From assembly GCA_002708765.1 (NCBI GenBank), contig PAPD01000043.1:1-64000 (forward strand): a stretch of 64,000 nucleotides of DNA. The letters are read 5' to 3'. A model generated the notes under the pieces. The model was not told the origin of the DNA. It did not search any database and saw nothing but the letters and a program-made list of their open reading frames with translations. The DNA is from Gammaproteobacteria bacterium (GTDB taxonomy: Bacteria; Pseudomonadota; Gammaproteobacteria; Pseudomonadales; Azotimanducaceae). A program made the translations under genes and the position numbers. Below are positions 1-64,000 of the stretch, one piece after another (the stretch's first letter is position 1; the number at the start of each line of letters is the position of its first letter).

Positions 1-1134
1 AGAACCTTCACAAGTTTTAACTGTCCAAAAGAAGCCGATCGATTGCGTGTCGGTTTTGTATCGGGGGATTTGCGGAATCATCCGGTAGGTTACTGGACGG
101 AAGGCTTTCTAGCTGAAATCGACAATTCGAAGATAGAATTGATCGCATATCCCACTTTACCAAATGAGGACGAATTAACCCGACGCTTACGGTCTTTTTT
201 TTCGAAATGGCAACCTGTTTATGGTCAGGATGATGAAGCGGTGGCAAAGATGATTCATGATGACCATATCCATGTGTTGTTCGATATGTCAGGGCATACT
301 CAATATAATCGGTTGCCGGTATTTGCGTGGAAGCCGGCACCTGTTCAGGTAAGTTGGTTAGGATATTTTGCAACGACAGGATTAAATGAAATGGACTATA
401 TCCTGGGGGACCCTTACGTAACACCGAAATCCGAGGAAGGTCACTTCGTTGAGAATATCTGGCCAATGCCAGAAAGTTATGTCTGTTTTACACCGCCGGA
501 TGTTGATATTGAAGTTAATGAGTTGCCAGCTATTTCTTCGGAATCGATTACTTTTGGTTGTTTTAACAATCTTATCAAGATTAATGACGAAGTTGTTTCA
601 GTTTGGTCTCGGATATTAAAGGCATTGCCGGGGTCTCGGATGTTTCTCAAGACGAAGACGTTAAACTCTGAAGAGGAGTGTAGAAAGATAAAGGAGCGTT
701 TTTTGAATCACGGTGTTGAGTCTGGCCGTTTGATTCTGGAAGGAGAGTCTCCTAGATCCGGGTTGCTGGCTGCGTATCAGCGAGTTGATATAGCACTTGA
801 TCCATTTCCTTACCCTGGCGGGACAACGAGTGCGGAATCAGTATGGATGGGAGTGCCTGTGGTGACATTAAGGGGTAAAAATTTTCTATCGCATGTTGGC
901 GAATCAATTATTACAAATGCAGGGCTGCCCGACTGGGTAGCTATTGATGAGGAAGATTACGTGCGCAAGGCGATAGATTTTGCTTCTGATCTGGATGCTT
1001 TGTCTTCCCTTCGGTCCGGACTTCGAGCGAAGCTCCTAACTTCACCTTTGTACGATACAAAACGATTTGCCAGATATTTTGAGACCGCAGTACGGGATAT
1101 GTGGAAGAAATGGTTAGAGAAACAAAATGGTTGA
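1..1134 (+). CDS. O-GlcNAc transferase-like glycosyltransferase (Glyco_transf_41), 5'-truncated by window edge
   Basis: The reading frame is open from base 1, so the gene begins before the window; an internal TTG at 43 is unlikely to be the true start. The visible ~377 residues match the catalytic region of SPINDLY/OGT-type enzymes, which move a sugar (usually GlcNAc from UDP-GlcNAc) to Ser/Thr of proteins. Seen: GFVSGDLRNHPVGY near the start, a PAPVQVSWLGYFATTG segment, the DPFPYPGGTTSAES loop and GVPVVTLRGKNFLSHVGES, all typical of this family's donor-binding half. In relatives the missing N-terminus is a TPR array; here it cannot be seen. It lies 63 bases before a TPR-oxygenase gene on the same strand, suggesting one locus for protein modification. 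The protein substrate is unknown. Confidence 0.85.
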   Translation, partial: RTFTSFNCPKEADRLRVGFVSGDLRNHPVGYWTEGFLAEIDNSKIELIAYPTLPNEDELTRRLRSFFSKWQPVYGQDDEAVAKMIHDDHIHVLFDMSGHTQYNRLPVFAWKPAPVQVSWLGYFATTGLNEMDYILGDPYVTPKSEEGHFVENIWPMPESYVCFTPPDVDIEVNELPAISSESITFGCFNNLIKINDEVVSVWSRILKALPGSRMFLKTKTLNSEEECRKIKERFLNHGVESGRLILEGESPRSGLLAAYQRVDIALDPFPYPGGTTSAESVWMGVPVVTLRGKNFLSHVGESIITNAGLPDWVAIDEEDYVRKAIDFASDLDALSSLRSGLRAKLLTSPLYDTKRFARYFETAVRDMWKKWLEKQNG

Positions 1135-1197
1135 TAGTAAGTTTTGCTTTAAGATTAATTTCGACGACAGTTACCATAAAAGTTAAGTGGTTCATAT

Positions 1198-3387
1198 ATG
1201 GAAGTGACTCTAGGTGAAGCTTTTGGAAAGGCTATAGAAGCTCACAGATTGGGTAATATTCAAGAGGCCGAAAAATTTTACAGATCGGTCCTTGAGATTC
1301 AGCCTAGACATGCTGACGCGAACCATAATATGGGAGTTATAGCTATATCGTTAGGTAAAGCCGAAGAGGCCATTCCCTTTTTTAAGACAGCGATAGAAGC
1401 AAATTCGAAGGTTGTACAGTTCTGGGTTAGTTATATAAATACCTTTATTGGTTTGGGGAATTTAGAAGAAGCTAGAAAAATATACGACGAAGCGACGAAA
1501 AAAGGAATCAAGGGAGATGTCTTTGAAAAAATAGCAGTACGTATAAATTATTTAAAGACGGATTTGGATGGGGAAAAACAACAAGTCCATTTTCAGCATA
1601 AGATCCAAGAATTAGCTAATTTATATAACCAGGGAAATTTAGCAGACGTTCTTCAAAAAGGAGAGTCTCTAGCAATACAGTTTCCTGATGAATTTGTTCT
1701 ATTTAACTTGTTGGGAGTTTCGAGCGCTGGTCTAGGAAAATACCAGGCTTCTGTTAGATTTTTGAACAAGGCAATTGAACTTAACCCGAACTATGGGGAT
1801 GGTTACAACAATCTGGGGATTACCTTAACTCAGAGTGGAGATTTTGATGGGGCTGTAGAAAGTTTTAAACAAGCGATCCGACTTAAGTCGGATGATGCCA
1901 AAGTTCATTATAATCTCGGATATGCATTTTCCAAAGGCCGGGACCTAGGTAGTGCTTTGGATAGTTTCCGGCAGGCCTTAAGGGTAAATCCTGATTATGC
2001 TGAAGCACTTAACAGCATGGGTTCTATTCTAAAGGAACAGGGGCATATTGAGGAAGCTGCTGAAAATTATCAGAAGGCTTTAAGAGTAAAACCTAATTAT
2101 GCTGAGGCACATAATAATCTGGGCCTTCTTTTAAAGGATAGAGGAGACCTTGACGGCGCTCTAGTAAGTTTTGAGAAAGCCCTTGAAATCAATCCTGATT
2201 CTTCAGAGTTTTTTTTCAATATTGGAATCGTCTTGGAGTTGCAAGGTGATCTCGAAGCGGCAATAGAAAGTTTTAAACGAGCAATCAGGCTGAGGCCTGA
2301 ATATGCGGAAGCCTATCTCAATCTAGGCTCTGCTTTTCTGGCAAATAAAGACAACGATGATGCGATAGATAGCTTCAATCAGGCTATAAGAATAAATCCT
2401 GACTTTGCCGAGGCCCATGTCAATTTAGCTACCGTGTTAGTAGCAAATAAGGATTATAGTGGAGCTATAGAGGTTTGCGAAAAAGCTCTTAGGCTCAACC
2501 CTGAAATTGGAGAAACACATCATCTTATGGGAAAGGCATTCTTTGACCTAGGTGATTATGAGGCGGCCAAGAATTATTTTGAATCGAGTGCAGATGCTTC
2601 TTTTACGCCGCAGTTCTCTATAGCTCGAGCAGCAGAATGCCTTTTTCATTCGGGAAAGTACACTGACCTAAATACTTATATCGCTAAAATAGCTAATAAA
2701 GACAAATGTAACATAAGGCTTTCTTCATTAAGTGTTTTTGTAGCACAACAATTGGGGGAAAAAAATCTTTACCCATTTTGTCCAAAACCAATGGATTTAG
2801 TCTCAATCACTAATTTACTAGATGATGGTTTGTGTGAAGATGATTTTCTAAAAGAAGTGCTGCACGAAGCCGAAACTAGGAGAAGCATTTGGGAACCGAT
2901 AAATAAAAGCACCAAATCCGGTTTCCAGACATTAGGCAATCTGTTTGATTCTCCCAGTAAAATAATCACGGAATTTAAGGCTCTTATTGATAAAGAAATT
3001 GATACCTATTATGCGAAATTTAGAGACAACGATTGCGCGTTTATTTCGGAATGGCCAGAAAAAAATCAACTTCAAGGCTGGTTCGTCAAGCTTATCCAGT
3101 CAGGTTATCAGGATTATCATATCCATCCGACCGGATGGCTAAGTGGTGTGGTATATTTAAAAACGATTGAATCTTCAGACAAAGAAGAGGGAGCGATAGA
3201 GTTTGGTCTGCATGGTTACGATTATCCGATTATTAACGATAATTTCCCTCGATTTTTACATCGTCCTCAAGAAGGTGATATTGCGCTATTTCCTTCATCT
3301 CTTTTTCATAGGACTTTCCCGATTACTAGGGACGCAGAGCGTTGTGTAATTGCTTTTGATCTAGTGCCAGAGTTCCCCACAAATTAA
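1198..3387 (+). CDS. TPR-repeat protein with C-terminal 2OG-Fe(II) oxygenase domain
   Basis: A 729-residue protein. Residues ~8-110 and ~160-470 are tandem 34-residue TPR units with the usual W/L-G-A/Y-P pattern (many end in N-P-x-Y/F-A-E-A), a protein-binding scaffold. The last ~120 residues resemble the putative 2OG-Fe(II) oxygenase family (PF13759 type): an HIH iron-binding pair near residue 641, GWLSGVVYL, then LFPSSLFH with the third ligand His near 704, and a downstream Arg (ERCVIAFD) suited to 2-oxoglutarate binding. It would hydroxylate a protein or small substrate that the TPRs recruit; the substrate is unknown. It follows the OGT-like gene and is a paralogue of the protein encoded at 3956-5845. 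There is no signal peptide, so it is probably cytoplasmic. Confidence 0.82.
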   Translation: MEVTLGEAFGKAIEAHRLGNIQEAEKFYRSVLEIQPRHADANHNMGVIAISLGKAEEAIPFFKTAIEANSKVVQFWVSYINTFIGLGNLEEARKIYDEATKKGIKGDVFEKIAVRINYLKTDLDGEKQQVHFQHKIQELANLYNQGNLADVLQKGESLAIQFPDEFVLFNLLGVSSAGLGKYQASVRFLNKAIELNPNYGDGYNNLGITLTQSGDFDGAVESFKQAIRLKSDDAKVHYNLGYAFSKGRDLGSALDSFRQALRVNPDYAEALNSMGSILKEQGHIEEAAENYQKALRVKPNYAEAHNNLGLLLKDRGDLDGALVSFEKALEINPDSSEFFFNIGIVLELQGDLEAAIESFKRAIRLRPEYAEAYLNLGSAFLANKDNDDAIDSFNQAIRINPDFAEAHVNLATVLVANKDYSGAIEVCEKALRLNPEIGETHHLMGKAFFDLGDYEAAKNYFESSADASFTPQFSIARAAECLFHSGKYTDLNTYIAKIANKDKCNIRLSSLSVFVAQQLGEKNLYPFCPKPMDLVSITNLLDDGLCEDDFLKEVLHEAETRRSIWEPINKSTKSGFQTLGNLFDSPSKIITEFKALIDKEIDTYYAKFRDNDCAFISEWPEKNQLQGWFVKLIQSGYQDYHIHPTGWLSGVVYLKTIESSDKEEGAIEFGLHGYDYPIINDNFPRFLHRPQEGDIALFPSSLFHRTFPITRDAERCVIAFDLVPEFPTN

Positions 3388-3560
3388 CCAGAGAGTTGCT
3401 ATAGGTAAACTATTTTAGAAGTGGACGACTTTTGGGTCGGTGGCTGGTCGATAGGGGTTCCCTCCGTTTTTTTGATTGATGAGATTACGAAAGATGACTA
3501 ACCCTTTTATGGGCGGGGAGTGAGTGAACGAAGAGCGGATGATGGGTGTTTAAGCAAAAA

Positions 3561-3581
3561 GGTTGCACCAGGGTTGCACCA
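3561..3581. repeat. Short tandem repeat (ggttgcacca x2)
   Basis: The 10-mer ggttgcacca occurs at 3561-3570 and 3572-3581, an 11-base period. It sits in the 259-base gap between the first TPR-oxygenase gene and tRNA-Arg, which otherwise shows no gene. Its function is unknown; it could be a remnant of an integration or regulatory site. Confidence 0.5.
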
Positions 3582-3646
3582 GCAGAAAATACGAAATTTT
3601 TTTCTTCTTCTGCGGTAAGATAAAATGAATTTAAACAATGAGTTAG

Positions 3647-3723
3647 TGGCGCCCTGAGCAGGAGTCGAACCTGCGACCCCCCGCTTAGGAGGCGGATGCT
3701 CTATCCAACTGAGCTACCAGGGC
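3647..3723 (-). tRNA. tRNA-Arg (anticodon CCT)
   Basis: The reverse complement folds as a complete cloverleaf: acceptor GCCCTGG pairs with TCAGGGC, D-arm GCTC/GAGC, anticodon stem TCCGC/GCGGG with loop CTCCTAA (U33, anticodon CCT, reading AGG), T-arm GCAGG/CCTGC with TTCGACT, discriminator G73 and an encoded CCA. It lies between two convergent TPR-oxygenase genes. A degenerate second copy is at 5903-5975. Confidence 0.97.
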
Positions 3724-3731
3724 GTCAATTT

Positions 3732-3759
3732 ATTCTAACAGACTTTTATGTAATTCAAG
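3732..3759 (-). promoter_or_regulatory. Candidate promoter of tRNA-Arg
   Basis: Read on the minus strand: a -35-like CTTGAA, a 16-base spacer and a -10 TAGAAT that ends about 8 bases before the mature tRNA 5' end. The placement suits a very short leader. An alternative -35 register is TTGAAT with a 15-base spacer. Confidence 0.45.
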
Positions 3760-3760
3760 T

Positions 3761-3783
3761 GAAACACTTTGGCCAAGTGTTTC
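3761..3783. repeat. Inverted repeat upstream of the tRNA-Arg promoter
   Basis: The arms gaaacactt and aagtgtttc are perfect reverse complements (9 bp) around a 5-base centre. It lies just upstream of the candidate -35 of tRNA-Arg and 172 bases after the end of the minus-strand TPR-oxygenase gene. No T-run follows on either strand, so it is not a standard intrinsic terminator; it could be an operator or a weak terminator for the gene at 3956-5845. Confidence 0.5.
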
Positions 3784-3955
3784 CGAGACTCCTCTGTAAT
3801 TGGCTAGGATTAAACACGCTTTATCTCTCTTCCAGGGTGCAGAGGAGCATATGACCTTTAGAAAGATTATTTCTCTGGTGGTTTGGTTGACAACATCAGG
3901 GGATTAGGTGTCGACATGTTTTTCCTAAGAACTTTTGAGAGGTTTAGTTTCTCTG

Positions 3956-5845
3956 TTAATTCGGAATAATATCGAACGCTAGAACAATTCTTTCTTCAGG
4001 AGAGTTGAATGGTATAGTGCAGTGGTGAAGTGACGCTGGGAAAAGGCATAATGTTCCAGTTTGTACCTCAATTATTTTACCGTTGGTTAGATTTCCTCTT
4101 TGTTCGTATTCCTTGTCATCCAGGCTAACAAAAAGGTTGCCGTCATTTGGTCCCGTCGATTTTGGAACGTTGATGTAAATGCTCCCGCTCAGCCAACCGG
4201 TTTCATGGATATGAGGGCTTACCGATCCACCATTTTTATATCGTACCAGCCAGCCTGAAATATTGTACTCGTCAGGCCAATTCAGGATAAGTCCTTCATT
4301 TCTCGATTCAAACTTCCGTCGATACTTATCAATTTCTAGTCGGATAGCGTTGCTTGCTTGATCTGAAAAATAAGATCCCCCAGTTAGGATATTACCGGAC
4401 GTCTGTTCTGCGTTGTTCAACAGGCTTTGATATCTAATAGAGACTTTTCTGTTCTCTAGAATAGATAGCGCTGGTTTCCGAAATAAGTTTTCGAAATCAT
4501 AATTTCTACTTAATGTGGTCTTTACTACGTAATTAAGAGGTTCATTGCAAAATGGATTTTTGGTATGTAATCCATATCTGATTTTTGCTCTGGAACAAAA
4601 AGATCCAATCAATGCGTTTTTTTTTCCAGAACCTATTAGGTCATTTAACTCGCTTAGAAAACGTTCTCTCTTATCTAATGCAAATAGGCTCTGTAAAAGA
4701 AAGCTCTTTGTTTTGTCTATAGTTAAGGGGTCTTGGTCTTTCTTTGCCATCACTTTGTCGAAAAATAAAATTGATTCGCTGTGTTTGTCGATACTTTGGA
4801 GGGCGAGCCCCATATTGACGAGCGCTTGAGAATATTCTGGGTTTAGTTTGATTGCTTTTTGGTAGCAATCTATTGCAGAGGATATTTCTCCTCTTTCCTG
4901 ATAAACGCCTCCCAAATTGTTATGAGGCTCCGGAAGGTCATTCCTGATTCTAATTGCTTCTAAATAGTTTTTGATAGCGGCTTCTGAATCTCCTTTTATT
5001 TTATTGGCTCTTCCCAGGTTGTTAAAAGCCTCAGCGTACTCAGGGTTTATTTCGATCGCTTTTCTAAAGGCTTGTATTGCCGGACCGATCCTGCCGAATT
5101 CCTGCAGAGCGCATCCTAAGTTATTGTAGAGACTTGAAGAAAGCGGATTAAAGTCGATAGCCTTTTTATAGCTTTCTATCGCTAGATCGAATTTCCGGCT
5201 TTGCTGATATATATTTCCAAGATTATTGTATCCGTCCGAAAAGTCCGGTTTTAAGGAAAGGGCTTTCTGAATATTTTCTATGGCACTTTCTGGCCTGTTT
5301 AATTGAGCGTTAACCACACCCATAATATTATACAGGTCAAAGGAGCCATTATTCTCAGGGAGTATTCTCTCTGCTTCCTGTAGGCTTTGTTCGAGCTTTC
5401 CTTCGTTATAGAGTTTTATCACATGTTCTATGGCAGGTTCTAGTCTGCTGGCTGGTGCGAGCTCTTTTTTTGACTCGCTTAGCTGAAGTATTCTGGTGTT
5501 TAATTCTATATAGCGTGGCTCGTCCAATCCATTGTTTCTTGCTTCTTGGAGTGCGTTTTTTGCTTCATCAGGATTTTTAAGTTCGATGAGAATTAGGATA
5601 TAACTTATCCAATACTGATCGATATTAGGTTTTGTCTCGATTGCCTTTTTAAAGAATAGCATTGCTTCTTTTGCGCGGCCGGCAGTCGTCGCCAGAATTC
5701 CCATATTATGGTTTGCTTCTGGATGGTCTGGAGCTGCCTTTAGAACAGCCGAGTAATAGATATCAGCTTTTCTCAAATCCCCTGCTTTATGGGCGTTGAT
5801 TCCTTTTCGGAGAGATTTCTCTAATTTCACGTGCAGATCACCCAC
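3956..5845 (-). CDS. TPR-repeat protein with C-terminal 2OG-Fe(II) oxygenase domain (paralogue)
   Basis: A 629-residue paralogue of the protein at 1198-3387, on the opposite strand. TPR units cover residues ~8-110 and ~135-370 (YNNLG, YNNLGC, FNNLGR and HNNLGG starts are easy to see). The C-terminal ~120 residues carry HIHETGWLSGSIYI with the HIH pair near residue 546, then LFPASLHH and RIVLAFD, the same oxygenase signature. The start MGDLHVKLEKSL is similar to the paralogue's MEVTLGEAFGKA, which supports both starts. The gene sits between tRNA-Arg and its decayed copy, so it may have been gained or lost as a unit with that duplication. Substrate unknown. Confidence 0.82.
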   Translation of the reverse strand: MGDLHVKLEKSLRKGINAHKAGDLRKADIYYSAVLKAAPDHPEANHNMGILATTAGRAKEAMLFFKKAIETKPNIDQYWISYILILIELKNPDEAKNALQEARNNGLDEPRYIELNTRILQLSESKKELAPASRLEPAIEHVIKLYNEGKLEQSLQEAERILPENNGSFDLYNIMGVVNAQLNRPESAIENIQKALSLKPDFSDGYNNLGNIYQQSRKFDLAIESYKKAIDFNPLSSSLYNNLGCALQEFGRIGPAIQAFRKAIEINPEYAEAFNNLGRANKIKGDSEAAIKNYLEAIRIRNDLPEPHNNLGGVYQERGEISSAIDCYQKAIKLNPEYSQALVNMGLALQSIDKHSESILFFDKVMAKKDQDPLTIDKTKSFLLQSLFALDKRERFLSELNDLIGSGKKNALIGSFCSRAKIRYGLHTKNPFCNEPLNYVVKTTLSRNYDFENLFRKPALSILENRKVSIRYQSLLNNAEQTSGNILTGGSYFSDQASNAIRLEIDKYRRKFESRNEGLILNWPDEYNISGWLVRYKNGGSVSPHIHETGWLSGSIYINVPKSTGPNDGNLFVSLDDKEYEQRGNLTNGKIIEVQTGTLCLFPASLHHCTIPFNSPEERIVLAFDIIPN

Positions 5846-5902
5846 TAAACAAGAAATGAAATGTTTTGCTTTTCAGACAATTTAAATAATAATGATGCCT
5901 AG

Positions 5903-5975
5903 AACCCTGAGCAGGAACCGCATTTGTCGCACCCGCTAAGTTGGCGGATGCTCTATGCAGCTGAGCTACCAGGGT
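5903..5975 (-). pseudogene. Degenerate tRNA-Arg copy
   Basis: The reverse complement keeps the tRNA-Arg 5' half nearly intact: acceptor ACCCTGG, D-arm, and anticodon stem TCCGC/GCGGG. The anticodon loop has become CAACTTA (no U33), the variable and T arms no longer fold (GCGACAAATGCGG in place of the TTCG loop region), and CCA is missing. The bases on its 5' side also resemble those beside the intact tRNA. I read it as a decayed duplicate, not a working tRNA. Confidence 0.8.
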
Positions 5976-6002
5976 GTCTTAATTATCTTAGCAGAAATTT
6001 GT

Positions 6003-6608
6003 ATGTATCATGAATCAGATATTATCCAGATATTTGCAAAAACCCCTATTCCTGGGAGAGTTAAAACGCGCTTGATTCCGTTGCTCGGGGATAAGGGAGC
6101 TTGTGATTTTCATAAACGAATGATCACAAAGCTTGTCAATAATCTCTCTGAATCCTATTCAAAAATTGAGATATGGACTGACTTCGATACAGGAGATCAT
6201 TTTCTAAATGGTTTTGGCTTTCCTGTGGTTGAACAAATAGGAAAAGATCTAGGGGAAAAGATGATAAATGCACTTAATCTAGGTCTGGTTTCCAATGAGA
6301 AGGTTGCTTTGATTGGAACAGATTTGCCCCAAATGAGCAGTGCTTATGTTCGTTTGGCTTTTAAACAGCTCGATAAATATCCGGTTGTTTTAGGCCCCAC
6401 TTATGATGGAGGTTTTGGGTTAATTTCTGTTCGTCACTTATCACCCTCGATTTTTGAAGAAGTATTATGGGGAAGAGAAGATGTTTTAGAGAAAATCTTA
6501 CGAAATATTGCGAGCATAGGTTCGAACTATTTTCTTTTGTCAAGAATCCTAGATGTTGACACTCCCGAAGACTATCGAAGGTATCAGTTATTTCTAAATG
6601 ATGTCTAA
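6003..6608 (+). CDS. TIGR04282/DUF2064 family glycosyltransferase-like protein
   Basis: About 201 residues beginning MYHESDIIQIFAKTP. I chose this ATG because the longer frame to 5955 would run through the tRNA remnant and adds no conserved sequence. The opening IQIFAKTPIPGRVKTRL is typical of the DUF2064 / rSAM-selenodomain-associated transferase 1 family, with a GT-A-like nucleotide-sugar fold; GTDLPQM (the DxD-like region) and GPTYDGGFGLI are the other family landmarks. Relatives are often near sugar or glycan genes, and here the next gene is an SDR epimerase-like protein on the opposite strand whose 3' end overlaps by 15 bases. No specific substrate is known. Confidence 0.8.
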   Translation: MYHESDIIQIFAKTPIPGRVKTRLIPLLGDKGACDFHKRMITKLVNNLSESYSKIEIWTDFDTGDHFLNGFGFPVVEQIGKDLGEKMINALNLGLVSNEKVALIGTDLPQMSSAYVRLAFKQLDKYPVVLGPTYDGGFGLISVRHLSPSIFEEVLWGREDVLEKILRNIASIGSNYFLLSRILDVDTPEDYRRYQLFLNDV

Positions 6609-7595
6609 GTCTATTAAACTGTTTACGGAGTCTATGACAGTGTTCTTTATTTCTTTTGGGTTCCAATCAAGCCGCAAAGATTCGGTATTGTCTATTTTTT
6701 TTTCTTTGCCGAGATCTTTTGTTATTTGTCGTAGTTCTGTGATAAAAAGACTCAAAATCCAGGTGCCAATATCGGGCATTAGTTTTGTCGGGATGTTTCT
6801 TTCTGGAAAGGTTTCGTCGATAATTTCTGCAATTTCTTGAAACCACATAAAACGATTCGAAGCGATTAGCCTTTTGTTTACAGATTGTGTATTTTCAAGA
6901 GCTATTCTATGCAAAGCCGCAACATCTCTTACGTCTACAATCTCGAAACCAAAACGAGGGATCAGGAGGATTTCTTTTTTAAGGATTTTAACCAGCGCCT
7001 CCAGACTTGAACCATAGTCTTTCCCTAGCGCGGGACCTAGGACCAGGGATGGGTGAATTGTAGTCAGATCAATTTTGTTTTCTCTTGAAAAACTCCAAGC
7101 AGACTTTTCTGCTAATGTCTTGCTTAGGGTATAAGGTGTGAGGTCTTTTTCTTCCGGGTTTGTCCAGTCAGACGAGTTATAAATCTTTCGTTTTCCGCCT
7201 TTTCCAAATATGGTGGCGACCGATGATGTTAGTATGACTCTTTTTATGCCGCGAATTACAGCAGCTTCAAGCACATTCAAGGTTCCTTGTCTTGCAACTT
7301 CAATTATCTCAGAGCTGTCTTTGGGTTGAGCAATTGGAACAGGAGAGGCAACGTGAAAAACGGCATCACAACCTTCCATGGAGGCATAGATTTCATCAGG
7401 CTGTCGAAGGTCGGCATGTTTGTATTTTATCCTTCTATTATCGAACCCATATTTTGAAATATTAGTTCTAAGGATTTTTTCTCTAGAAGGGTTTCTCAAG
7501 GTCCCCACGACATCGTAGTCATTTGCGAGAAGATCGAGAACGCAGTGCTCACCAATAAAACCTGATGCTCCGGTTAGAAGGATTTGTCCTTTCAT
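6594..7595 (-). CDS. NAD(P)-dependent epimerase/dehydratase, dihydroflavonol reductase-like
   Basis: 333 residues of the extended short-chain dehydrogenase family. Seen: the N-terminal Rossmann motif LLTGASGFIGEHC (residues ~6-18), VFHVASP in the position of the conserved cofactor-contact strand, a TSSVATIFG segment, and the catalytic YTLSK (YxxxK) around residue 155. The overall look (GTLRNPSR, DLRQPDE, VRDVAALH) is closest to dihydroflavonol-4-reductase-like proteins, which reduce ketones or aldehydes; bacterial members rarely have known substrates. It converges with the DUF2064 gene. No operon partner is seen on its strand. Confidence 0.85.
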   Translation of the reverse strand: MKGQILLTGASGFIGEHCVLDLLANDYDVVGTLRNPSREKILRTNISKYGFDNRRIKYKHADLRQPDEIYASMEGCDAVFHVASPVPIAQPKDSSEIIEVARQGTLNVLEAAVIRGIKRVILTSSVATIFGKGGKRKIYNSSDWTNPEEKDLTPYTLSKTLAEKSAWSFSRENKIDLTTIHPSLVLGPALGKDYGSSLEALVKILKKEILLIPRFGFEIVDVRDVAALHRIALENTQSVNKRLIASNRFMWFQEIAEIIDETFPERNIPTKLMPDIGTWILSLFITELRQITKDLGKEKKIDNTESLRLDWNPKEIKNTVIDSVNSLIDLDII

Positions 7596-7727
7596 TCAGA
7601 ATTTCTCTAGCTTTCCACCAGTACAATCTTATAGAGGTTCGAGGGCTTTGAAATGAATTATTCTCAAAAATGGTAGCTATTTTATACCTATTCTTGAAAT
7701 AATGTTCTTTTCTCAGGTATCAACGCC

Positions 7728-9098
7728 ATGGCGGAGACCTTTTCTGGAGTAATGGCTTTTTCTTTCATGGCCTTGATGATATGGATTGGAGCCATATTAA
7801 GGAAGAATGTTTCTTTTCTTCAGGAGAGTCTGCTTCGAGCAAGTATTATTGGTGGAATAATTGGGTTTTTTCTGATCAGTCTCGATTTCTCTTTTTCTCA
7901 AACCGGCGAGAATTTTGTTGGATTTGCTTTCCATTTTTTCACTCTGAGTTTCATGTCTCTTGCCCTTACAGGAAGTCGTCAAAAAGAAGCTCATAATAAT
8001 AATGGAACAAGAAAGGGAACAGGAGCGCTTTGGCTTTCGGTTGGGTGGACGGTTAGTCTTGCCATGCAAGGTTTGGTGGGACTGCTTTGTGTATCTCTTT
8101 ACAATTTTTTTGCCCAACAGACTTTATCTCCGAGCTTGGGAGTTCTGGTTACTCATGGTTTTACTCAAGGCCCCGGTCAGGCAATTGCTATGGCATCCAT
8201 TTGGGAGAGTCAGTTCTACATCAATAACGCGATCAGTTTCGGGTTGGTTTATGCATCTATCGGATTTATTGTAGCGTTTATTGTAGGTATTCCAGTTGCC
8301 AAATGGGCTCTTCGCAAAGGAATCAACGAGAATAAGAATGCGAGGTTAAGCAAAAACTTCTTAACAGGGTTTTATGAGAGAGATAATCGCCCGATTTCAG
8401 GATTTCAGATTACTCATTCCTCCAACGTAGATAACCTAGTATATCATCTAGGTTTGTTAGGGTTTGCCTACTTAGCAACCAATATGATGCTCGTGCAAGT
8501 ACAGGAAGCAGTGGCTGGATATATATTGCTCGGTTTGCCGGTAGAGGTACTTTTTTCTCACAACCTATTTTTTGTTCACGGGTTAATTGTCTGTTTGCTT
8601 ATACGAACTCTAATTAACTATTTTAAGCTTGATTATCTTGTCGACGAAGATACCCAGAAACATATTACTAGCTCTTCGGTAGATCTTATGATTGTAGCTA
8701 CTCTGATGAGCATCCAGATCACTTTTTTATGGAATTTCATGTTACCAATTATGCTGATATGTAGCTCGGTTGTGGTGGCGACCGCGATTTTGTGTTTTGG
8801 TTTTGGTAGAATGCTTCCTCGTCTGGGAATTGAGCGCTCGATAGCTTTATTTGGATGTTGCACGGGTTCGACTGGAAGCGGATTGTTGCTTTTGCGTGTC
8901 GTTGATCCGGATTTGTCGACCTCCGTATCCAGAGAGCTAGCCTATTTTAATGTCCTTATCATATTTTTAAGTATTCATATTTTGATGTTTGTCGCCCCTC
9001 TAACTCCCTCGTTAGAACTGATCAAGCTAGTTGCAATATATGGCCTTACTGTTGTTTTTGGGGGTGCACTCTTCTGGCGCCTCTCCTCACACACGTGA
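7728..9098 (+). CDS. GltS-like sodium/glutamate symporter family protein
   Basis: 456 residues with about 10-12 hydrophobic spans, so an inner-membrane carrier. Two half-repeats show the GltS family signature: THGFTQGPGQAIAM in the first half and FGCCTGSTGSGLLLLRVVDP in the second, equivalent to the GltS re-entrant loops that form the substrate/Na+ site. GltS takes up glutamate with sodium; this protein is longer than the usual ~400 residues and diverged, so the substrate is uncertain. It begins 132 bases after a divergent SDR gene and its 3' end overlaps the convergent coaE gene by 12 bases. Confidence 0.72.
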   Translation: MAETFSGVMAFSFMALMIWIGAILRKNVSFLQESLLRASIIGGIIGFFLISLDFSFSQTGENFVGFAFHFFTLSFMSLALTGSRQKEAHNNNGTRKGTGALWLSVGWTVSLAMQGLVGLLCVSLYNFFAQQTLSPSLGVLVTHGFTQGPGQAIAMASIWESQFYINNAISFGLVYASIGFIVAFIVGIPVAKWALRKGINENKNARLSKNFLTGFYERDNRPISGFQITHSSNVDNLVYHLGLLGFAYLATNMMLVQVQEAVAGYILLGLPVEVLFSHNLFFVHGLIVCLLIRTLINYFKLDYLVDEDTQKHITSSSVDLMIVATLMSIQITFLWNFMLPIMLICSSVVVATAILCFGFGRMLPRLGIERSIALFGCCTGSTGSGLLLLRVVDPDLSTSVSRELAYFNVLIIFLSIHILMFVAPLTPSLELIKLVAIYGLTVVFGGALFWRLSSHT

Positions 9099-9680
9099 CT
9101 TCCATATAGCCAGAATTTTTTTTGAAAACGATTGGGGTGAGCCATTATTCTTTATTACAACATCTGCTTTGTTTGCTCTGACTCTGTTCGACAATTGTGC
9201 ACTTAGTCTGGATTTAGCCTGGTCGCCAGTAATTCCATTTCGGTTCATTATCCTTTCAATAGCGATTTCCGGATCGACTTCGATCACCCAGGTTTCATCA
9301 CCCATTGTTTCCCAGCCTGCCTCGAATAATACCGCCGCTTCAAGGATAATTATCTGATCTTGGTCAATAGATCTTATTTCTTTTATTTTTTTTTCGGCCA
9401 AAGTCCTAATGTTTGGCCATACGATATCGGTTAGTCGTTTTAAGGCGTGCCTGTCTCCAAAGACTATTTCGCCCAGTTTCTTTCGATTTATCTCTCCGTC
9501 AGCCGCACAGATTTCTTTTCCAAAGACTCTGATTAATGCTGAGTGGGCAGTTCTTCCTTTTTCGTAGGTTTGGTGTCCAAGTTTATCAGCGTCGATAATC
9601 TTTGCTCCCAGCTTTTTGAAAATCGACGATGCAGTGGATTTTCCGCTTGCAATTCCGCCAGTAAGACAAATGGTTTTCAA
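9087..9680 (-). CDS. coaE: Dephospho-CoA kinase
   Basis: Catalyses the last step of coenzyme A synthesis, ATP-dependent phosphorylation of dephospho-CoA. The 197-residue length is normal. Seen: P-loop LTGGIASGKST (residues ~6-16), IIDADKLGH with the catalytic Asp region, ILEAAVLFEAGW, and a C-terminal VIKNNGS segment, as in known CoaE. In Pseudomonas coaE follows pilD; here it stands alone between a GltS-like gene (convergent overlap) and a thiolase module (divergent). Confidence 0.95.
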   Translation of the reverse strand: MKTICLTGGIASGKSTASSIFKKLGAKIIDADKLGHQTYEKGRTAHSALIRVFGKEICAADGEINRKKLGEIVFGDRHALKRLTDIVWPNIRTLAEKKIKEIRSIDQDQIIILEAAVLFEAGWETMGDETWVIEVDPEIAIERIMNRNGITGDQAKSRLSAQLSNRVRANKADVVIKNNGSPQSFSKKILAIWKSRV

Positions 9681-9844
9681 CTCAGGTTTCCAAGAAAAGA
9701 ACTTGATCGGAATCTGCCATACCAGATTTTAAATTACTACTCTTTTGTTAGAAGAAAGATAAACCTGTTGACGAAATTATCTATAATCTCTGTTATCGTT
9801 TCTCCTTAAAGGCGTTATATTTGTTGGTTTGTGAGTCAGGGATT

Positions 9845-11038
9845 ATGAATCAGAAAAAAGAGGCAGCGATTGTAGGGGTGTATGAATACCCTTTAAGAAA
9901 AGTTGGTGGGAAACTTAGTCCATTGCAAATAAAGGCAGCATGCGCTGTGGAAGCACTTAAGGATGCAGGCTTAGCTTGGTCCGATGTTGATGGGATTTAC
10001 GATGCTGGCGAGAGTGGTCCGATGAGCGGCTTGACAATATCAGAATATTTTTCTGTTAATCCGTCTGTTATAAATACTACGAATGTTGGAGGGAGTTCAT
10101 ATGAGTTTCATTCTGCTCAGGCAAGACGGGATATTATGGCTGGGAAGGGTAATGTAGCGCTCTTGACTTACGGTTCAACAGCGCATAGCAGCGCTTTTTC
10201 TATAGGAACAGGTTCTCGGGGAGGTAATGCGCTTGATCCCGTTAGTAATATCGAATCTTTTTCTGGAATGACTTTGGTCTCCAATTATGCAATGGTCGCG
10301 AATAGGCATATGTATGATTATGGAACCAAAAGAGAAGCGATGGCAGAAATCTCGGTGGTTACTCGATATCATGCAATGAGAAATCCTCAGGCAGTCCAGG
10401 CCATGAAAGATCTGGAATTTCTCGATATCAGAGAAACGACTATTGATGATGTGCTGAATTCAAGACTTATCGCTGATCCGTTGCGTTTGCTGGAATGTTG
10501 CATGATCTCTGATGGTGGCGGAGCCGTAGTGATCGCTTCGCCAGAGGTGGCGAGAGATTGCAGAAAGAAACCGATATGGATTCTAGGGTCTGGAGAAGCG
10601 ACCAGGTACCCAGTTCGTGATACTGATATTACTTGCACCGCAGCTGTCCAAACCGGACCAGAGGCATTTGATGAGGCCGGCATCTCCCCTGAAGAGATAG
10701 ATGTCGCAATGATTTACGATTCTTTCAGCATTACCGTGCTAACTATCCTGGAAGATTTAGGTTTTTGCAAAAAAGGAGAAGGGGGCGACTGGGTCGCAGG
10801 AGGGCGACTGAGATACGAAAAAGTATCAGATGGCCCAGCATTAAACACTGATGGCGGTGGCCTGTCATCTAATCACCCCGGAATGAGAGGGATATTTCTC
10901 TTGATCGAGTCCGTGAGACAGTTGCGGGGCGAGTCAACATCTCAAGTTAAAGAAGCAAAATTGGCTGTTGCTCATGGTAATGGAGGAATGTTAGGAAGTC
11001 GTCATTCTGCGGGCACAATTATTATGGGTGTTGATTAA
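9845..11038 (+). CDS. Thiolase-like protein of the lipid-transfer/Ltp2 type, lacking the nucleophilic Cys
   Basis: 397 residues from ATG 9845 (weak agggat upstream); a TTG at 9821 is possible but less likely. The fold is thiolase-like (AAIVGVYEYPL start, SDGGGAVVI, GGGLSSNHPGMRG, HGNGGMLGSRHSAGTI end). The stretch that normally holds the nucleophilic Cys reads TTNVGGSSYEF, with no Cys, and the C-terminal CxG motif reads HGNGG. Such proteins include SCP-x-like and Ltp2 enzymes; Ltp2 is a retro-aldolase in steroid side-chain removal that works with a DUF35 partner. The next gene, one base on, is a DUF35 protein, and two hotdog-fold genes follow, so I infer a retro-aldolase or related acyl-CoA lyase. 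True substrate unknown. Confidence 0.8.
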   Translation: MNQKKEAAIVGVYEYPLRKVGGKLSPLQIKAACAVEALKDAGLAWSDVDGIYDAGESGPMSGLTISEYFSVNPSVINTTNVGGSSYEFHSAQARRDIMAGKGNVALLTYGSTAHSSAFSIGTGSRGGNALDPVSNIESFSGMTLVSNYAMVANRHMYDYGTKREAMAEISVVTRYHAMRNPQAVQAMKDLEFLDIRETTIDDVLNSRLIADPLRLLECCMISDGGGAVVIASPEVARDCRKKPIWILGSGEATRYPVRDTDITCTAAVQTGPEAFDEAGISPEEIDVAMIYDSFSITVLTILEDLGFCKKGEGGDWVAGGRLRYEKVSDGPALNTDGGGLSSNHPGMRGIFLLIESVRQLRGESTSQVKEAKLAVAHGNGGMLGSRHSAGTIIMGVD

Positions 11039-11039
11039 G

Positions 11040-11468
11040 ATGGAAGATGAAAGTAATGAGCTAGCTTCTCGACCCTTGCCACGTTTAGAAGAAATGGATA
11101 CAAAATATTTCTGGCAAGAGACTAGGAACAAGAGGCTTTCGTATCAGATATGTGAAAATTGCTCTAAAGTGGTCTTCCATCCTCGTGCTCACTGCCCCGG
11201 TTGTCTAGAGGGCAGGTTGAGTTGGCAAGCCTCTTCAGGAAGAGGAGAAATTTATTCTTTCAGTATAGTAAGGCAATCTTATCACCCTTTTTTTAGAGGG
11301 TTAATTCCATATGTCGTTGCATGGATTGATATTGATGAGGGTTTTCGTGTTCTTAGCAATGTTATTTGTTCGGATATTTCTCTGGCTGATGTAAAAATCG
11401 GAAGTCGAGTCGAATTGGAATGGGAGGAACACGAGCAACTTTGTATTCCTCTCTTCAGATTGATTTAG
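11040..11468 (+). CDS. Zn-ribbon/OB-fold (DUF35) acyl-CoA-associated protein
   Basis: 142 residues from ATG 11040, which begins one base after the thiolase stop, so the two are translationally coupled. Seen: a rubredoxin-like zinc ribbon CENCSKVVFHPRAHCPGC (two CxxC pairs, residues ~36-53), then an OB-fold (GRGEIYSFSIVRQSYHPFF, VAWIDIDEGFRVLSNV). DUF35 proteins form complexes with thiolase-like or hydratase partners and often bind the acyl-CoA; pairing with the Cys-less thiolase is the common arrangement. It ends convergent with and overlapping the MaoC gene by four bases. Confidence 0.88.
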   Translation: MEDESNELASRPLPRLEEMDTKYFWQETRNKRLSYQICENCSKVVFHPRAHCPGCLEGRLSWQASSGRGEIYSFSIVRQSYHPFFRGLIPYVVAWIDIDEGFRVLSNVICSDISLADVKIGSRVELEWEEHEQLCIPLFRLI

Positions 11469-11878
11469 CTGGCTATTTTTATTCTTGCTGTTCCTAAAAC
11501 ACGGGTTTCATTTTTTTCGTTGGCTAAAGTTAGATCTAATTCTACAATTTGAGCTTCTTCGTCGATATCGGTCACTATTGCTTTCATAGTGTGTTCTTCA
11601 TCCGCCATGACGGGAGCTCGGAAAATTGTATCAATCGAGATGAGGGTCGAGTTCGGTGCCCATTGATGGATCATCGCCGTCAAGTAACCCTGATTCAGAA
11701 TGCCCGGAACCATGGCACCTGGAAGGCCTTCTTCTCTAGCCTTCTCGTGATCTGAAAATCTCGGTCCTTCCCACCCTACCAAAGAAGCAAATACCGAAGC
11801 TCTTTTTAGCGATGTATCCGGAACAAAGACGGGTAGCTCTTCCCCAAATTCGACGTCCTTTATGGTTTTATCGGCCAT
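11465..11878 (-). CDS. MaoC-like hotdog-fold dehydratase
   Basis: 137 residues with a hotdog-fold profile: FGEELPVFVPDTSLKRASVFA, a SLVGWEGPRFSDHE segment, GLPGAMVPGILNQGYLTAM (the helix that normally carries the hydratase residues) and FRAPVMADEEHTM. Family members hydrate enoyl-CoAs. It overlaps the gene at 11868-12311 by 11 bases, and in relatives such two-gene pairs form a heteromeric enoyl-CoA hydratase (ChsH1/ChsH2 in mycobacteria). The classical Asp-His catalytic pair is not obvious here, so the active site is uncertain. Confidence 0.75.
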   Translation of the reverse strand: MADKTIKDVEFGEELPVFVPDTSLKRASVFASLVGWEGPRFSDHEKAREEGLPGAMVPGILNQGYLTAMIHQWAPNSTLISIDTIFRAPVMADEEHTMKAIVTDIDEEAQIVELDLTLANEKNETRVLGTARIKIAS

Positions 11879-12311
11879 TCTGTTTCTCCGCGATCACTAT
11901 GCGGCTGTCGGAGTTGGCGAGATGGCGCTCCGAATTGTAGAATTCAATTCTGGTGATGATGAATATCATCCGTCCCGATCGGCCCGTCTTTGCATAGATG
12001 TCATGTAAGTGAGTTTTTCCTGTTAGCACACTGCCTGGTATCACGGGTGAAAAACATTCGATCCCTTTTCCTGCATCCATTCCTATTCCGAATCGAGGGA
12101 AATCACTGGGAAGTAACCTAGACCCCGCTAAAGATCCTACAAATGTAGGTGATGCTTGAAAATCCTTATGGTTAGGATCGAGAAATCTATCGGCTGTTTC
12201 TCCACATAATTCAGCGAACCGGATGGTTTTTTCAGCAATAATAGGAAATTCCTTTACATCGAAATCTTTTTTCAGGTACTTAGCTCTTAGTTCCTCTATA
12301 TCTGTTTCCAT
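11868..12311 (-). CDS. FAS1-like dehydratase / MaoC N-terminal-domain protein
   Basis: 147 residues resembling the MaoC_dehydrat_N family (PF13452): IRFAELCGETADRFLDP, SPTFVGSLAG, ECFSPVIPGSVLTGKTHLHDIYAKTGRSGRM. The R-FA/AE-T...D.NP-like start and V.PGD.L-like core are the family landmarks. It is first in a two-gene unit with the MaoC gene just downstream (11-base overlap), probably the partner half of a heterodimeric hydratase. The PHP-domain gene upstream is 8 bases away on the same strand. Confidence 0.78.
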   Translation of the reverse strand: METDIEELRAKYLKKDFDVKEFPIIAEKTIRFAELCGETADRFLDPNHKDFQASPTFVGSLAGSRLLPSDFPRFGIGMDAGKGIECFSPVIPGSVLTGKTHLHDIYAKTGRSGRMIFIITRIEFYNSERHLANSDSRIVIAEKQNGR

Positions 12312-12319
12312 CTACTTCT

Positions 12320-12958
12320 CTATTTGAGCCTATTTCTTAGGGATATCGGTTCAAAGTTTCCTTTTTTTAGTTCCTTTACGAGAACTTCCATAGATCTTAT
12401 TTCTTCAGTAAATATTGTCGCACAACGACCTATATGGCTAACGATATGGGAATCACTTCCGCCAATCCCTTTATATTCAAGTGACCGAGCGTTTTCGATT
12501 GCAACTTTATCTTCTTCATCCCTGCTGCCTCCATTAAGTGTTTCTACAATCTCGACTCCTTCAGGTATCCCAAGTCGGTCCGTATGAGCGAACATGCCTA
12601 CTTTTGGTCTCCCGGGATGGCATGGCACGGCTACAGCGCTGCACGCCTTGGACCAATGGATAACATCTCTAAGAGTTAAATCTATTCTTGAAAAATCAAG
12701 TTTGGTAGTGAGCATTTTCGTTACTCCGAAAATCAGGACATGCCCATATTCGGTTTCGACTTCGCTTCCTTTTAGTATAAGCAGGTTATATTTTTTCTCC
12801 AGAGAAGAGTAGTCTGATTCAAAGTCATATTGACGGTGCTCAGTCAAAACAAAACCATCAATGGGGATCTCTTTTGCTTTTATCCATTGACAGTAGTTTT
12901 CGACTTTAGCTCTCCCATCGTCTGATTTTACGGAATGTGTATGAAGGTCAAGTATCAA
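12320..12958 (-). CDS. PHP-domain metal-dependent phosphoesterase/hydrolase
   Basis: 212 residues with the PHP-type metal-ligand series: DLHTHS at residues ~4-9, TEH near 40, a Glu in KGSEVE near 68, PCHPGRP near 114, and GSDSH near 172. These form the trinuclear metal centre of the PHP fold (histidinol phosphatase, polymerase III PHP, YciV-like nucleases). The short length matches stand-alone PHP phosphoesterases. It is 8 bases upstream of the hotdog pair on the same strand, so probably co-transcribed, though why is not clear. The substrate cannot be read from sequence. Confidence 0.85.
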   Translation of the reverse strand: MILDLHTHSVKSDDGRAKVENYCQWIKAKEIPIDGFVLTEHRQYDFESDYSSLEKKYNLLILKGSEVETEYGHVLIFGVTKMLTTKLDFSRIDLTLRDVIHWSKACSAVAVPCHPGRPKVGMFAHTDRLGIPEGVEIVETLNGGSRDEEDKVAIENARSLEYKGIGGSDSHIVSHIGRCATIFTEEIRSMEVLVKELKKGNFEPISLRNRLK

Positions 12959-13093
12959 TGGATTGCCTCGAGTTATTGAGCTTGTCTAAAATTATCTTAT
13001 GCAAGAACAGATTAGCTTCAAAGATATTAATTTCAGTTTTTTTCATTAATCCTGGTTAGCCTTGTGTTTGATGGTAAGTCTCCAAAAATGACC

Positions 13094-14071
13094 TTATCTT
13101 TTATTTTCTATGAATTCGCAACATTTTTGAACGAACCAGTCATTTTTTTCGGGATTAGAAATGTTTCCTACAAAAATGTGCTTGGGAGCTAGATGACCAC
13201 TATCAACTTTTATCAACTCTTTCTGTTTCGAGGGCCAGCGATTATGATAATCAATGGCGGATTTATGATTTATAGTAGGGTCATTCTCCACGTAGAAAGT
13301 GGCTAACGGGATATTTCGTTTAGGGGTATATTTTTCTGCCCAGTCGACTACTTTCTGCATTTCGATTATTGCCCGGGTATCATAACTACTGGACCAGTAT
13401 TTTTTGACCAATTCGTTCTCGGGCTCCCAGCGCCGCTTTTTTCCGATTAGCCAAGGTATCCATTTGTAAGAGTGCGGCATCGTCAAAAGAAACCCGATCG
13501 GTATCCGAATCCTAAAATTAGGGGACACAAAAATCAGGGATTTGAGTGTTTTTGCTCTTTTGTTATCAGATTGTAACCAGATACTGATAGGTGCACCTGT
13601 TGATGTTGCAATGATGATTACCTCGTGGCCAACTCTGGTCGCCAGATCCCAACTTTCAAGAGCGGTTTGCATCCAATCTTCAGCAGTTGCCTCCATTTGG
13701 TTCTCGTTAAGCCCATGTCCCGCTAACCTTGCGTAGACAACGTTGGCCTTAAATTTTTTAGCAACTTCTGAAACAGTAGGAGCGATTTCTTGACGAGTTG
13801 CCGAAAAACCATGGATGTAGAGAATGCAGAGCTTGGTTGTCTGCTTCGGTTCTCCTGCCCACTCTATTACTGATTCTGCTCCAGGAATGACGTTTAGTTT
13901 GCCCTCTTTGGTGGAAAGCCATGTGACCAGTTCTTCGTGTGAGAGGTTTTTGGGTACACTAGAGGCTATCTCGAAAAGATCTATCCTCGGCCTTGGGCCG
14001 TTAAAGAAAAAAAACAATGTAATCAATAGACCAATTGCAGCTAAGCTTTCCATACTCAAATCTACAAACAT
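13094..14071 (-). CDS. Membrane-anchored alpha/beta hydrolase
   Basis: 325 residues. Residues ~9-23 are one hydrophobic span (AAIGLLITLFFFFNG), so it is probably anchored in a membrane. The hydrolase core has the oxyanion-site LYIHGFSATRQE, nucleophile elbow IATSTGAPIS (Ser in TSTG), a candidate acid in YVENDPTI, and His in DSGHLAPKH. This is the common S33/lysophospholipase-like esterase layout. It is divergent from smc and separate from the PHP gene by 135 bases in which I see nothing. Substrate unknown; a lipid or ester is likely. Confidence 0.78.
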   Translation of the reverse strand: MFVDLSMESLAAIGLLITLFFFFNGPRPRIDLFEIASSVPKNLSHEELVTWLSTKEGKLNVIPGAESVIEWAGEPKQTTKLCILYIHGFSATRQEIAPTVSEVAKKFKANVVYARLAGHGLNENQMEATAEDWMQTALESWDLATRVGHEVIIIATSTGAPISIWLQSDNKRAKTLKSLIFVSPNFRIRIPIGFLLTMPHSYKWIPWLIGKKRRWEPENELVKKYWSSSYDTRAIIEMQKVVDWAEKYTPKRNIPLATFYVENDPTINHKSAIDYHNRWPSKQKELIKVDSGHLAPKHIFVGNISNPEKNDWFVQKCCEFIENKR

Positions 14072-14197
14072 TTTTTCAAGACCTGTCCCTAAAAAATCGA
14101 AGAATTACTATTGTCTGCGCTCTATTTTTATTAAGATAGCGCTGTATCTCAACCCTAATTTGAATAGGCTTGGCTGAAGTCGGAGAATGATCATAAC

Positions 14198-17100
14198 ATG
14201 CGTTTGCAAGCAATAAAGCTAGCTGGTTTTAAATCCTTTGTAGAGCCAACTACCATTAATTTTCCGTCTAGCCTTTGCGCTGTGGTAGGACCGAATGGGT
14301 GTGGAAAATCAAACATTATTGATGCAGTCCGCTGGGTTATGGGCGAATCTTCTGCCAAGACTTTGCGCGGTGAGTCGATGTCCGACGTCATTTTTAATGG
14401 ATCGAATAAAAGAGCACCATTGGGCCAAGCTAGTATTGAACTGCTATTTGATAATTCGTTAGGCCGTTTACAAGGAGAATTGTCTGCTTTCACCGAGATC
14501 TCGGTAAAGAGGTTAGTAACTAGGGACGGGCAGTCAGCTTATTTCCTCAATAAAAATCGATGTCGGAGAAAAGACATTATGGACTTATTTCTAGGTACGG
14601 GTTTAGGTCCTAGAAGTTACTCCATAATAGAACAAGGAATGATCAGCCAGCTAATAGATTCCAAACCAGAGGAACTGCGAAGTTACTTGGAGGAAGCAGC
14701 GGGAATATCCAAGTACAAGGAACGAAGGAAAGAAACGGAAAGAAAAATAATTCATACCAGAGAAAATCTGGATAGATTAAATGATATAAGAGAAGAATTG
14801 GCGAATCAGTTAATTCGTCTAGAGCGTCAATCCAAGGCAGCGGAGAAATACAATGAACTTAGAAAGCAAATACGTAGTACTCGAGGTTTGTTGTTGGGTT
14901 TTCGTTGGCAAAAACTCGCTCAGGAGATAGTGGAGAGAGAGAAAGAAATAGATCAAATCCAGATTGATAGGGACAGATATGTGTCAGAGCAAAGAAGACT
15001 TGATTCCGACATAGAAGTTTGCAGGACCGACTTAGTCCGATTAACCAATGATTTGAGCGATCGCCAGAAAGTTTTTTATGACCAGGGAACTGAAATTGCA
15101 CGTATCGAAGAGGGCATTCAATTTTATAGTGAAAGAAATCGTCAGCATTCGGCAGACCTAGCGGAAGTAGATGATACCTTAAAACAGTTGGAGAAAAATC
15201 TTGGAACAGATGAAGAAAAATTGCAAGAACTGGAGTTGGACTTGTCTGAGAGTAACCCAAGAAGCATGGAAAACAAGTTGCTTGAAGAAAAATCAAGTAG
15301 GCATCTTGGTCAATTGGAAGAAAAGCGCCACCAGTTCCAATATGACTGGAATGAATTCGTCGAGAAATCGTCTGAGCTTCTTAGAAAAGAGGAAGTTCAT
15401 CGAACAAAAATAATTAGTCTAGAGGAGGCTATAAAAAGGTCCAGAGATAGGGTTGATTCTTTGAAGAAACAGATCGATAGTTTGGTCCAACATCCTCATG
15501 AGGAAGAACTAATACCCCTAAAACGTGAAGTTGAATCGCAAGAGCTAGAAGTTAATAATATTTTGGAGAAATCAACATATCTCACTCAAGCTTTAATTAG
15601 ATATAGAAAAACTAGCGAAACAATTTCGCACGCTATGGATGAAAAGAAAGATCAGTTGCAGCGGCTTTCAGGAAGAAGCTCGTCGCTTGAAGCACTTCAG
15701 CATCAGGCGTTAGGCGAGGAAGATGATCTAGAGGTCCAGTGGCTAAAAACAAAAAGCATGGAAAAACATCAGCGACTAGGCGCAGAGATTCTGGTGGACG
15801 ATGGTTGGGACCTGGCCGTAGAGATGGTGTTAGGAGATTTTGTTCAGGCGTTGTGTGTGGACGAGATCGAGTCTCCAGAGGTTTTTTTTAGATCGTTTTC
15901 AAAGGGTCGTTTGGCATTTATGTTTCCCTCAAAAAACAATCAAATCATAGTCGACGATGATTTTTTGAGTTCTAAAGTCCGAGGAAATTCATCAGTCCAT
16001 GCCTTACTGCGAGGTATAAGGGTGGCACCAGATTTATCGAAAGCTTTGATTATTAGAGGTAGTCTGAAGGAGGAAGAAACGGTAATAACCAGAGATGGTT
16101 TTTGGCTAGGCTCTAATTGGATCAGAATAGCAAAGGATAAAAAGACCTCTGGTACTGTTATTCAACGTCAAAAAGAATTGGTTTCGATTAAGGCAGATAT
16201 TGAAAGATTAGAGGCGGAGATAAAATCATTTGAAGGAGTTTTCGAAGAAGCTAGAGAGAAGATTCGGGGGGCAGAAGATGATAGAGAAACTCTTAATAAG
16301 GAATTAAAAAATAAGCAGACAGCTCTGGGCATTTCCAGAGAGAAACTAGGAGAGAAAACATTTCAGGTTCGTCAGATCCAGAGCGACTTGGTTAAGCTCT
16401 CTGATGAGATGCAGGGTCTTAATGTTAGAATAAAACAAGATGAGATTAATCTTGAGACCGAAAAAAGGATGCTCACTGAGGTTGAGAAGCTGTCTGAGGC
16501 AGATAACAACCAGAGAGAGGAACTTCTAGAAGTTCGAAAAGATCTAGAGCTGGAACTAAAACAAACTAGAGAGAAGGCAGAAAATGAGAGGGCCTCTGTG
16601 CATCAGTATGAATTGATGATTCAGTCAATTGAATCACAGATTGAATCAACTAGAGATGCGGTAAAAAGATTAAGGAACCAATATCAGGAACTTTCTACGA
16701 GAAGAAGATCGCTTCTAGAAAATATTAGAGCTTCCGAAGAGCCTATTAACGATTTGAGCATTAAGCTAAAAGAAGAAATATCAAAAAAAGCGACCTCGGA
16801 GACTTCTTTAGCAACGGCAAGATCCGCGATACAGGATAAAGAATTAAGAACGCGAGATCTTGAGAGTCAACGCCGTCAGTGTGAAGCCGAATTGGAAAAG
16901 TCTCGTGGAAATATGGAGGAGGTTCGATTGCAACGTCAAACCGTTGAGGTAAGGCAGTCTGCTTTAAAGGAGCAATTAGAGGAAAATGGTAATACGTTGG
17001 AAGAGGTTTTAAGAAATCTTGATTTGCAGAATAAAGAAGGTTACGACTCGGTTTCATATGAAGATCAATTGGAAAAGCTTATTAAGCGTTTGGATCGTCT

Positions 17101-17713
17101 TGGCCCTATCAATCTGGCTGCATTGGATGAGCATGAAGTTCAATCAGAAAGAAAGCAGTATCTGGATTCTCAGAACGAAGATTTGGAAAATGCCCTTTCG
17201 ACATTGGAGAGCGCTATTAAGAGGATAGATACTGAAACCAAGGAGAGATTTAAAGAAACATTCGATAAAGTAAATGACAAGTTGCATGTTTTGTTTCCAA
17301 AATTATTTGGTGGCGGTCGAGCCTATCTAGAGATGACGAGTGATGATTTGTTGGATTCCGGAGTAGGAATTATGGCTCGACCACCAGGGAAAAGAAATGT
17401 GAATGTCCATCAACTTTCAGGAGGAGAAAAAGCTCTCGCGGCGATTGCCTTAGTTTTTTCCATATTTGACTTGAACCCATCACCATTCTGTTTGCTGGAC
17501 GAAGTGGATGCTCCTTTAGATGATGTTAATGTTGCGCGTTACGTGGATCTGGTAAAAGAAATGTCGAAAACAGTTCAGTTTGTTTTTATTACACATAATA
17601 AAATAGCGATGGAGATGGGTGACCATCTTATGGGCGTCACGATGCAGGAGTCCGGGGTTTCAAGATTAGTATCAGTAGATGTTAATGAAGCGGTTGCAAT
17701 GGTAGCGAGTTGA
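14198..17713 (+). CDS. smc: Chromosome partition protein SMC
   Basis: 1171 residues, normal for SMC, the ATPase that with ScpA/ScpB (46158-47654) compacts and segregates the chromosome. The N-terminal head has LAGFKSFVEPTT and the Walker A loop GPNGCGKSN (residues ~32-40). Two long coiled coils (~170-500 and ~660-1000) flank the hinge around residues 510-640 (LGDFVQALCVD, SSVHALLRGI). The C-terminal head has the signature LSGGEKALAAIAL and Walker B FCLLDEVDAPLDD. It heads an smc-zipA-ligA run as in Pseudomonas. Confidence 0.97.
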   Translation: MRLQAIKLAGFKSFVEPTTINFPSSLCAVVGPNGCGKSNIIDAVRWVMGESSAKTLRGESMSDVIFNGSNKRAPLGQASIELLFDNSLGRLQGELSAFTEISVKRLVTRDGQSAYFLNKNRCRRKDIMDLFLGTGLGPRSYSIIEQGMISQLIDSKPEELRSYLEEAAGISKYKERRKETERKIIHTRENLDRLNDIREELANQLIRLERQSKAAEKYNELRKQIRSTRGLLLGFRWQKLAQEIVEREKEIDQIQIDRDRYVSEQRRLDSDIEVCRTDLVRLTNDLSDRQKVFYDQGTEIARIEEGIQFYSERNRQHSADLAEVDDTLKQLEKNLGTDEEKLQELELDLSESNPRSMENKLLEEKSSRHLGQLEEKRHQFQYDWNEFVEKSSELLRKEEVHRTKIISLEEAIKRSRDRVDSLKKQIDSLVQHPHEEELIPLKREVESQELEVNNILEKSTYLTQALIRYRKTSETISHAMDEKKDQLQRLSGRSSSLEALQHQALGEEDDLEVQWLKTKSMEKHQRLGAEILVDDGWDLAVEMVLGDFVQALCVDEIESPEVFFRSFSKGRLAFMFPSKNNQIIVDDDFLSSKVRGNSSVHALLRGIRVAPDLSKALIIRGSLKEEETVITRDGFWLGSNWIRIAKDKKTSGTVIQRQKELVSIKADIERLEAEIKSFEGVFEEAREKIRGAEDDRETLNKELKNKQTALGISREKLGEKTFQVRQIQSDLVKLSDEMQGLNVRIKQDEINLETEKRMLTEVEKLSEADNNQREELLEVRKDLELELKQTREKAENERASVHQYELMIQSIESQIESTRDAVKRLRNQYQELSTRRRSLLENIRASEEPINDLSIKLKEEISKKATSETSLATARSAIQDKELRTRDLESQRRQCEAELEKSRGNMEEVRLQRQTVEVRQSALKEQLEENGNTLEEVLRNLDLQNKEGYDSVSYEDQLEKLIKRLDRLGPINLAALDEHEVQSERKQYLDSQNEDLENALSTLESAIKRIDTETKERFKETFDKVNDKLHVLFPKLFGGGRAYLEMTSDDLLDSGVGIMARPPGKRNVNVHQLSGGEKALAAIALVFSIFDLNPSPFCLLDEVDAPLDDVNVARYVDLVKEMSKTVQFVFITHNKIAMEMGDHLMGVTMQESGVSRLVSVDVNEAVAMVAS

Positions 17714-17740
17714 TTTGCACATTAATTCAGGAGGGAAACT

Positions 17741-18460
17741 GTGGAGTCTGATTTACGACATTGGCTGTTAATTATAGGTCCATTAATCGTTTTCGGAGTG
17801 ATTTTGCACGGTTATTTTCGAATGCGGTCCGGTAATGAAAAAATAAAAATGGATCTCGATAAATCTTTTTTAAATAAAGAAAAACTCAGTGAAGGAGAAC
17901 GGTTTGATACTGAGTTCCCTAATGGTGGCGCTAGAGTTGTGGAGAATATCAACTTAGGTTTTGATGAACAGGAAAGTGAGGTTTCCGAATTTGAGAATCA
18001 TTTAAAAAAAACCTCTAACGAAGAAGTCATACGGGATCATAATACGGATTTGGAAAATATCATCGCCTTGAATATTTTCTCAGATGATCGAGAGCTTGAA
18101 GGACAGCAACTTTTGGAGACTGTCGTGGATAACGGGATGGTTTTTGGTGATATGGAGATATTCCATAAGTTTGATAGTCAGGATAAGATTATATATAGCC
18201 TTGCTAGTGCAGTTGAACCAGGAACTTTTAATATCTCTCAAATTTCGGAGTTTTCTACTCCCGGTATAACAATGTTCATGCGTATTGACGGAATTTCTGA
18301 TTCTGAAAAAAATTTTGAGGACATGCTAGATCTTGCTGAAAGAATTTCGTCAGAATTTGATGCACAGATATATGATGAAACGAGAAGCGTTCTTACTAGG
18401 CAAACGGTTGAGCATATTCGTCAGAAAATAAGAAATATAAAATTTAAAGAGATAGTTTGA
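17741..18460 (+). CDS. zipA: Cell division protein ZipA
   Basis: 239 residues starting at GTG 17741 behind a strong ggaggg, 27 bases after smc. ZipA tethers FtsZ to the inner membrane. Seen: an N-terminal membrane span (WLLIIGPLIVFGVILHGYF, residues ~7-25) with the N-terminus outside, an acidic flexible linker, then the ZipA C-terminal FtsZ-binding domain (~105-235: ALNIFSDDRELEGQQLLE, FGDMEIFHKF, GITMFMRIDG, LAERISSEFDA). The linker is short compared with E. coli ZipA (328 residues). Position between smc and ligA confirms it. Confidence 0.93.
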   Translation: MESDLRHWLLIIGPLIVFGVILHGYFRMRSGNEKIKMDLDKSFLNKEKLSEGERFDTEFPNGGARVVENINLGFDEQESEVSEFENHLKKTSNEEVIRDHNTDLENIIALNIFSDDRELEGQQLLETVVDNGMVFGDMEIFHKFDSQDKIIYSLASAVEPGTFNISQISEFSTPGITMFMRIDGISDSEKNFEDMLDLAERISSEFDAQIYDETRSVLTRQTVEHIRQKIRNIKFKEIV

Positions 18461-18464
18461 TTAG

Positions 18465-21099
<2,635 letters not shown>

Positions 21100-21194
21100 G
21101 AGTTTTTTCCATAGAAAAGGATCGTGTTGATATATCCCATAAAACTGCATCTTGCCAGAATAAAACGAAGAGAGTTTAGCTAAAAGGCTCAGAA

Positions 21195-22086
21195 ATGAAA
21201 TTAAGTTCTAGGGACGAAAAGAGAGGGAAAAAACTTGAAAGAATCCGATCTTTTAGTTCGGCTTTAGGTAAATATGACAATATTCCCCTGGCATCGGCTA
21301 TTTTAGAAAATTTGGATCGGTTAAAAGGTTTTGATAACAAAAGACCACTGGTTTTTTCTATATCAGGAGCGCCGGGAACAGGAAAGACTACCTTTGCTAA
21401 AGCGTTGGGAATTGCCCTAAAAAAAAAAATTCGGGATATCGGTTTCCAGGGTTTCCTTAGACGATTTTTATTTACCTAGAGCTGAAAGAATGGAGCTCGC
21501 AAGATCTATTCATCCGCTGCTTATTACTCGGGGTCCTCCAGGAACTCATGACGTAAAAAAGTTGAGTCAGGTGATAGAAAGTTTAAGATCTGGTTTTCCC
21601 GCAAGATCTCCTGTTTTCGATAAGGTTTTAGATGATAGAGTTAAACAGGATCGTTTGATTGAGCCAGCGCCGGTGCTCGTTTGTGAGGGCTGGTTTTTGG
21701 GCGCGGTGCCTCAATCTATTTATGCCTTAGATCAGCCTGTTAACGAATTCGAACGCATCAAAGATAAAGATGGAATTTGGCGAAGCTGGGTCAATGATCA
21801 GATTGTTCTGTACAAAGAGATCTTTTTTTCAGATGTTTTAATTTTTCTTAGAGCTCCTTCTTTTGGTGCTTCAATCACTTGGCGGCGGGCTCAGGAAGCG
21901 GAAAACGAAGAGGTGAGCGAGACAAAACGAAGACGAAATTCCTTTGACGTTGAAGAATTTCTGAAACACTTTGAAAGGCTTATGCTTTGGATAAATGAAG
22001 ATTTACCAACACGTTCCCAGATCCAAATCATCTTTGATGAAAATCACAACATTGAAAAAATTATTGACGCCTCAAGGAACGAATGA
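21195..22086 (+). pseudogene. D-glycerate 3-kinase-like protein, interrupted by a frameshift
   Basis: Two frames make one protein of ~297 residues. The first (21195-21479) holds a P-loop, SISGAPGTGKTTF. The second, open through 21490-22086, holds SLDDFYLPRAER, RGPPGTHD and VCEGWFLGA, the signature of plant-type glycerate kinase (GLYK), which makes 3-phosphoglycerate from glycerate. The join is at the 11-A run 21419-21429: with 10 A's the frame reads ALKKKFGISVSRVSLDDFYL without a break. The cause may be a sequencing error, a real mutation or polymerase slippage. The internal ATG at 21490 is inside the conserved motif and is not a real start. Confidence 0.82.
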
Positions 22087-22136
22087 TTTCCTTTGCAGCT
22101 ATCTAGATAGACATAGCTTTTAAATTCCCTAGTTTC

Positions 22137-22165
22137 TTGAAAACCAATTTGGTTATCCTTATTAT
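22137..22165 (+). promoter_or_regulatory. Candidate sigma-70 promoter for the acyl-CoA dehydrogenase gene
   Basis: TTGAAA (22137-22142), a 17-base spacer and TATTAT (22160-22165), close to the sigma-70 consensus, 40 bases before the ATG at 22206. Position and spacing are good; no regulator site could be recognised. Confidence 0.55.
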
Positions 22166-22205
22166 CAAGAGAGTTGAAAGAGAATACCTGCGTCGAGGTT
22201 AAAAT

Positions 22206-23339
22206 ATGGAATTTTCACTTTCTGAAGAACAGACACTTCTCCAAGATAGTGTTCAGCGTTATATCCAAAATAGTTACTCCTTTGAAGAACGGCAACGATT
22301 GATTATAACTGAAGAGGGGTTTAGCAGAGAAAACTGGAAGAGTTTTGCTGATCTCGGGTGGCTAGCTTTGCCGTTTTCCGAAGATGTTGGAGGTCTTGGA
22401 GGGACGGCGGTGGAAACGATGATCCTAATGGAGGAATTTGGAAAGGGTCTGGTTGTTGAGCCCTATCTTTCAAGTATTATTTTGGCAGGATCCATAATCG
22501 AAGAAGGTGGTTCAGAACATATCAAAACATCAGTTTTGACTGATATGATGGCGGGAGGAACCTTGGCGGCTTTAGCCTTTGTAGAGCCCCAGGCTCGTTT
22601 TAATCTGGCTGACGTGAATACAAGCGCTTCGGAGTTTGAAAATGGTTATAGGCTTAACGGGTTCAAGGGAGTGGTTATTGGAGGGCCAACAGCAAATCAT
22701 TTAATAGTGCCAGCTAGAACGTCTGGAGAACAGAGAGATAAAAGTGGAATTACCTTGTTTTTTGTCGATGCTATGGCAAATGGGGTAACACGCCGAAATT
22801 ATCCTACGATAGACGGACATCAGGCGTCCGAGATAGATTTTGAGGATGTTATGCTGAGTTCTGATGATGTTATAGGTGAAATTGGCTCTGGCTTTTCGTT
22901 GCTTGAATCAGCTATAGATAAAGGAATTCTAGCTGTGGGTGCTGAAGCGGTAGGGGCCATGGAAGTGCTCTATAAGACCACTGTCGATTATTGTAAAACC
23001 AGGGAGCAATTCGGTCAGCCCATTGGAAAATTCCAGGTTCTGCAACACCGAATGGTAGATATGTTTATGGAGTATGAACAATCCAAATCTCTTCTATACA
23101 TGGCCGCTATGCAAATGAATTCAGGGAAGGAAACTGAAAAAAGGAAAGCAATTTCTGCTTTAAAGGTACAGATAGGCAAGAGTGGACGATTTGTAGGACA
23201 GAACGCAATTCAATTGCACGGAGGAATGGGAATGACCGACGAGCTTAAAGTTGGCCATTATTTTAAGCGCCTCACAGCTATTGAAACGTTGTTCGGAAAC
23301 GTAGACCATCATCTTAAGAAGTATGCAACTGAGGCATGA
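22206..23339 (+). CDS. Acyl-CoA dehydrogenase family protein
   Basis: 377 residues of the FAD-dependent acyl-CoA dehydrogenase fold: N-terminal helices (LSEEQTLLQDSVQRYI), a central beta domain (LAFVEPQARFNLADV, GFKGVVIGGPTA) and a C-terminal helical domain (TREQFGQPIGKFQVLQHR, HGGMGMTDE). It would oxidise an acyl-CoA to the enoyl-CoA. The C-terminal part resembles the PimC/PimD-like and sterol-degradation subfamilies, where subunits can be heteromeric, so a single chain may not be the whole enzyme. It overlaps the next hydrolase gene by four bases; a thiolase faces both genes. Confidence 0.88.
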   Translation: MEFSLSEEQTLLQDSVQRYIQNSYSFEERQRLIITEEGFSRENWKSFADLGWLALPFSEDVGGLGGTAVETMILMEEFGKGLVVEPYLSSIILAGSIIEEGGSEHIKTSVLTDMMAGGTLAALAFVEPQARFNLADVNTSASEFENGYRLNGFKGVVIGGPTANHLIVPARTSGEQRDKSGITLFFVDAMANGVTRRNYPTIDGHQASEIDFEDVMLSSDDVIGEIGSGFSLLESAIDKGILAVGAEAVGAMEVLYKTTVDYCKTREQFGQPIGKFQVLQHRMVDMFMEYEQSKSLLYMAAMQMNSGKETEKRKAISALKVQIGKSGRFVGQNAIQLHGGMGMTDELKVGHYFKRLTAIETLFGNVDHHLKKYATEA

Positions 23340-24202
23340 CCTCCGAAACACAAAAAACACCTGATTGGTTCTGGCGTGCCATAGAAACAGAACCGGAAAA
23401 GAATGCGATAGAGGTGCGTGAGGCAAAGATCAATTTTTCTTCCTGGAGTAGACAAGGGCCAGGTTTGTTATTTGTTCATGGACACAATGCTCATGCCGGA
23501 TGGTGGGATTTTATAGCACCTTTCTTTAAAGATCAGTACAGGGTAGTGGCGAATGATCTTTCTGGCATGGGTGACAGTGACCACAGAGATTCTTACGATT
23601 GTGACACATATATAGAAGAATTGATAAGAGTTGTCGAATTTAATGAATTGGGAAAAGATACAATTATAGTCGCTCATAGTTTCGGTGGGATAATAGCTGT
23701 AAAAGCTTTCGCCGCTTTTCCGGACAGATTTAAAGGGTTAGTACTATTGGATTCTGGAGTAAAACATCCTGATGATCAGAAATCTTTCGAACCTCCTAGA
23801 TCAGGGCGCCAGAAAATATATCCAAATGCTGAAATAGCGGCATCTAGATTTCGTCTTCAACCTCCCCAGCAATGCGAAAATCAATATATTTTGGATCATA
23901 TAGCAAGAAATTCTGTGGAGTATGTGGATGGTGGATTTACTTGGAAATTTGATGATGAGCACCTCGAAAGAATGAAGTCCATTGACAATCTCGAAGAAGA
24001 TTTCAGAGGTATTAAAACGAAATGTTCTCTAATTTATGGTGAGAAGAGTCAGTCTTTCTCAGAAAAGAGTGCTGGGCACATGAAAGATCTTCTTCCCCAC
24101 CTTGAAGTGATCAAGCTTGAAGGAGCCCAGCATCATCTGTTTCTAGACCAGCCAATTTCGTTTGTAGAAAAATTGAAGGATCAACTGTCTGCATGGCGAT
24201 AG
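23336..24202 (+). CDS. Alpha/beta hydrolase
   Basis: 288 residues. Oxyanion region LLFVHGHNAHAGWWD, nucleophile elbow VAHSFGGI (Ser), acid probably in the YGEKSQSF region, and a His in GAQHHLFLDQP. This is the standard epoxide-hydrolase/esterase-like layout. It overlaps the acyl-CoA dehydrogenase by ATGA, so they are translated together and may act in the same acyl-CoA pathway, perhaps as a thioesterase or esterase. No lipid-anchor or signal sequence is seen. Substrate unknown. Confidence 0.82.
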   Translation: MTSETQKTPDWFWRAIETEPEKNAIEVREAKINFSSWSRQGPGLLFVHGHNAHAGWWDFIAPFFKDQYRVVANDLSGMGDSDHRDSYDCDTYIEELIRVVEFNELGKDTIIVAHSFGGIIAVKAFAAFPDRFKGLVLLDSGVKHPDDQKSFEPPRSGRQKIYPNAEIAASRFRLQPPQQCENQYILDHIARNSVEYVDGGFTWKFDDEHLERMKSIDNLEEDFRGIKTKCSLIYGEKSQSFSEKSAGHMKDLLPHLEVIKLEGAQHHLFLDQPISFVEKLKDQLSAWR

Positions 24203-24221
24203 AGCTACTGTCTATATACCG

Positions 24222-25408
24222 CTAGCAGGCCTCGACAAGTCCGGCGGCTCCCATACCTCCGCCAATGCACATCGAGACGATACCAAATTTCTTCTCCCGT
24301 CTCTTCAATTCCCGAATTATGTGACCTGTAAGTCTCGATCCTGTCATACCGAAAGGATGTCCTATCGCAATCGATCCTCCATTGACATTATATATCTCAG
24401 GATCAATTTTTAACTCCTCTCTACAGTAGAGGCACTGGGACGCAAATGCTTCGTTTAGTTCTACAAGGTCAATATCAGATAATTTCAGCCCTGCAGCTGA
24501 AAGCAGTTTCGGTATCGCGAAAACCGGGCCGATTCCCATTTCATCTGGCTCGCATCCGGCGACGGTCCATCCTCTAAAATAGGCCATAGGCGTGCAACCA
24601 AGTTCTTTGGCTCTTTTTCGCTCATAACTAGGGTCATTGAAGCTCCATCAGATAGTTGTGAAGCATTTCCTGCGGTCACTGTGCCGTCCTCTTCGAATAC
24701 TGTGGGTAATTTAGAAAGTCCCTCAATCGTGGTTTCTGGTCGGTTACATTCGTCGCCGATGCATTCGCCAGCAACTATTTCACTTTCCCCCGTTGCTTTA
24801 TCAATGATCTTTTTCCATTTAACTTTCATGGGAACGATTTCGTCTTCAAACAGATTCGCATTTTGGGCTGCCGCAATTCTTTTTTGGCTTTCCAACGCGA
24901 AGGCATCTTGTGCTTCTCTGGTCACATTATATCTTCGAGCTACCACTTCGGCGGTATTTCCCATTGCCATAAATATGTCAGGTGATTTTTCCAAAATGGA
25001 CGGGTGTATATCAGATGTCCCAGAAGTTTGTCTTTGTCCTGCTGATATAGACTCGACACCTCCGGCAATCATTATATCTGAGTAGCCGCTAGAGATCTGC
25101 GTCGCGGCCATCGCTATAGAGTTCAAGCCGGAGGAACAGGCTCGACTAATAGTCGTGCCAGCCACGCTAGTTGGTAAATTGGATAGAATGACTGCCAATC
25201 TAGCAATATTTCCGCCTTGTTCACCAATTTGACTTGCTGCACCGACAATAACATCTTCAATCTCAACTGGGTCAATTGATTCATTTCTTGAAAGTAAAGC
25301 ATCTATGCAATGCGCGACCTGATCGTCTGGTCGGGTAAGGTTAAAAGATCCCCTAAATGATTTAGCTAGGCCGGTACGAACACTATCTACGATTACGACG
25401 TCGCGCAT
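24222..25408 (-). pseudogene. Acetyl-CoA acyltransferase (thiolase), interrupted by a frameshift
   Basis: One ~395-residue thiolase split in two frames. The upstream frame (from 25408) has VVIVDSVRTGLAKSFRG and the nucleophile loop SRACSSGLNS. The downstream frame (to 24222) has [21 protein letters not shown] with the active His, and [10 protein letters not shown] with the second Cys. The join is at the T5 run 24614-24618 (A5 on the gene strand); with one more A the frame reads [20 protein letters not shown] without a break. All catalytic residues survive, so the gene may well be intact in the cell. It converges with the dehydrogenase-hydrolase pair and would complete a beta-oxidation set. 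Confidence 0.85.
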
Positions 25409-25555
25409 AATTTTTCCCCTTTTAAAATTCTGATTTTGCAGTTAACCACGCTTTATCTCAAGTCTCTTAGGTAAAATCAATTTTAAAGTGGGTTAATTTC
25501 CTTATTGTAATTAAAAAAAATTTCACTGATAGTGATGGAAAAAGAGAGGTTGAAG

Positions 25556-27040
25556 ATGTCTAACAAGTACGTGCTGGCAATTGATCAGGGCACCACTAGT
25601 TCTAGAGCTATTCTTTTCTCGGCTGACTGCAAGCCAGTAGGAATGGCACAAAAAGAGTTCACACAATATTTTCCAGCGGACGGATGGGTAGAACACGATC
25701 CGGAAGAGATATGGAGTTCTACTAAAAGTGTCTGTACAGCAGTGTTAGAGAAAAATTCGGTTTTGTCCCATGAAATTGAAGCTATCGGAATAACTAACCA
25801 AAGAGAAACTACTATTATCTGGGATAAAACAACTGGGCGACCCGTATATAACGCAATAGTATGGCAAGATCGTCGGACGGCAGAAATTTGTGATAATTTA
25901 AGAGCGGATGGACATGAGCAATGGATAAGTGAAAGGACTGGCCTGGTATTGGACCCATATTTTTCAGCGAGCAAAATTCAGTGGATTCTTGATAATGTAG
26001 AGGGAGCGAGAAAAAAGGCTGAATTGGGTCACTTGTTGTTCGGCACAATAGATTCGTTTCTTCTTTGGCGTCTGACGGGGGGGGGATCTCATAAAACAGA
26101 CGCCACGAATGCATCGAGGACGATGTTGTTTAATATACATAGCCAGTCTTGGGATTCCGATTTGTTGTCCTTGCTAAGAATTCCTGAATCTATGTTACCT
26201 TCTGTCGAAGACTGTTCTAGCGAGTTTGGTTATTCTGAAAGGAGTATTTTTGGAGATTCTATTCCTATTCTTGGTGTTGCTGGAGACCAACACGCAGCTT
26301 TGATAGGACAATGTTGTTTCGAATCTGGAATGATAAAAAGCACGTTTGGCACAGGGTGTTTTGTCATGCTAAATACAGGAGATCATCCTGTTCGATCTAA
26401 AAACAAGCTGCTTACTACTGTCGCTTATAGATTAAATGGCCAAACGACTTATGGTTTGGAGGGAAGTATTTTTGTGGCGGGTGCAGCTATTCAATGGTTG
26501 AGAGATAAGGTGAAACTTATTTCCTCGGCTGAAGAAAGTGAACAAATCGCAAGAAGAGTCGAAGGCAACAGTGGTTTATATCTGGTGCCGGCTTTTACAG
26601 GTCTTGGCGCACCGTATTGGGACCCTAATGCACGAGGTGCGCTCCTTGGGTTAACTAGGGATACCACAGGTGATGATATTGTTAGAGCCACTCTCGAAAG
26701 TGTATCATATCAATGTCGGGACCTGCTCGAGAGCATGACCCTAGATGGCGCTCCCATCTCAAGGCTTCTTGTAGATGGAGGTATGGTTACGAATGATTGG
26801 TTAGCTCAGAATTTAGCTGATATTCTTCAGCTCTCTGTGGATAGGCCGAAGATCAGCGAAACGACGGCTCTTGGCGCTGCTTATCTCGCGTCCCTAGGAG
26901 CGAACTTGGTATCAGGTTTAGATGAAATTTCTAATAAGTGGGAGATTGACGAACAATTTTCTCCTTTAATTAAATCAAGTGAGGCTGATGATCTTTATAA
27001 GGGGTGGCAGCATTCCGTTAAACGAACCCTTAGTATTTAG
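25556..27040 (+). CDS. glpK: Glycerol kinase
   Basis: 494 residues from ATG 25556, which has gagagg 6 bases upstream; the GTG at 25532 would add eight non-conserved residues. Phosphorylates glycerol to sn-glycerol 3-phosphate. Seen: [67 protein letters not shown] and GGMVTNDWL, all FGGY-kinase landmarks of GlpK. No glpF or glpD neighbour is present in the window. It ends one base before argD, which runs the other way. Confidence 0.96.
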
Positions 27041-27041
27041 T

Positions 27042-28223
27042 TTAGCTGCTTTCTACTAGCTCACAGACGATTTCACAAATATTGTCCGCTTCCTTATCGC
27101 TGATAGTTAAGGGAGGAAGAAGTCTTATTACGTTTTCGGCCGTTACATTTATTAACAATCCCTTCCCTAGCGCTATTTCAACCAGTTCTGGGCATGGTTT
27201 ATTAAGTTCTATTCCGATCATCAGACCCATTCCCCTAATTTCTTTCACGGCATTTAGGTCACCTAGCCGACCTCGAAAAATTTTTACCATCCGTGCGCCG
27301 ACTTCTTCGGCTCGCTTTGTGAGATTAAGTTTATGGATTTGGTCTAAGACTGTGGAAGCTACTTGGCATACCAGAGGGTTCCCTCCAAAGGTCGATCCGT
27401 GATTCCCCGGTTGCATTAGCTCTGAAGCTTTTCCTCTAGCGAGACAAACTCCTATAGGCAAGCCGTTTCCTAATCCTTTAGCAAGTGTAGCGACATCTGG
27501 GCATACATCATAATTCTGATAACAGAAAAATGAGCCTGTCCTGCCATTACCCGTTTGAATTTCATCCAACATTAAAAGCCATTCGTTATCATCACAAATT
27601 TTCCTTAGACCTTGCAGGTAATTTCTGTCTGGGATTCTTATTCCGCCTTCACCTTGTATGGGCTCGACAAATATTGAGACAACATTTTTGTTGTTCTCGG
27701 CGATGTTTTGTATTGCATTGAGATCATTAAATGGAACCCGAATAAATCCGTCTACTAGTGGTTCAAACCCTGCATGGACTTTTCGACTTCCGGTCGCGGT
27801 TAGAGTAGCAAGAGTTCTGCCATGAAAAGAGGAGTCCGCAACAACTATTAAGGGGTTTTTTATACTCTTTCTATTTCCAAATAGCCTAGCAATTTTTATA
27901 GCACATTCATTTGCTTCAGCTCCGGAGTTTCCAAAAAACATGTTGTCCATCCCTGATATTCGCTGCAGTTGATCAGCTAATTTTTCTTGGTTTGGAATTC
28001 GATAAAGATTCGATGTATGAATCAGCTGGTTTGCCTGATTTTTTATAGCGTCCGCTACAGCTTGATTTGCATGCCCGAGAATTACTACTGCGATACCAGA
28101 TAAGGCATCCAGATACCTGTTGCCTTTTGAGTCAATTAACCAAGACCCTTCTCCTTTAACGAAAGATATATCCTGTCGGCCGTAGGTTGGCATTATCGAA
28201 GAATCCATTTTTATCTGTTCCAT
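27042..28223 (-). CDS. argD: Acetylornithine aminotransferase
   Basis: 393 residues, PLP-dependent class III aminotransferase of arginine synthesis, converting N-acetylglutamate semialdehyde to N-acetylornithine. Seen: GNRYLDALSGIAVVILGH, FFGNSGAEANE, SFHGRTLATL, EPIQGEGGI, LLMLDEIQTGNGRTG and the PLP lysine in ATLAKGLGNG, then STFGGNPLVC. Length and motifs match ArgD rather than gamma-aminobutyrate or ornithine aminotransferases, but these can be hard to separate. argG lies 2.4 kb away, in keeping with arginine genes in this region. Confidence 0.9.
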   Translation of the reverse strand: MEQIKMDSSIMPTYGRQDISFVKGEGSWLIDSKGNRYLDALSGIAVVILGHANQAVADAIKNQANQLIHTSNLYRIPNQEKLADQLQRISGMDNMFFGNSGAEANECAIKIARLFGNRKSIKNPLIVVADSSFHGRTLATLTATGSRKVHAGFEPLVDGFIRVPFNDLNAIQNIAENNKNVVSIFVEPIQGEGGIRIPDRNYLQGLRKICDDNEWLLMLDEIQTGNGRTGSFFCYQNYDVCPDVATLAKGLGNGLPIGVCLARGKASELMQPGNHGSTFGGNPLVCQVASTVLDQIHKLNLTKRAEEVGARMVKIFRGRLGDLNAVKEIRGMGLMIGIELNKPCPELVEIALGKGLLINVTAENVIRLLPPLTISDKEADNICEIVCELVESS

Positions 28224-28389
28224 TGGGTTAAATGTCTAAAATTGATAATAAACCAACTATTGGCAAGAGCAAATCATGAGAACCCGATAAATTTGAGATA
28301 GAATGAAACATTAGTTAATGATTTGGAACGAGAAAGTATTTATACTTTTTATATTCAGAATCAGGGCTTAATTAGGAGACGCTCGATTT

Positions 28390-28716
28390 ATGGAGATCCA
28401 TGAAATCATAAGAGAACAAATTTCGACTAACAAAGTGTTAATATATATGAAAGGTTCGCCGGATGCGCCTCAATGCGGTTTTTCGGCTCAGGCGAGTCAG
28501 GCCCTGATAGGGTGTGGTGAACGTTTTTCTTTTATAGATATTCTTTCTAACCCAGAAATTAGAGCTCACCTTCCGGAGGTATCAGATTGGCCTACTTTCC
28601 CCCAGCTTTTTGTGTCTGGGGAATTGATAGGTGGGTGCGATATAATCATGGAAATGTACGAAAGCGGGGAACTTCAAGATTTAATAAAAGACAAACCTTT
28701 ATTGCCCGATGAATAG
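28390..28716 (+). CDS. grxD: Monothiol glutaredoxin, GrxD type
   Basis: 108 residues, the normal length of Grx4. It carries the monothiol active site CGFS (PQCGFSAQA) with the lysine loop (YMKGSPDAP) and the glutathione-binding WPTFPQLFV and GGCDIIMEM. Such proteins carry [2Fe-2S] clusters, often with a BolA partner, which is not in this window. taggag lies ~12 bases before ATG 28390. In Pseudomonas grxD is close to rnt and pyrC, as here. Confidence 0.96.
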   Translation: MEIHEIIREQISTNKVLIYMKGSPDAPQCGFSAQASQALIGCGERFSFIDILSNPEIRAHLPEVSDWPTFPQLFVSGELIGGCDIIMEMYESGELQDLIKDKPLLPDE

Positions 28717-28805
28717 GTGAGATTGATGATTATTGGACTGGGCTTCTAGTAAAGTTTTTGAGAATCTCTGAACTATTCGGTTTCCTTATCTTCTAACGCT
28801 CAAAT

Positions 28806-29474
28806 TTAAGGTGTGGTCCTTTCTTTCCAGAGATTGACTATCTGACAAAACAGTTCGGCTGTTTTGTTGCAATCATAAATTGCTGAATGAGCAGCATCGT
28901 TGTCGAATGCTATGCCCGCTACTTGGCAGGCCCTAGCTAAAACCGTCTGCCCATATGCTAGACCAGCAAGCGTCGCGGTATCGAAGGTTGAGAACGGGTG
29001 GAATGGGTTTCTTTTAATATTGCACCTTTCCACTGCTTTGTTTAAAAACCCATGATCAAAACTGGCGTTGTGAGCTACGACTATTGCGCGATGACAACCG
29101 GTTTTTTTGATCTCGATTCTTATTTTTTTGAACATCTCCTGCAAGGCTTGTTTTTCTTCAACCGCTAGCCGGAAAGGGTGATCGGGATCAATCCCTGTAA
29201 ATTGAAGAGCAGAGCTTTCGATGTTTGATCCATGAAATGGCTTTATGTTGAAAGATAATGTGTCGCCGGGTTCTAGGTAGCCAGCACTGTTCATTTCTAT
29301 GATAACCATAGAGCTTTCAAGCAGTGCATCGGTTTCCGAGTTGAACCCACCTGTCTCTAGGTCTAGTACAACTGGCAGATATCCCCGAAAGCGTTCGGCA
29401 ATGGCTGATTTTTCTCCTCTTGTTAGATTATTCAAGTTGATATTCTCTCGCAGTGGAATTCTCACCCGACTCAA
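28806..29474 (-). CDS. rnt: Ribonuclease T
   Basis: 222 residues, DEDD-family 3'-5' exoribonuclease that trims the 3' ends of tRNA and other stable RNAs. Seen: ExoI motif VVLDLETGGFNSETD (the D.E pair), ExoII VAHNASFDHGFL and ExoIII AHSAIYDCNKTAEL with the catalytic His and Asp. The start is uncertain: a TTG at 29474 gives overlap of 47 bases with pyrC, and a GTG at 29465 is also possible; neither has a clear Shine-Dalgarno sequence. The overlap makes translational coupling with pyrC likely. Confidence 0.95.
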   Translation of the reverse strand: MSRVRIPLRENINLNNLTRGEKSAIAERFRGYLPVVLDLETGGFNSETDALLESSMVIIEMNSAGYLEPGDTLSFNIKPFHGSNIESSALQFTGIDPDHPFRLAVEEKQALQEMFKKIRIEIKKTGCHRAIVVAHNASFDHGFLNKAVERCNIKRNPFHPFSTFDTATLAGLAYGQTVLARACQVAGIAFDNDAAHSAIYDCNKTAELFCQIVNLWKERTTP

Positions 29475-30498
29475 TTTTCCAGTTCAACGTTTCTCCTGCC
29501 TTAATAGGAGTTAACTCGTCTCCACCGAAATCAATTTTCTGATCAACAATCCAGTCACGTCTTTCCATAGTGATAGTATCCCTATTACGAGGAAATCGGT
29601 AGAAGTCTGCACCAAAGTGACTGGAAAAACCTTCAAGCCTGGACATTGCGTTTTGCGAATCAAATACCTCCGCATACAGCTCTATCCCCGCATGAGAGGT
29701 ATAACAGCCAGCAGCGCAACCACATATCTTCTCTTTTTCTTGCCTAGGGTGCGGTGCGGAATCAGTTCCTAGAAAAAAACTTTTGTTTCCTGATATTGCT
29801 GCTTCTATTAAGGCCTTTTGGTGGGTATTCCTTTTTAATATTGGCAAACAATAGTAGAGAGGATTTAATGTTCCGGCCAATAACTTATTGCGATCATATA
29901 ATAGGTGATGTGCGGTTATTGTAGCTGCGACCTTGTCGTTTGATTCTTTGATAAAATTAACAGCTTCCTCGGTTGTTATGTGTTCCAGAACAATTCTCAT
30001 GCTAGGAAATGTCTGGACAATTTTCTTGAGGTACTTATCGATAAAATAGGATTCTCGATCATAAACGTCAACTTCAGGGTTTGTTACCTCCCCGTGAATA
30101 CAGAGCACAAGGTCATTTTCCTGTATTGCGTCAAAAACCGGATACATGTTTTCAATAGATTTGATTCCAAACTCTGAATTTGTTGTGACTCCCGATGGAT
30201 AGAGTTTGTAAGCAGGCACAAAATCATAGTTTTCCTTTGTCTCATTTACTGAATGAGGTGTTGTTTCCTCGGTTAGATATAATGCGAATAATGGTTCAAA
30301 GCCTGTCCTTGAATAGGACAGTATTTTTTTTCGGTAGTTATCAGCTAAAGAACCACTGGTTATCGGTGGAAAAAGGTTAGGCATAGCTAAAACTCTTCCG
30401 AAATACCTGGAAGCATCTTCGACAGTTCGTTTTAAATAAGCCCCATCTCTAAGATGAATGTGCCAGTCATCAGGTCTTGTTAGAGTTATTTGTTCCAT
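29428..30498 (-). CDS. pyrC: Dihydroorotase
   Basis: 356 residues of the type II dihydroorotase, which closes N-carbamoyl aspartate to dihydroorotate in pyrimidine synthesis. Seen: RPDDWHIHLRDG with the two zinc His (residues ~13-15), LAMPNLFPPIT, KLYPSGVTTNS with the bridging Lys region, CIHGEVT, LEHITTEEAV, TAHHLLYDRN and GTDSAPHP. The length matches E. coli PyrC (348). It is followed by rnt in the same direction and divergent from argG. Confidence 0.97.
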   Translation of the reverse strand: MEQITLTRPDDWHIHLRDGAYLKRTVEDASRYFGRVLAMPNLFPPITSGSLADNYRKKILSYSRTGFEPLFALYLTEETTPHSVNETKENYDFVPAYKLYPSGVTTNSEFGIKSIENMYPVFDAIQENDLVLCIHGEVTNPEVDVYDRESYFIDKYLKKIVQTFPSMRIVLEHITTEEAVNFIKESNDKVAATITAHHLLYDRNKLLAGTLNPLYYCLPILKRNTHQKALIEAAISGNKSFFLGTDSAPHPRQEKEKICGCAAGCYTSHAGIELYAEVFDSQNAMSRLEGFSSHFGADFYRFPRNRDTITMERRDWIVDQKIDFGGDELTPIKAGETLNWKIESGENSTAREYQLE

Positions 30499-30523
30499 AA
30501 TATCCTTTAATTTTTATAACTAA

Positions 30524-30551
30524 TTGTACCACGTTGTAAAATATGTAATAT
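30524..30551 (+). promoter_or_regulatory. Candidate sigma-70 promoter for argG
   Basis: TTGTAC (30524-30529), a 16-base spacer and TAATAT (30546-30551). The ATG at 30550 lies inside the -10, so transcription would begin after it; this supports the internal ATG at 30577 as the start of argG. I did not see a clear ArgR operator. Confidence 0.5.
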
Positions 30552-30576
30552 GGATCGCTCTTTAGAGGGCTTAAGA

Positions 30577-31797
30577 ATGGCTAATCATACTAAGGTCGTG
30601 CTTGCATATTCCGGCGGTCTGGACACCTCTGTCATTCTGCGCTGGCTTCAGGAAAGCTACGGTTGCGAGATTGTTACCTATACTGCTGATCTGGGTCAGG
30701 GCGCAGAACTGGAGCGTGCCAGAGATAAAGCTGAAAAAATGGGCGTTCAGGAAATCTTTGTTGATGATATAAGGGAAGAGTTCGTTCGAGATTTTGTATT
30801 TCCGATGTTTAGGTGCAATACGGTCTATGAGGGTGAGTATCTTCTTGGCACCAGTATAGCGAGGCCGCTTATAGCGAAGCGTCTAGTAGAAGTAGCAAAA
30901 TTGACTTCTTCAGATGCTATTGCTCATGGAGCTACGGGAAAAGGCAATGACCAGGTTAGGTTCGAGTTAGGCATTAATGCATTGGGATCTGATATAGAGG
31001 TCATTGCTCCTTGGAGAGATTGGGACCTTAACTCTCGCGAGGCCCTTATAAAATTTTGCGAAAAGCATCAGATAGAAGTAGATATGAAATCTGGCGAGAA
31101 TCCCTCTCCATATTCAATGGATGCTAATATTTTGCACATTTCCTACGAAGGGGGTTTGTTAGAGGATCCTTCTTCAGAGCCTGATGAGTCAATGTGGCAG
31201 TGGACAACTGCACTTGAAAAAACTCCTGATGAGCCGACCTATATTGAAATCGGGTACAAAGAAGGCGACCCTATAATGCTCGATGGGCAAAAGATGCAGG
31301 CTTCCGAAATTTTGTCAAAATTGAATCTCATTGGAGGCGAGAACGGTATAGGGCGAATAGACATCGTTGAAAACCGATATGTAGGTATGAAGGCCAGAGG
31401 TTGCTATGAGACTCCTGGAGGGACTATTTTGCTTAAATCTCATAGAGCGATCGAGTCGCTAACCCTTGATCGAGAAGTGATGCACTTGAAGGATGAATTA
31501 ATGCCGAGGTATGCATCGTTGATTTATAACGGCTATTGGTGGTCGCCAGAGAGGTACGCGATACAAGCAATGGTTGATCAGACTCAAAAACCCGTTAATG
31601 GAGCAGTCAGATTGAAGTTATATAAAGGAAATGTGATAGTAGTTGGTCGGGAGTCTAAAACTGATAGTCTTTATGATGCTGATGTCGTGACCTTCGAGGA
31701 TGATGCAGGTGCATATGATCAGGCAGATGCTTCTGGTTTTATAAAATTAAACGCATTGAGATTAAAAATTGCCTCTGAGAAAGGTAGAAAGTTTTAA
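30577..31797 (+). CDS. argG: Argininosuccinate synthase
   Basis: 406 residues from ATG 30577, behind gaggg. Joins citrulline and aspartate with ATP in arginine synthesis. Seen: the PP-loop [19 protein letters not shown], the [15 protein letters not shown] segment, [13 protein letters not shown], and [15 protein letters not shown], all diagnostic. The 27-base extension to 30550 adds nothing conserved. Divergent from pyrC-rnt, 78 bases apart, as in Pseudomonas. Confidence 0.97.
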
Positions 31798-31852
31798 AAA
31801 ACATGATCCATGATTATTCTATAAATGCCTACCTTTTTTGAATGCTATGTTT

Positions 31853-33844
31853 CTAGGAGATTTTCATCCCAGGAAATGAGTTCGGAGGAGGTTCGATAAG
31901 ATAGACATTGCCTTGTTCGTCGCTGGCAGCTAGCACCATTCCTTCGGATACCCCAAATTTCATTTGACGAGGAGCGAGATTGGCAACGAGAACCACAAGC
32001 CTGTCCTTTAATTCCTTTGGTCGATATGCTGATTTGATACCAGAAAAAACTGATCTAGTTTCGTTCCCAGCATCTAGGTCTAGCTTTAGCAGTTTGTCTG
32101 CTCCTTCGACTTCTGTCGCACCGATTACTCTAGCAACTCTTAAATCGATTTTTGTAAAATCGTCTATAGAGATTGATTTTTTTGTCCTCGGTTCTTTGGT
32201 TTCTATTTTATCTTCCGATTCTCTTACTATTTTATTTGCTGTTTTCGAATCTATTCGTTTAAGCAATGGATGGAACTGATTGATTGTTTTATCATGAATC
32301 GGTTCCCCAATATCGGACCAAGTTTGAGAATCTGTTCCTAAGAAGGCTTCCGCGGATTCGGCCAGGTTGGGAAGTATTGGTTTGAGAAAAATAGTCAGAA
32401 TCCTGAAAATATCCAGACCTATGGAACAAATTTGCTGGACTTCAGCTCTGTTCGTTTCTTCTTTTATTAAAACCCAAGGTTTTTTCTTATCAATAAATTG
32501 GTTAGCTTTACTGGCAAGCGACATAATCTCTCTTATTGCTCCAGCATAATCTGCTTTTTCAAAGAATTGTCGAATTTCCCCCTCTTTTGCTATTGTTTCG
32601 TCGTGCAATCTGTTTGAAGGGATTTCGCTAAGACGATAATTGAACTCTTTCTCTATAAATTTGGAGCATCGGGAAGCGATGTTTACGAATTTTCCCACCA
32701 AATCAGAGTTGACCTTTTGAACGAAATCATCAAGGTTAAAATCTATGTCTTCCGCGCTCGCGTTTAACTTGGAAGCGCAATAATACCGCAAAAATTCAGG
32801 ATCAAGATGATCAAGGTATTCCTGAGCTGTGATGAAAGTGCCTCGGCTTTTTGACATCTTTGTACCGTTAACTGTAAGAAATCCATGCACATGAATCTTT
32901 GTAGGGGTTCTATATCCAGCGCAATTCAATATTGCAGGCCAAAAAAGCGCATGGAAATTTATAATATCTTTCCCAATAAAATGATGTACTTCACACTCAG
33001 ACTCTTCCCTCCAGTATTCCTGGTAATCTAGGTCATTTTTCTCACAAAAATTTTGAAAGGCGGCTATATAACCTATAGGCGCATCTAACCACACGTAAAA
33101 ATATTTACTTGGGTATCCAGGTATTTCAAATCCAAAATAAGGACCGTCTCGACTTATATCCCAGTCTTTCAGTCCTTCTTTTAGCCATTCATTTAACTTG
33201 TTGGCTATTGGTTCCGAGAGGACGCCGCTTCTGGTCCAGATTTTTAGAAATTCTGTAAAATTTGAGAGCTTAAAGAAAAGATGTTCAGATTCTTTTAGTG
33301 TGGGTTTTTCCCCGCTAATTTTTGATATGGGATCAATTAAATCTGTAGCCTCATAGGTGGCTCCACAAGATTCGCAATTATCGCCGTATTGATTTTTTTC
33401 CTTGCATCTTGGACATGACCCAATAATATATCGGTCTGCAAGAAACATCTTTTCCTTTGGATCAAAAAATTGCCGAACAGCTTCTGTTCTTATTTGGTCT
33501 GCATCGGAAAGCCTTCGAAAAAAAAAGGAAGCTAGGCTCTCGTTTTCGATAGAGTGAGTGGAATAGTAATTGTCATGCTCTATATGAAAAGCACGAAAAT
33601 CTTTGGAATGCTCGTCTCTTACCTTTTCGATTAATTTCTCTGGAACAGTTCCTAGCTCTTCTGCTCTAAGCATTGTAGCTGTTCCATGTGCATCGTCAGC
33701 ACACACATATACGCAATGATTCCCTAGGATTTTCTGAAACCTGACCCATATGTCTGTTTGAATATGCTCTACCAAGTGGCCTAAGTGTATTGGACCGTTT
33801 GCGTTTGGCAAGGCACTAGTCACCAAGATTCTACGGTTTTTCAT
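31853..33844 (-). CDS. metG: Methionyl-tRNA synthetase
   Basis: 663 residues from ATG 33844, giving [17 protein letters not shown]; the in-frame start at 33859 adds five residues. Charges tRNA-Met. Seen: HIGH-type motif HLGH, a double zinc-ribbon [18 protein letters not shown] (residues ~145-162), KMSKS (GTKMSKSRG) and an anticodon-binding helical domain. The C-terminal ~100 residues ([38 protein letters not shown]) are the tRNA-binding OB domain used for dimerisation. The dcd-mrp-metG neighbourhood is the Pseudomonas order. Confidence 0.97.
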
Positions 33845-34017
33845 CGACACTACTTCCACCCATTTTCGAGAGTCAAATATATAACCCTAGTCTAACATTT
33901 GCACGAAAAGATTTTTTTTGATGTTAGAATATTTCTAAATTAATTGCGTTAACTGAATTTGCCAAGACCATTTTTAGGAGCCATGAAATCAAGGAAGCAT
34001 CTGATACAAATCGCGTA

Positions 34018-34818
34018 TTGCCTAGCGTAAAGCATATTATTGCAATATCTTCTGGCAAGGGAGGGGTCGGGAAATCTACGATATCTGTGAACCTTGCTCT
34101 TGCTCTGTCAAGTCTTGGCATGAAGGTAGGTTTACTTGATGCTGATATATATGGACCGAGTCAGGCTCTATTGTTGGGGACTAAACCTGAGAACGGGTTG
34201 GAGGTTGTTGATGAACTGCTTCAGCCAGTTCTAGCCCACGGTTTAGCATGTATGTCTATAAGTTTCATAAAATCGGATAGAACCCCTGCTATATGGAGAG
34301 GACCGATGGCTAGTGGAGCCATCCAGCAATTGTTGCTTCAAACTAATTGGGGCGATCTCGATGTTTTAGTTGTCGATTTGCCTCCGGGTACTGGTGATAT
34401 CCAATTAACTCTTTCACAAAAAGTAAGATTATCAGGAGCCATTGTAGTTACAACGCCCCAGGAAATTGCGCTTTTGGATGCGCGTAAAGGTATTGAGATG
34501 TTTCGAAGGGTATCTATACCGTTAATAGGAGTCATTGAAAACATGAGTCACTATATCTGTTCCGGTTGTGGTCATAAAGACAACGTCTATGGAATGGGAG
34601 GTGGTCAGGCGATTTCAGAGGAATATGAAATCCCCCTTCTCGGGGAATTGCCACTTATGACCGAAATCAGAGAATTTTCTGACAAGGGCGAGCCAATAGT
34701 TTCCCGTGATTCCGGATCGCCGGCCAGCCAGATTTTTTTTGATATAGCGGGCGCAACCGAAAAATTTCTTATGGATAGTAAAATATCTGTCCCAGAAATA
34801 AAGGTTATAGATGATTAG
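34018..34818 (+). CDS. mrp: Mrp/ApbC-type iron-sulfur cluster carrier ATPase, without the N-terminal DUF59 domain
   Basis: 266 residues from TTG 34018. Seen: deviant Walker A SSGKGGVGKST, LLDADIYGPSQ, WRGPMASGAI, DLPPGTGDIQLTLSQ, and the CxxC pair CSGCGH that bridges a cluster between subunits. Mrp proteins carry and hand over Fe-S clusters. E. coli ApbC is ~369 residues; this one lacks the ~90-residue DUF59 region. The frame is open upstream to a stop at 33925 but has no ATG or GTG, so the true start may be an unusual codon between 33943 and 34018. The ATG at 33983 is out of frame and stops at 34030. Confidence 0.92.
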   Translation: MPSVKHIIAISSGKGGVGKSTISVNLALALSSLGMKVGLLDADIYGPSQALLLGTKPENGLEVVDELLQPVLAHGLACMSISFIKSDRTPAIWRGPMASGAIQQLLLQTNWGDLDVLVVDLPPGTGDIQLTLSQKVRLSGAIVVTTPQEIALLDARKGIEMFRRVSIPLIGVIENMSHYICSGCGHKDNVYGMGGGQAISEEYEIPLLGELPLMTEIREFSDKGEPIVSRDSGSPASQIFFDIAGATEKFLMDSKISVPEIKVIDD

Positions 34819-34865
34819 ACGGGTTATCCTCGGAGGTCTTTTTTAACTAAAACAAAAAAATTATG

Positions 34866-35435
34866 TTATGTCTTGGGTAATGTAACTCCAGTTTGTCCTT
34901 GGTATTTTCCGCTTCGGTCGGCATATGAAGTTTTGCAAACTTCATCAGACTCAAAAAAAAGTACCTGAGCAACTCCCTCATTAGCATAAATCTTGGCAGG
35001 CAGGTTAGTGGTGTTGGAAAATTCTAAAGTCACATGCCCTTCCCATTCAGGCTCTAGGGGAGTTACATTTACTATGATTCCGCAGCGGGCGTATGTTGAT
35101 TTCCCTAAGCATATCGTTAGGACATTTCGGGGAATCCGAAAATATTCGATAGTTCTTGCTAGGGCAAAAGAGTTAGGAGGTATAATGCAAACTTCACCGA
35201 TTACATCTACAAAACTGTTTTCGTCAAAATTTTTTGGGTCTACAGTAGCAGAGTGAATATTAGTAAATACTTTGAACTCTTCGGAACATCTAACATCATA
35301 GCCGTAAGAAGAAGTACCGTATGAAATCAACTTTTCGCCGTTGTTCTGATTGCGTATTTGGTCCGATTCAAATGGTTCTATCATTTTTTGAGACGCAGCC
35401 ATTCTTCGTATCCAGTTGTCTGATTTAATGCTCAT
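34866..35435 (-). CDS. dcd: dCTP deaminase
   Basis: 189 residues, normal for the family. Deaminates dCTP to dUTP for thymidylate synthesis. Seen: [68 protein letters not shown] (conserved Glu), the segment EGVAQVLFF and [13 protein letters not shown] at the end. It ends near mrp convergently; metG/mrp/dcd is a conserved neighbourhood. Confidence 0.97.
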
Positions 35436-35450
35436 TTAAAATCCCATAAA

Positions 35451-36203
35451 TTAGTTTGTAATTGTCCATCCAGTCGTTTTTTCATCTTTTATCCAGTTAT
35501 TTTCCTTGATATCTAGTTGCCAGCTTCGAACCCCATCATTTTGTAACATTCGGACCAAATTGTAGTTGTACTCGTTTGCCAGCCAGATAATAGTAGTTCG
35601 GTTTTTATTATCGCTTTGCTTTTCAAGCCTTTCCGTCGTCAAGCTCCCTAATGTTGTGCTTATCGTTTCCTTGCCAATATATCGGAATTTGTATTCTTTT
35701 ATATTTTTTTTGTCGACTACTTGGTACATAAATTCCATGCCAATTCCCAGATTTTTTTGTTTTAGCAGATCTAGTTGCAGCTGATATTGCATAGATAATT
35801 TATCCAGGGTGTTAACTTTTAAAACTGATTTTTGGCTACCTTGTTTCAGAATTGAATTTTTCCAGTCAAAAATTATGTTCTCCGTCTGTTTTTTACCCAT
35901 AATTTTTTTTACCAGTAGATATTCTATGGATCGAATTTTTTCATCAGTTATAATGAAACTTGATTTTTCTTCGATCTTTATTAAGGCTGAAGATGCCTTG
36001 AATGTTGCTAAATAATTGCCTTCAGGTGTTCTGACTATTTTTCTTAGGACATTAACTCCCAGAGGAAATTGAGAGAGCTTTAACCGGTATAGAGCGCCGT
36101 GCTCCGTAATTTCTGGCTCGAGGTCGCTGCTAAGAGTTTTAGGTGGCCCTAGGGAAATAATTACCGAAATACAGCCACTTATTAAGATTTTGCCGAGTTT
36201 CAC
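35451..36203 (-). CDS. DUF3108 domain periplasmic protein
   Basis: 250 residues. The N-terminus (MKLGKILISGCISVIISLGPP) looks like a secretion signal. The body resembles the DUF3108 family, beta-rich proteins of unknown function found beside DUF2066 and purine or hda genes in gammaproteobacteria: YRLKLSQFPLGVNVLRKIV, a FIITDEKIRSIEYLLVK segment and TISTTLGSLTTERLE. It is divergent from the DUF2066 gene with only 26 bases between, so their promoters overlap, and it is 15 bases before dcd in the same direction. Confidence 0.8.
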   Translation of the reverse strand: MKLGKILISGCISVIISLGPPKTLSSDLEPEITEHGALYRLKLSQFPLGVNVLRKIVRTPEGNYLATFKASSALIKIEEKSSFIITDEKIRSIEYLLVKKIMGKKQTENIIFDWKNSILKQGSQKSVLKVNTLDKLSMQYQLQLDLLKQKNLGIGMEFMYQVVDKKNIKEYKFRYIGKETISTTLGSLTTERLEKQSDNKNRTTIIWLANEYNYNLVRMLQNDGVRSWQLDIKENNWIKDEKTTGWTITN

Positions 36204-36229
36204 GTCTCAAAAAAAGGTAGAATAGACTT

Positions 36230-37312
36230 ATGCAAAATTTTACGGAAAAGTTTGAGAAGATTCATATTATTTTCTCTATTTTATTGCTCTTTTTTTCGAC
36301 CAATCTCTTAGCAAAACCCTTCCAGGATTTATATGTGGCTGAGGTATTGGTTCCTGATGAAAGTCAGCAAGAATTAGATTCAGGTGCGAAGGCCGGTTTG
36401 TTGCAAGTGTTGGTTAGGGTCTCTGGTTCAAGAAATGTGCAGGACAGTCCGGTTGTAGTCGAAGCCCTTCGTAAGCCTCAATCGTTTTATTATCAATATA
36501 GTTATGAAGTCACTTCGAGAGTAATTTTTTTTAAGGGAGATCCCCGTCAGGCGCTGAAGCTGCGAGTGTATTTTGAACCCAGTGTTATAGCCGGATTGCT
36601 AAGAAGAGCTGACTTTCCAGTGTGGGGAAGCAATCGACCAGAGGTTATGGTGTGGTTAGCTTACATTGAAAATCGACAAAGGAAGATTTTGGGTGAGGGG
36701 AATGCATCTCAAATCATGGTGCTTCTAAGGGAGCGGGCGTTTGAACGAGGCATATCACTGTTGTTTCCGATTCTTGATTTAACTGATACCTCGAAAATTA
36801 GTTCCCCTGAAGTTTGGGGAGGATTTCTTGATAGAATCGAGTTAGCTTCGGCTCGGTACGCTCCTGAAACAATCTTGACGGGTCGGATAAATAGTGATCC
36901 AGCTGGAGGGTGGTTTGGGCGCTGGTTTCAAAACGCGTTGGGTACCTGGCAATCAAATGAGAGCCGATCTAGTCGCAGAGAAGATCTTTTAAGAGAGATG
37001 ATTGATCAATTAGCTGATCGCCTTGCTTCGAAATATGCTATCGATTCTTCAACCGAACGCTTAATTGTGACTATAGAAAATCTTGAAGGTGTTAAGAGTT
37101 ATGCGTTTGTTTCGGATTATCTGAATCAATTGTCTCCTGTCGTTAATAGTACCGCGGTTTATATAGATGAAAATATTGTTCATTTTGATCTGAAAATCGA
37201 AGGGCAGGTTCGTCAGTTAGTAGAGGCCGTGAAGCTAGATGGAAGACTTTTATATGTCCGAGAAGCTGAAAATCAAGGTCGGCCCGAATTGGTTTATCGG
37301 ATTATACAATAG
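36230..37312 (+). CDS. DUF2066 domain protein
   Basis: 360 residues. A hydrophobic stretch (residues ~14-27, IFSILLLFFSTNLL) is a likely signal peptide ending LLAKP. DUF2066 landmarks: YVAEVLVPDESQQELDSGAKAGLLQVLVRVSG near the start and SPVVVEALRKPQSFYYQYSYE. Function is unknown; the gene is regularly found in front of perM and hda in gammaproteobacteria, exactly as here. Transcription with perM-hda is likely since the next gene starts 55 bases on. Confidence 0.85.
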   Translation: MQNFTEKFEKIHIIFSILLLFFSTNLLAKPFQDLYVAEVLVPDESQQELDSGAKAGLLQVLVRVSGSRNVQDSPVVVEALRKPQSFYYQYSYEVTSRVIFFKGDPRQALKLRVYFEPSVIAGLLRRADFPVWGSNRPEVMVWLAYIENRQRKILGEGNASQIMVLLRERAFERGISLLFPILDLTDTSKISSPEVWGGFLDRIELASARYAPETILTGRINSDPAGGWFGRWFQNALGTWQSNESRSSRREDLLREMIDQLADRLASKYAIDSSTERLIVTIENLEGVKSYAFVSDYLNQLSPVVNSTAVYIDENIVHFDLKIEGQVRQLVEAVKLDGRLLYVREAENQGRPELVYRIIQ

Positions 37313-37367
37313 ATGAAACGGGTTTATGAATTGAAGCCGGCGGTGATAGGGTGATTGGAGGAGAGTG

Positions 37368-38440
37368 ATGAATTTGTTTCCGGTTAACATTGTTTTTGTT
37401 TTGTTTTTTCTATTAGTCATATCTCTAGTTTTTTTCTTGGAAGCGATAATGGCGCCATTTGTTGCTGGGTTTATTCTAGGATATCTCGGTGATCCGCTTG
37501 TAGACAGAATGGAAAAATTAGGGTTGCCGAGGACTTTCGGAGTATTAGTCGTGTTCCTGTTTTTTGGTGCTGTGGTTGGAATAGCGATTTTCATTTTGTT
37601 GCCGTTAGTCTTATCGGAAATGGGCGAGTTGATTGGAGCGTTACCCCAAGTTTTTGCTTGGTTTCAAAAAACTCTTGGGCCTCTTTTTATATCTAATTTC
37701 GGATTAGACCCTTTCCACATTGAACCGGAACAAATAGGCAATAAGGTGCTCGAAAATTGGGTAGAAGCTGGCGGAGTTATGGGAACAATTATGTCGCGCA
37801 TTACATATTCAGCGTTTGCTTTTTTAGCGCTACGGGAAGCTTCTTTCTTTCTCTGGTAGTAGCGTTTTATTTTATGAGAGACTGTGATTCAATTTTCGAT
37901 CAGCTGTATAAATTAATCCCTAGACGTTATGAATTGACCGCGCTTAAGCTTGGAACGGAGTGTGACGAAATCCTGGGTGCTTTTTTACGTGGTCAATTAT
38001 GGGTAATGTTTATCGTGGGGTGCATTTATTCTTTCGGACTTTACATGTTAGGAATTGACCAAGCAATTCTGATTGGGATGGTTTCTGGAGTGGCTTCAAT
38101 AATTCCGTATTTGGGGTTTGTCCTCGGTTTCGTGGGAGCTGCCATTGCTGCTCTCATTCAGTTTAACGAACTTTATTACATTGTTTATATTGCAGTTATC
38201 TTTTTAATCGCTCAGGGCGTTGAGTCTATGATACTCACGCCATGGTTGGTAGGGGACAAGATAGGGTTGCACCCTCTTGCGGTCATTTTTTCGCTGATGC
38301 TTGGAGGTTTCTTGTTTGGTTTGGTTGGTGTGCTGTTAGCTCTTCCTTTTGCCGCTGTAGCTATGGTGATAATTCGCCACTTCCATCTGATCTATGTCGA
38401 TAGCGAGATTTATCTTCAGCGGGAGGGTGCCGAAGATTGA
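37368..38440 (+). pseudogene. perM: AI-2E/PerM family membrane transporter, interrupted by a frameshift
   Basis: The N-terminal part (37368-37859, ggagg upstream of ATG 37368) has membrane spans and EAIMAPFVAGFILGYLGDPL. The C-terminal part, in another frame to 38440, has SLVVAFYFMRD, ALKLGTECDEILGAFLRGQL, GVASIIPYLGFVLG and the AI-2E family tail. Together they give the normal ~357 residues and eight spans. The join is the T6 run at 37820-37825; with one more T the frame reads AFFSATGSFFLSLVV without a break. Either the gene is broken or the base count is wrong. Position between DUF2066 and hda is the usual one for PerM. Confidence 0.85.
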
Positions 38441-39108
38441 ATCGGGAACAAGGTTATCAACTTCCTCTATTTCTGGATTTTAACGCTCCTTTTACTCTTG
38501 AAGGTTTTTTAGGGAAGAAAGTGGATCACATTTTATCCATGACCGGCATAATATTGGTTTGCGGAATAAAGGCGAGTGGAAAGACACATCTTGTTGAGAG
38601 TCTTTCGAAGGAAGCGAAAAGGAGAGGATTAAAGTCTCATTGTATAGCAGCTGATATAACTTGTGATCTTAATTCGCTTTATTCCATTGATGAATATGAC
38701 CTAGTTTGTGTTGATGACCTGCACAAGGTTTGTGGAATAAGGGAATGGGAAATAGCCCTTTTTCATTTGGCAAACTTTATGACTGATACCCAGCGAAAAT
38801 TGATTTTAAGTTCAGAGAAATCGCCAGAAAATCTTTCTTTCGAACTAAAAGATTTGTACTCCAGAATAGTTTCGGCTAACAGAATTTATCTTGGTCCATT
38901 CGATGATGCTACACGTCTTGATATCATGATAAAAATGGCAGAGCGAAAAGGTTTTGAAATATCTGAGGAAGCAGCAAAATTTATCATTTCGCGTTGCAGA
39001 AGAGATATGGAAGAAATTGCTCGCTTAGTAAATGAGATAGAGGTAGAGACGATGAGACTTCACAGCAAGGTTACCATACCTTTTTTGAAAAAAGTGTTGA
39101 AGGTCTGA
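38437..39108 (+). CDS. hda: DnaA regulatory inactivator Hda
   Basis: 223 residues starting at TTG 38437 that overlaps the perM stop (TTGA), with gggagg upstream. Hda is a DnaA-like AAA+ ATPase that with the sliding clamp makes DnaA hydrolyse ATP after initiation. Seen: QLPLFLDFNAPFTLEGF (the QL-P-L-F clamp-binding start, after 4-5 residues), Walker A-like CGIKASGKTHLVE, YDLVCVDDLHKV (Walker B) and the DnaA-like domain with SRIVSANRIYLGPFDD. The order DUF2066-perM-hda is the standard one. Confidence 0.95.
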   Translation: MNREQGYQLPLFLDFNAPFTLEGFLGKKVDHILSMTGIILVCGIKASGKTHLVESLSKEAKRRGLKSHCIAADITCDLNSLYSIDEYDLVCVDDLHKVCGIREWEIALFHLANFMTDTQRKLILSSEKSPENLSFELKDLYSRIVSANRIYLGPFDDATRLDIMIKMAERKGFEISEEAAKFIISRCRRDMEEIARLVNEIEVETMRLHSKVTIPFLKKVLKV

Positions 39109-40169
39109 TGCCAAAGGTTTTGTTCACAGGAGGCGGTACGGCAGGCCATGTCATCCCAAATATAGCTATTATTGACCATCTTGTTCTAGAGGGATACGAA
39201 GTCGGGTACGTTGGCGAAAAAGGAGGTATTGAAGAAGGATTGATAACAAAACTTTGTATACCATTTTTTCAAATAAACGCAGGGAAAGTGCGGAGGTATT
39301 TCTCTATAAGTAATTTCTTAGATCCTTTTAAAGTTATCGTTGGGATTTTTCAGGGGTTATTAATTTGTCTAAAGGAAAAACCAAATTTAGTTTTCTCTAA
39401 GGGTGGGTATGTTTCCATTCCTCTAGTTATTTCTGCTTGGATTCTTAGGATTCCTGTTATTGCTCATGAATCTGATGTGTCCCCTGGGTTAGCAAACAAG
39501 ATTGCCTCAAAATTTTGTCGAAAGATTTGTCTTACGTTTGAGTCGACATTGAAGTATGTGCCACATGGCAGGGGTTTGGTTACTGGAACGCCTGTTCGTG
39601 AATCTTTGTTTAGAGGTAACGCGGATAGAGGTAGAAAGTATCTTGGTTTGAGAGGAAGGCGTCCAATATTGCTAGTCTTTGGTGGAAGTAAAGGAGCGAT
39701 GATATTGAACCAGCTTCTCAGGAATGTCTTAGAACAGGTCTTAAGTGAGTGTGACGTGGTCCATATAACAGGACTAGGGAACTTGGAGCTAAGAATTGAC
39801 AAACCCGGTTACGTCCAAAAGGAATTCGTTGATGAAGAATTTGGAGATGTCATGGCTGCGTCTTCGGCGGTAGTTTCTAGGGCTGGTGCTAATTCGCTTT
39901 ATGAACTGCTTGCTCTAAAAAAGCCTCACTTGCTTATTCCTCTTTCGGAGAAAGCGAGTCGCGGAGATCAGGTTGAAAATGCAAAAACCTTTTATGATAT
40001 TGGTCTAAGTCGTTTTATAGAAGAAGATACACTTTCCGAAGAAAACTTCCTTGCAGAAATAATTGAGTTGTTGAGAACCAGAAATGATATCACAGAAAAA
40101 ATGGCTAGCTTTGAGATTCCCGACGCTGTCACACTAATAACCAAAGTTATTAAGCAATATGTCCAATAA
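39108..40169 (+). CDS. MurG-like UDP-GlcNAc glycosyltransferase of the Firmicutes-type (second) clade
   Basis: 353 residues overlapping hda by one base. Family landmarks: FTGGGTAGHVIPN (glycine loop), VFSKGGYVSIPLV, HESDVSPGLANKIASKF, VVSRAGANSLYELLALKKPHLLIPLSEKASRGDQ. MurG adds GlcNAc to lipid I to give lipid II. The wording (GTAGHVIPNIAII, KVRRYFSISNFLDP, SPGLANKIA, SRAGANSLYELLALKKPHLLIPLS) recalls the clostridial/bacillar second MurG more than the proteobacterial dcw-cluster enzyme, and it lies outside any cell-wall cluster. It may be an alternative enzyme or the only one; that cannot be seen here. Confidence 0.82.
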   Translation: MPKVLFTGGGTAGHVIPNIAIIDHLVLEGYEVGYVGEKGGIEEGLITKLCIPFFQINAGKVRRYFSISNFLDPFKVIVGIFQGLLICLKEKPNLVFSKGGYVSIPLVISAWILRIPVIAHESDVSPGLANKIASKFCRKICLTFESTLKYVPHGRGLVTGTPVRESLFRGNADRGRKYLGLRGRRPILLVFGGSKGAMILNQLLRNVLEQVLSECDVVHITGLGNLELRIDKPGYVQKEFVDEEFGDVMAASSAVVSRAGANSLYELLALKKPHLLIPLSEKASRGDQVENAKTFYDIGLSRFIEEDTLSEENFLAEIIELLRTRNDITEKMASFEIPDAVTLITKVIKQYVQ

Positions 40170-40253
40170 CATTTGGAACTAAACGTGTTAAGCTCTCGCT
40201 CCGAAATTTTTTGGTTTCGGTTGACTACCACGGTAAATTTTTGAAGGAAAAAT

Positions 40254-41429
40254 ATGTATAGAATTCGTTGCCTCAATAATGTTTCAAAAAAAGGATTAAA
40301 GATTCTTTCTGACTTAGGGTATGAGATTGATACTGGAGAATCCGAGGCTGATGCGATAATTCTTAGGAGTTATAAGCTAGCCGACGAAGATATTAAATCT
40401 TCTTTGCGGGCAATTGGGCGAGCTGGGGCGGGTGTAAACAATATTCCAGTTGAATTGTGTACTGAGAAAGGAATCGTGGTCTTTAATACTCCAGGCGCGA
40501 ATGCAAATGCTGTTAAGGAACTAGTTCTTGCAGGTTTACTATTGTCTTCGCGAGGTATCGTTGAAGGCGTTAATTTTGTGAGAGAGCTTGAATCGATTAA
40601 TGATAAAACGATGTTTAATAAAACTGTTGAAGAAGGCAAGAAAGCATTTAAGGGGACAGAGTTAAAGGGCAAAACGCTTGGGGTTCTGGGGTTGGGAGCT
40701 ATTGGTTCAATGGTTGCTGATATGGCCTTAGCTCTGGGCATGAAAGTGATTGGATACGACCCTGCCCTTTCGGTTGCGGCGGCGTGGAGAGTGTCGAGTC
40801 AGATTAAACGAATTGATAATTTGGCTAATTTTTTTTCGAATTCAGATATTGTGACGCTGCATGTTCCGGCCACAGAAGAAACGATCGGGCTTGTCGATGA
40901 GACGGCATTAAGTAGCTTCAAAAATGGATCTGTTTTGTTAAATTTCTCACGCGAAGAAATAGTTAACGAGAAGGCTTTAAAGGCAGCCTTGGAAAGCGGA
41001 AAGATCATGAAGTTTGTGTCCGATTTCCCTTGTTCTAGTCTTCTAGGAATGGATCAAGCTATTTTAATTCCTCATTTGGGAGCTAGCACTGCAGAAGCAG
41101 AAGAAAACTGTGCTTTGATGGTGGCGACTCAACTCGGAGAGTTTCTCGAAAATGGTAGCATTAAGAACTCTGTAAATTTCCCGGATGTCAGCCTTGAAAG
41201 AGTGACTGGATCGCTTAGGTTAGCTATAGTGAACAGAAATGTGCCTAGAATTCTAGGAAGTATTTTGTCAATCTTGGCCGATCGGAATATCAATGTTCTT
41301 GACATGTTGAACAAAAGCAGAGGTGATATTGCGTACAACCTTATTGATATCGAAGCAAAAATTTCAGATGATCTGATTGATGAGATCGAAAGAGTCGATG
41401 GTGTTGTTAGTATAAGGTATTTTGATTGA
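40254..41429 (+). CDS. serA: D-3-phosphoglycerate dehydrogenase family protein
   Basis: 391 residues. Oxidises 3-phosphoglycerate, the first step of serine synthesis. Seen: RAIGRAGAGVNNIPVELC, NTPGANANAVKELVLAGLLLSSR, the NAD-binding GVLGLGAIGSMVAD (residues ~141-154), HVPATEETIGLVD, LLNFSREE, LIPHLGASTAEAEEN with the His of the catalytic pair, and a C-terminal ACT domain (~320-391, ILADRNINVLDML). This is the short ACT-containing SerA form common in marine gammaproteobacteria. It ends directly against mnmC. Confidence 0.92.
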   Translation: MYRIRCLNNVSKKGLKILSDLGYEIDTGESEADAIILRSYKLADEDIKSSLRAIGRAGAGVNNIPVELCTEKGIVVFNTPGANANAVKELVLAGLLLSSRGIVEGVNFVRELESINDKTMFNKTVEEGKKAFKGTELKGKTLGVLGLGAIGSMVADMALALGMKVIGYDPALSVAAAWRVSSQIKRIDNLANFFSNSDIVTLHVPATEETIGLVDETALSSFKNGSVLLNFSREEIVNEKALKAALESGKIMKFVSDFPCSSLLGMDQAILIPHLGASTAEAEENCALMVATQLGEFLENGSIKNSVNFPDVSLERVTGSLRLAIVNRNVPRILGSILSILADRNINVLDMLNKSRGDIAYNLIDIEAKISDDLIDEIERVDGVVSIRYFD

Positions 41430-43181
41430 TTATTTTCTTGTTTGATTCCTAATGAAAAAACGTGATGGAGAAAGTATATTCTGCTCGGTTAGGCCTAAAG
41501 CACTAGGTTCACCAAGGATTTTGCTAATAAGGTTCTCAGAGTATAGCCTAGCATTAGTTGCTCCCCTAGATGCGAAGGCTAAGCAGTAGTATAGTCCGCT
41601 TTTAAAAATCTTGACATCTCGAACTCTCTGCGTGTTCTCTAATGATCTCCATTCTGGCGCTTGCCCAACTATTGGAACCCGATCTTTCGCAATAGCTCGC
41701 AATCCCGTCCATTCATTTTCTGCTGGAGTTTCTTTACCCAGCAGTCGGAAAGCATTTTTTAGTAGCCTTTCAGTGTCCCTAGAAGAAATTTCAAGACTGG
41801 ATTTGTTAGTATAGGTTCCACTGACTACGGAAGTTCCTTTATTCGTTGGAAAGATCGTAACCTCATCATTAATTATGTGGTTTAAGCCTTCCGTTTTTAT
41901 CGAAATAGCTTGCCCCTTGATTTTTCGTATTTCTAATTCGGCCGGTAGTAAACTAAGACTAGAACCAGTCGCAAGGATTAAATTTTCCGAAGAGAAGACC
42001 TTTTTCCGATTTGAATATCCTTGCCAAATCGATCCATAATGTATATCAGTGATTTTCTCAGAAATCTCCTCTAAAGACAGGTATGATTTTAAAGTTTGGG
42101 TGTTGAACCACCCAGCATTAGTAAAACAAAAGCTGTTTTTTTCCAACTCGAACATTAGCTCATCTGGGAAGTAGCTACAGATTACTCGGAGTCTGTCGAT
42201 TTCTTTTTTTGTTTTTGGTTTCCAGATAAAGCTACAGGGATTAAATCCGACCGCATCACGCATATAATTGCTGGCTAATAGAGACATTCTGTATTTTGGT
42301 TCTGCTCGTTTAGCAAGGTGAGGGTAGACACTAAGTTGAGGAATATATGATGGTCCCGTTATCCCTTCGTTGATAACGATCGGTCTTATCTGTCTTTTAG
42401 TTAAGGCTTCGGCGCAGAATAAACCAGCTAACCCGGATCCGATAATTGCAAAATTTCCTTCTCCATGATTAGCTGGCAGCCATTCATTACCAAGGGAGCC
42501 GGTTATCATTTCTTTTTTCTCTCCGAATCCTTTTTTCTTTGTCGTTACAAATCCATTTTTCTCCAGAGTTTCTTTTACTTGTTGGGCTGCGGAGTAGGTA
42601 GCTATCTTCGCCCCTGGTCTTGACATGTTCCTTATTCTTTTAAAAACACCCGCTTTCCACATCAGTTCGTTTTTTTTTGGGGAAAATCCATCGAGAAACC
42701 AGAAATCGACCTGGGCATCTAGATTTGCGAGCCCTTGTGACACATCTTCGAATACCAGCAGAACTCGTATGTTGTCTCCAATCCATAGTACGTGTTGTCC
42801 TCTATAAGGCTCGGGATATTTAGATAAAAATTCCTCTTTGTATTTAAAAGATTCGGATCTAAGAGCTTTTTCCATGAGAGGTTTGGCGACGGGATGTTTC
42901 TCTATGGAAATGAAGTTCAGTTTTTTCGAACTTGGTATGTGGCGCCAGACTTCGGCTGCTAGCATAAGGTTTACTCCAAAACCTAAACCCAGCTCACAAA
43001 CGGTAATCTGACTCTTTATAGGCATTTTCTCGCTTAGTTCTTTGAAGGGCTTAATAAATACGTGATACTTTTCTTTAATCGCGGCATTTTTTTGCCAGTA
43101 TATATCTCTATACTGAGCAGAAATCGGTGTTTCTTCGTTCCAAACGATCTCGGCATTTTTCAAAAGATATTGTGTCGTCAT
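41430..43181 (-). CDS. mnmC: Bifunctional tRNA mnm5s2U34 modification enzyme MnmC
   Basis: 583 residues; E. coli MnmC is ~668, so this is a compact version. The N-terminal ~235 residues are the SAM methyltransferase (VCELGLGFGVNLMLA, WFLDGFSPKKNELMW, ATYSAAQQVKETLEKNGF). The rest is the FAD oxidoreductase (FAIIGSGLAGLFCAEAL dinucleotide motif, LILATGSSLSLLP, GLRAIAKDRVPIVG, GLYYCLAFASRGATNARL). It finishes the side chain at U34 of several tRNAs. It is in a minus-strand run with yciH and two small genes. Confidence 0.95.
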   Translation of the reverse strand: MTTQYLLKNAEIVWNEETPISAQYRDIYWQKNAAIKEKYHVFIKPFKELSEKMPIKSQITVCELGLGFGVNLMLAAEVWRHIPSSKKLNFISIEKHPVAKPLMEKALRSESFKYKEEFLSKYPEPYRGQHVLWIGDNIRVLLVFEDVSQGLANLDAQVDFWFLDGFSPKKNELMWKAGVFKRIRNMSRPGAKIATYSAAQQVKETLEKNGFVTTKKKGFGEKKEMITGSLGNEWLPANHGEGNFAIIGSGLAGLFCAEALTKRQIRPIVINEGITGPSYIPQLSVYPHLAKRAEPKYRMSLLASNYMRDAVGFNPCSFIWKPKTKKEIDRLRVICSYFPDELMFELEKNSFCFTNAGWFNTQTLKSYLSLEEISEKITDIHYGSIWQGYSNRKKVFSSENLILATGSSLSLLPAELEIRKIKGQAISIKTEGLNHIINDEVTIFPTNKGTSVVSGTYTNKSSLEISSRDTERLLKNAFRLLGKETPAENEWTGLRAIAKDRVPIVGQAPEWRSLENTQRVRDVKIFKSGLYYCLAFASRGATNARLYSENLISKILGEPSALGLTEQNILSPSRFFIRNQTRK

Positions 43182-43197
43182 TGTATATGACCTTTTT

Positions 43198-43533
43198 CTA
43201 AGCGGTTACTTTCAACCCTTTTTCTTCTAGTATTTTGACAATAAGATTACGATTGTCACCTTGAATTATTATCTCGGTATTACTAACAGTGCCCCCAACT
43301 CCCAGTTTTTGTTTCAACTCCTTTGCTAGGGTTTTTATCTGAGCCTTGTCGAGAGGGATTCCACTGATAATTGTGATGGGATTTCCTTTTCTACCTTTTG
43401 TCTGCCGTTCAACGCGAATAGCGCTCGTTTTGACCACATCGTCTTTAAAACAAACGCAATCAGAGAGACTTTTTTTACATTTAAAACAAAGATTGCCTAG
43501 CTCGGTCGAGTATGAAGTAGTTTTTTTTTTCAT
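43198..43533 (-). CDS. yciH: SUI1/eIF1-like translation factor YciH
   Basis: 111 residues. A short N-terminal Cys-rich part (CFKCKKSLSDCVC) and a SUI1 domain (residues ~36-111: IRVERQTKGRKGNPITIISGI, LGVGGTVSNTEIIIQGDNR). YciH is the bacterial eIF1 homologue linked to translation-start fidelity and stress-time inhibition. Its ATG overlaps the stop of the gene upstream (43530), so the two are coupled, and mnmC follows 16 bases on. Confidence 0.93.
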   Translation of the reverse strand: MKKKTTSYSTELGNLCFKCKKSLSDCVCFKDDVVKTSAIRVERQTKGRKGNPITIISGIPLDKAQIKTLAKELKQKLGVGGTVSNTEIIIQGDNRNLIVKILEEKGLKVTA

Positions 43534-43970
43534 ATGCTATAAATGAATAAAGATAAAACCTTTTCTTGTTTGCTAAGAACGGAGGCATGTATTAATTTAA
43601 ACAATGCGTCGCTAAGAACTTCTACGTTGTCTTCTTCCTCGTCTAATCTTTCACCAAGGTCTAAGCATTCGTTCCAGATTTCTGCCAAGTTTGTTATTTC
43701 GTCTTCTGTAACTTCCGCTAATTTGCTAACTATTATATTGTCTAGTGCGCAAAGTTTTGAGTCGTCCGCATTGCTTTCGGATACAAGGTGCTCTAGTGAT
43801 TCTGCTTCTTCATAGAATATTCCGAGCAGGTGAGCATAGAGTTTTATTCTTGTTTCTGAATCTACCTTTCCCAGAGGAACACTAGGAAATATCTGGGAGA
43901 GATCTTCTATGCCAAATGCTTCGTTGATCTGTTCTTCTAGTGCCAGGATTATGAACTCTCTCGTTCTCAA
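43530..43970 (-). CDS. Conserved-looking hypothetical acidic protein
   Basis: 146 residues; I do not recognise the family. It is strongly acidic and looks almost all helical (LEEQINEAF, LDNIIVSKLAEVTEDEITNLAEIWNEC, LDLGERLDEEEDNVEVLSDAL), with no signal peptide or membrane span. It starts at TTG 43970, which overlaps the stop of the cold-shock gene by TTGA, and its stop overlaps the start of yciH by four bases. That tight coupling argues it is real and expressed with them. Function unknown; a role beside translation is only suggested by the neighbours. Confidence 0.65.
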   Translation of the reverse strand: MRTREFIILALEEQINEAFGIEDLSQIFPSVPLGKVDSETRIKLYAHLLGIFYEEAESLEHLVSESNADDSKLCALDNIIVSKLAEVTEDEITNLAEIWNECLDLGERLDEEEDNVEVLSDALFKLIHASVLSKQEKVLSLFIYSI

Positions 43971-44362
43971 ATAAATGAGACCTTGTCTGCTTGAAGCCCT
44001 TTTTCTGAACTAATGGTTACAAATTTTACCCGCTGTCCTTCCCGGATATTGGCAGTTTCCTTTTCTTCAATATTTCGGAAATGAACAAATATCTCATCGC
44101 CGTGATCAGCACTAATGAATCCGTAACCTTTTCTAGAGTTAAACCATTTAATATTCCCGAACTCTATCAGTTCTTCAGTGTTTCCAAAAAGTTTGTTATG
44201 GAAAAATACGGAACATAGAGGCGCTAGTAGGAAAATGCAGAATATACTGACCTGTTTCATGTTCTCTGGAATTAACCGTTGATCCGCATATACGAATTGA
44301 AAAGCAATGAACGTAAGAGATGCTAACGCTAATGAAAAAACTATTTTTTTTATTCCCATCAT
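43967..44362 (-). CDS. Membrane protein with C-terminal cold-shock domain
   Basis: 131 residues. Two N-terminal hydrophobic spans (residues ~7-24 and ~38-54) are followed by a complete cold-shock domain (~67-131): GNIKWFNSRKGYGFISADHGDEIFVHF, with the RNP1-like KGYGFI and RNP2-like IFVHF RNA-binding motifs and a final RVKFVTISSEKGLQADKV. A membrane-anchored cold-shock protein is known in gammaproteobacteria (similar to DUF1294/CSD fusions, though the domain order here is reversed). It is first in a tight unit with an unknown gene and yciH. Confidence 0.82.
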   Translation of the reverse strand: MMGIKKIVFSLALASLTFIAFQFVYADQRLIPENMKQVSIFCIFLLAPLCSVFFHNKLFGNTEELIEFGNIKWFNSRKGYGFISADHGDEIFVHFRNIEEKETANIREGQRVKFVTISSEKGLQADKVSFI

Positions 44363-44480
44363 TTGAAGACTTTTCTACCACTTATTAAGGATTGAGTGGT
44401 CTTTATAATACTTATCTATATGCCTTAGGGGAATAATTGTTTGTCAAACAACTCTTAGTATCTTCCGAAGCGCGTTTTTT

Positions 44481-45248
44481 TTATCCGTATTCATCAAGAA
44501 TTGATTTATAGGTTTTAACAGTTTCTCTCAATCCATGGTAAATTGCTTCGCTAACAATTGCGTGACCAATTGAAACTTCTTTAATCTCGGGCATCCTGGC
44601 AATAAACAATGGAAGATTCGTCTGGTTAAGATCATGGCCTGCGTTTACATTCATTTCGAGTTGGAGGCTTTTTTCAGCGGCTAAGATAAATTTGGATAAT
44701 ATTGGGTTTTGGTTTGGAGTCCCATAATTTTGGGCATAAGGCCCAGTGTAAAGCTCGATTCTTTCAAATCCCTTTTTTTTAGCTAGACCAATCTGTCTAG
44801 GGTCTGGATCAACAAATCCACTGACGCGAATTCCTTGATCTCTTAGTCGGGATATAGTTTCCTTCAAGTTAAAAGTCAATTGACTAAAATCCCAGCCATG
44901 GTCTGAAGTTAGCTGGTCGTTCGAATCGGGCACTAATGTGCATTGATCAGGCCTGGCTTCTTGGACAAGAGCGATAAATCCAGGATATCCATTGCTCCCC
45001 TCTTCAAACATTGGATTGCCTTCAATATTGAACTCGATATTTTGGTAAGCAGGCGATGAGAGGAACTCAGATAATTCCATTATATCGTATGGAGTTATGT
45101 GTCTTAAGTCAGGCCGCGGGTGCACCGTTATTCCGTCTGCGCCTGCTTCTATGGAAATTTCCGCTGCCTCCAGAACACTAGGAACCTTTGTGTCACGAGA
45201 ATTTCTGATTAGCGCAATTTTGTTTAAGTTAACGGATAGTTTGGGCAA
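44481..45248 (-). CDS. pdxJ: Pyridoxine 5'-phosphate synthase
   Basis: 255 residues, TIM-barrel enzyme that condenses 1-deoxyxylulose 5-phosphate with 3-amino-2-oxopropyl phosphate. Seen: LSVNLNKIALIRNSR, GADGITVHPRPDLRHI, FNIEGNP, CTLVPDSNDQLTSDHGW and the C-terminal MNVNAGHDLNQTNLP, IGHAIVSEAIYHGL. Slightly longer than the E. coli protein (243). In many gammaproteobacteria pdxJ follows recO; here its neighbours are yciB and the cold-shock gene. Confidence 0.97.
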   Translation of the reverse strand: MPKLSVNLNKIALIRNSRDTKVPSVLEAAEISIEAGADGITVHPRPDLRHITPYDIMELSEFLSSPAYQNIEFNIEGNPMFEEGSNGYPGFIALVQEARPDQCTLVPDSNDQLTSDHGWDFSQLTFNLKETISRLRDQGIRVSGFVDPDPRQIGLAKKKGFERIELYTGPYAQNYGTPNQNPILSKFILAAEKSLQLEMNVNAGHDLNQTNLPLFIARMPEIKEVSIGHAIVSEAIYHGLRETVKTYKSILDEYG

Positions 45249-45284
45249 CTTTGTTTCTCCCGGTCTCGATCTAAATTTATGCTT

Positions 45285-45869
45285 CTAATAGACCTGATTT
45301 TTATCAACTCTTTCTTCATCAATATTATTTTCAGCTTGCTTCAAGTGCCCACCTCTTATTAGATAAGCAATCGTTATAATAGCATAAGAGATGGTGATTA
45401 AAGGTCCGCCAATCAGCTTAAAAGTAACCCAAATATCAGTACTGAAACTATATGCTACAGCAAGGTTTACGATTCCAGCGACAAAAAACCCTAATGCCCA
45501 TCCGTAGTTTATATTTTTCCATATGAGTTCCTTAAGAAGTAGCTGTTTCCCAACTATTTTTTTTATCAAGTTTTGTTTAAAAACAAGATTACTGATAATT
45601 AGAATCGCAGCGAAGCACCAGTTTACGATGGTTGGCTTCCATTTAATAAACAGATCGTTTTGAAATATGATCGTCATTCCGCCAAAAATCAGAGCTATGA
45701 CAAAAACAACTTTTGTTTGGCTTTTTACTGCTTTAAAGATTATTTTCTCCAGGGCAAGCTGGACAGCTAGAGCAACCATCAGTAAAGCTGTTGCTAAATA
45801 AATGTCATCATAGCTAAAAAACACCGACACAAAAATTACGACCGGCAATATATCGAGGAGTTGTCTCAT
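45285..45869 (-). CDS. yciB: Inner-membrane septation protein A family (YciB)
   Basis: 194 residues with five or six hydrophobic spans. Family landmarks: LLDILPVVIFVSVFF near the start, ALIFGGMTIIFQNDLFIKWKPTIVNWCFA, and the INYGWALGFFVAGIVNLAVAY segment. YciB proteins are conserved inner-membrane proteins linked to cell envelope and division; the molecular role is not settled. Its start faces scpA across 288 bases, the same neighbourhood as in Pseudomonas. Confidence 0.92.
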   Translation of the reverse strand: MRQLLDILPVVIFVSVFFSYDDIYLATALLMVALAVQLALEKIIFKAVKSQTKVVFVIALIFGGMTIIFQNDLFIKWKPTIVNWCFAAILIISNLVFKQNLIKKIVGKQLLLKELIWKNINYGWALGFFVAGIVNLAVAYSFSTDIWVTFKLIGGPLITISYAIITIAYLIRGGHLKQAENNIDEERVDKNQVY

Positions 45870-46096
45870 CGGTTATTATCCAAAAGGTTAGTTGCTCAAG
45901 TTCGTTCTAAGATTTACCTTAAAACATCCCATGATAAGGTTTTAGGTCAAGTAGTTGTAGTTATTTATCCACGGAAATATTAGAGAACTTTAGGTTCTTT
46001 CAAACTTGAAGCCAATAGAAATTGGTTTGAGAATTACTAATCTCGATTAAAAGGCTAAACAATGGATCTTGTTATATTACTAATACAATATGATTA

Positions 46097-46125
46097 CTTC
46101 TTTAGGCTCTGTTACTTAGTTATAA
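46097..46125 (+). promoter_or_regulatory. Candidate promoter for scpA-scpB-rluB
   Basis: A TATAAT at 46120-46125 with a weak -35 (TTCTTT, 46097-46102) 17 bases upstream; 32 bases before the scpA start. The rest of the 288-base yciB-scpA gap shows no gene or clear structure. Confidence 0.4.
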
Positions 46126-46157
46126 TAAAACGGCGATTTTCGGAATAAAAGGGTTCT

Positions 46158-46982
46158 ATGGAGAATAGTCGTGATTCGTTAAATGGAGATGAAACAAAAG
46201 ATCAATTAAAGACGCCTTTGGCTGTTGTAAAGGGTTCGCCTTTGACGCAACTACCATTGGATCTTTACGTGCCGCCAGATGCATTGGAAGTGATTCTAGA
46301 AGCGTTTGAAGGGCCACTAGATCTTCTTTTGTATCTTATTAAGAAACAAAATCTCCATATCCTTGATATCGAAGTGGCTCAAATTACTGATCAGTACATG
46401 CAGTACATTGATCTGATGCAGGAAATGAAATTTGAATTGGCCGCTGAATATTTAGTGATGGCCGCCTCTTTAGCGGAGATCAAGTCAAGAATGCTCTTGC
46501 CGAGGCAGGTTCTCGCTGAAGATGAGGAAAAGGATCCCAGGATGGATCTCGTGAGGCGATTACAGGAATATGAGCGTTATAAAAACGCTGCTATGGAAAT
46601 AGATATGCTGGATCGAGAAAACAGGGATTTCTGGTCAGGGCGAGCAAAACTTTCGCTTGTCGCTGAACCAGCCAAATTGCCTGAGGTTGATCTTAGAGAT
46701 CTGGTTTTGGAGTTTTCTGAAGTGATTAAGAGAGCCGAGCTTTATGCGAGGCATTCGGTAGAGTTTGAGGTTCTTTCTACTCGTGAAAGAATGATAAATA
46801 TTCTTAGGACCCTTGAAAAAAAACCTTATGAATTTATATCGTTCCGTTCTTTTTTCAATAGTGAAGAGGGTCGGAGAGGGGTGGTTGTTACGTTCATGGC
46901 CATTATGGAGTTGATGAAAGAAGGTATGTTAGAAACAGTCCAAAACGAACAATTTGCACCTATTTATTTAAAACTAGCATAG
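46158..46982 (+). CDS. scpA: Segregation and condensation protein A
   Basis: 274 residues. Kleisin that bridges the SMC heads. Seen: FEGPLDLLLYLIKKQNLHILDIEVAQITDQYM, LAAEYLVMAASLAEIKSRMLLP and a C-terminal winged-helix (VVVTFMAIMELMKEGML). It has a ~40-residue N-terminal extension before the kleisin core. With scpB 30 bases downstream and smc at 14.2 kb, all three parts of the complex are in this window. Confidence 0.96.
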   Translation: MENSRDSLNGDETKDQLKTPLAVVKGSPLTQLPLDLYVPPDALEVILEAFEGPLDLLLYLIKKQNLHILDIEVAQITDQYMQYIDLMQEMKFELAAEYLVMAASLAEIKSRMLLPRQVLAEDEEKDPRMDLVRRLQEYERYKNAAMEIDMLDRENRDFWSGRAKLSLVAEPAKLPEVDLRDLVLEFSEVIKRAELYARHSVEFEVLSTRERMINILRTLEKKPYEFISFRSFFNSEEGRRGVVVTFMAIMELMKEGMLETVQNEQFAPIYLKLA

Positions 46983-47012
46983 CCTGAGAGTCGTCCTCCA
47001 GAGAGATTATAA

Positions 47013-47654
47013 ATGGAAGAATTGCCTGTTTCGCAGATAATCGAAGCCACTATTCTAGCTGCTGATGGACCTGTGTCGATCGAGCAACTGATTGATGTTT
47101 TTGAAGGTGAATCTGTTGATCGCGGTGAGATAAAAAAAGTTATAAAGGAAATCACTGAAAGTTGTTCCGGACGAGGTTATGAGCTTACGAAGGTAGCTAG
47201 CGGATACAGGTTTCAAATCCGCAGTGATTACAGCAAATGGGTTTCAAGGTTATGGAAAGAAAGAACTCCTAGGTATTCTCGTGCTTTGTTAGAAACACTG
47301 GCTCTTATAGCTTACAAGCAGCCAATAACTAGGGGAGACATCGAAGAAGTTAGAGGTGTGAGTGTAAGTAGTAATATTATACGCACATTGGTAGAACGAG
47401 ATTGGATAAAAATAGTGGGCCATCGAGATGTCCCTGGTCGTCCAGCTCTTTATTCTACGACTAAGGCTTTTTTAGACTACTTTAACTTGGAACGACTCGA
47501 TCAGTTGCCGTCGTTGCAAGAAATAAGAGAGTTATATGTCCCGCAGGAAACTAATGTTGAAGAAGTTGAGAATAGCGAAGATCAACTTGTACAGACCGGT
47601 GAGGGTGCTTCAGAGGCAGGTTCGTCTGATAATTACGAGTTGCTAAAAAAATGA
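47013..47654 (+). CDS. scpB: Segregation and condensation protein B
   Basis: 213 residues. Winged-helix partner of ScpA. Seen: [72 protein letters not shown] and [18 protein letters not shown], all conserved. The C-terminal ~30 residues are acidic and unstructured. ATG 47013 follows scpA by 30 bases. Confidence 0.96.
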
Positions 47655-47742
47655 TGTTGCTAGGTATGACAAATCGTTGCTGAATTGTAGAAGAACTTAT
47701 CCTTAAATTTTGGCGAGCTCGTTTAAACGCAGATTAATTGTT

Positions 47743-48507
47743 ATGGAAAAAGATCTCAAATCAGAAAAGTTACAAAAGGTGCTTGCCAACAAAGGAGTTG
47801 GATCGCGAAGAGAAGTTGAGAGCTGGATCACGTTGAAACGGGTTCGGGTTAATGGCAAGATCGCAAAAATTGGAGATCGAGTGCTGCCGTCTGATAAAAT
47901 AAAAATAGATGGAAGGTCTCAAAACCAAAAATACAGGCAGCATCGACATCTTCTCTATAATAAGCCTATAGGAGAGATCTGCAGTCGAAAGGACAATCAA
48001 GGTCGTCCTAGTGTTTATGATGTTTTACCGAGGCTAACGGGGCAGAGATGGATTTCGGTAGGTCGACTCGACATAAATACTAGCGGTTTGTTGCTCTTCA
48101 CCACCGATGGAGAATTGGCTAATAGGCTCATGCACCCGTCATTCCAGATCGAGAGGGAATATGCAGTCCGCGTTCTGGGTAATGTAAAAAAGTCCTCATT
48201 GGAAAAAATGAAGGAGGGAGTTTATGTTGACGGGCATAGGCTCCGATTTTCCGACATTCAAAAAAGTTTGTCTTCTCCAGAGAAAGAGAAAGCAAATAGC
48301 TGGTATTATGTGGTATTGATGGAAGGAAAAAATAAGGAGGTTCGAAAAATCTGGGAGTCTCAGGGGTATACTGTTAGCCGTTTGAAGCGGGTCAGGTATG
48401 GAACATTTTTCGTGCCGTCATCGGTAAAGGTAGGTAGATATGTCGAATTTGATAAGAGTGAGGTGCGCTCTTTATATCGTCTAGCGGGACTAGACAAAAA
48501 AAGCTGA
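47743..48507 (+). CDS. rluB: 23S rRNA pseudouridine synthase RluB
   Basis: 254 residues from ATG 47743 (a TTG at 47710 would add 11). An S4 RNA-binding domain (LQKVLANKGVGSRREVESWI, residues ~7-60) and the RsuA-type synthase core (GRLDINTSGLLLFTTDGELANRLMHP, with the catalytic Asp of GRLD). RluB modifies U2605 of 23S rRNA (E. coli number). It lacks the long Arg/Lys-rich tail of E. coli RluB. It is downstream of scpB, its usual place. Confidence 0.93.
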   Translation: MEKDLKSEKLQKVLANKGVGSRREVESWITLKRVRVNGKIAKIGDRVLPSDKIKIDGRSQNQKYRQHRHLLYNKPIGEICSRKDNQGRPSVYDVLPRLTGQRWISVGRLDINTSGLLLFTTDGELANRLMHPSFQIEREYAVRVLGNVKKSSLEKMKEGVYVDGHRLRFSDIQKSLSSPEKEKANSWYYVVLMEGKNKEVRKIWESQGYTVSRLKRVRYGTFFVPSSVKVGRYVEFDKSEVRSLYRLAGLDKKS

Positions 48508-48528
48508 TGAAAAGGGAGATTTCCTGCG

Positions 48529-49287
48529 TTATTTAGAAAAATCGTCTTCGCTAGAAAAAAAACTATTATGTTCATTTCGACTATCCGGTCCCGCGAGATA
48601 AAGATAAAGTGGCATCAGATTCGTGGCTGGCTTGACGCTGTCAGGATTTTCACCTGGGTAAGCAGCGTTCCTCATTTTTGTCCTGGTCGCTCCTGGATTT
48701 ACACTTGTAACCACTACATTGGAGGTGTTCTCCAATTCATCAGCCACTAGCTTGGCTAACCCATTTAACGCATACTTTGATATTGAGTAGGCTCCCCAAT
48801 AGGCTCTCGGTTTTTGGCCAACACCTGAATTGGTGAAAATCAACCTTCCGTCATCAGATTTTTTCAGGAGAGCTAACAAAAATTTGGTAAGAAGGAAAAC
48901 GGAATTGATGTTGACCTGCATTACGGCTTCCCAGTCTTTATATGCATAATTTTCTATAGGTACTCTTGGACCTAATATCGCTGCATTGTGGAGTAAACCG
49001 TCTAGTCTGCCATAATCTTCTTGGATCTTGGTTGCGAGTCTGCTGTACGCTATTTCCTCACATAATTCTAGGTCAAAGGGAACTATGCAGGGTTTGGGAG
49101 TATCCATTTTAGAAATCATGTCGTAGACTGATTCAAGCTTTTCTTGTTTGCGCCCTAGTAAAATAAGCTCTGCGCCAAATTCTGCGAATGTTATGGCTGC
49201 TTGTTTTCCAATTCCATCGCCTGCGCCAGTGACAAGAATCACTCTATTTTCCAGAAGGTTTTTCCCTGGGTTATACATTTTTTTCAC
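48529..49287 (-). CDS. yciK: SDR family oxidoreductase YciK
   Basis: 252 residues. Start GTG 49287 overlaps the ubiG stop; an ATG three codons on (49278) is equally likely and better matches E. coli YciK. Seen: VTGAGDGIGKQA (TGxxxGIG), LHNAAILGP, TNSGVGQKP and the catalytic YSISK pair with upstream Ser. Specific substrate unknown. yciK beside ubiG is a Pseudomonas-type order, but the MupP phosphatase gene often between them is not here. Confidence 0.9.
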   Translation of the reverse strand: MKKMYNPGKNLLENRVILVTGAGDGIGKQAAITFAEFGAELILLGRKQEKLESVYDMISKMDTPKPCIVPFDLELCEEIAYSRLATKIQEDYGRLDGLLHNAAILGPRVPIENYAYKDWEAVMQVNINSVFLLTKFLLALLKKSDDGRLIFTNSGVGQKPRAYWGAYSISKYALNGLAKLVADELENTSNVVVTSVNPGATRTKMRNAAYPGENPDSVKPATNLMPLYLYLAGPDSRNEHNSFFSSEDDFSK

Positions 49288-49985
49288 GAGATTCTGGCGT
49301 GGGCAAGATAATTGACGCTCACATCGCTGCTTAATTTGTAGCTATCAAAAAAAGGATTAAACACCATTCCTGTAAAATCTTTTACCGAAAACCCGTATTT
49401 CCTGCACCAGGACGCTAACTCACTGGGTTTGATAAGCTTTGAATATTGATGGGTTCCTTTTGGTAAAAGTTTAAGTACATGTTCAGCTCCTATAATCGCA
49501 AAGAGATAGGACTTCGGATTTCTATTTATCGTGGAAAAGAAAATATGTCCATCCGGTTTCAATAGTTTGTAGCAGCTGGAGATCACTGATTCAGGACTTG
49601 GGACATGTTCTAGCATTTCGAGGCAAGTAATCACATCAAATAGCTCCGTATTTTTGTTGACGAGTTCTTCGATCGTAGAGATTCTATATTCAGGAAAAAC
49701 CTGTGACTCGTGGGTATGAAGTTCTGCTACACCTATAGGCCCGGGTGCGGCATCGATTCCAAGTACGGTCGCGCCCACTGAGACCATTGATTCTGAGAGT
49801 ATTCCTCCACCGCAACCAACGTCTAGCACTCTCTTGCCTCGTAAATCAACTCTGTCGCATATGTATGACAGTCTAATCGGGTTTATATCGTGTAAAGGTT
49901 TGAACTCACCCTTGGGGTCCCACCACTTTCGAGCAATGGCTTCAAACTTTTCTACTTCTTTTTCATCAACATTTTTTTCTTTCAC
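49284..49985 (-). CDS. ubiG: Ubiquinone 3-O-methyltransferase UbiG
   Basis: 233 residues. Two O-methylations in ubiquinone synthesis. Seen: EKFEAIARKWWDPKGEFKPLHDINPIRL (typical N-terminus), the SAM loop VLDVGCGGGILSE, EMLEHVPSPESVI, and FFSTINRNPKSYLFAIIGAEHVLKLLPKGTHQYSKLIKPSEL. Its ATG overlaps the upstream amidohydrolase stop by four bases and its stop overlaps yciK by four, so three genes form one unit. Confidence 0.97.
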   Translation of the reverse strand: MKEKNVDEKEVEKFEAIARKWWDPKGEFKPLHDINPIRLSYICDRVDLRGKRVLDVGCGGGILSESMVSVGATVLGIDAAPGPIGVAELHTHESQVFPEYRISTIEELVNKNTELFDVITCLEMLEHVPSPESVISSCYKLLKPDGHIFFSTINRNPKSYLFAIIGAEHVLKLLPKGTHQYSKLIKPSELASWCRKYGFSVKDFTGMVFNPFFDSYKLSSDVSVNYLAHARIS

Positions 49986-51316
49986 GGCATATCTTCTATA
50001 ATGTTTAGTATTCTTGTTTTCCAGTTCTCTACATTCTTGTCGAGATCCCCAGCTTCAAACAAACATAGTTGTCTGTTCTTCAGTAATTGTTTTCCCTTAA
50101 TCCAAACATTTGTTATATCGTTGGCAGTGCAATTGTATATGAGTTGCGATACCGGATTATATATAGGCTGATGAATAATGCTTGATAGATCTATGGCGGT
50201 TAAGTCGGCTTCTTTTCCTTTTTCTATGCTGCCTATATTCTGTTCCAACCCCAAGAAACGGGCGCCATTTAAAGTAATCATTTCTAGGCAGTCAAAGGCA
50301 GAAGGTGTGGTAGCATCATTTGTAACTGCTTTTGAGAGAAAGCTTGCTGTTCTAACTTCTTGCAGCATATCAAGATCATTGTTGCTTGCGGCCCCATCAG
50401 TTCCTATTGCCACATTGATCCCGGCAGCTCTCAATTTTGCTAGTGGGCATATACCCGAACCAAGTTTCATGTTTGATTCAGGACAATGGCTTACTTGAAT
50501 TCCACGAACAGCTAACAAATCGATTTCACTTTGTGTTAATTGGGTCAGATGAACTGCCTGAAGGCGTTCGTTTAGAAAACCTAATTTCTCTAGTCGGGCT
50601 ATTGGCCGTGTCCCCCATTCAAGCTCGGAATCAGAAATTTCTTGATTAGTTTCATGTAGGTGAAGCTGAACTCGAAGATCATGTTTTTCTGAGATTTGAA
50701 GCATAGATTTAAACCCCTCATCGCTAACGCTGTAGGGAGCATGCGGTGCCAGTGCGACTTTCTTAAGACCATCATTTCTCAATTGAAAATGAAGTTCTAG
50801 TCCACGTGAAATATGTTCTTTTTCGCCTCTCGCCCAAGAATTGTCGAATTTCAAGACAGGAATACCGATCTGAGCCCTCAATGAAAGAGCTTCATAGGCT
50901 TTAGCTGAGGCATCGGGGTAAAAATAACTATCTGCGACGGTGGTTGTTCCTCCTTTTATCATTTCGATTCCAGCAAGGAGAGTGCCGTCGTAGACAAAAT
51001 CTTTGTCGACAAGTTTTGATTCTATCGGCCAGATCCAATTGCTAAGCCAATCCATCATATTGCGATCATCTGCAATTCCTCGAAGTAAAGTCATTGCTGC
51101 ATGGGAGTGAGTATTAATGAATCCTGGAGTGAGTAGGTGGTTCGGAAGCGAAACATTTCGAGTTGTCGGATAGTTTCTTAATATATCCTTTGTTTTCTGT
51201 ATTTCTATTATTCGGCCACCTAGTATTGCGACGGAATGGTTTTCAAGCACGCATGACTTTGGCATTACGGGAGCTATCCATTTCGGTGAGATTAAGTGAT
51301 CAGCTATTTTTGTCAT
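49982..51316 (-). CDS. mtaD: TRZ/ATZ-type amidohydrolase (5'-methylthioadenosine/S-adenosylhomocysteine deaminase-like)
   Basis: 444 residues of the amidohydrolase superfamily. Metal ligands: NTHSHAAMT (HxH, residues ~66-74), HLHET, and IGTDGAASNNDLDM with the Asp. The family, including MtaD, deaminates adenosine-like compounds such as methylthioadenosine. Position directly upstream of ubiG and divergent from gyrA is the same as PA3170 in Pseudomonas. The exact substrate is not provable by sequence. Confidence 0.88.
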   Translation of the reverse strand: MTKIADHLISPKWIAPVMPKSCVLENHSVAILGGRIIEIQKTKDILRNYPTTRNVSLPNHLLTPGFINTHSHAAMTLLRGIADDRNMMDWLSNWIWPIESKLVDKDFVYDGTLLAGIEMIKGGTTTVADSYFYPDASAKAYEALSLRAQIGIPVLKFDNSWARGEKEHISRGLELHFQLRNDGLKKVALAPHAPYSVSDEGFKSMLQISEKHDLRVQLHLHETNQEISDSELEWGTRPIARLEKLGFLNERLQAVHLTQLTQSEIDLLAVRGIQVSHCPESNMKLGSGICPLAKLRAAGINVAIGTDGAASNNDLDMLQEVRTASFLSKAVTNDATTPSAFDCLEMITLNGARFLGLEQNIGSIEKGKEADLTAIDLSSIIHQPIYNPVSQLIYNCTANDITNVWIKGKQLLKNRQLCLFEAGDLDKNVENWKTRILNIIEDMP

Positions 51317-51696
51317 AAAGGTTACTTGGTTTCATCCCGCATAATTGGAGGCAAATTTTTATCCTGATAAGCTTTAGTATAACCTGTTTTTTTTGGATTT
51401 TAGCTTCCCAATAAAGCCTCAAGATTAAGCGTTAGAATAGAAAAAAACGTTAAAAAACATGATGTTGAAATATCTCCTGTAGGCGAAAACAATTGAGGTA
51501 ATGTCTCGGAATGTGCTAAAATTAAATTATGAAAACGGGCGAATTGAATGTCCTTTTTTTATTATAGTGTGTCAGCTCACTTTAGTACTTTATCAGGCTC
51601 GTCTTAAAAGGAATTGCGCTCTTTGGCGCTGGGTTTTGACGTAATAAAAAATGAAAAGAGAGACAGCATTTTTGTTGTTGGTGGTAATTGGTGGTT
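51317..51696. other. Intergenic region between the divergent mtaD-like gene and gyrA
   Basis: About 370 bases with no gene I can support. It holds a candidate gyrA promoter (51493-51522) and AT-rich stretches (several A and T runs). On the minus strand it must also hold the promoter for the mtaD-like/ubiG/yciK unit, which I could not place. The long leader of gyrA (~165 bases) shows no structure I can name. Confidence 0.6.
51493..51522 (+). promoter_or_regulatory. Candidate promoter for gyrA
   Basis: TTGAGG (51493-51498), an 18-base spacer and TAAAAT (51517-51522) preceded by TGC, an extended -10. It would give a leader of about 165 bases. Weak support; it is the best match in the 370-base gap. 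Confidence 0.4.
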
Positions 51697-54234
51697 ATGT
51701 CAGATCAGGATAATGGAGATATAAGAACAATCAGTATCGAAGATGAATTAAAACAGTCTTATCTCGATTATGCGATGAGTGTCATTGTTGGTAGAGCTCT
51801 TCCAGATGTAAGAGATGGGTTAAAGCCGGTGCATCGGCGTGTTCTGTTCGCGATGAATGAACTAAATAATTTCTACAATAGGCCTCATGTTAAGTCAGCC
51901 AGAGTCGTGGGTGAAGTGATCGGGAAATATCATCCTCATGGAGATGGGGCGGCCTATGAGACCATGGTGAGGATGGCTCAAGACTTTTCCATGCGCTATC
52001 CGTTAATAGATGGACAAGGGAACTTCGGATCGTTGGATGGTGATGGCGCGGCAGCCCAACGTTACACTGAAGTGCGAATGCAAAAAATCTCCCAGGAATT
52101 ATTGGCTGACTTGGAAAAAGATACAGTGGAGTTCGTTGAAAATTATGACGGCACGTTAAAAATGCCCGAAGTTTTACCGTCAAAAATTCCTAACCTTCTA
52201 GTGAATGGATCTAGTGGTATAGCCGTAGGGATGGCGACCAATATTCCGCCTCATAATATCCAGGAGATTATTGAGGGATGTCTAGAGTTGATATCTAACC
52301 CTGAAATTAGTGTTGATGAATTGATGCAGTATATCCCAGGCCCTGATTTCCCAACTTCAGCTATTATCAATGGGCGTGCTGGAATAGTCCAAGCCTATCG
52401 AACTGGCAGAGGCAGGATTCGATTGAGGGCTAGGTGTGAAATAGAGTCAGACGAAAAAACTGGCAAAGATATAATATTAGTCAAGGAGATACCATTTCAG
52501 GTTAATAGAGCTAGGCTTATAGAAAAGATCGCGGAGCTGGTTAAAGAAAAAAAAATCGAAGGTATCGTAGAGCTTAGAGATGAGTCATCGTCTGAGACTA
52601 GAATAGTCATGGAGTTGCGGCGTGGAGAGGTAGGTGAGGTCGTTTTAAACAATTTGTATGCTCAAACTCAATTACAAAGTGTATTTGGCATAAATATGGT
52701 TGCCTTGGTAGAAGGCGAGCCAAAGGTTCTTAATTTAAAAGAGGTGCTCGAGCAGTTTGTTGTTCATCGTAGAGAGGTAGTGACTCGACGAACCTCCTTT
52801 CTTTTAATGCGAGCTAAATCGCGGGGGCATATATTAGAGGGCCTTGCGGTAGCTCTCTCAAATATAGATAGGGTCATAGATCTCATAAAAAGCTCAGCAA
52901 ATGCTCAAGAAGCAAAAGAGAAACTTCTTGGCCAGATTTGGGTTTCCGAAACTGTGCTGAAGATGCTGGAAAAGGCTGGACCCGAGGCTACAAAACCGGA
53001 AGAAATTGGAGCTGATAGAGGATTGCAAGAAGATAGTGGTTATTTTTTATCCGAGATTCAGGCTCAAGCTATTTTGGATATGAGACTGAATCGCTTGACT
53101 GGTATGGAGCAAGAAAAGTTGCTTCAGGAATATAGGGAACTAATAGTTGATATCTCTGAAATGATTGAAATATTAAGTAGTTCCGAGAGGTTGCTAGAAA
53201 TAATTCGGGAGGAATTAATTCTTATCAAGAAGGAATACGGAGATCATCGAAAGACGGAGATTATTGACGCCCAGGAGGATTTGACGGCTGAGGACTTGAT
53301 CCCTGAACAAGAGGTAGTGGTGACGCTCTCCCACGGAGGTTATGCGAAAACTCAGCCAGTTGATTCTTACAGGGCTCAAAAAAGAGGTGGTAAAGGAAAA
53401 AGTGCCAGCTCTGTTAAAGACGAAGATTATATTGATCATCTGCTGGTTGCTAGTACGCATGACACCATACTCTGTTTTTCGAATAGAGGAAAAGTCTATT
53501 GGCTCAAGGCGTTTCAGATACCTACCTCGGGGCGCGCTGCCAGAGGTAGGCCCATCATAAATATCCTTCCCTTGGAAGAAGAAGAGAGAATCACGGCAAT
53601 GCTCCCGGTAAATATTTATGGAGAAAATGAATTTATTTTTATGGCGACGCTTAACGGAACAGTGAAGAAAACCCCTCTCAAAGATTTTTCTCGGCAGAGA
53701 ACGACGGGCTTGATTGCGATCGAGTTAGATGAAGGAAACACCTTAGTTGATGCGTCGGTTACTGATGGAACAAAAGATGTGATGCTCGTTAGTTCGGGGG
53801 GTAAGGTAATAAGAATGAAAGAGTCAGATGTTAGAGCTATGGGGAGAACGGCTCGCGGTGTCCGTGGAATTAAGCTTAAGCAGAAAGAACGAGTTATATC
53901 GTTAATTATCCCTGGTCAGGGCGGTCAGATTTTGATTTCTAGTGAGAATGGCTATGGAAAGCGAAGTCAAGTAGATGATTATTCGGTTATTGGTCGAGGA
54001 GGCCAAGGTGTGATTGGAATGAAGTCTTCTGACAGAAACGGAAAAGTAGTTGGGGCGATCGAAGTAGAAAAAGGGGACGAAGTGATTCTTATAAGTGATC
54101 GAGGTACGTTGGTAAGGATTTCGAGTGACGAGGTTTCCTCTCAAGGAAGGAATACTCAAGGTGTAAGGTTAATTAATCTGGCAGATCGAGAGAAATTAGT
54201 TGGTTTGGCAGCGGTCAATGAGTTAGAAGATTAA
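51697..54234 (+). CDS. gyrA: DNA gyrase subunit A
   Basis: 845 residues from ATG 51697; in-frame TTG 51688 and GTG 51691 are alternatives. Catalytic subunit that cuts and rejoins DNA in negative supercoiling. Seen: [33 protein letters not shown] with the catalytic Tyr (residue 123), and the GyrA-box region [10 protein letters not shown] in the C-terminal DNA-wrapping domain. In the quinolone-determining region it reads [12 protein letters not shown], so Gly and Glu occupy the E. coli Ser83 and Asp87 positions. It begins the gyrA-to-lapA run. Confidence 0.97.
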
Positions 54235-54315
54235 TGATAGACGCGAACAGATTGGTTGAAATTTTAGGACGGTGAAATTGGTTTTGAGAGTTTTTAAAAA
54301 ATTGCGTGGTGTGAG

Positions 54316-55425
54316 ATGAAAGATGCTGGTGGAAAAGATGACCGGTTGGAAAAGTATCGTAGGGCCATCGACCAGCTAGATGATGAGATCCTAAGGAAAA
54401 TAAGCGAGCGGGCATCATTCGCTAAAGAAGTAGGGAAGATAAAAGAAGAAGAGGCCGGTGCAGAGCCATTAAATTTCTATCGTCCGGAAAGAGAAGCTCA
54501 GATATTGAGAAGGCTTATTCAGCAGAACGGCGGCCCTCTAACTAATCAGGCAGTTTCTGAAATTTTCCGAGAGATAATTTCTGCTTGTTTGGCTCATGAG
54601 TCACCGATGCAGATAGCTTTTTTGGGTCCTGAAGGCACCTTCACCCAAGAAGCGACGTTAAAGCATTTTGGTCATTCGGTGGCTCCAGTCTCGAAGGAAA
54701 CTATAGAGGATGTTTTTAAGGCAGTCGCCTCAGGAAACTCTGATTACGGAGTCGTGCCGCTTGAAAACTCTACTGAAGGAGCGGTGAATAATACACTCGA
54801 CAATTTTTTGACTACAAAACTAAAAATCTGTGGGGAGATTAAAATCAAGATTTCCCATTGCTTTTTGACTTCTTACGAATTGGAAGGAAATGTTAGAGAG
54901 ATATATGCTCATCAGCAGACATTAGCTCAATGCCGAAACTGGTTGAATTCAAACTACCCTGGCATTCCTAGAATTCCTGCAACGAGTAACGCAGAGGCTG
55001 CTAGATTCGCGTCCGAGTCAAAGGACGTTGGTGCAGTGGCCAGCAGAATTGCGGGAGAGATATATGGCTTAAGAAATGCTGTGGAAGGAATAGAAGACCA
55101 AGTCGATAACACTACGAGATTCGTTGTGCTTGGACGAGAATCTGTGCCGCCCAGTGGATCTGACAAAACCACTATTCTGGTTTCTACTCGAAATGAACCG
55201 GGAGCTTTATTTGGGATACTTGAACCCTTTCAGTTGCATGGCATCTCTTTGACTTCGGTAGAAACTAGGCCTTCGAGAGATGGCATATGGTCTTACGTTT
55301 TTTTTATTGACTTCGAAGGACATGTAAATGACTCTCTCGTAGAAAAAGTTTTAGACGAAGTTAAAGTTCGTTCTTTGAATATCAGGTTATTGGGTAGTTA
55401 TCCTAAAGCGGTTATCTATGAATAG
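54316..55425 (+). CDS. pheA: Bifunctional chorismate mutase/prephenate dehydratase
   Basis: 369 residues. Makes phenylpyruvate from chorismate. N-terminal AroQ mutase (residues ~10-95, AIDQLDDEILRKISERASFA, YRPEREAQIL), then the dehydratase domain (IAFLGPEGTFTQEATL, VVPLENSTEGAVNNTLD, DNTTRFVVLG with the conserved TTRF), then an ACT domain (~280-365, PGALFGILEPFQLHGISLTSVETRPS, ESRP-type effector site). It overlaps hisC by 8 bases. Confidence 0.97.
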   Translation: MKDAGGKDDRLEKYRRAIDQLDDEILRKISERASFAKEVGKIKEEEAGAEPLNFYRPEREAQILRRLIQQNGGPLTNQAVSEIFREIISACLAHESPMQIAFLGPEGTFTQEATLKHFGHSVAPVSKETIEDVFKAVASGNSDYGVVPLENSTEGAVNNTLDNFLTTKLKICGEIKIKISHCFLTSYELEGNVREIYAHQQTLAQCRNWLNSNYPGIPRIPATSNAEAARFASESKDVGAVASRIAGEIYGLRNAVEGIEDQVDNTTRFVVLGRESVPPSGSDKTTILVSTRNEPGALFGILEPFQLHGISLTSVETRPSRDGIWSYVFFIDFEGHVNDSLVEKVLDEVKVRSLNIRLLGSYPKAVIYE

Positions 55426-56545
55426 TGACCTGTCCTTTTATCTCGAAATGGCGCAGCCAGGTCTAAAAGTAGTAGCTCCGTATAAACCCGGAAAGCCGAT
55501 GGAAGAATTGGAGCGAGAACTTGGAATAGGAAATCTAATTAAACTGGCTTCTAATGAAAATCCATTAGGTCCTCCCGAGAAAAGTTTGTTAGTTGTTTCG
55601 GAACGCCTGCACGAGCTTTCTCGTTATCCAGATGGAAGTGCCTTTCTATTGAAGAATAAGCTTGCAGAAAAGTTAGGAGTTTCGTCTGATATGATTACTG
55701 TTGGGAATGGGTCCAACGATGTTTTGGAGATGTTGGCAAGGGTTTTTCTTGGACCACAAGTCGAGGCCATAGTTTCAGAACACTGCTTTATCGTTTATCC
55801 GCTCTTAGCAAGAGCTTTGGGTTCCGGTCTCACAGAAATTCCTTCGATAAAATTTCGGCATGATCTTGAAAAGACTTTAAACGCGGTTTCGAAGAAAACT
55901 CGTGTGGTTTTCATTGCTAATCCCAATAACCCGACAGGAACTTATGTCTCCAGGGAAGAATTGATATGGTTTTTAGATCATTTGTCTCGATCTGTTGTTG
56001 TTGTTCTTGATGAAGCTTATTTCGAATATGTGACTTCCTTTGATTATCCAAACGGATTGGACTTGGTTAGCACTTACGAAAATCTCGTGGTAACTAGAAC
56101 TTTTTCAAAAGCTTATGGGATGGCTGGTTTGCGTGTGGGTTATGCTGTAAGCAATCCGGAAATTGCTGATTTAATGAATCGAATAAGACAGCCGTTTAAT
56201 GTTAATTCATTATCACTGATTGGAGCAGAATTGGCTCTCGACGAGCAGGATTATATAGAACGATCCGTTGCACTTAATAAAGAAGGGATGCAATTTCTTG
56301 AGGAGTTCTGCGAATCTGTAGGATTGGAATATATCTGTTCTTCAGGAAACTTTTTGTCAATAAATATGGGACAAGATGCTGGACCTGTTTATGAGGCCTT
56401 GCTGAAAAGCGGGATTATTGTAAGACCTATAGATGTTTATGGCTTGCCTAATCATCTTAGGGTTTCAATTGGTTTGCCTGAGGAAAACCAACGTTTTGCT
56501 GAGTCGTTAGAAAGAATACTGGCGGGAGCTACGCGTTATGAATAA
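55418..56545 (+). CDS. hisC: Histidinol-phosphate aminotransferase
   Basis: 375 residues, PLP-dependent class II aminotransferase. Seen: LASNENPLGPPEKS, YPDGSAFLLKNKLAE, VGNGSNDVLEML, FIANPNNPTGTY, VVLDEAYFEY and the PLP lysine in RTFSKAYGMAGLRVGY. In this operon the enzyme also serves phenylalanine and tyrosine transamination in other gammaproteobacteria (HisC2 of Pseudomonas). Overlaps pheA and tyrA by 8 bases each, tight coupling. Confidence 0.93.
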   Translation: MNSDLSFYLEMAQPGLKVVAPYKPGKPMEELERELGIGNLIKLASNENPLGPPEKSLLVVSERLHELSRYPDGSAFLLKNKLAEKLGVSSDMITVGNGSNDVLEMLARVFLGPQVEAIVSEHCFIVYPLLARALGSGLTEIPSIKFRHDLEKTLNAVSKKTRVVFIANPNNPTGTYVSREELIWFLDHLSRSVVVVLDEAYFEYVTSFDYPNGLDLVSTYENLVVTRTFSKAYGMAGLRVGYAVSNPEIADLMNRIRQPFNVNSLSLIGAELALDEQDYIERSVALNKEGMQFLEEFCESVGLEYICSSGNFLSINMGQDAGPVYEALLKSGIIVRPIDVYGLPNHLRVSIGLPEENQRFAESLERILAGATRYE

Positions 56546-57413
56546 TTATATGTTTGAAAAGGTGGCAATCCTAGGGCTTGGTTTAATGGGAAGTTCGATT
56601 GCGCGAGCTTTGAAAGAATATGATATATCAAAAAAGATAGTTGGCTGGGATAGAGATGGAGATTGTGTTAAGCGTGGCTTAAAAATTGGATTTGTTGATA
56701 TAAAAGCTGATGATATTCAGGCGGCGGTCAGAGAATGTGAGCTTGTTATATTGTCTGTGCCTGTCGGATCCATGCTAGAAGTGCTGAGAAAAATTGATTT
56801 GAAGCAACAGATTATTACTGATGTTGGCAGTGTGAAGAGATCTTTCGTGGATGATGTGAAGGTCACCTATGGAAAAGTGCCTCCTCGAGCGGTGCCTGGT
56901 CACCCTGTGGCCGGATCAGAAAAAAAGGGCATCGATTTTGGGAGGTCCGATTTATTTTTTGATAACCCAGTGATTCTTACTCCGCAAGCTAATTGCGATC
57001 AGTTCGCACTAAAAACGGTTAAAGAAATGTGGGTTCGTATGGGAAGCAGAGTCTCTGTGATGTCAGTAGAGGAGCATGATTCCATTTTGGCCTATACGAG
57101 TCATTTGCCTCATCTTTTAGCAAGCGTTTTAAGTGAAGGCTTTTATGAAGAAGAAAATCGAGATGTATTGCTGAATCATGCGGGCGGAGGTTTTCGTGAT
57201 GTGTCTAGAATTGCGGCGTCGGATCCGGATATATGGGCAGATATTTTTGTGGCCAACCGAGACATGATATTTGAATCTCTAGATAAATTCTTATCAGGAA
57301 TTGAAAAAATGAAAGGTATTATGGCTGCTGAGCGTCATGGTGAGTTAAAAGCCTTCCTTGGGCGCGCAAAGCTTCTAAGAGAGCAGTTTTCAGCTAGAGA
57401 TCAAGAGTCTTGA
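56538..57413 (+). CDS. tyrA: Prephenate dehydrogenase
   Basis: 291 residues. Oxidises prephenate to 4-hydroxyphenylpyruvate with NAD+. Seen: the Rossmann start ILGLGLMGSSIARAL (residues ~8-22), ELVILSVPVGSM, ITDVGSVKRSF, GHPVAGSEKKGI with the catalytic His, and AYTSHLPHLLAS. In Pseudomonas this protein is fused or adjacent to AroA; here it is a single-domain TyrA followed directly by cmk. Confidence 0.95.
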   Translation: MNNYMFEKVAILGLGLMGSSIARALKEYDISKKIVGWDRDGDCVKRGLKIGFVDIKADDIQAAVRECELVILSVPVGSMLEVLRKIDLKQQIITDVGSVKRSFVDDVKVTYGKVPPRAVPGHPVAGSEKKGIDFGRSDLFFDNPVILTPQANCDQFALKTVKEMWVRMGSRVSVMSVEEHDSILAYTSHLPHLLASVLSEGFYEEENRDVLLNHAGGGFRDVSRIAASDPDIWADIFVANRDMIFESLDKFLSGIEKMKGIMAAERHGELKAFLGRAKLLREQFSARDQES

Positions 57414-57414
57414 T

Positions 57415-58122
57415 TTGAGAAATTCGAATCCCCGGGTGATTACGATAGATGGTCCTAGTGGTTCAGGAAAAGGAACTATATCTGTTCGTTTGGCGGAGAT
57501 ATTAGGTTACAACTATCTCGATAGTGGCCTACTATATAGATTGTTCGGTCACGAAGTTCGGAGGAGGAATATTCCCCTTTCCTTTCTGGAAGGAAGCAGG
57601 AAAGAAGCAAGAGATATATCGAAAAGCATAAAGACCAAATTTCCGGAATTTTTCTTCGGAGAAAATGCAAAAAAAATGATGGGTAATACTGATGATCTGT
57701 TCGACGTGCTAAGAAGTGATCAAGCAGCCGTTGATGCTTCAAATGTTGCGAGGCTCCCGGTAGTAAGACAGGAATTGCTTGATCTGCAGCGGACCTATCG
57801 CCTGCACCCTGGATTGATTGCGGATGGCAGGGATATGGGAACGGTCGTTTTCCCTGATGCAGACTTGAAAATATTTTTGACTGCGAGTGTTTTAACTAGG
57901 GCTCGAAGACGTTATAAGCAGTTGAAAGATAAAGGAATGAGTGTTAGTCTCGACGCCCTTGCAGTCAGTATAGAAGAAAGAGATCGAATGGATTCGATGA
58001 GAAAGGAATCTCCTCTTCGACCTTCAGAGGATGCAGACGTTATTGATAGCAGTGAATTGGGAATTGATCAAGTTTTGGAGATAATAGAGTCTCGGTTTAA
58101 AGAAAAGCTGACGGATAGCTGA
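57415..58122 (+). CDS. cmk: Cytidylate kinase
   Basis: 235 residues starting at TTG 57415, one base after the tyrA stop; no ATG lies in front of the P-loop, so this start is the only good one. Phosphorylates CMP/dCMP. Seen: ITIDGPSGSGKGTI (P-loop), YLDSGLLYR, GLIADGRDMGTVVFPDADLKIFLTAS and ARRRYKQL. In Pseudomonas and E. coli cmk is in front of rpsA, as here. Confidence 0.96.
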   Translation: MRNSNPRVITIDGPSGSGKGTISVRLAEILGYNYLDSGLLYRLFGHEVRRRNIPLSFLEGSRKEARDISKSIKTKFPEFFFGENAKKMMGNTDDLFDVLRSDQAAVDASNVARLPVVRQELLDLQRTYRLHPGLIADGRDMGTVVFPDADLKIFLTASVLTRARRRYKQLKDKGMSVSLDALAVSIEERDRMDSMRKESPLRPSEDADVIDSSELGIDQVLEIIESRFKEKLTDS

Positions 58123-58191
58123 GCTTCAGTTTATTTTCGATCTACCAAAATACTCTTCGATCTTTAATAAAGCAGAGTTGTTTAATAGCAA

Positions 58192-58197
58192 TATAAT
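58192..58197 (+). promoter_or_regulatory. Candidate -10 element upstream of rpsA
   Basis: A perfect TATAAT 30 bases before the rpsA ATG, in a 105-base gap. No good -35 element is at the right distance (16-18 bases upstream), so it may rely on an activator or be by chance. Confidence 0.3.
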
Positions 58198-58227
58198 ATG
58201 TTTGTGAAAAGAATAGGGATTTAGTTA

Positions 58228-59943
58228 ATGAGTGATAGTTTCGCAGAACTTTTTGAGGAGAGCCTTAAAACTGTCGATATGAATTCTGGATCGATCGTTA
58301 TGGGTGAAGTTGTCGATATAGATAGTGAATGGGTTACGGTGCATGCGGGATTAAAATCTGAAGGAGTGATCCCCAGATCCCAGTTTCTGCAAGAAGGCGG
58401 AGAACTTGAAGTCAAAATAGGAGATAAAGTTCAAGTTAGTATGGACGCTGTTGATGATGGGTTTGGCGAGACATTATTATCGAGAGAAAAAGCTAAGCGA
58501 GCAGAATCCTGGCAGATGTTAGAAAAGGTTTACGAGACGCAAGAAGTAATAACAGGCTATATCAGTGGAAGAGTAAAAGGAGGATTCACTGTTGAAGTGC
58601 GTGATATAAGAGCTTTTTTGCCTGGATCCCTTGTTGACGTCAGACCTCTTCGAGAAAACGAGCAACTTGAAGGTCGTGAAATGGAGTTTAAGGTAATAAA
58701 GCTCGACCAAAAAAGAAATAATGTAGTGGTTTCCAGACGCAGTGTTTTAGAGCAAGAAAATAGTGAAGAGAGACAAGCGCTACTTACTTCGTTACAGGAA
58801 GGGCAGCAAGTTAAGGGTATTGTAAAGAATTTAACTGATTACGGAGCCTTTGTTGATTTGGGTGGTGTTGATGGGTTGCTTCATATCACTGATATGGCAT
58901 GGAAGCGTATAAAACATCCTGGTGAAATCGTAGACGTTGGCGATGAAATCGACGTGAAGGTACTGAAGTTCGATAGGGAGCGTAATAGAGTTTCCTTGGG
59001 ACTGAAGCAGTTAGGTGAAGATCCCTGGGTTGCTATTACTAAAAGATATCCTGAAGGAGCGAGAGCAACCGCTAGGGTAACTAATTTGACCGATTATGGG
59101 TGTTTTGCTGAGATTGAAGAAGGGGTAGAAGGTCTTGTCCATGTCTCGGAGATGGATTGGACGAATAGAAACATTCATCCTAGTAAAGTAGTTCAGGTAG
59201 GGGATGAGGTTGAAGTAATGGTTCTTGACATTGATGAAGAGCGTCGTCGCATATCTCTAGGTATAAAACAGTGTCTGGGTAACCCTTGGGAAGAGTTTGA
59301 AAAAAGTCAGGTTAAGGGAGATAAGATAAAAGGTTATATCAAATCTATAACTGACTTCGGGATATTTATAGGGCTTGATGGAAATATCGATGGTTTGGTT
59401 CATTTGTCGGATATTTCATGGAATGAAGCTGGCGAGCAGGCGGTGAGGCGTTTTACCAAAGGCGATGAAATAGAAACAGTGATTTTGTCCATTGACGCTG
59501 AAAGAGAAAGAATTTCACTCGGATTGAAACAGCTAGAGGCCGACCCATTTTTGAACTATGTTTCAGAAAATGATCGTGGTTCGGTAGTGTTGGGAAAGGT
59601 AAAAGAAGTCGAAGCCAAACAGGCTATCTTGTCGCTTGCTGAAGAGGTTGATGCTGTATTGAAAGTCGGCGAAATTAGTATAGAGAGAGTAGAGGATGCT
59701 CGTAATTCGCTATCAGTTGGGGAAGATATTGAAGTAGCTATTACATTGGTTGATAGAAAAACAAGATCAATTAATGTTTCTATTAAGGCTAAGGCCATGG
59801 CCGAAGAAGAGATGGCAGTCAGAGAGCACCGAGATAAGGAAGAAGATGTTCAGCCGACTACCATTGGAGATTTGATAAAGAGACAAATGGATGAAGCCGA
59901 AGATGTTGAAGATGTGGAAGATGTGGAAGGAGAAAACTCCTAG
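58228..59943 (+). CDS. rpsA: 30S ribosomal protein S1
   Basis: 571 residues with six S1 RNA-binding domains (start sequences at about residues 22, 106, 191, 277, 363 and 450, e.g. [29 protein letters not shown]). S1 brings mRNA to the ribosome. Its C-terminus is a short acidic run ([14 protein letters not shown]) made by a 9-base repeat at 59899-59930. The last S1 domain diverges, as is usual. cmk-rpsA-ihfB is the conserved order. Confidence 0.97.
59899..59930 (+). repeat. 9-base tandem repeat in the rpsA 3' end
   Basis: Three in-phase copies of gaagatgt(t/g) (59899, 59908, 59917) and a partial fourth. They code for Glu-Asp-Val repeats in the acidic tail of S1. Such a repeat could change length by slippage without a frameshift. 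Confidence 0.7.
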
Positions 59944-59958
59944 GTAGCCAGGTAAGCA

Positions 59959-60279
59959 ATGACTAAATCCGACTTAATTGAAAAAATAGCTTTATCTCAA
60001 GGGCAGCTTGCGTTTAAAGATATCGAGTTATCGGTAAAGCTGATTATTGACCATATGGCCCAGGCACTGTCTGCTGGAGAAAGAATAGAGATAAGAGGTT
60101 TCGGAAGTTTTTCGCTTCATTATCGAGCTCCTCGTAAGGGAAGGAATCCGAAAACCGGACAAACAGTGGAGCTGATGGGAAAATATGTACCGCATTTTAA
60201 ACCCGGAAAAGCGCTTAGGGAACGGGTTAATGCATCTCTTTCATATAGCGAAAAACCAGGCATTCAGCCCTTTGAATAG
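59959..60279 (+). CDS. ihfB: Integration host factor subunit beta
   Basis: 106 residues. Seen: [21 protein letters not shown] start, [26 protein letters not shown], where the arm has the Pro (NPKTG) that intercalates and bends DNA, and [15 protein letters not shown]. The family separates IHF-beta by its start and arm sequence. 15 bases after rpsA, the usual position. Confidence 0.96.
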
Positions 60280-60333
60280 GTTTTGTGAATGGTTCGATTA
60301 GCGACATGTTAAAATTCTTGCTTGATATGTAGG

Positions 60334-60591
60334 ATGGTTTTCCTTAAAAGAGCTCTGTTCTTGTCCAGCTTTGTCCTGATCTTTTTCTTAGGTCTTATGT
60401 TGTCGGTCGATAATAGTGAGCTCGTTAGTCTAAAATTTCTTGGATTTCATGCGCGCCCTTGGCCGATATCTTGGTGGATGTTGGTGGCTTTTATCATAGG
60501 TACTGTCTTGGGGTATTTAATTTCATTGATTTCCATCCTAAGGTTAAAAATAAAGCTAAAGACAGCCACAAAATCCGATTTTGAGAAATAG
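60334..60591 (+). CDS. lapA: LapA-family (DUF1049) inner-membrane protein
   Basis: 85 residues from ATG 60334 (an upstream start at 60322 adds four). Two membrane spans (residues ~6-24 and ~44-63), with the DUF1049 pattern LMLSVDNSELVSLKFLGF...PISWWMLVAFIIGTVLGYL. LapA acts with LapB (YciM) in control of LPS synthesis in E. coli; lapB is not in this window. Directly after ihfB as in E. coli and Pseudomonas. Confidence 0.88.
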   Translation: MVFLKRALFLSSFVLIFFLGLMLSVDNSELVSLKFLGFHARPWPISWWMLVAFIIGTVLGYLISLISILRLKIKLKTATKSDFEK

Positions 60592-60677
60592 TCATAGTTT
60601 TTTCTTTGAGCTGAACTGCTCGAGTGCTATAAAAATTGCGTTGGGCTGTTCATAGCAGCATTAGAAATCTAGTATAT

Positions 60678-60753
60678 TGGCTCCCCGACCTGGGCTCGAA
60701 CCAGGGACCCAATGATTAACAGTCATTTGCTCTACCAACTGAGCTATCGGGGA
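60678..60753 (-). tRNA. tRNA-Asn (anticodon GTT)
   Basis: Reverse complement forms a complete cloverleaf: acceptor TCCCCGA/TCGGGGA, D-arm GCTC/GAGC, anticodon stem AATGA/TCATT with loop CTGTTAA (U33, GTT), T-arm CCTGG/CCAGG with TTCGAGC, discriminator G and CCA encoded. Located in front of uvrB, divergent; this pairing is also seen in Pseudomonas. Confidence 0.97.
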
Positions 60754-60771
60754 AAACACAATACGGAGAGG

Positions 60772-60800
60772 AGTTTAAAGACGATGCTCGAGGTCGTCAA
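60772..60800 (-). promoter_or_regulatory. Candidate promoter for tRNA-Asn
   Basis: On the minus strand, TTGACG, a 17-base spacer and TAAACT, about 18 bases before the mature tRNA 5' end. Good match to sigma-70. It is within the 81-base gap shared with the divergent uvrB gene. Confidence 0.55.
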
Positions 60801-60834
60801 TAACCATTAGCATACCATTTAACAGCAGACTGAT

Positions 60835-62847
60835 ATGTCGAACAAAAAATTCAGAATTCGTTCCAACTATATGCCTTCCGGAGATCAGCCTTCAGCGATT
60901 ACCAGTCTCGTAGAAGGACTGGAATCGGGTTTAGCTTACCAAACTCTTCTGGGTGTTACCGGGTCGGGGAAAACATTTACCATCGCCAATGTCATAGAAA
61001 AAATCCAGAGACCGACTTTGGTTATGGCACCGAATAAGACTTTGGCGGCTCAATTGTATGGCGAATTCAAAGAATTTTTCCCCGAGAATGCCGTTGAATA
61101 TTTTGTTTCCTACTATGATTACTATCAACCTGAGGCTTATGTGCCCGCTTCCGATACTTATATCGAGAAAGATGCGAGTATTAATGAACACATTGAGCAA
61201 ATGAGATTGTCGGCTACTAAAGCTCTCCTTGAAAGAAAAGATACTATAGTTGTTGCTTCAGTTTCAGCGATCTATGGGCTTGGTGATCCTGAGACTTACT
61301 TTAAGATGGTCATGCATCTTGATCGTGGGGATAGAGTTGATCAGAGATGGATTCTTAGAAGATTAACCGACATGCAATATACAAGAAACGAGACAGAGCT
61401 CAGAAGGTCTTCGTATCGAGTTAGAGGAGATGTAATAGATATCTTTCCGGCTGAATCGGAAAAAGAAGCAATTAGAGTTGAGCTATTCGATGATGAGATC
61501 GAAGGACTGTCATTTTTTGATCCTCTTACAGGAGAAATTATACGGAAAGTTTCGCGAGTAACGGTATTTCCTAAGACCCATTATGTGACTCCGCAAGAGA
61601 CCTTGGATCATGCTGCTAGATTAATAGACGAGGAATTAGAAGACAGACTTAGGGAATTGAAAGAGTCTAATAAATTAGTTGAAGCTCAGCGTCTTGAGCA
61701 GCGTACTAAGTTTGATCTTGAGATGATGAAAGAACTGGGTTTTTGTAGTGGAATAGAAAACTATTCGCGATATCTTTCGGGAAGGGGCGTCGGTGAATCA
61801 CCACCTACTCTCTACGATTACTTGCCTAATAGTGCTCTTCTGGTTATCGATGAATCACATGTTGGAGTTCCTCAGCTGGGAGCCATGTATAAAGGCGATA
61901 GGTCTAGAAAAGAAACTCTGGTTAATTTCGGTTTTCGTTTGCCTTCGGCTTTAGATAACAGACCTTTGAGATTTGAAGAGTGGGAAGCGAAACCAGTGCA
62001 AGCAATTTTTGTTTCCGCTACCCCAGGACCTTACGAGATCAAAAAATCGGGACAAATTGCTGAGCAGTTGGTTCGACCCACTGGATTGGTGGACCCCGCG
62101 GTTGAAATAAGACCAGCAAGTAGTCAGGTTGACGACGTGTTGGAAGAGATAGGTAAAAAGGTCGCCTTGAATGAGAGGGTTCTTATCACGACTCTAACTA
62201 AGCGAATGGCAGAAAATTTGACTGATTATCTTGGTGATAACGGAGTTAGGGTTCGGTACCTTCATTCTGATATAGATACTGTGGAAAGAATAGAAATTAT
62301 TCGTGACCTTAGATTAGGGGAATTCGATGTTTTGGTGGGAATTAATCTTCTTAGAGAAGGTTTGGATATGCCGGAAGTTTCTTTAGTAGCTATTTTTGAT
62401 GCAGACAAAGAAGGCTTTCTGAGATCCGAAAGATCTTTGATTCAAACCATTGGGAGGGCTGCTCGAAATATAAACGGAAGTGCAATTTTGTATGCTGACA
62501 GGAAGACTGATTCTATGGAACGAGCTATTATTGAAACTGAGAGGCGAAGAGAAAAGCAGCTCAAATACAATGCTGAGCATAAAATTGTTCCTAAAGGAAT
62601 AGAAAGAGAAGTTAACGACGTGTTAGAGGGAGTTCATGTCGTGCGGATAAACGGGAAAGGAGTAAGCCAGAGGTCAGAGAGAAGAAAAAGCGTCAGCGAT
62701 AAACCCATGAATCGTGAGCAGCTTGAAAAAGATATTTCTTCTTTGGAACAGAAAATGTTCGAGCATGCGAAGGAGTTAAGGTTTGAAGAAGCAGCTAGTG
62801 CTCGAGATCAAGTAGAGGAGTTGCGGCAAGAATTTATGAGGCTTTAA
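60835..62847 (+). CDS. uvrB: UvrABC system protein B
   Basis: 670 residues. Helicase-like damage-verifying subunit of nucleotide excision repair. Seen: [13 protein letters not shown], Walker [11 protein letters not shown] (residues ~42-51), the beta-hairpin [34 protein letters not shown] (DEAD-like box), helicase motif [22 protein letters not shown] and QTIGRAARN, and a C-terminal UVR domain (~630-670, [21 protein letters not shown]). Full length. Confidence 0.98.
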
Positions 62848-62973
62848 GATTATTCTTGATCGAGCGTATGAGCAAGGGATAGGTGTTCCTGAGTAAAGCT
62901 TCTTTGTGTAAAATGTTATCGCGTTTAATAATGATGATCAGTCCCGCAATTTTGATTGTTTGTGAGTTCTAAT

Positions 62974-63050
62974 AGGAATGTAGCTCAGTTGGTTAGAGCA
63001 TCGTCTCGACAAGGCGAGGGTCGTCGGTTCGAATCCGACCATTCCTACCA
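62974..63050 (+). tRNA. tRNA-Val (anticodon GAC), with C at position 33
   Basis: Cloverleaf with acceptor AGGAATG/CATTCCT, D-arm GCTC/GAGC, anticodon stem TCGTC/GGCGA, loop TCGACAA, T-arm GTCGG/CCGAC with TTCGAAT, discriminator A and encoded CCA. Anticodon GAC fits valine; the neighbour thrS confirms the usual tRNA-Val site. Position 33, almost always U, is C here. It is complete in other respects. Confidence 0.93.
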
Positions 63051-63113
63051 AATTCGATTTATTGGCTGGGGAAAGAAGCAATTGGTAACTGGTTCAGCTA
63101 GAGAGAAACTTAT

Positions 63114-64000
63114 ATGTTTAGTGTTACCCTTCCGGATGGAAGTCAGAGAAATTTCGATAGTCCTTTAACTGTTTATGACTTGGCAAAATGTATTGGTCCT
63201 GGATTGGCTAAAGCAACCATCGCAGGAGAAATTAACGGTGTTTTGTGTGACGCCTGCGATTTTATTGATGGCGATGCGGATGTTCGAATAATAACTTCGA
63301 AAGATGAAGAAGGCTTGGAAATCATAAGGCATTCATGCGCTCACCTGATAGGGCATGCAGTAAAACAGTTGTATCCTGAAGCGAAAATGGTTATTGGTCC
63401 GGTTATAGAAAATGGTTTCTATTACGATATTTCAGTTGAAACACCGTTTTCGGTCGACGATTTAAGTGGCATAGAAGTCCGAATGAAAGAGTTGATATCT
63501 TCCGAGTACGATATAGTTAAAAGGGTGACGCCTAGAGAGCAGGTAATCGCTGAGTTTGGTGCAAGAGGAGAAGAGTATAAATTAAGACTTATTGATGAAA
63601 TGCCTGAAGAGAAGGAAATGGGTTTGTATTATCATCAAGAATATCTTGATATGTGTCGGGGGCCCCATGTTCCGAACACAAGATTTTTGAAGCATTTTAG
63701 ACTCATGAAAGTTTCTGGTGCTTATTGGCGAGGAGATTCTCAAAATGAAATGTTACAGAGAGTCTACGGCACTGCATGGCCTGATAAGAAAAGCCTTGAA
63801 ACTTACCTAAGTCGTTTGGAAGAATCTGAGAAAAGAGACCACAGAAAGCTGGGGACTAAATATGAACTGTTTCATGTGCAAGAAGAAGCGCCTGGAATGG
63901 TTTTCTGGCATCCAAAGGGTTGGCAAATCTGGCAAACAATAGAGCAGTATATTCGGATTATACAAGACAAGAATGGATACCATGAGATTAAAACTCCTCA
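63114..64000 (+). CDS. thrS: Threonyl-tRNA synthetase, 3'-truncated by window edge
   Basis: The 295 visible residues begin at ATG 63114 ([15 protein letters not shown]) and remain open to the end of the window. Seen: N-terminal TGS domain (1-60, [28 protein letters not shown]), then the editing domain with [11 protein letters not shown] (HxxxH) and [11 protein letters not shown] (conserved Cys and His), and the start of the catalytic domain ([16 protein letters not shown]). Charges tRNA-Thr. tRNA-Val-thrS is the conserved gammaproteobacterial order. No intact Shine-Dalgarno except gagag 8 bases upstream. Confidence 0.97.

Follow-up and report, generated by a model that had tools for sequence, protein, structure and literature searches.

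A SPINDLY-like TPR-GT41 glycosyltransferase and two TPR proteins with hydroxylase-fold heads beside a T2SS and S-layer gene locus: a possible cytoplasmic arm of surface-protein modification

Main reading

The stretch of 64,000 nucleotides analysed here (the window), from a gammaproteobacterium of the Azotimanducaceae, opens with a gene for a TPR-linked glycosyltransferase of the GT41 family and genes for two TPR proteins, A and B, with C-terminal PF13759 heads; on a second contig, joined to the first by overlap, the glycosyltransferase gene is preceded by a T2SS operon and a Slr4-type S-layer gene. The locus is tentatively read as the part of a dedicated system for S-layer export that modifies proteins in the cytoplasm, with A and B included as enzymes of the same or of another exported client, and the probability of this reading is put at about 0.45. 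According to it, the T2SS operon would, with the Slr4-type protein, make and export the cell coat, the SPINDLY-like TPR-GT41 would bind the unexported chain in its TPR groove and add sugars to Ser/Thr before Sec/T2SS export, in a FlmG-like manner, and A and B would use an OGT-like TPR superhelix to hold that protein, or a different exported one, which their prolyl-hydroxylase-type heads would hydroxylate. The GT41 enzyme probably acts on the S-layer protein; that A and B act on the same protein is a guess. Gene order and content, synteny, the identity of the domains, their modelled folds and the repeated occurrence of A with B are results, whereas the client, the sequence of reactions, the sugar, the use of 2OG and the hydroxylated residue are inferred.

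Gene layout and the contig join

The first base of the window is also the first base of its contig, C43, in a source genome (G000) of 2.65 Mb in 61 contigs. The features of the locus are as follows.

1..1134, + strand: TPR-GT41 (SPINDLY-like), C-terminal 377 aa, assigned by Pfam; remainder on contig C56, 616 aa in total
1198..3387, + strand: TPR-2OG protein A, 729 aa, TPR array and PF13759
3079..3360, + strand: PF13759 domain of A, residues 628-721, with H641, H643, H704 and R715
3956..5845, - strand: TPR-2OG protein B, 629 aa, TPR array and PF13759
3971..4252, - strand: PF13759 domain of B, residues 532-625, with H545, H547, H608 and R619 (alignment numbering)
5955..6608, + strand: TIGR04282/DUF2064 glycosyltransferase-like gene, divergent from B, of uncertain membership in the locus

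The preliminary description of this DNA had named an OGT-like enzyme and two TPR proteins with 2OG-oxygenase domains as three genes in a row, and the profile searches that it proposed confirm the content, with 175 bits against Glyco_transf_41 (PF13844; cut-off 25) for the GT41 fragment and 69.0 and 72.2 bits against 2OG-FeII_Oxy_5 (PF13759; cut-off 27) for A and B, respectively. The row is not, however, a single operon: GT41 and A lie on the same strand, separated by 63 bp, but B is encoded on the other strand, its 3' end facing that of A across 568 bp. Promoter-like sites in positions 1-6700 numbered 16 versus 14.2 in shuffles, and terminator-like sites 3 versus 6.2. A signal peptide is not evident by eye in either A or B, and all three enzymes are therefore read as cytoplasmic.

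The GT41 gene is truncated by the edge of C43, and only its C-terminal part is inside the window. With the TPR-GT41 homologue of a congener as the query, the missing N-terminal TPR half was located where contig C56 ends; the final 119 bases of C56 are identical to the opening 119 bases of C43, and in the whole G000 genome this overlap is present at those two contig ends only. The joined frame encodes 616 aa with zero stops and aligns with the intact homologue of genome G012 over residues 5-609 at 41% identity, and with that of G003 nearly as far. The exact and unique overlap, the open frame and the alignment to intact homologues support the join. Upstream of GT41, C56 carries GspE, F, G, K and D above the Pfam cut-offs and GspM below its cut-off (one ORF of this stretch had no Pfam match, and four small ORFs were left out of the scan), in the order gsp genes, Slr4-type gene, GT2 gene on the other strand, and the start of GT41.

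The GT41 enzyme

Membership of GT41 follows from the PF13844 score and the catalytic Lys (K193, equivalent to SPINDLY K665). Among solved structures, SPINDLY was the best match (260 bits), followed by TtOGT (248) and human OGT (about 147), so the label OGT-like is loose, the window enzyme being by these scores nearer to plant SPINDLY than to human OGT. HMW1C-type enzymes, the cytoplasmic adhesin glycosyltransferases that act before secretion, share the related GT41 fold, but they are N-linked, and a comparison with them gives the window protein no more than about 37-40 bits. The residues H27 and Y271 correspond to SPINDLY H495 and Y744, the latter being the Tyr of SPINDLY-type enzymes at the site of human OGT Cys917. 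SPINDLY is described as a plant nucleocytoplasmic O-fucosyltransferase in which K665, H495 and Y744 are important, and its Tyr reportedly clashes with GlcNAc; XcOGT and TtOGT carry the Tyr too (PMC9715652), and therefore Y271 does not settle the sugar donor. The window protein thus resembles SPINDLY in the combination of GT41 with TPRs and in the equivalents of K665, H495, Y744 and T748, and differs from it in being bacterial and in the Pro aligned with S496.

For the proposed mode of action, a published parallel is FlmG of Caulobacter, a TPR plus GT-B protein of flagellin O-glycosylation, in which flagellin is bound by the TPR domain and glycosylated in the cytoplasm by the C-terminal glycosyltransferase domain (PMC7591256). 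The two would share a TPR substrate-binding domain, a C-terminal glycosyltransferase and cytoplasmic action on a later-exported protein; they differ in that the client of FlmG is flagellin, whereas the window enzyme probably serves an S-layer protein exported by the T2SS and is adjoined by a hydroxylase-fold pair.

The S-layer gene and its neighbourhood in the family

The Slr4-type protein of G000 matches PF19526 (37 bits, cut-off 25), with gsp genes upstream, and its N-terminus is signal-peptide-like by eye. It contains 17.6% Thr and 8.8% Ser (26% Ser+Thr) and 1.9% Pro, a composition that is suited to O-glycosylation but not particularly to hydroxylation of prolines. A precedent for the arrangement is the Slr4 gene of Pseudoalteromonas tunicata, directly downstream of the T2SS operon and encoding what is described as one of the main constituents of the biofilm matrix in a marine bacterium (PMC7821379); in G000, Slr4 is followed in addition by GT41 and the two genes for TPR-2OG proteins. 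As far as passages and word searches of PMC7821379 go, nothing was found in it on how Slr4 is modified, the words glycosyl, TPR and tetratricopeptide being absent.

The order GspD-Slr4-GT41 is common to G000, G012 and G003, with GspD partly seen in G003. In G000, the GT2 gene on the other strand stands between the last two. Among 58 relatives, PF19526 matched five, of which three were above the cut-off (G000, G012 and G035); G003 was missed, its Slr4-type protein having no PF19526 match and being assigned through 80% identity to that of G012. Full-length Slr4 was found in 3 of the 206 genomes of the family (five more had partial or weak matches), and GT41 at 55% identity or above was found in the same three (four more had weaker matches). 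The B-type domain at 40% identity or above occurs in four of the 206, i.e., these three (G000, G012 and G003) and G015, while any B-like match is met in 55, nearly all of them without a close GT41 or Slr4. The nearest named relative among the matches listed is the OM182-clade single cell AG-414-A10 (CACFLG01). Since G000, G012 and G003 are congeners, their common gene content does not represent three independent events, and shared descent alone could explain the Slr4/GT41 pattern.

The T2SS genes E, F, G, K and D with Slr4 upstream, the conserved order and the identical distribution (3/206) suggest modification of the S-layer protein by this locus, and the Slr4-type gene with its T2SS operon, hidden from the window by the contig edge, is the likely client. 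It is rather improbable that all three enzymes work on something else, for instance flagellin or proteins of the cytoplasm, amid incidental S-layer/T2SS surroundings: the characterised bacterial TPR-glycosyltransferase, FlmG, does target flagellin (PMC7591256), but the GspD-Slr4-GT41 order is kept in three congeners, and within the family Slr4 and GT41 are distributed alike.

The inclusion of A and B is opposed by the same relatives, since neither G012 nor G003 has them next to GT41. The genes after GT41 in G012 encode, by Pfam, an epimerase, a methyltransferase and an HMW1C-like protein, and GT41 of G003 is followed by genes that match those of G012 in size and order, the epimerase being 96% identical. 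The B gene of G012, at the edge of its contig, is separated from GT41 by about 15 kb that include a phage-integrase gene, and a second GT41 (56% identity) lies at the edge of another contig. In G003, a B-like relative of 42% identity is on another contig, and the close B type persists only as a 40-aa remnant, also on another contig. Further points against the reading are the low proline content of Slr4 (1.9%), the HxH motif of the heads, which leaves 2OG chemistry open, and the frequency in the family of weak B-like matches in genomes that nearly all lack this GT41 or Slr4.

The PF13759 heads

The metal motif of A and B is HxH...H...R (HIH...H...R in both), which every one of the 44 aligned sequences retains. 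The HxH element was found in all 51 PF13759 loci above the cut-off among the matches listed, the window's own included (the first motif pattern caught 34, and the remaining 17 were read individually, 5 + 12), as well as in the solved family members 2rg4 and 3bvc. In A and B, and in those relatives whose motif was inspected, HxH...H stands in place of the classical facial triad of 2OG-Fe(II) enzymes, HxD/E...H; the double-stranded beta-helix is present in the predicted fold, and the distal Arg is invariant. Judging from the motif order and from the metal residues of PHD2, the second His of HxH would occupy the usual Asp/Glu position, and the distal Arg would presumably, by analogy, hold 2OG.

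The structure prediction of the C-terminus that the preliminary description had called for yielded a confident barrel for the B head (AlphaFold2 with 44 sequences; pLDDT 92.4, pTM 0.91). Its closest solved folds belong to its own family (3bvc, Z 16.7; 2rg4, Z 16.5), and those next to them are mostly prolyl hydroxylases, namely PpP4H (15.1), PHD2 (13.5-15.0), vCPH (14.7) and an algal P4H (13.7), along with OsALKBH1 (13.9) and OGFOD1 (13.6). The PF13759 head thus has, in the model, a prolyl-hydroxylase-type fold. Compared with the bacterial, viral and eukaryotic prolyl 4-hydroxylases (PpP4H, PHD2, vCPH), the likeness is in the barrel (Z 13.5-15.1) and the difference is in the HxH for HxD and in the fusion to a TPR superhelix. 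For full-length A, modelled with 15 sequences (mean pLDDT 88.2, pTM 0.61), the best fold matches were OGT and the TPR superhelix of OGT.

The ligands of the oxygenase had been described as intact, and HIH...H...R does occur in both paralogues, and the fold predicted for the B head is sound, but the motif is HxH...H and not HxD...H; therefore, 2OG-Fe(II) chemistry of the ordinary kind cannot simply be assumed for A and B. The constancy of HxH (51/51 loci listed) and of the whole motif (44/44 aligned) would suit a three-His metal protein with other chemistry, or a binding domain displayed by TPRs, in place of an active 2OG oxygenase, and no functional study of a bacterial PF13759 protein was found in the titles and abstract beginnings of the open-literature papers listed. 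Such a role is nevertheless considered unlikely in view of the invariant distal Arg (44/44 aligned) and of the confident barrel with mostly prolyl hydroxylases as the closest folds after its own family.

A and B as a pair, and their partnership with GT41

A recent duplication as the origin of A and B was rejected, with a C-terminal identity of about 31-32% and separate clades. In the tree of 84 C-terminal domains, drawn from the best 80 of 258 loci ranked by likeness to B, so that lone A-type genes may be missed, the A clade comprises window A and only two others, Porticoccaceae L156 and MED-G09 L157 (support 100/99), and the B clade comprises window B, its OM182 orthologue and a Porticoccaceae neighbour (support 100/97). 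Window A sits on a long branch of this tree. All three A-type genes among these best 80 loci have a B-type neighbour (convergent, convergent and tandem), which in L156 and L157 belongs to the B clade and is no more than about 2.1 kb away, and the pairs are found in alpha- and gammaproteobacteria; A and B belong to deeply separate clades and form an old pair. In L157, a TPR-methyltransferase and another 2OG gene lie upstream of the pair. A search for an N-terminal TPR module common to GT41 and A/B returned weak matches only.

That GT41 and the oxygenase-type proteins form a two-enzyme locus, as proposed from the window, is borne out by adjacency elsewhere but not as a general system. Across a class sample of 369 genomes, PF13759 was present in 74, GT41 in 83 and both in 22 versus 16.6 expected, and the genome-level co-occurrence expected from the earlier proposal was not significant (Fisher p=0.068; 21 versus 16.3, p=0.094, after removal of the window's genome). 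A class-wide rule of partnership is accordingly not supported at the genome level. Slr4 was found in this sample in one genome of 369, the window's own, which is uninformative on Slr4-GT41 linkage. At the level of gene proximity, at least three cases outside the window's genome (G062, G137 and G382) have GT41 and PF13759 within 5 kb versus 0.25 expected (P about 0.002), and at least three within 10 kb versus 0.50 (P about 0.014); 37 2OG genes in 21 genomes were scored against uniform genome position, with G093 and all matches below the PF13759 cut-off left out and with the GT41 genes of G127, G145, G179 and one in G330 entered as not near. In G261, a sub-cut-off PF13759 match, left out of the count, lies within about 2 kb of GT41.

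In two of the three outside cases, G062 and G137, the PF13759 gene has no TPR match. The third, G382, is a natural fusion, TPR-2OG-TPR-GT41, in one frame of 1157 aa (the second TPR stretch being recognised by eye), adjoined by two TPR-sulfotransferases and a TonB-receptor gene. On a Prochlorococcus contig, the gene for a 541-aa member of the TPR-2OG cluster is flanked by GT41 on one side and by TPR-GT41 on the other. The pairing thus recurs but is rare: a recognised GT41 was found in 1 of 80 named TPR-2OG loci (the best 80 of 258), many of which are incomplete and among which the GT41 of G012 falls outside the stretch used for the tally. Pilin and Wzy_C ligase genes stand beside 5 of these 80 loci (Pfam-checked in three), all five in one six-row Methylophaga-like clade, and in G137 a TPR-GT41, a TPR-sulfotransferase and the PF13759 gene have in their vicinity a protein that matches nothing in Pfam but whose end looks PEP-CTERM-like by eye. 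Exported surface proteins are the common theme of these cases, which were selected and are not a count.

These data bear on a further explanation, a real possibility though short of probable, in which GT41 serves the S-layer, A and B are an independent module for another exported protein (pilin, TonB receptor or PEP-CTERM-like), and their adjacency reflects chance or a shared genomic island. It would account for the A/B pairs with no recognised GT41 in L156 (on a contig of just 5.2 kb) and L157 (16.7 kb), for the single GT41 among the best 80 loci, and for the genes after GT41 in G012 and G003, which are an epimerase and one of methyltransferase size in place of A/B; it is opposed by the proximity in at least three other genomes, by the natural fusion of G382 and by the 63 bp between GT41 and A on one strand.

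Implications

The reading of the locus as a modification arm of S-layer export leaves room for a bolder version, in which A and B would hydroxylate the S-layer protein in the cytoplasm and GT41 would then glycosylate it, possibly on the new hydroxyls, before passage through the T2SS, A and B being three-His oxygenases. It is held to be improbable; if true, it would be a bacterial analogue of hydroxylation-primed glycosylation, with oxygenases that have a three-histidine metal site. Open-literature searches for S-layer with OGT/GT41, hydroxylation with S-layer or pilin, TPR-2OG and three-His 2OG listed no study of a locus of this kind.

The locus is read as a variant of TPR-guided cytoplasmic protein modification that is linked to an S-layer export locus. 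It would provide a concrete client for two poorly characterised groups of enzymes, the GT41 and the recurring TPR hydroxylase-fold pair, and it raises the question whether HxH...H can be the working site of proteins that Pfam annotates, as a family, as 2OG-Fe(II) oxygenases.

Genomic settings of the TPR-2OG genes

In the window, the following housekeeping genes are encoded, and further pieces related to its two TPR proteins with C-terminal PF13759 domains, A and B, were found elsewhere in its genome, in a congener (G003), in MED-G09 and in the gammaproteobacterium G382.

Housekeeping genes, PF13759 and B-type pieces, and rows or fusions with TPR-2OG
window 14198-17713: SMC
window 18471-20498: LigA
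window 60835-62847: UvrB
L059 (C60:18865-19176), window's genome: third PF13759 match above the cut-off, in a 193-aa frame
L276:11803-11922, G003: B-type gene remnant, 40 aa
L157:3132-10585, MED-G09: row of a TPR protein, 2OG-FeII_Oxy_3, a TPR-methyltransferase and an A/B pair
L143:5976-9449, G382: natural fusion TPR-2OG-TPR-GT41

The G382 fusion gene is adjoined by TPR-sulfotransferases and a TonB-dependent receptor gene. At L187, L196, L204, L213 and L225, the TPR-2OG gene has as neighbours one gene for a type IV pilin and another of the Wzy_C type, which is O-antigen ligase / pilin-glycosylation-like. In Methylophilaceae (L202, L206, L207, L221, L232 and further loci of clusters 1-3), a prolyl-iminopeptidase-like gene and a YihY-like membrane gene are followed by the TPR-2OG gene, with a methanol-dehydrogenase-like gene nearby, all these neighbours being named by eye. 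A member of the methanol-dehydrogenase-like gene cluster also lies about 7 kb off in MED-G28 (L166) of the OM182 clade.
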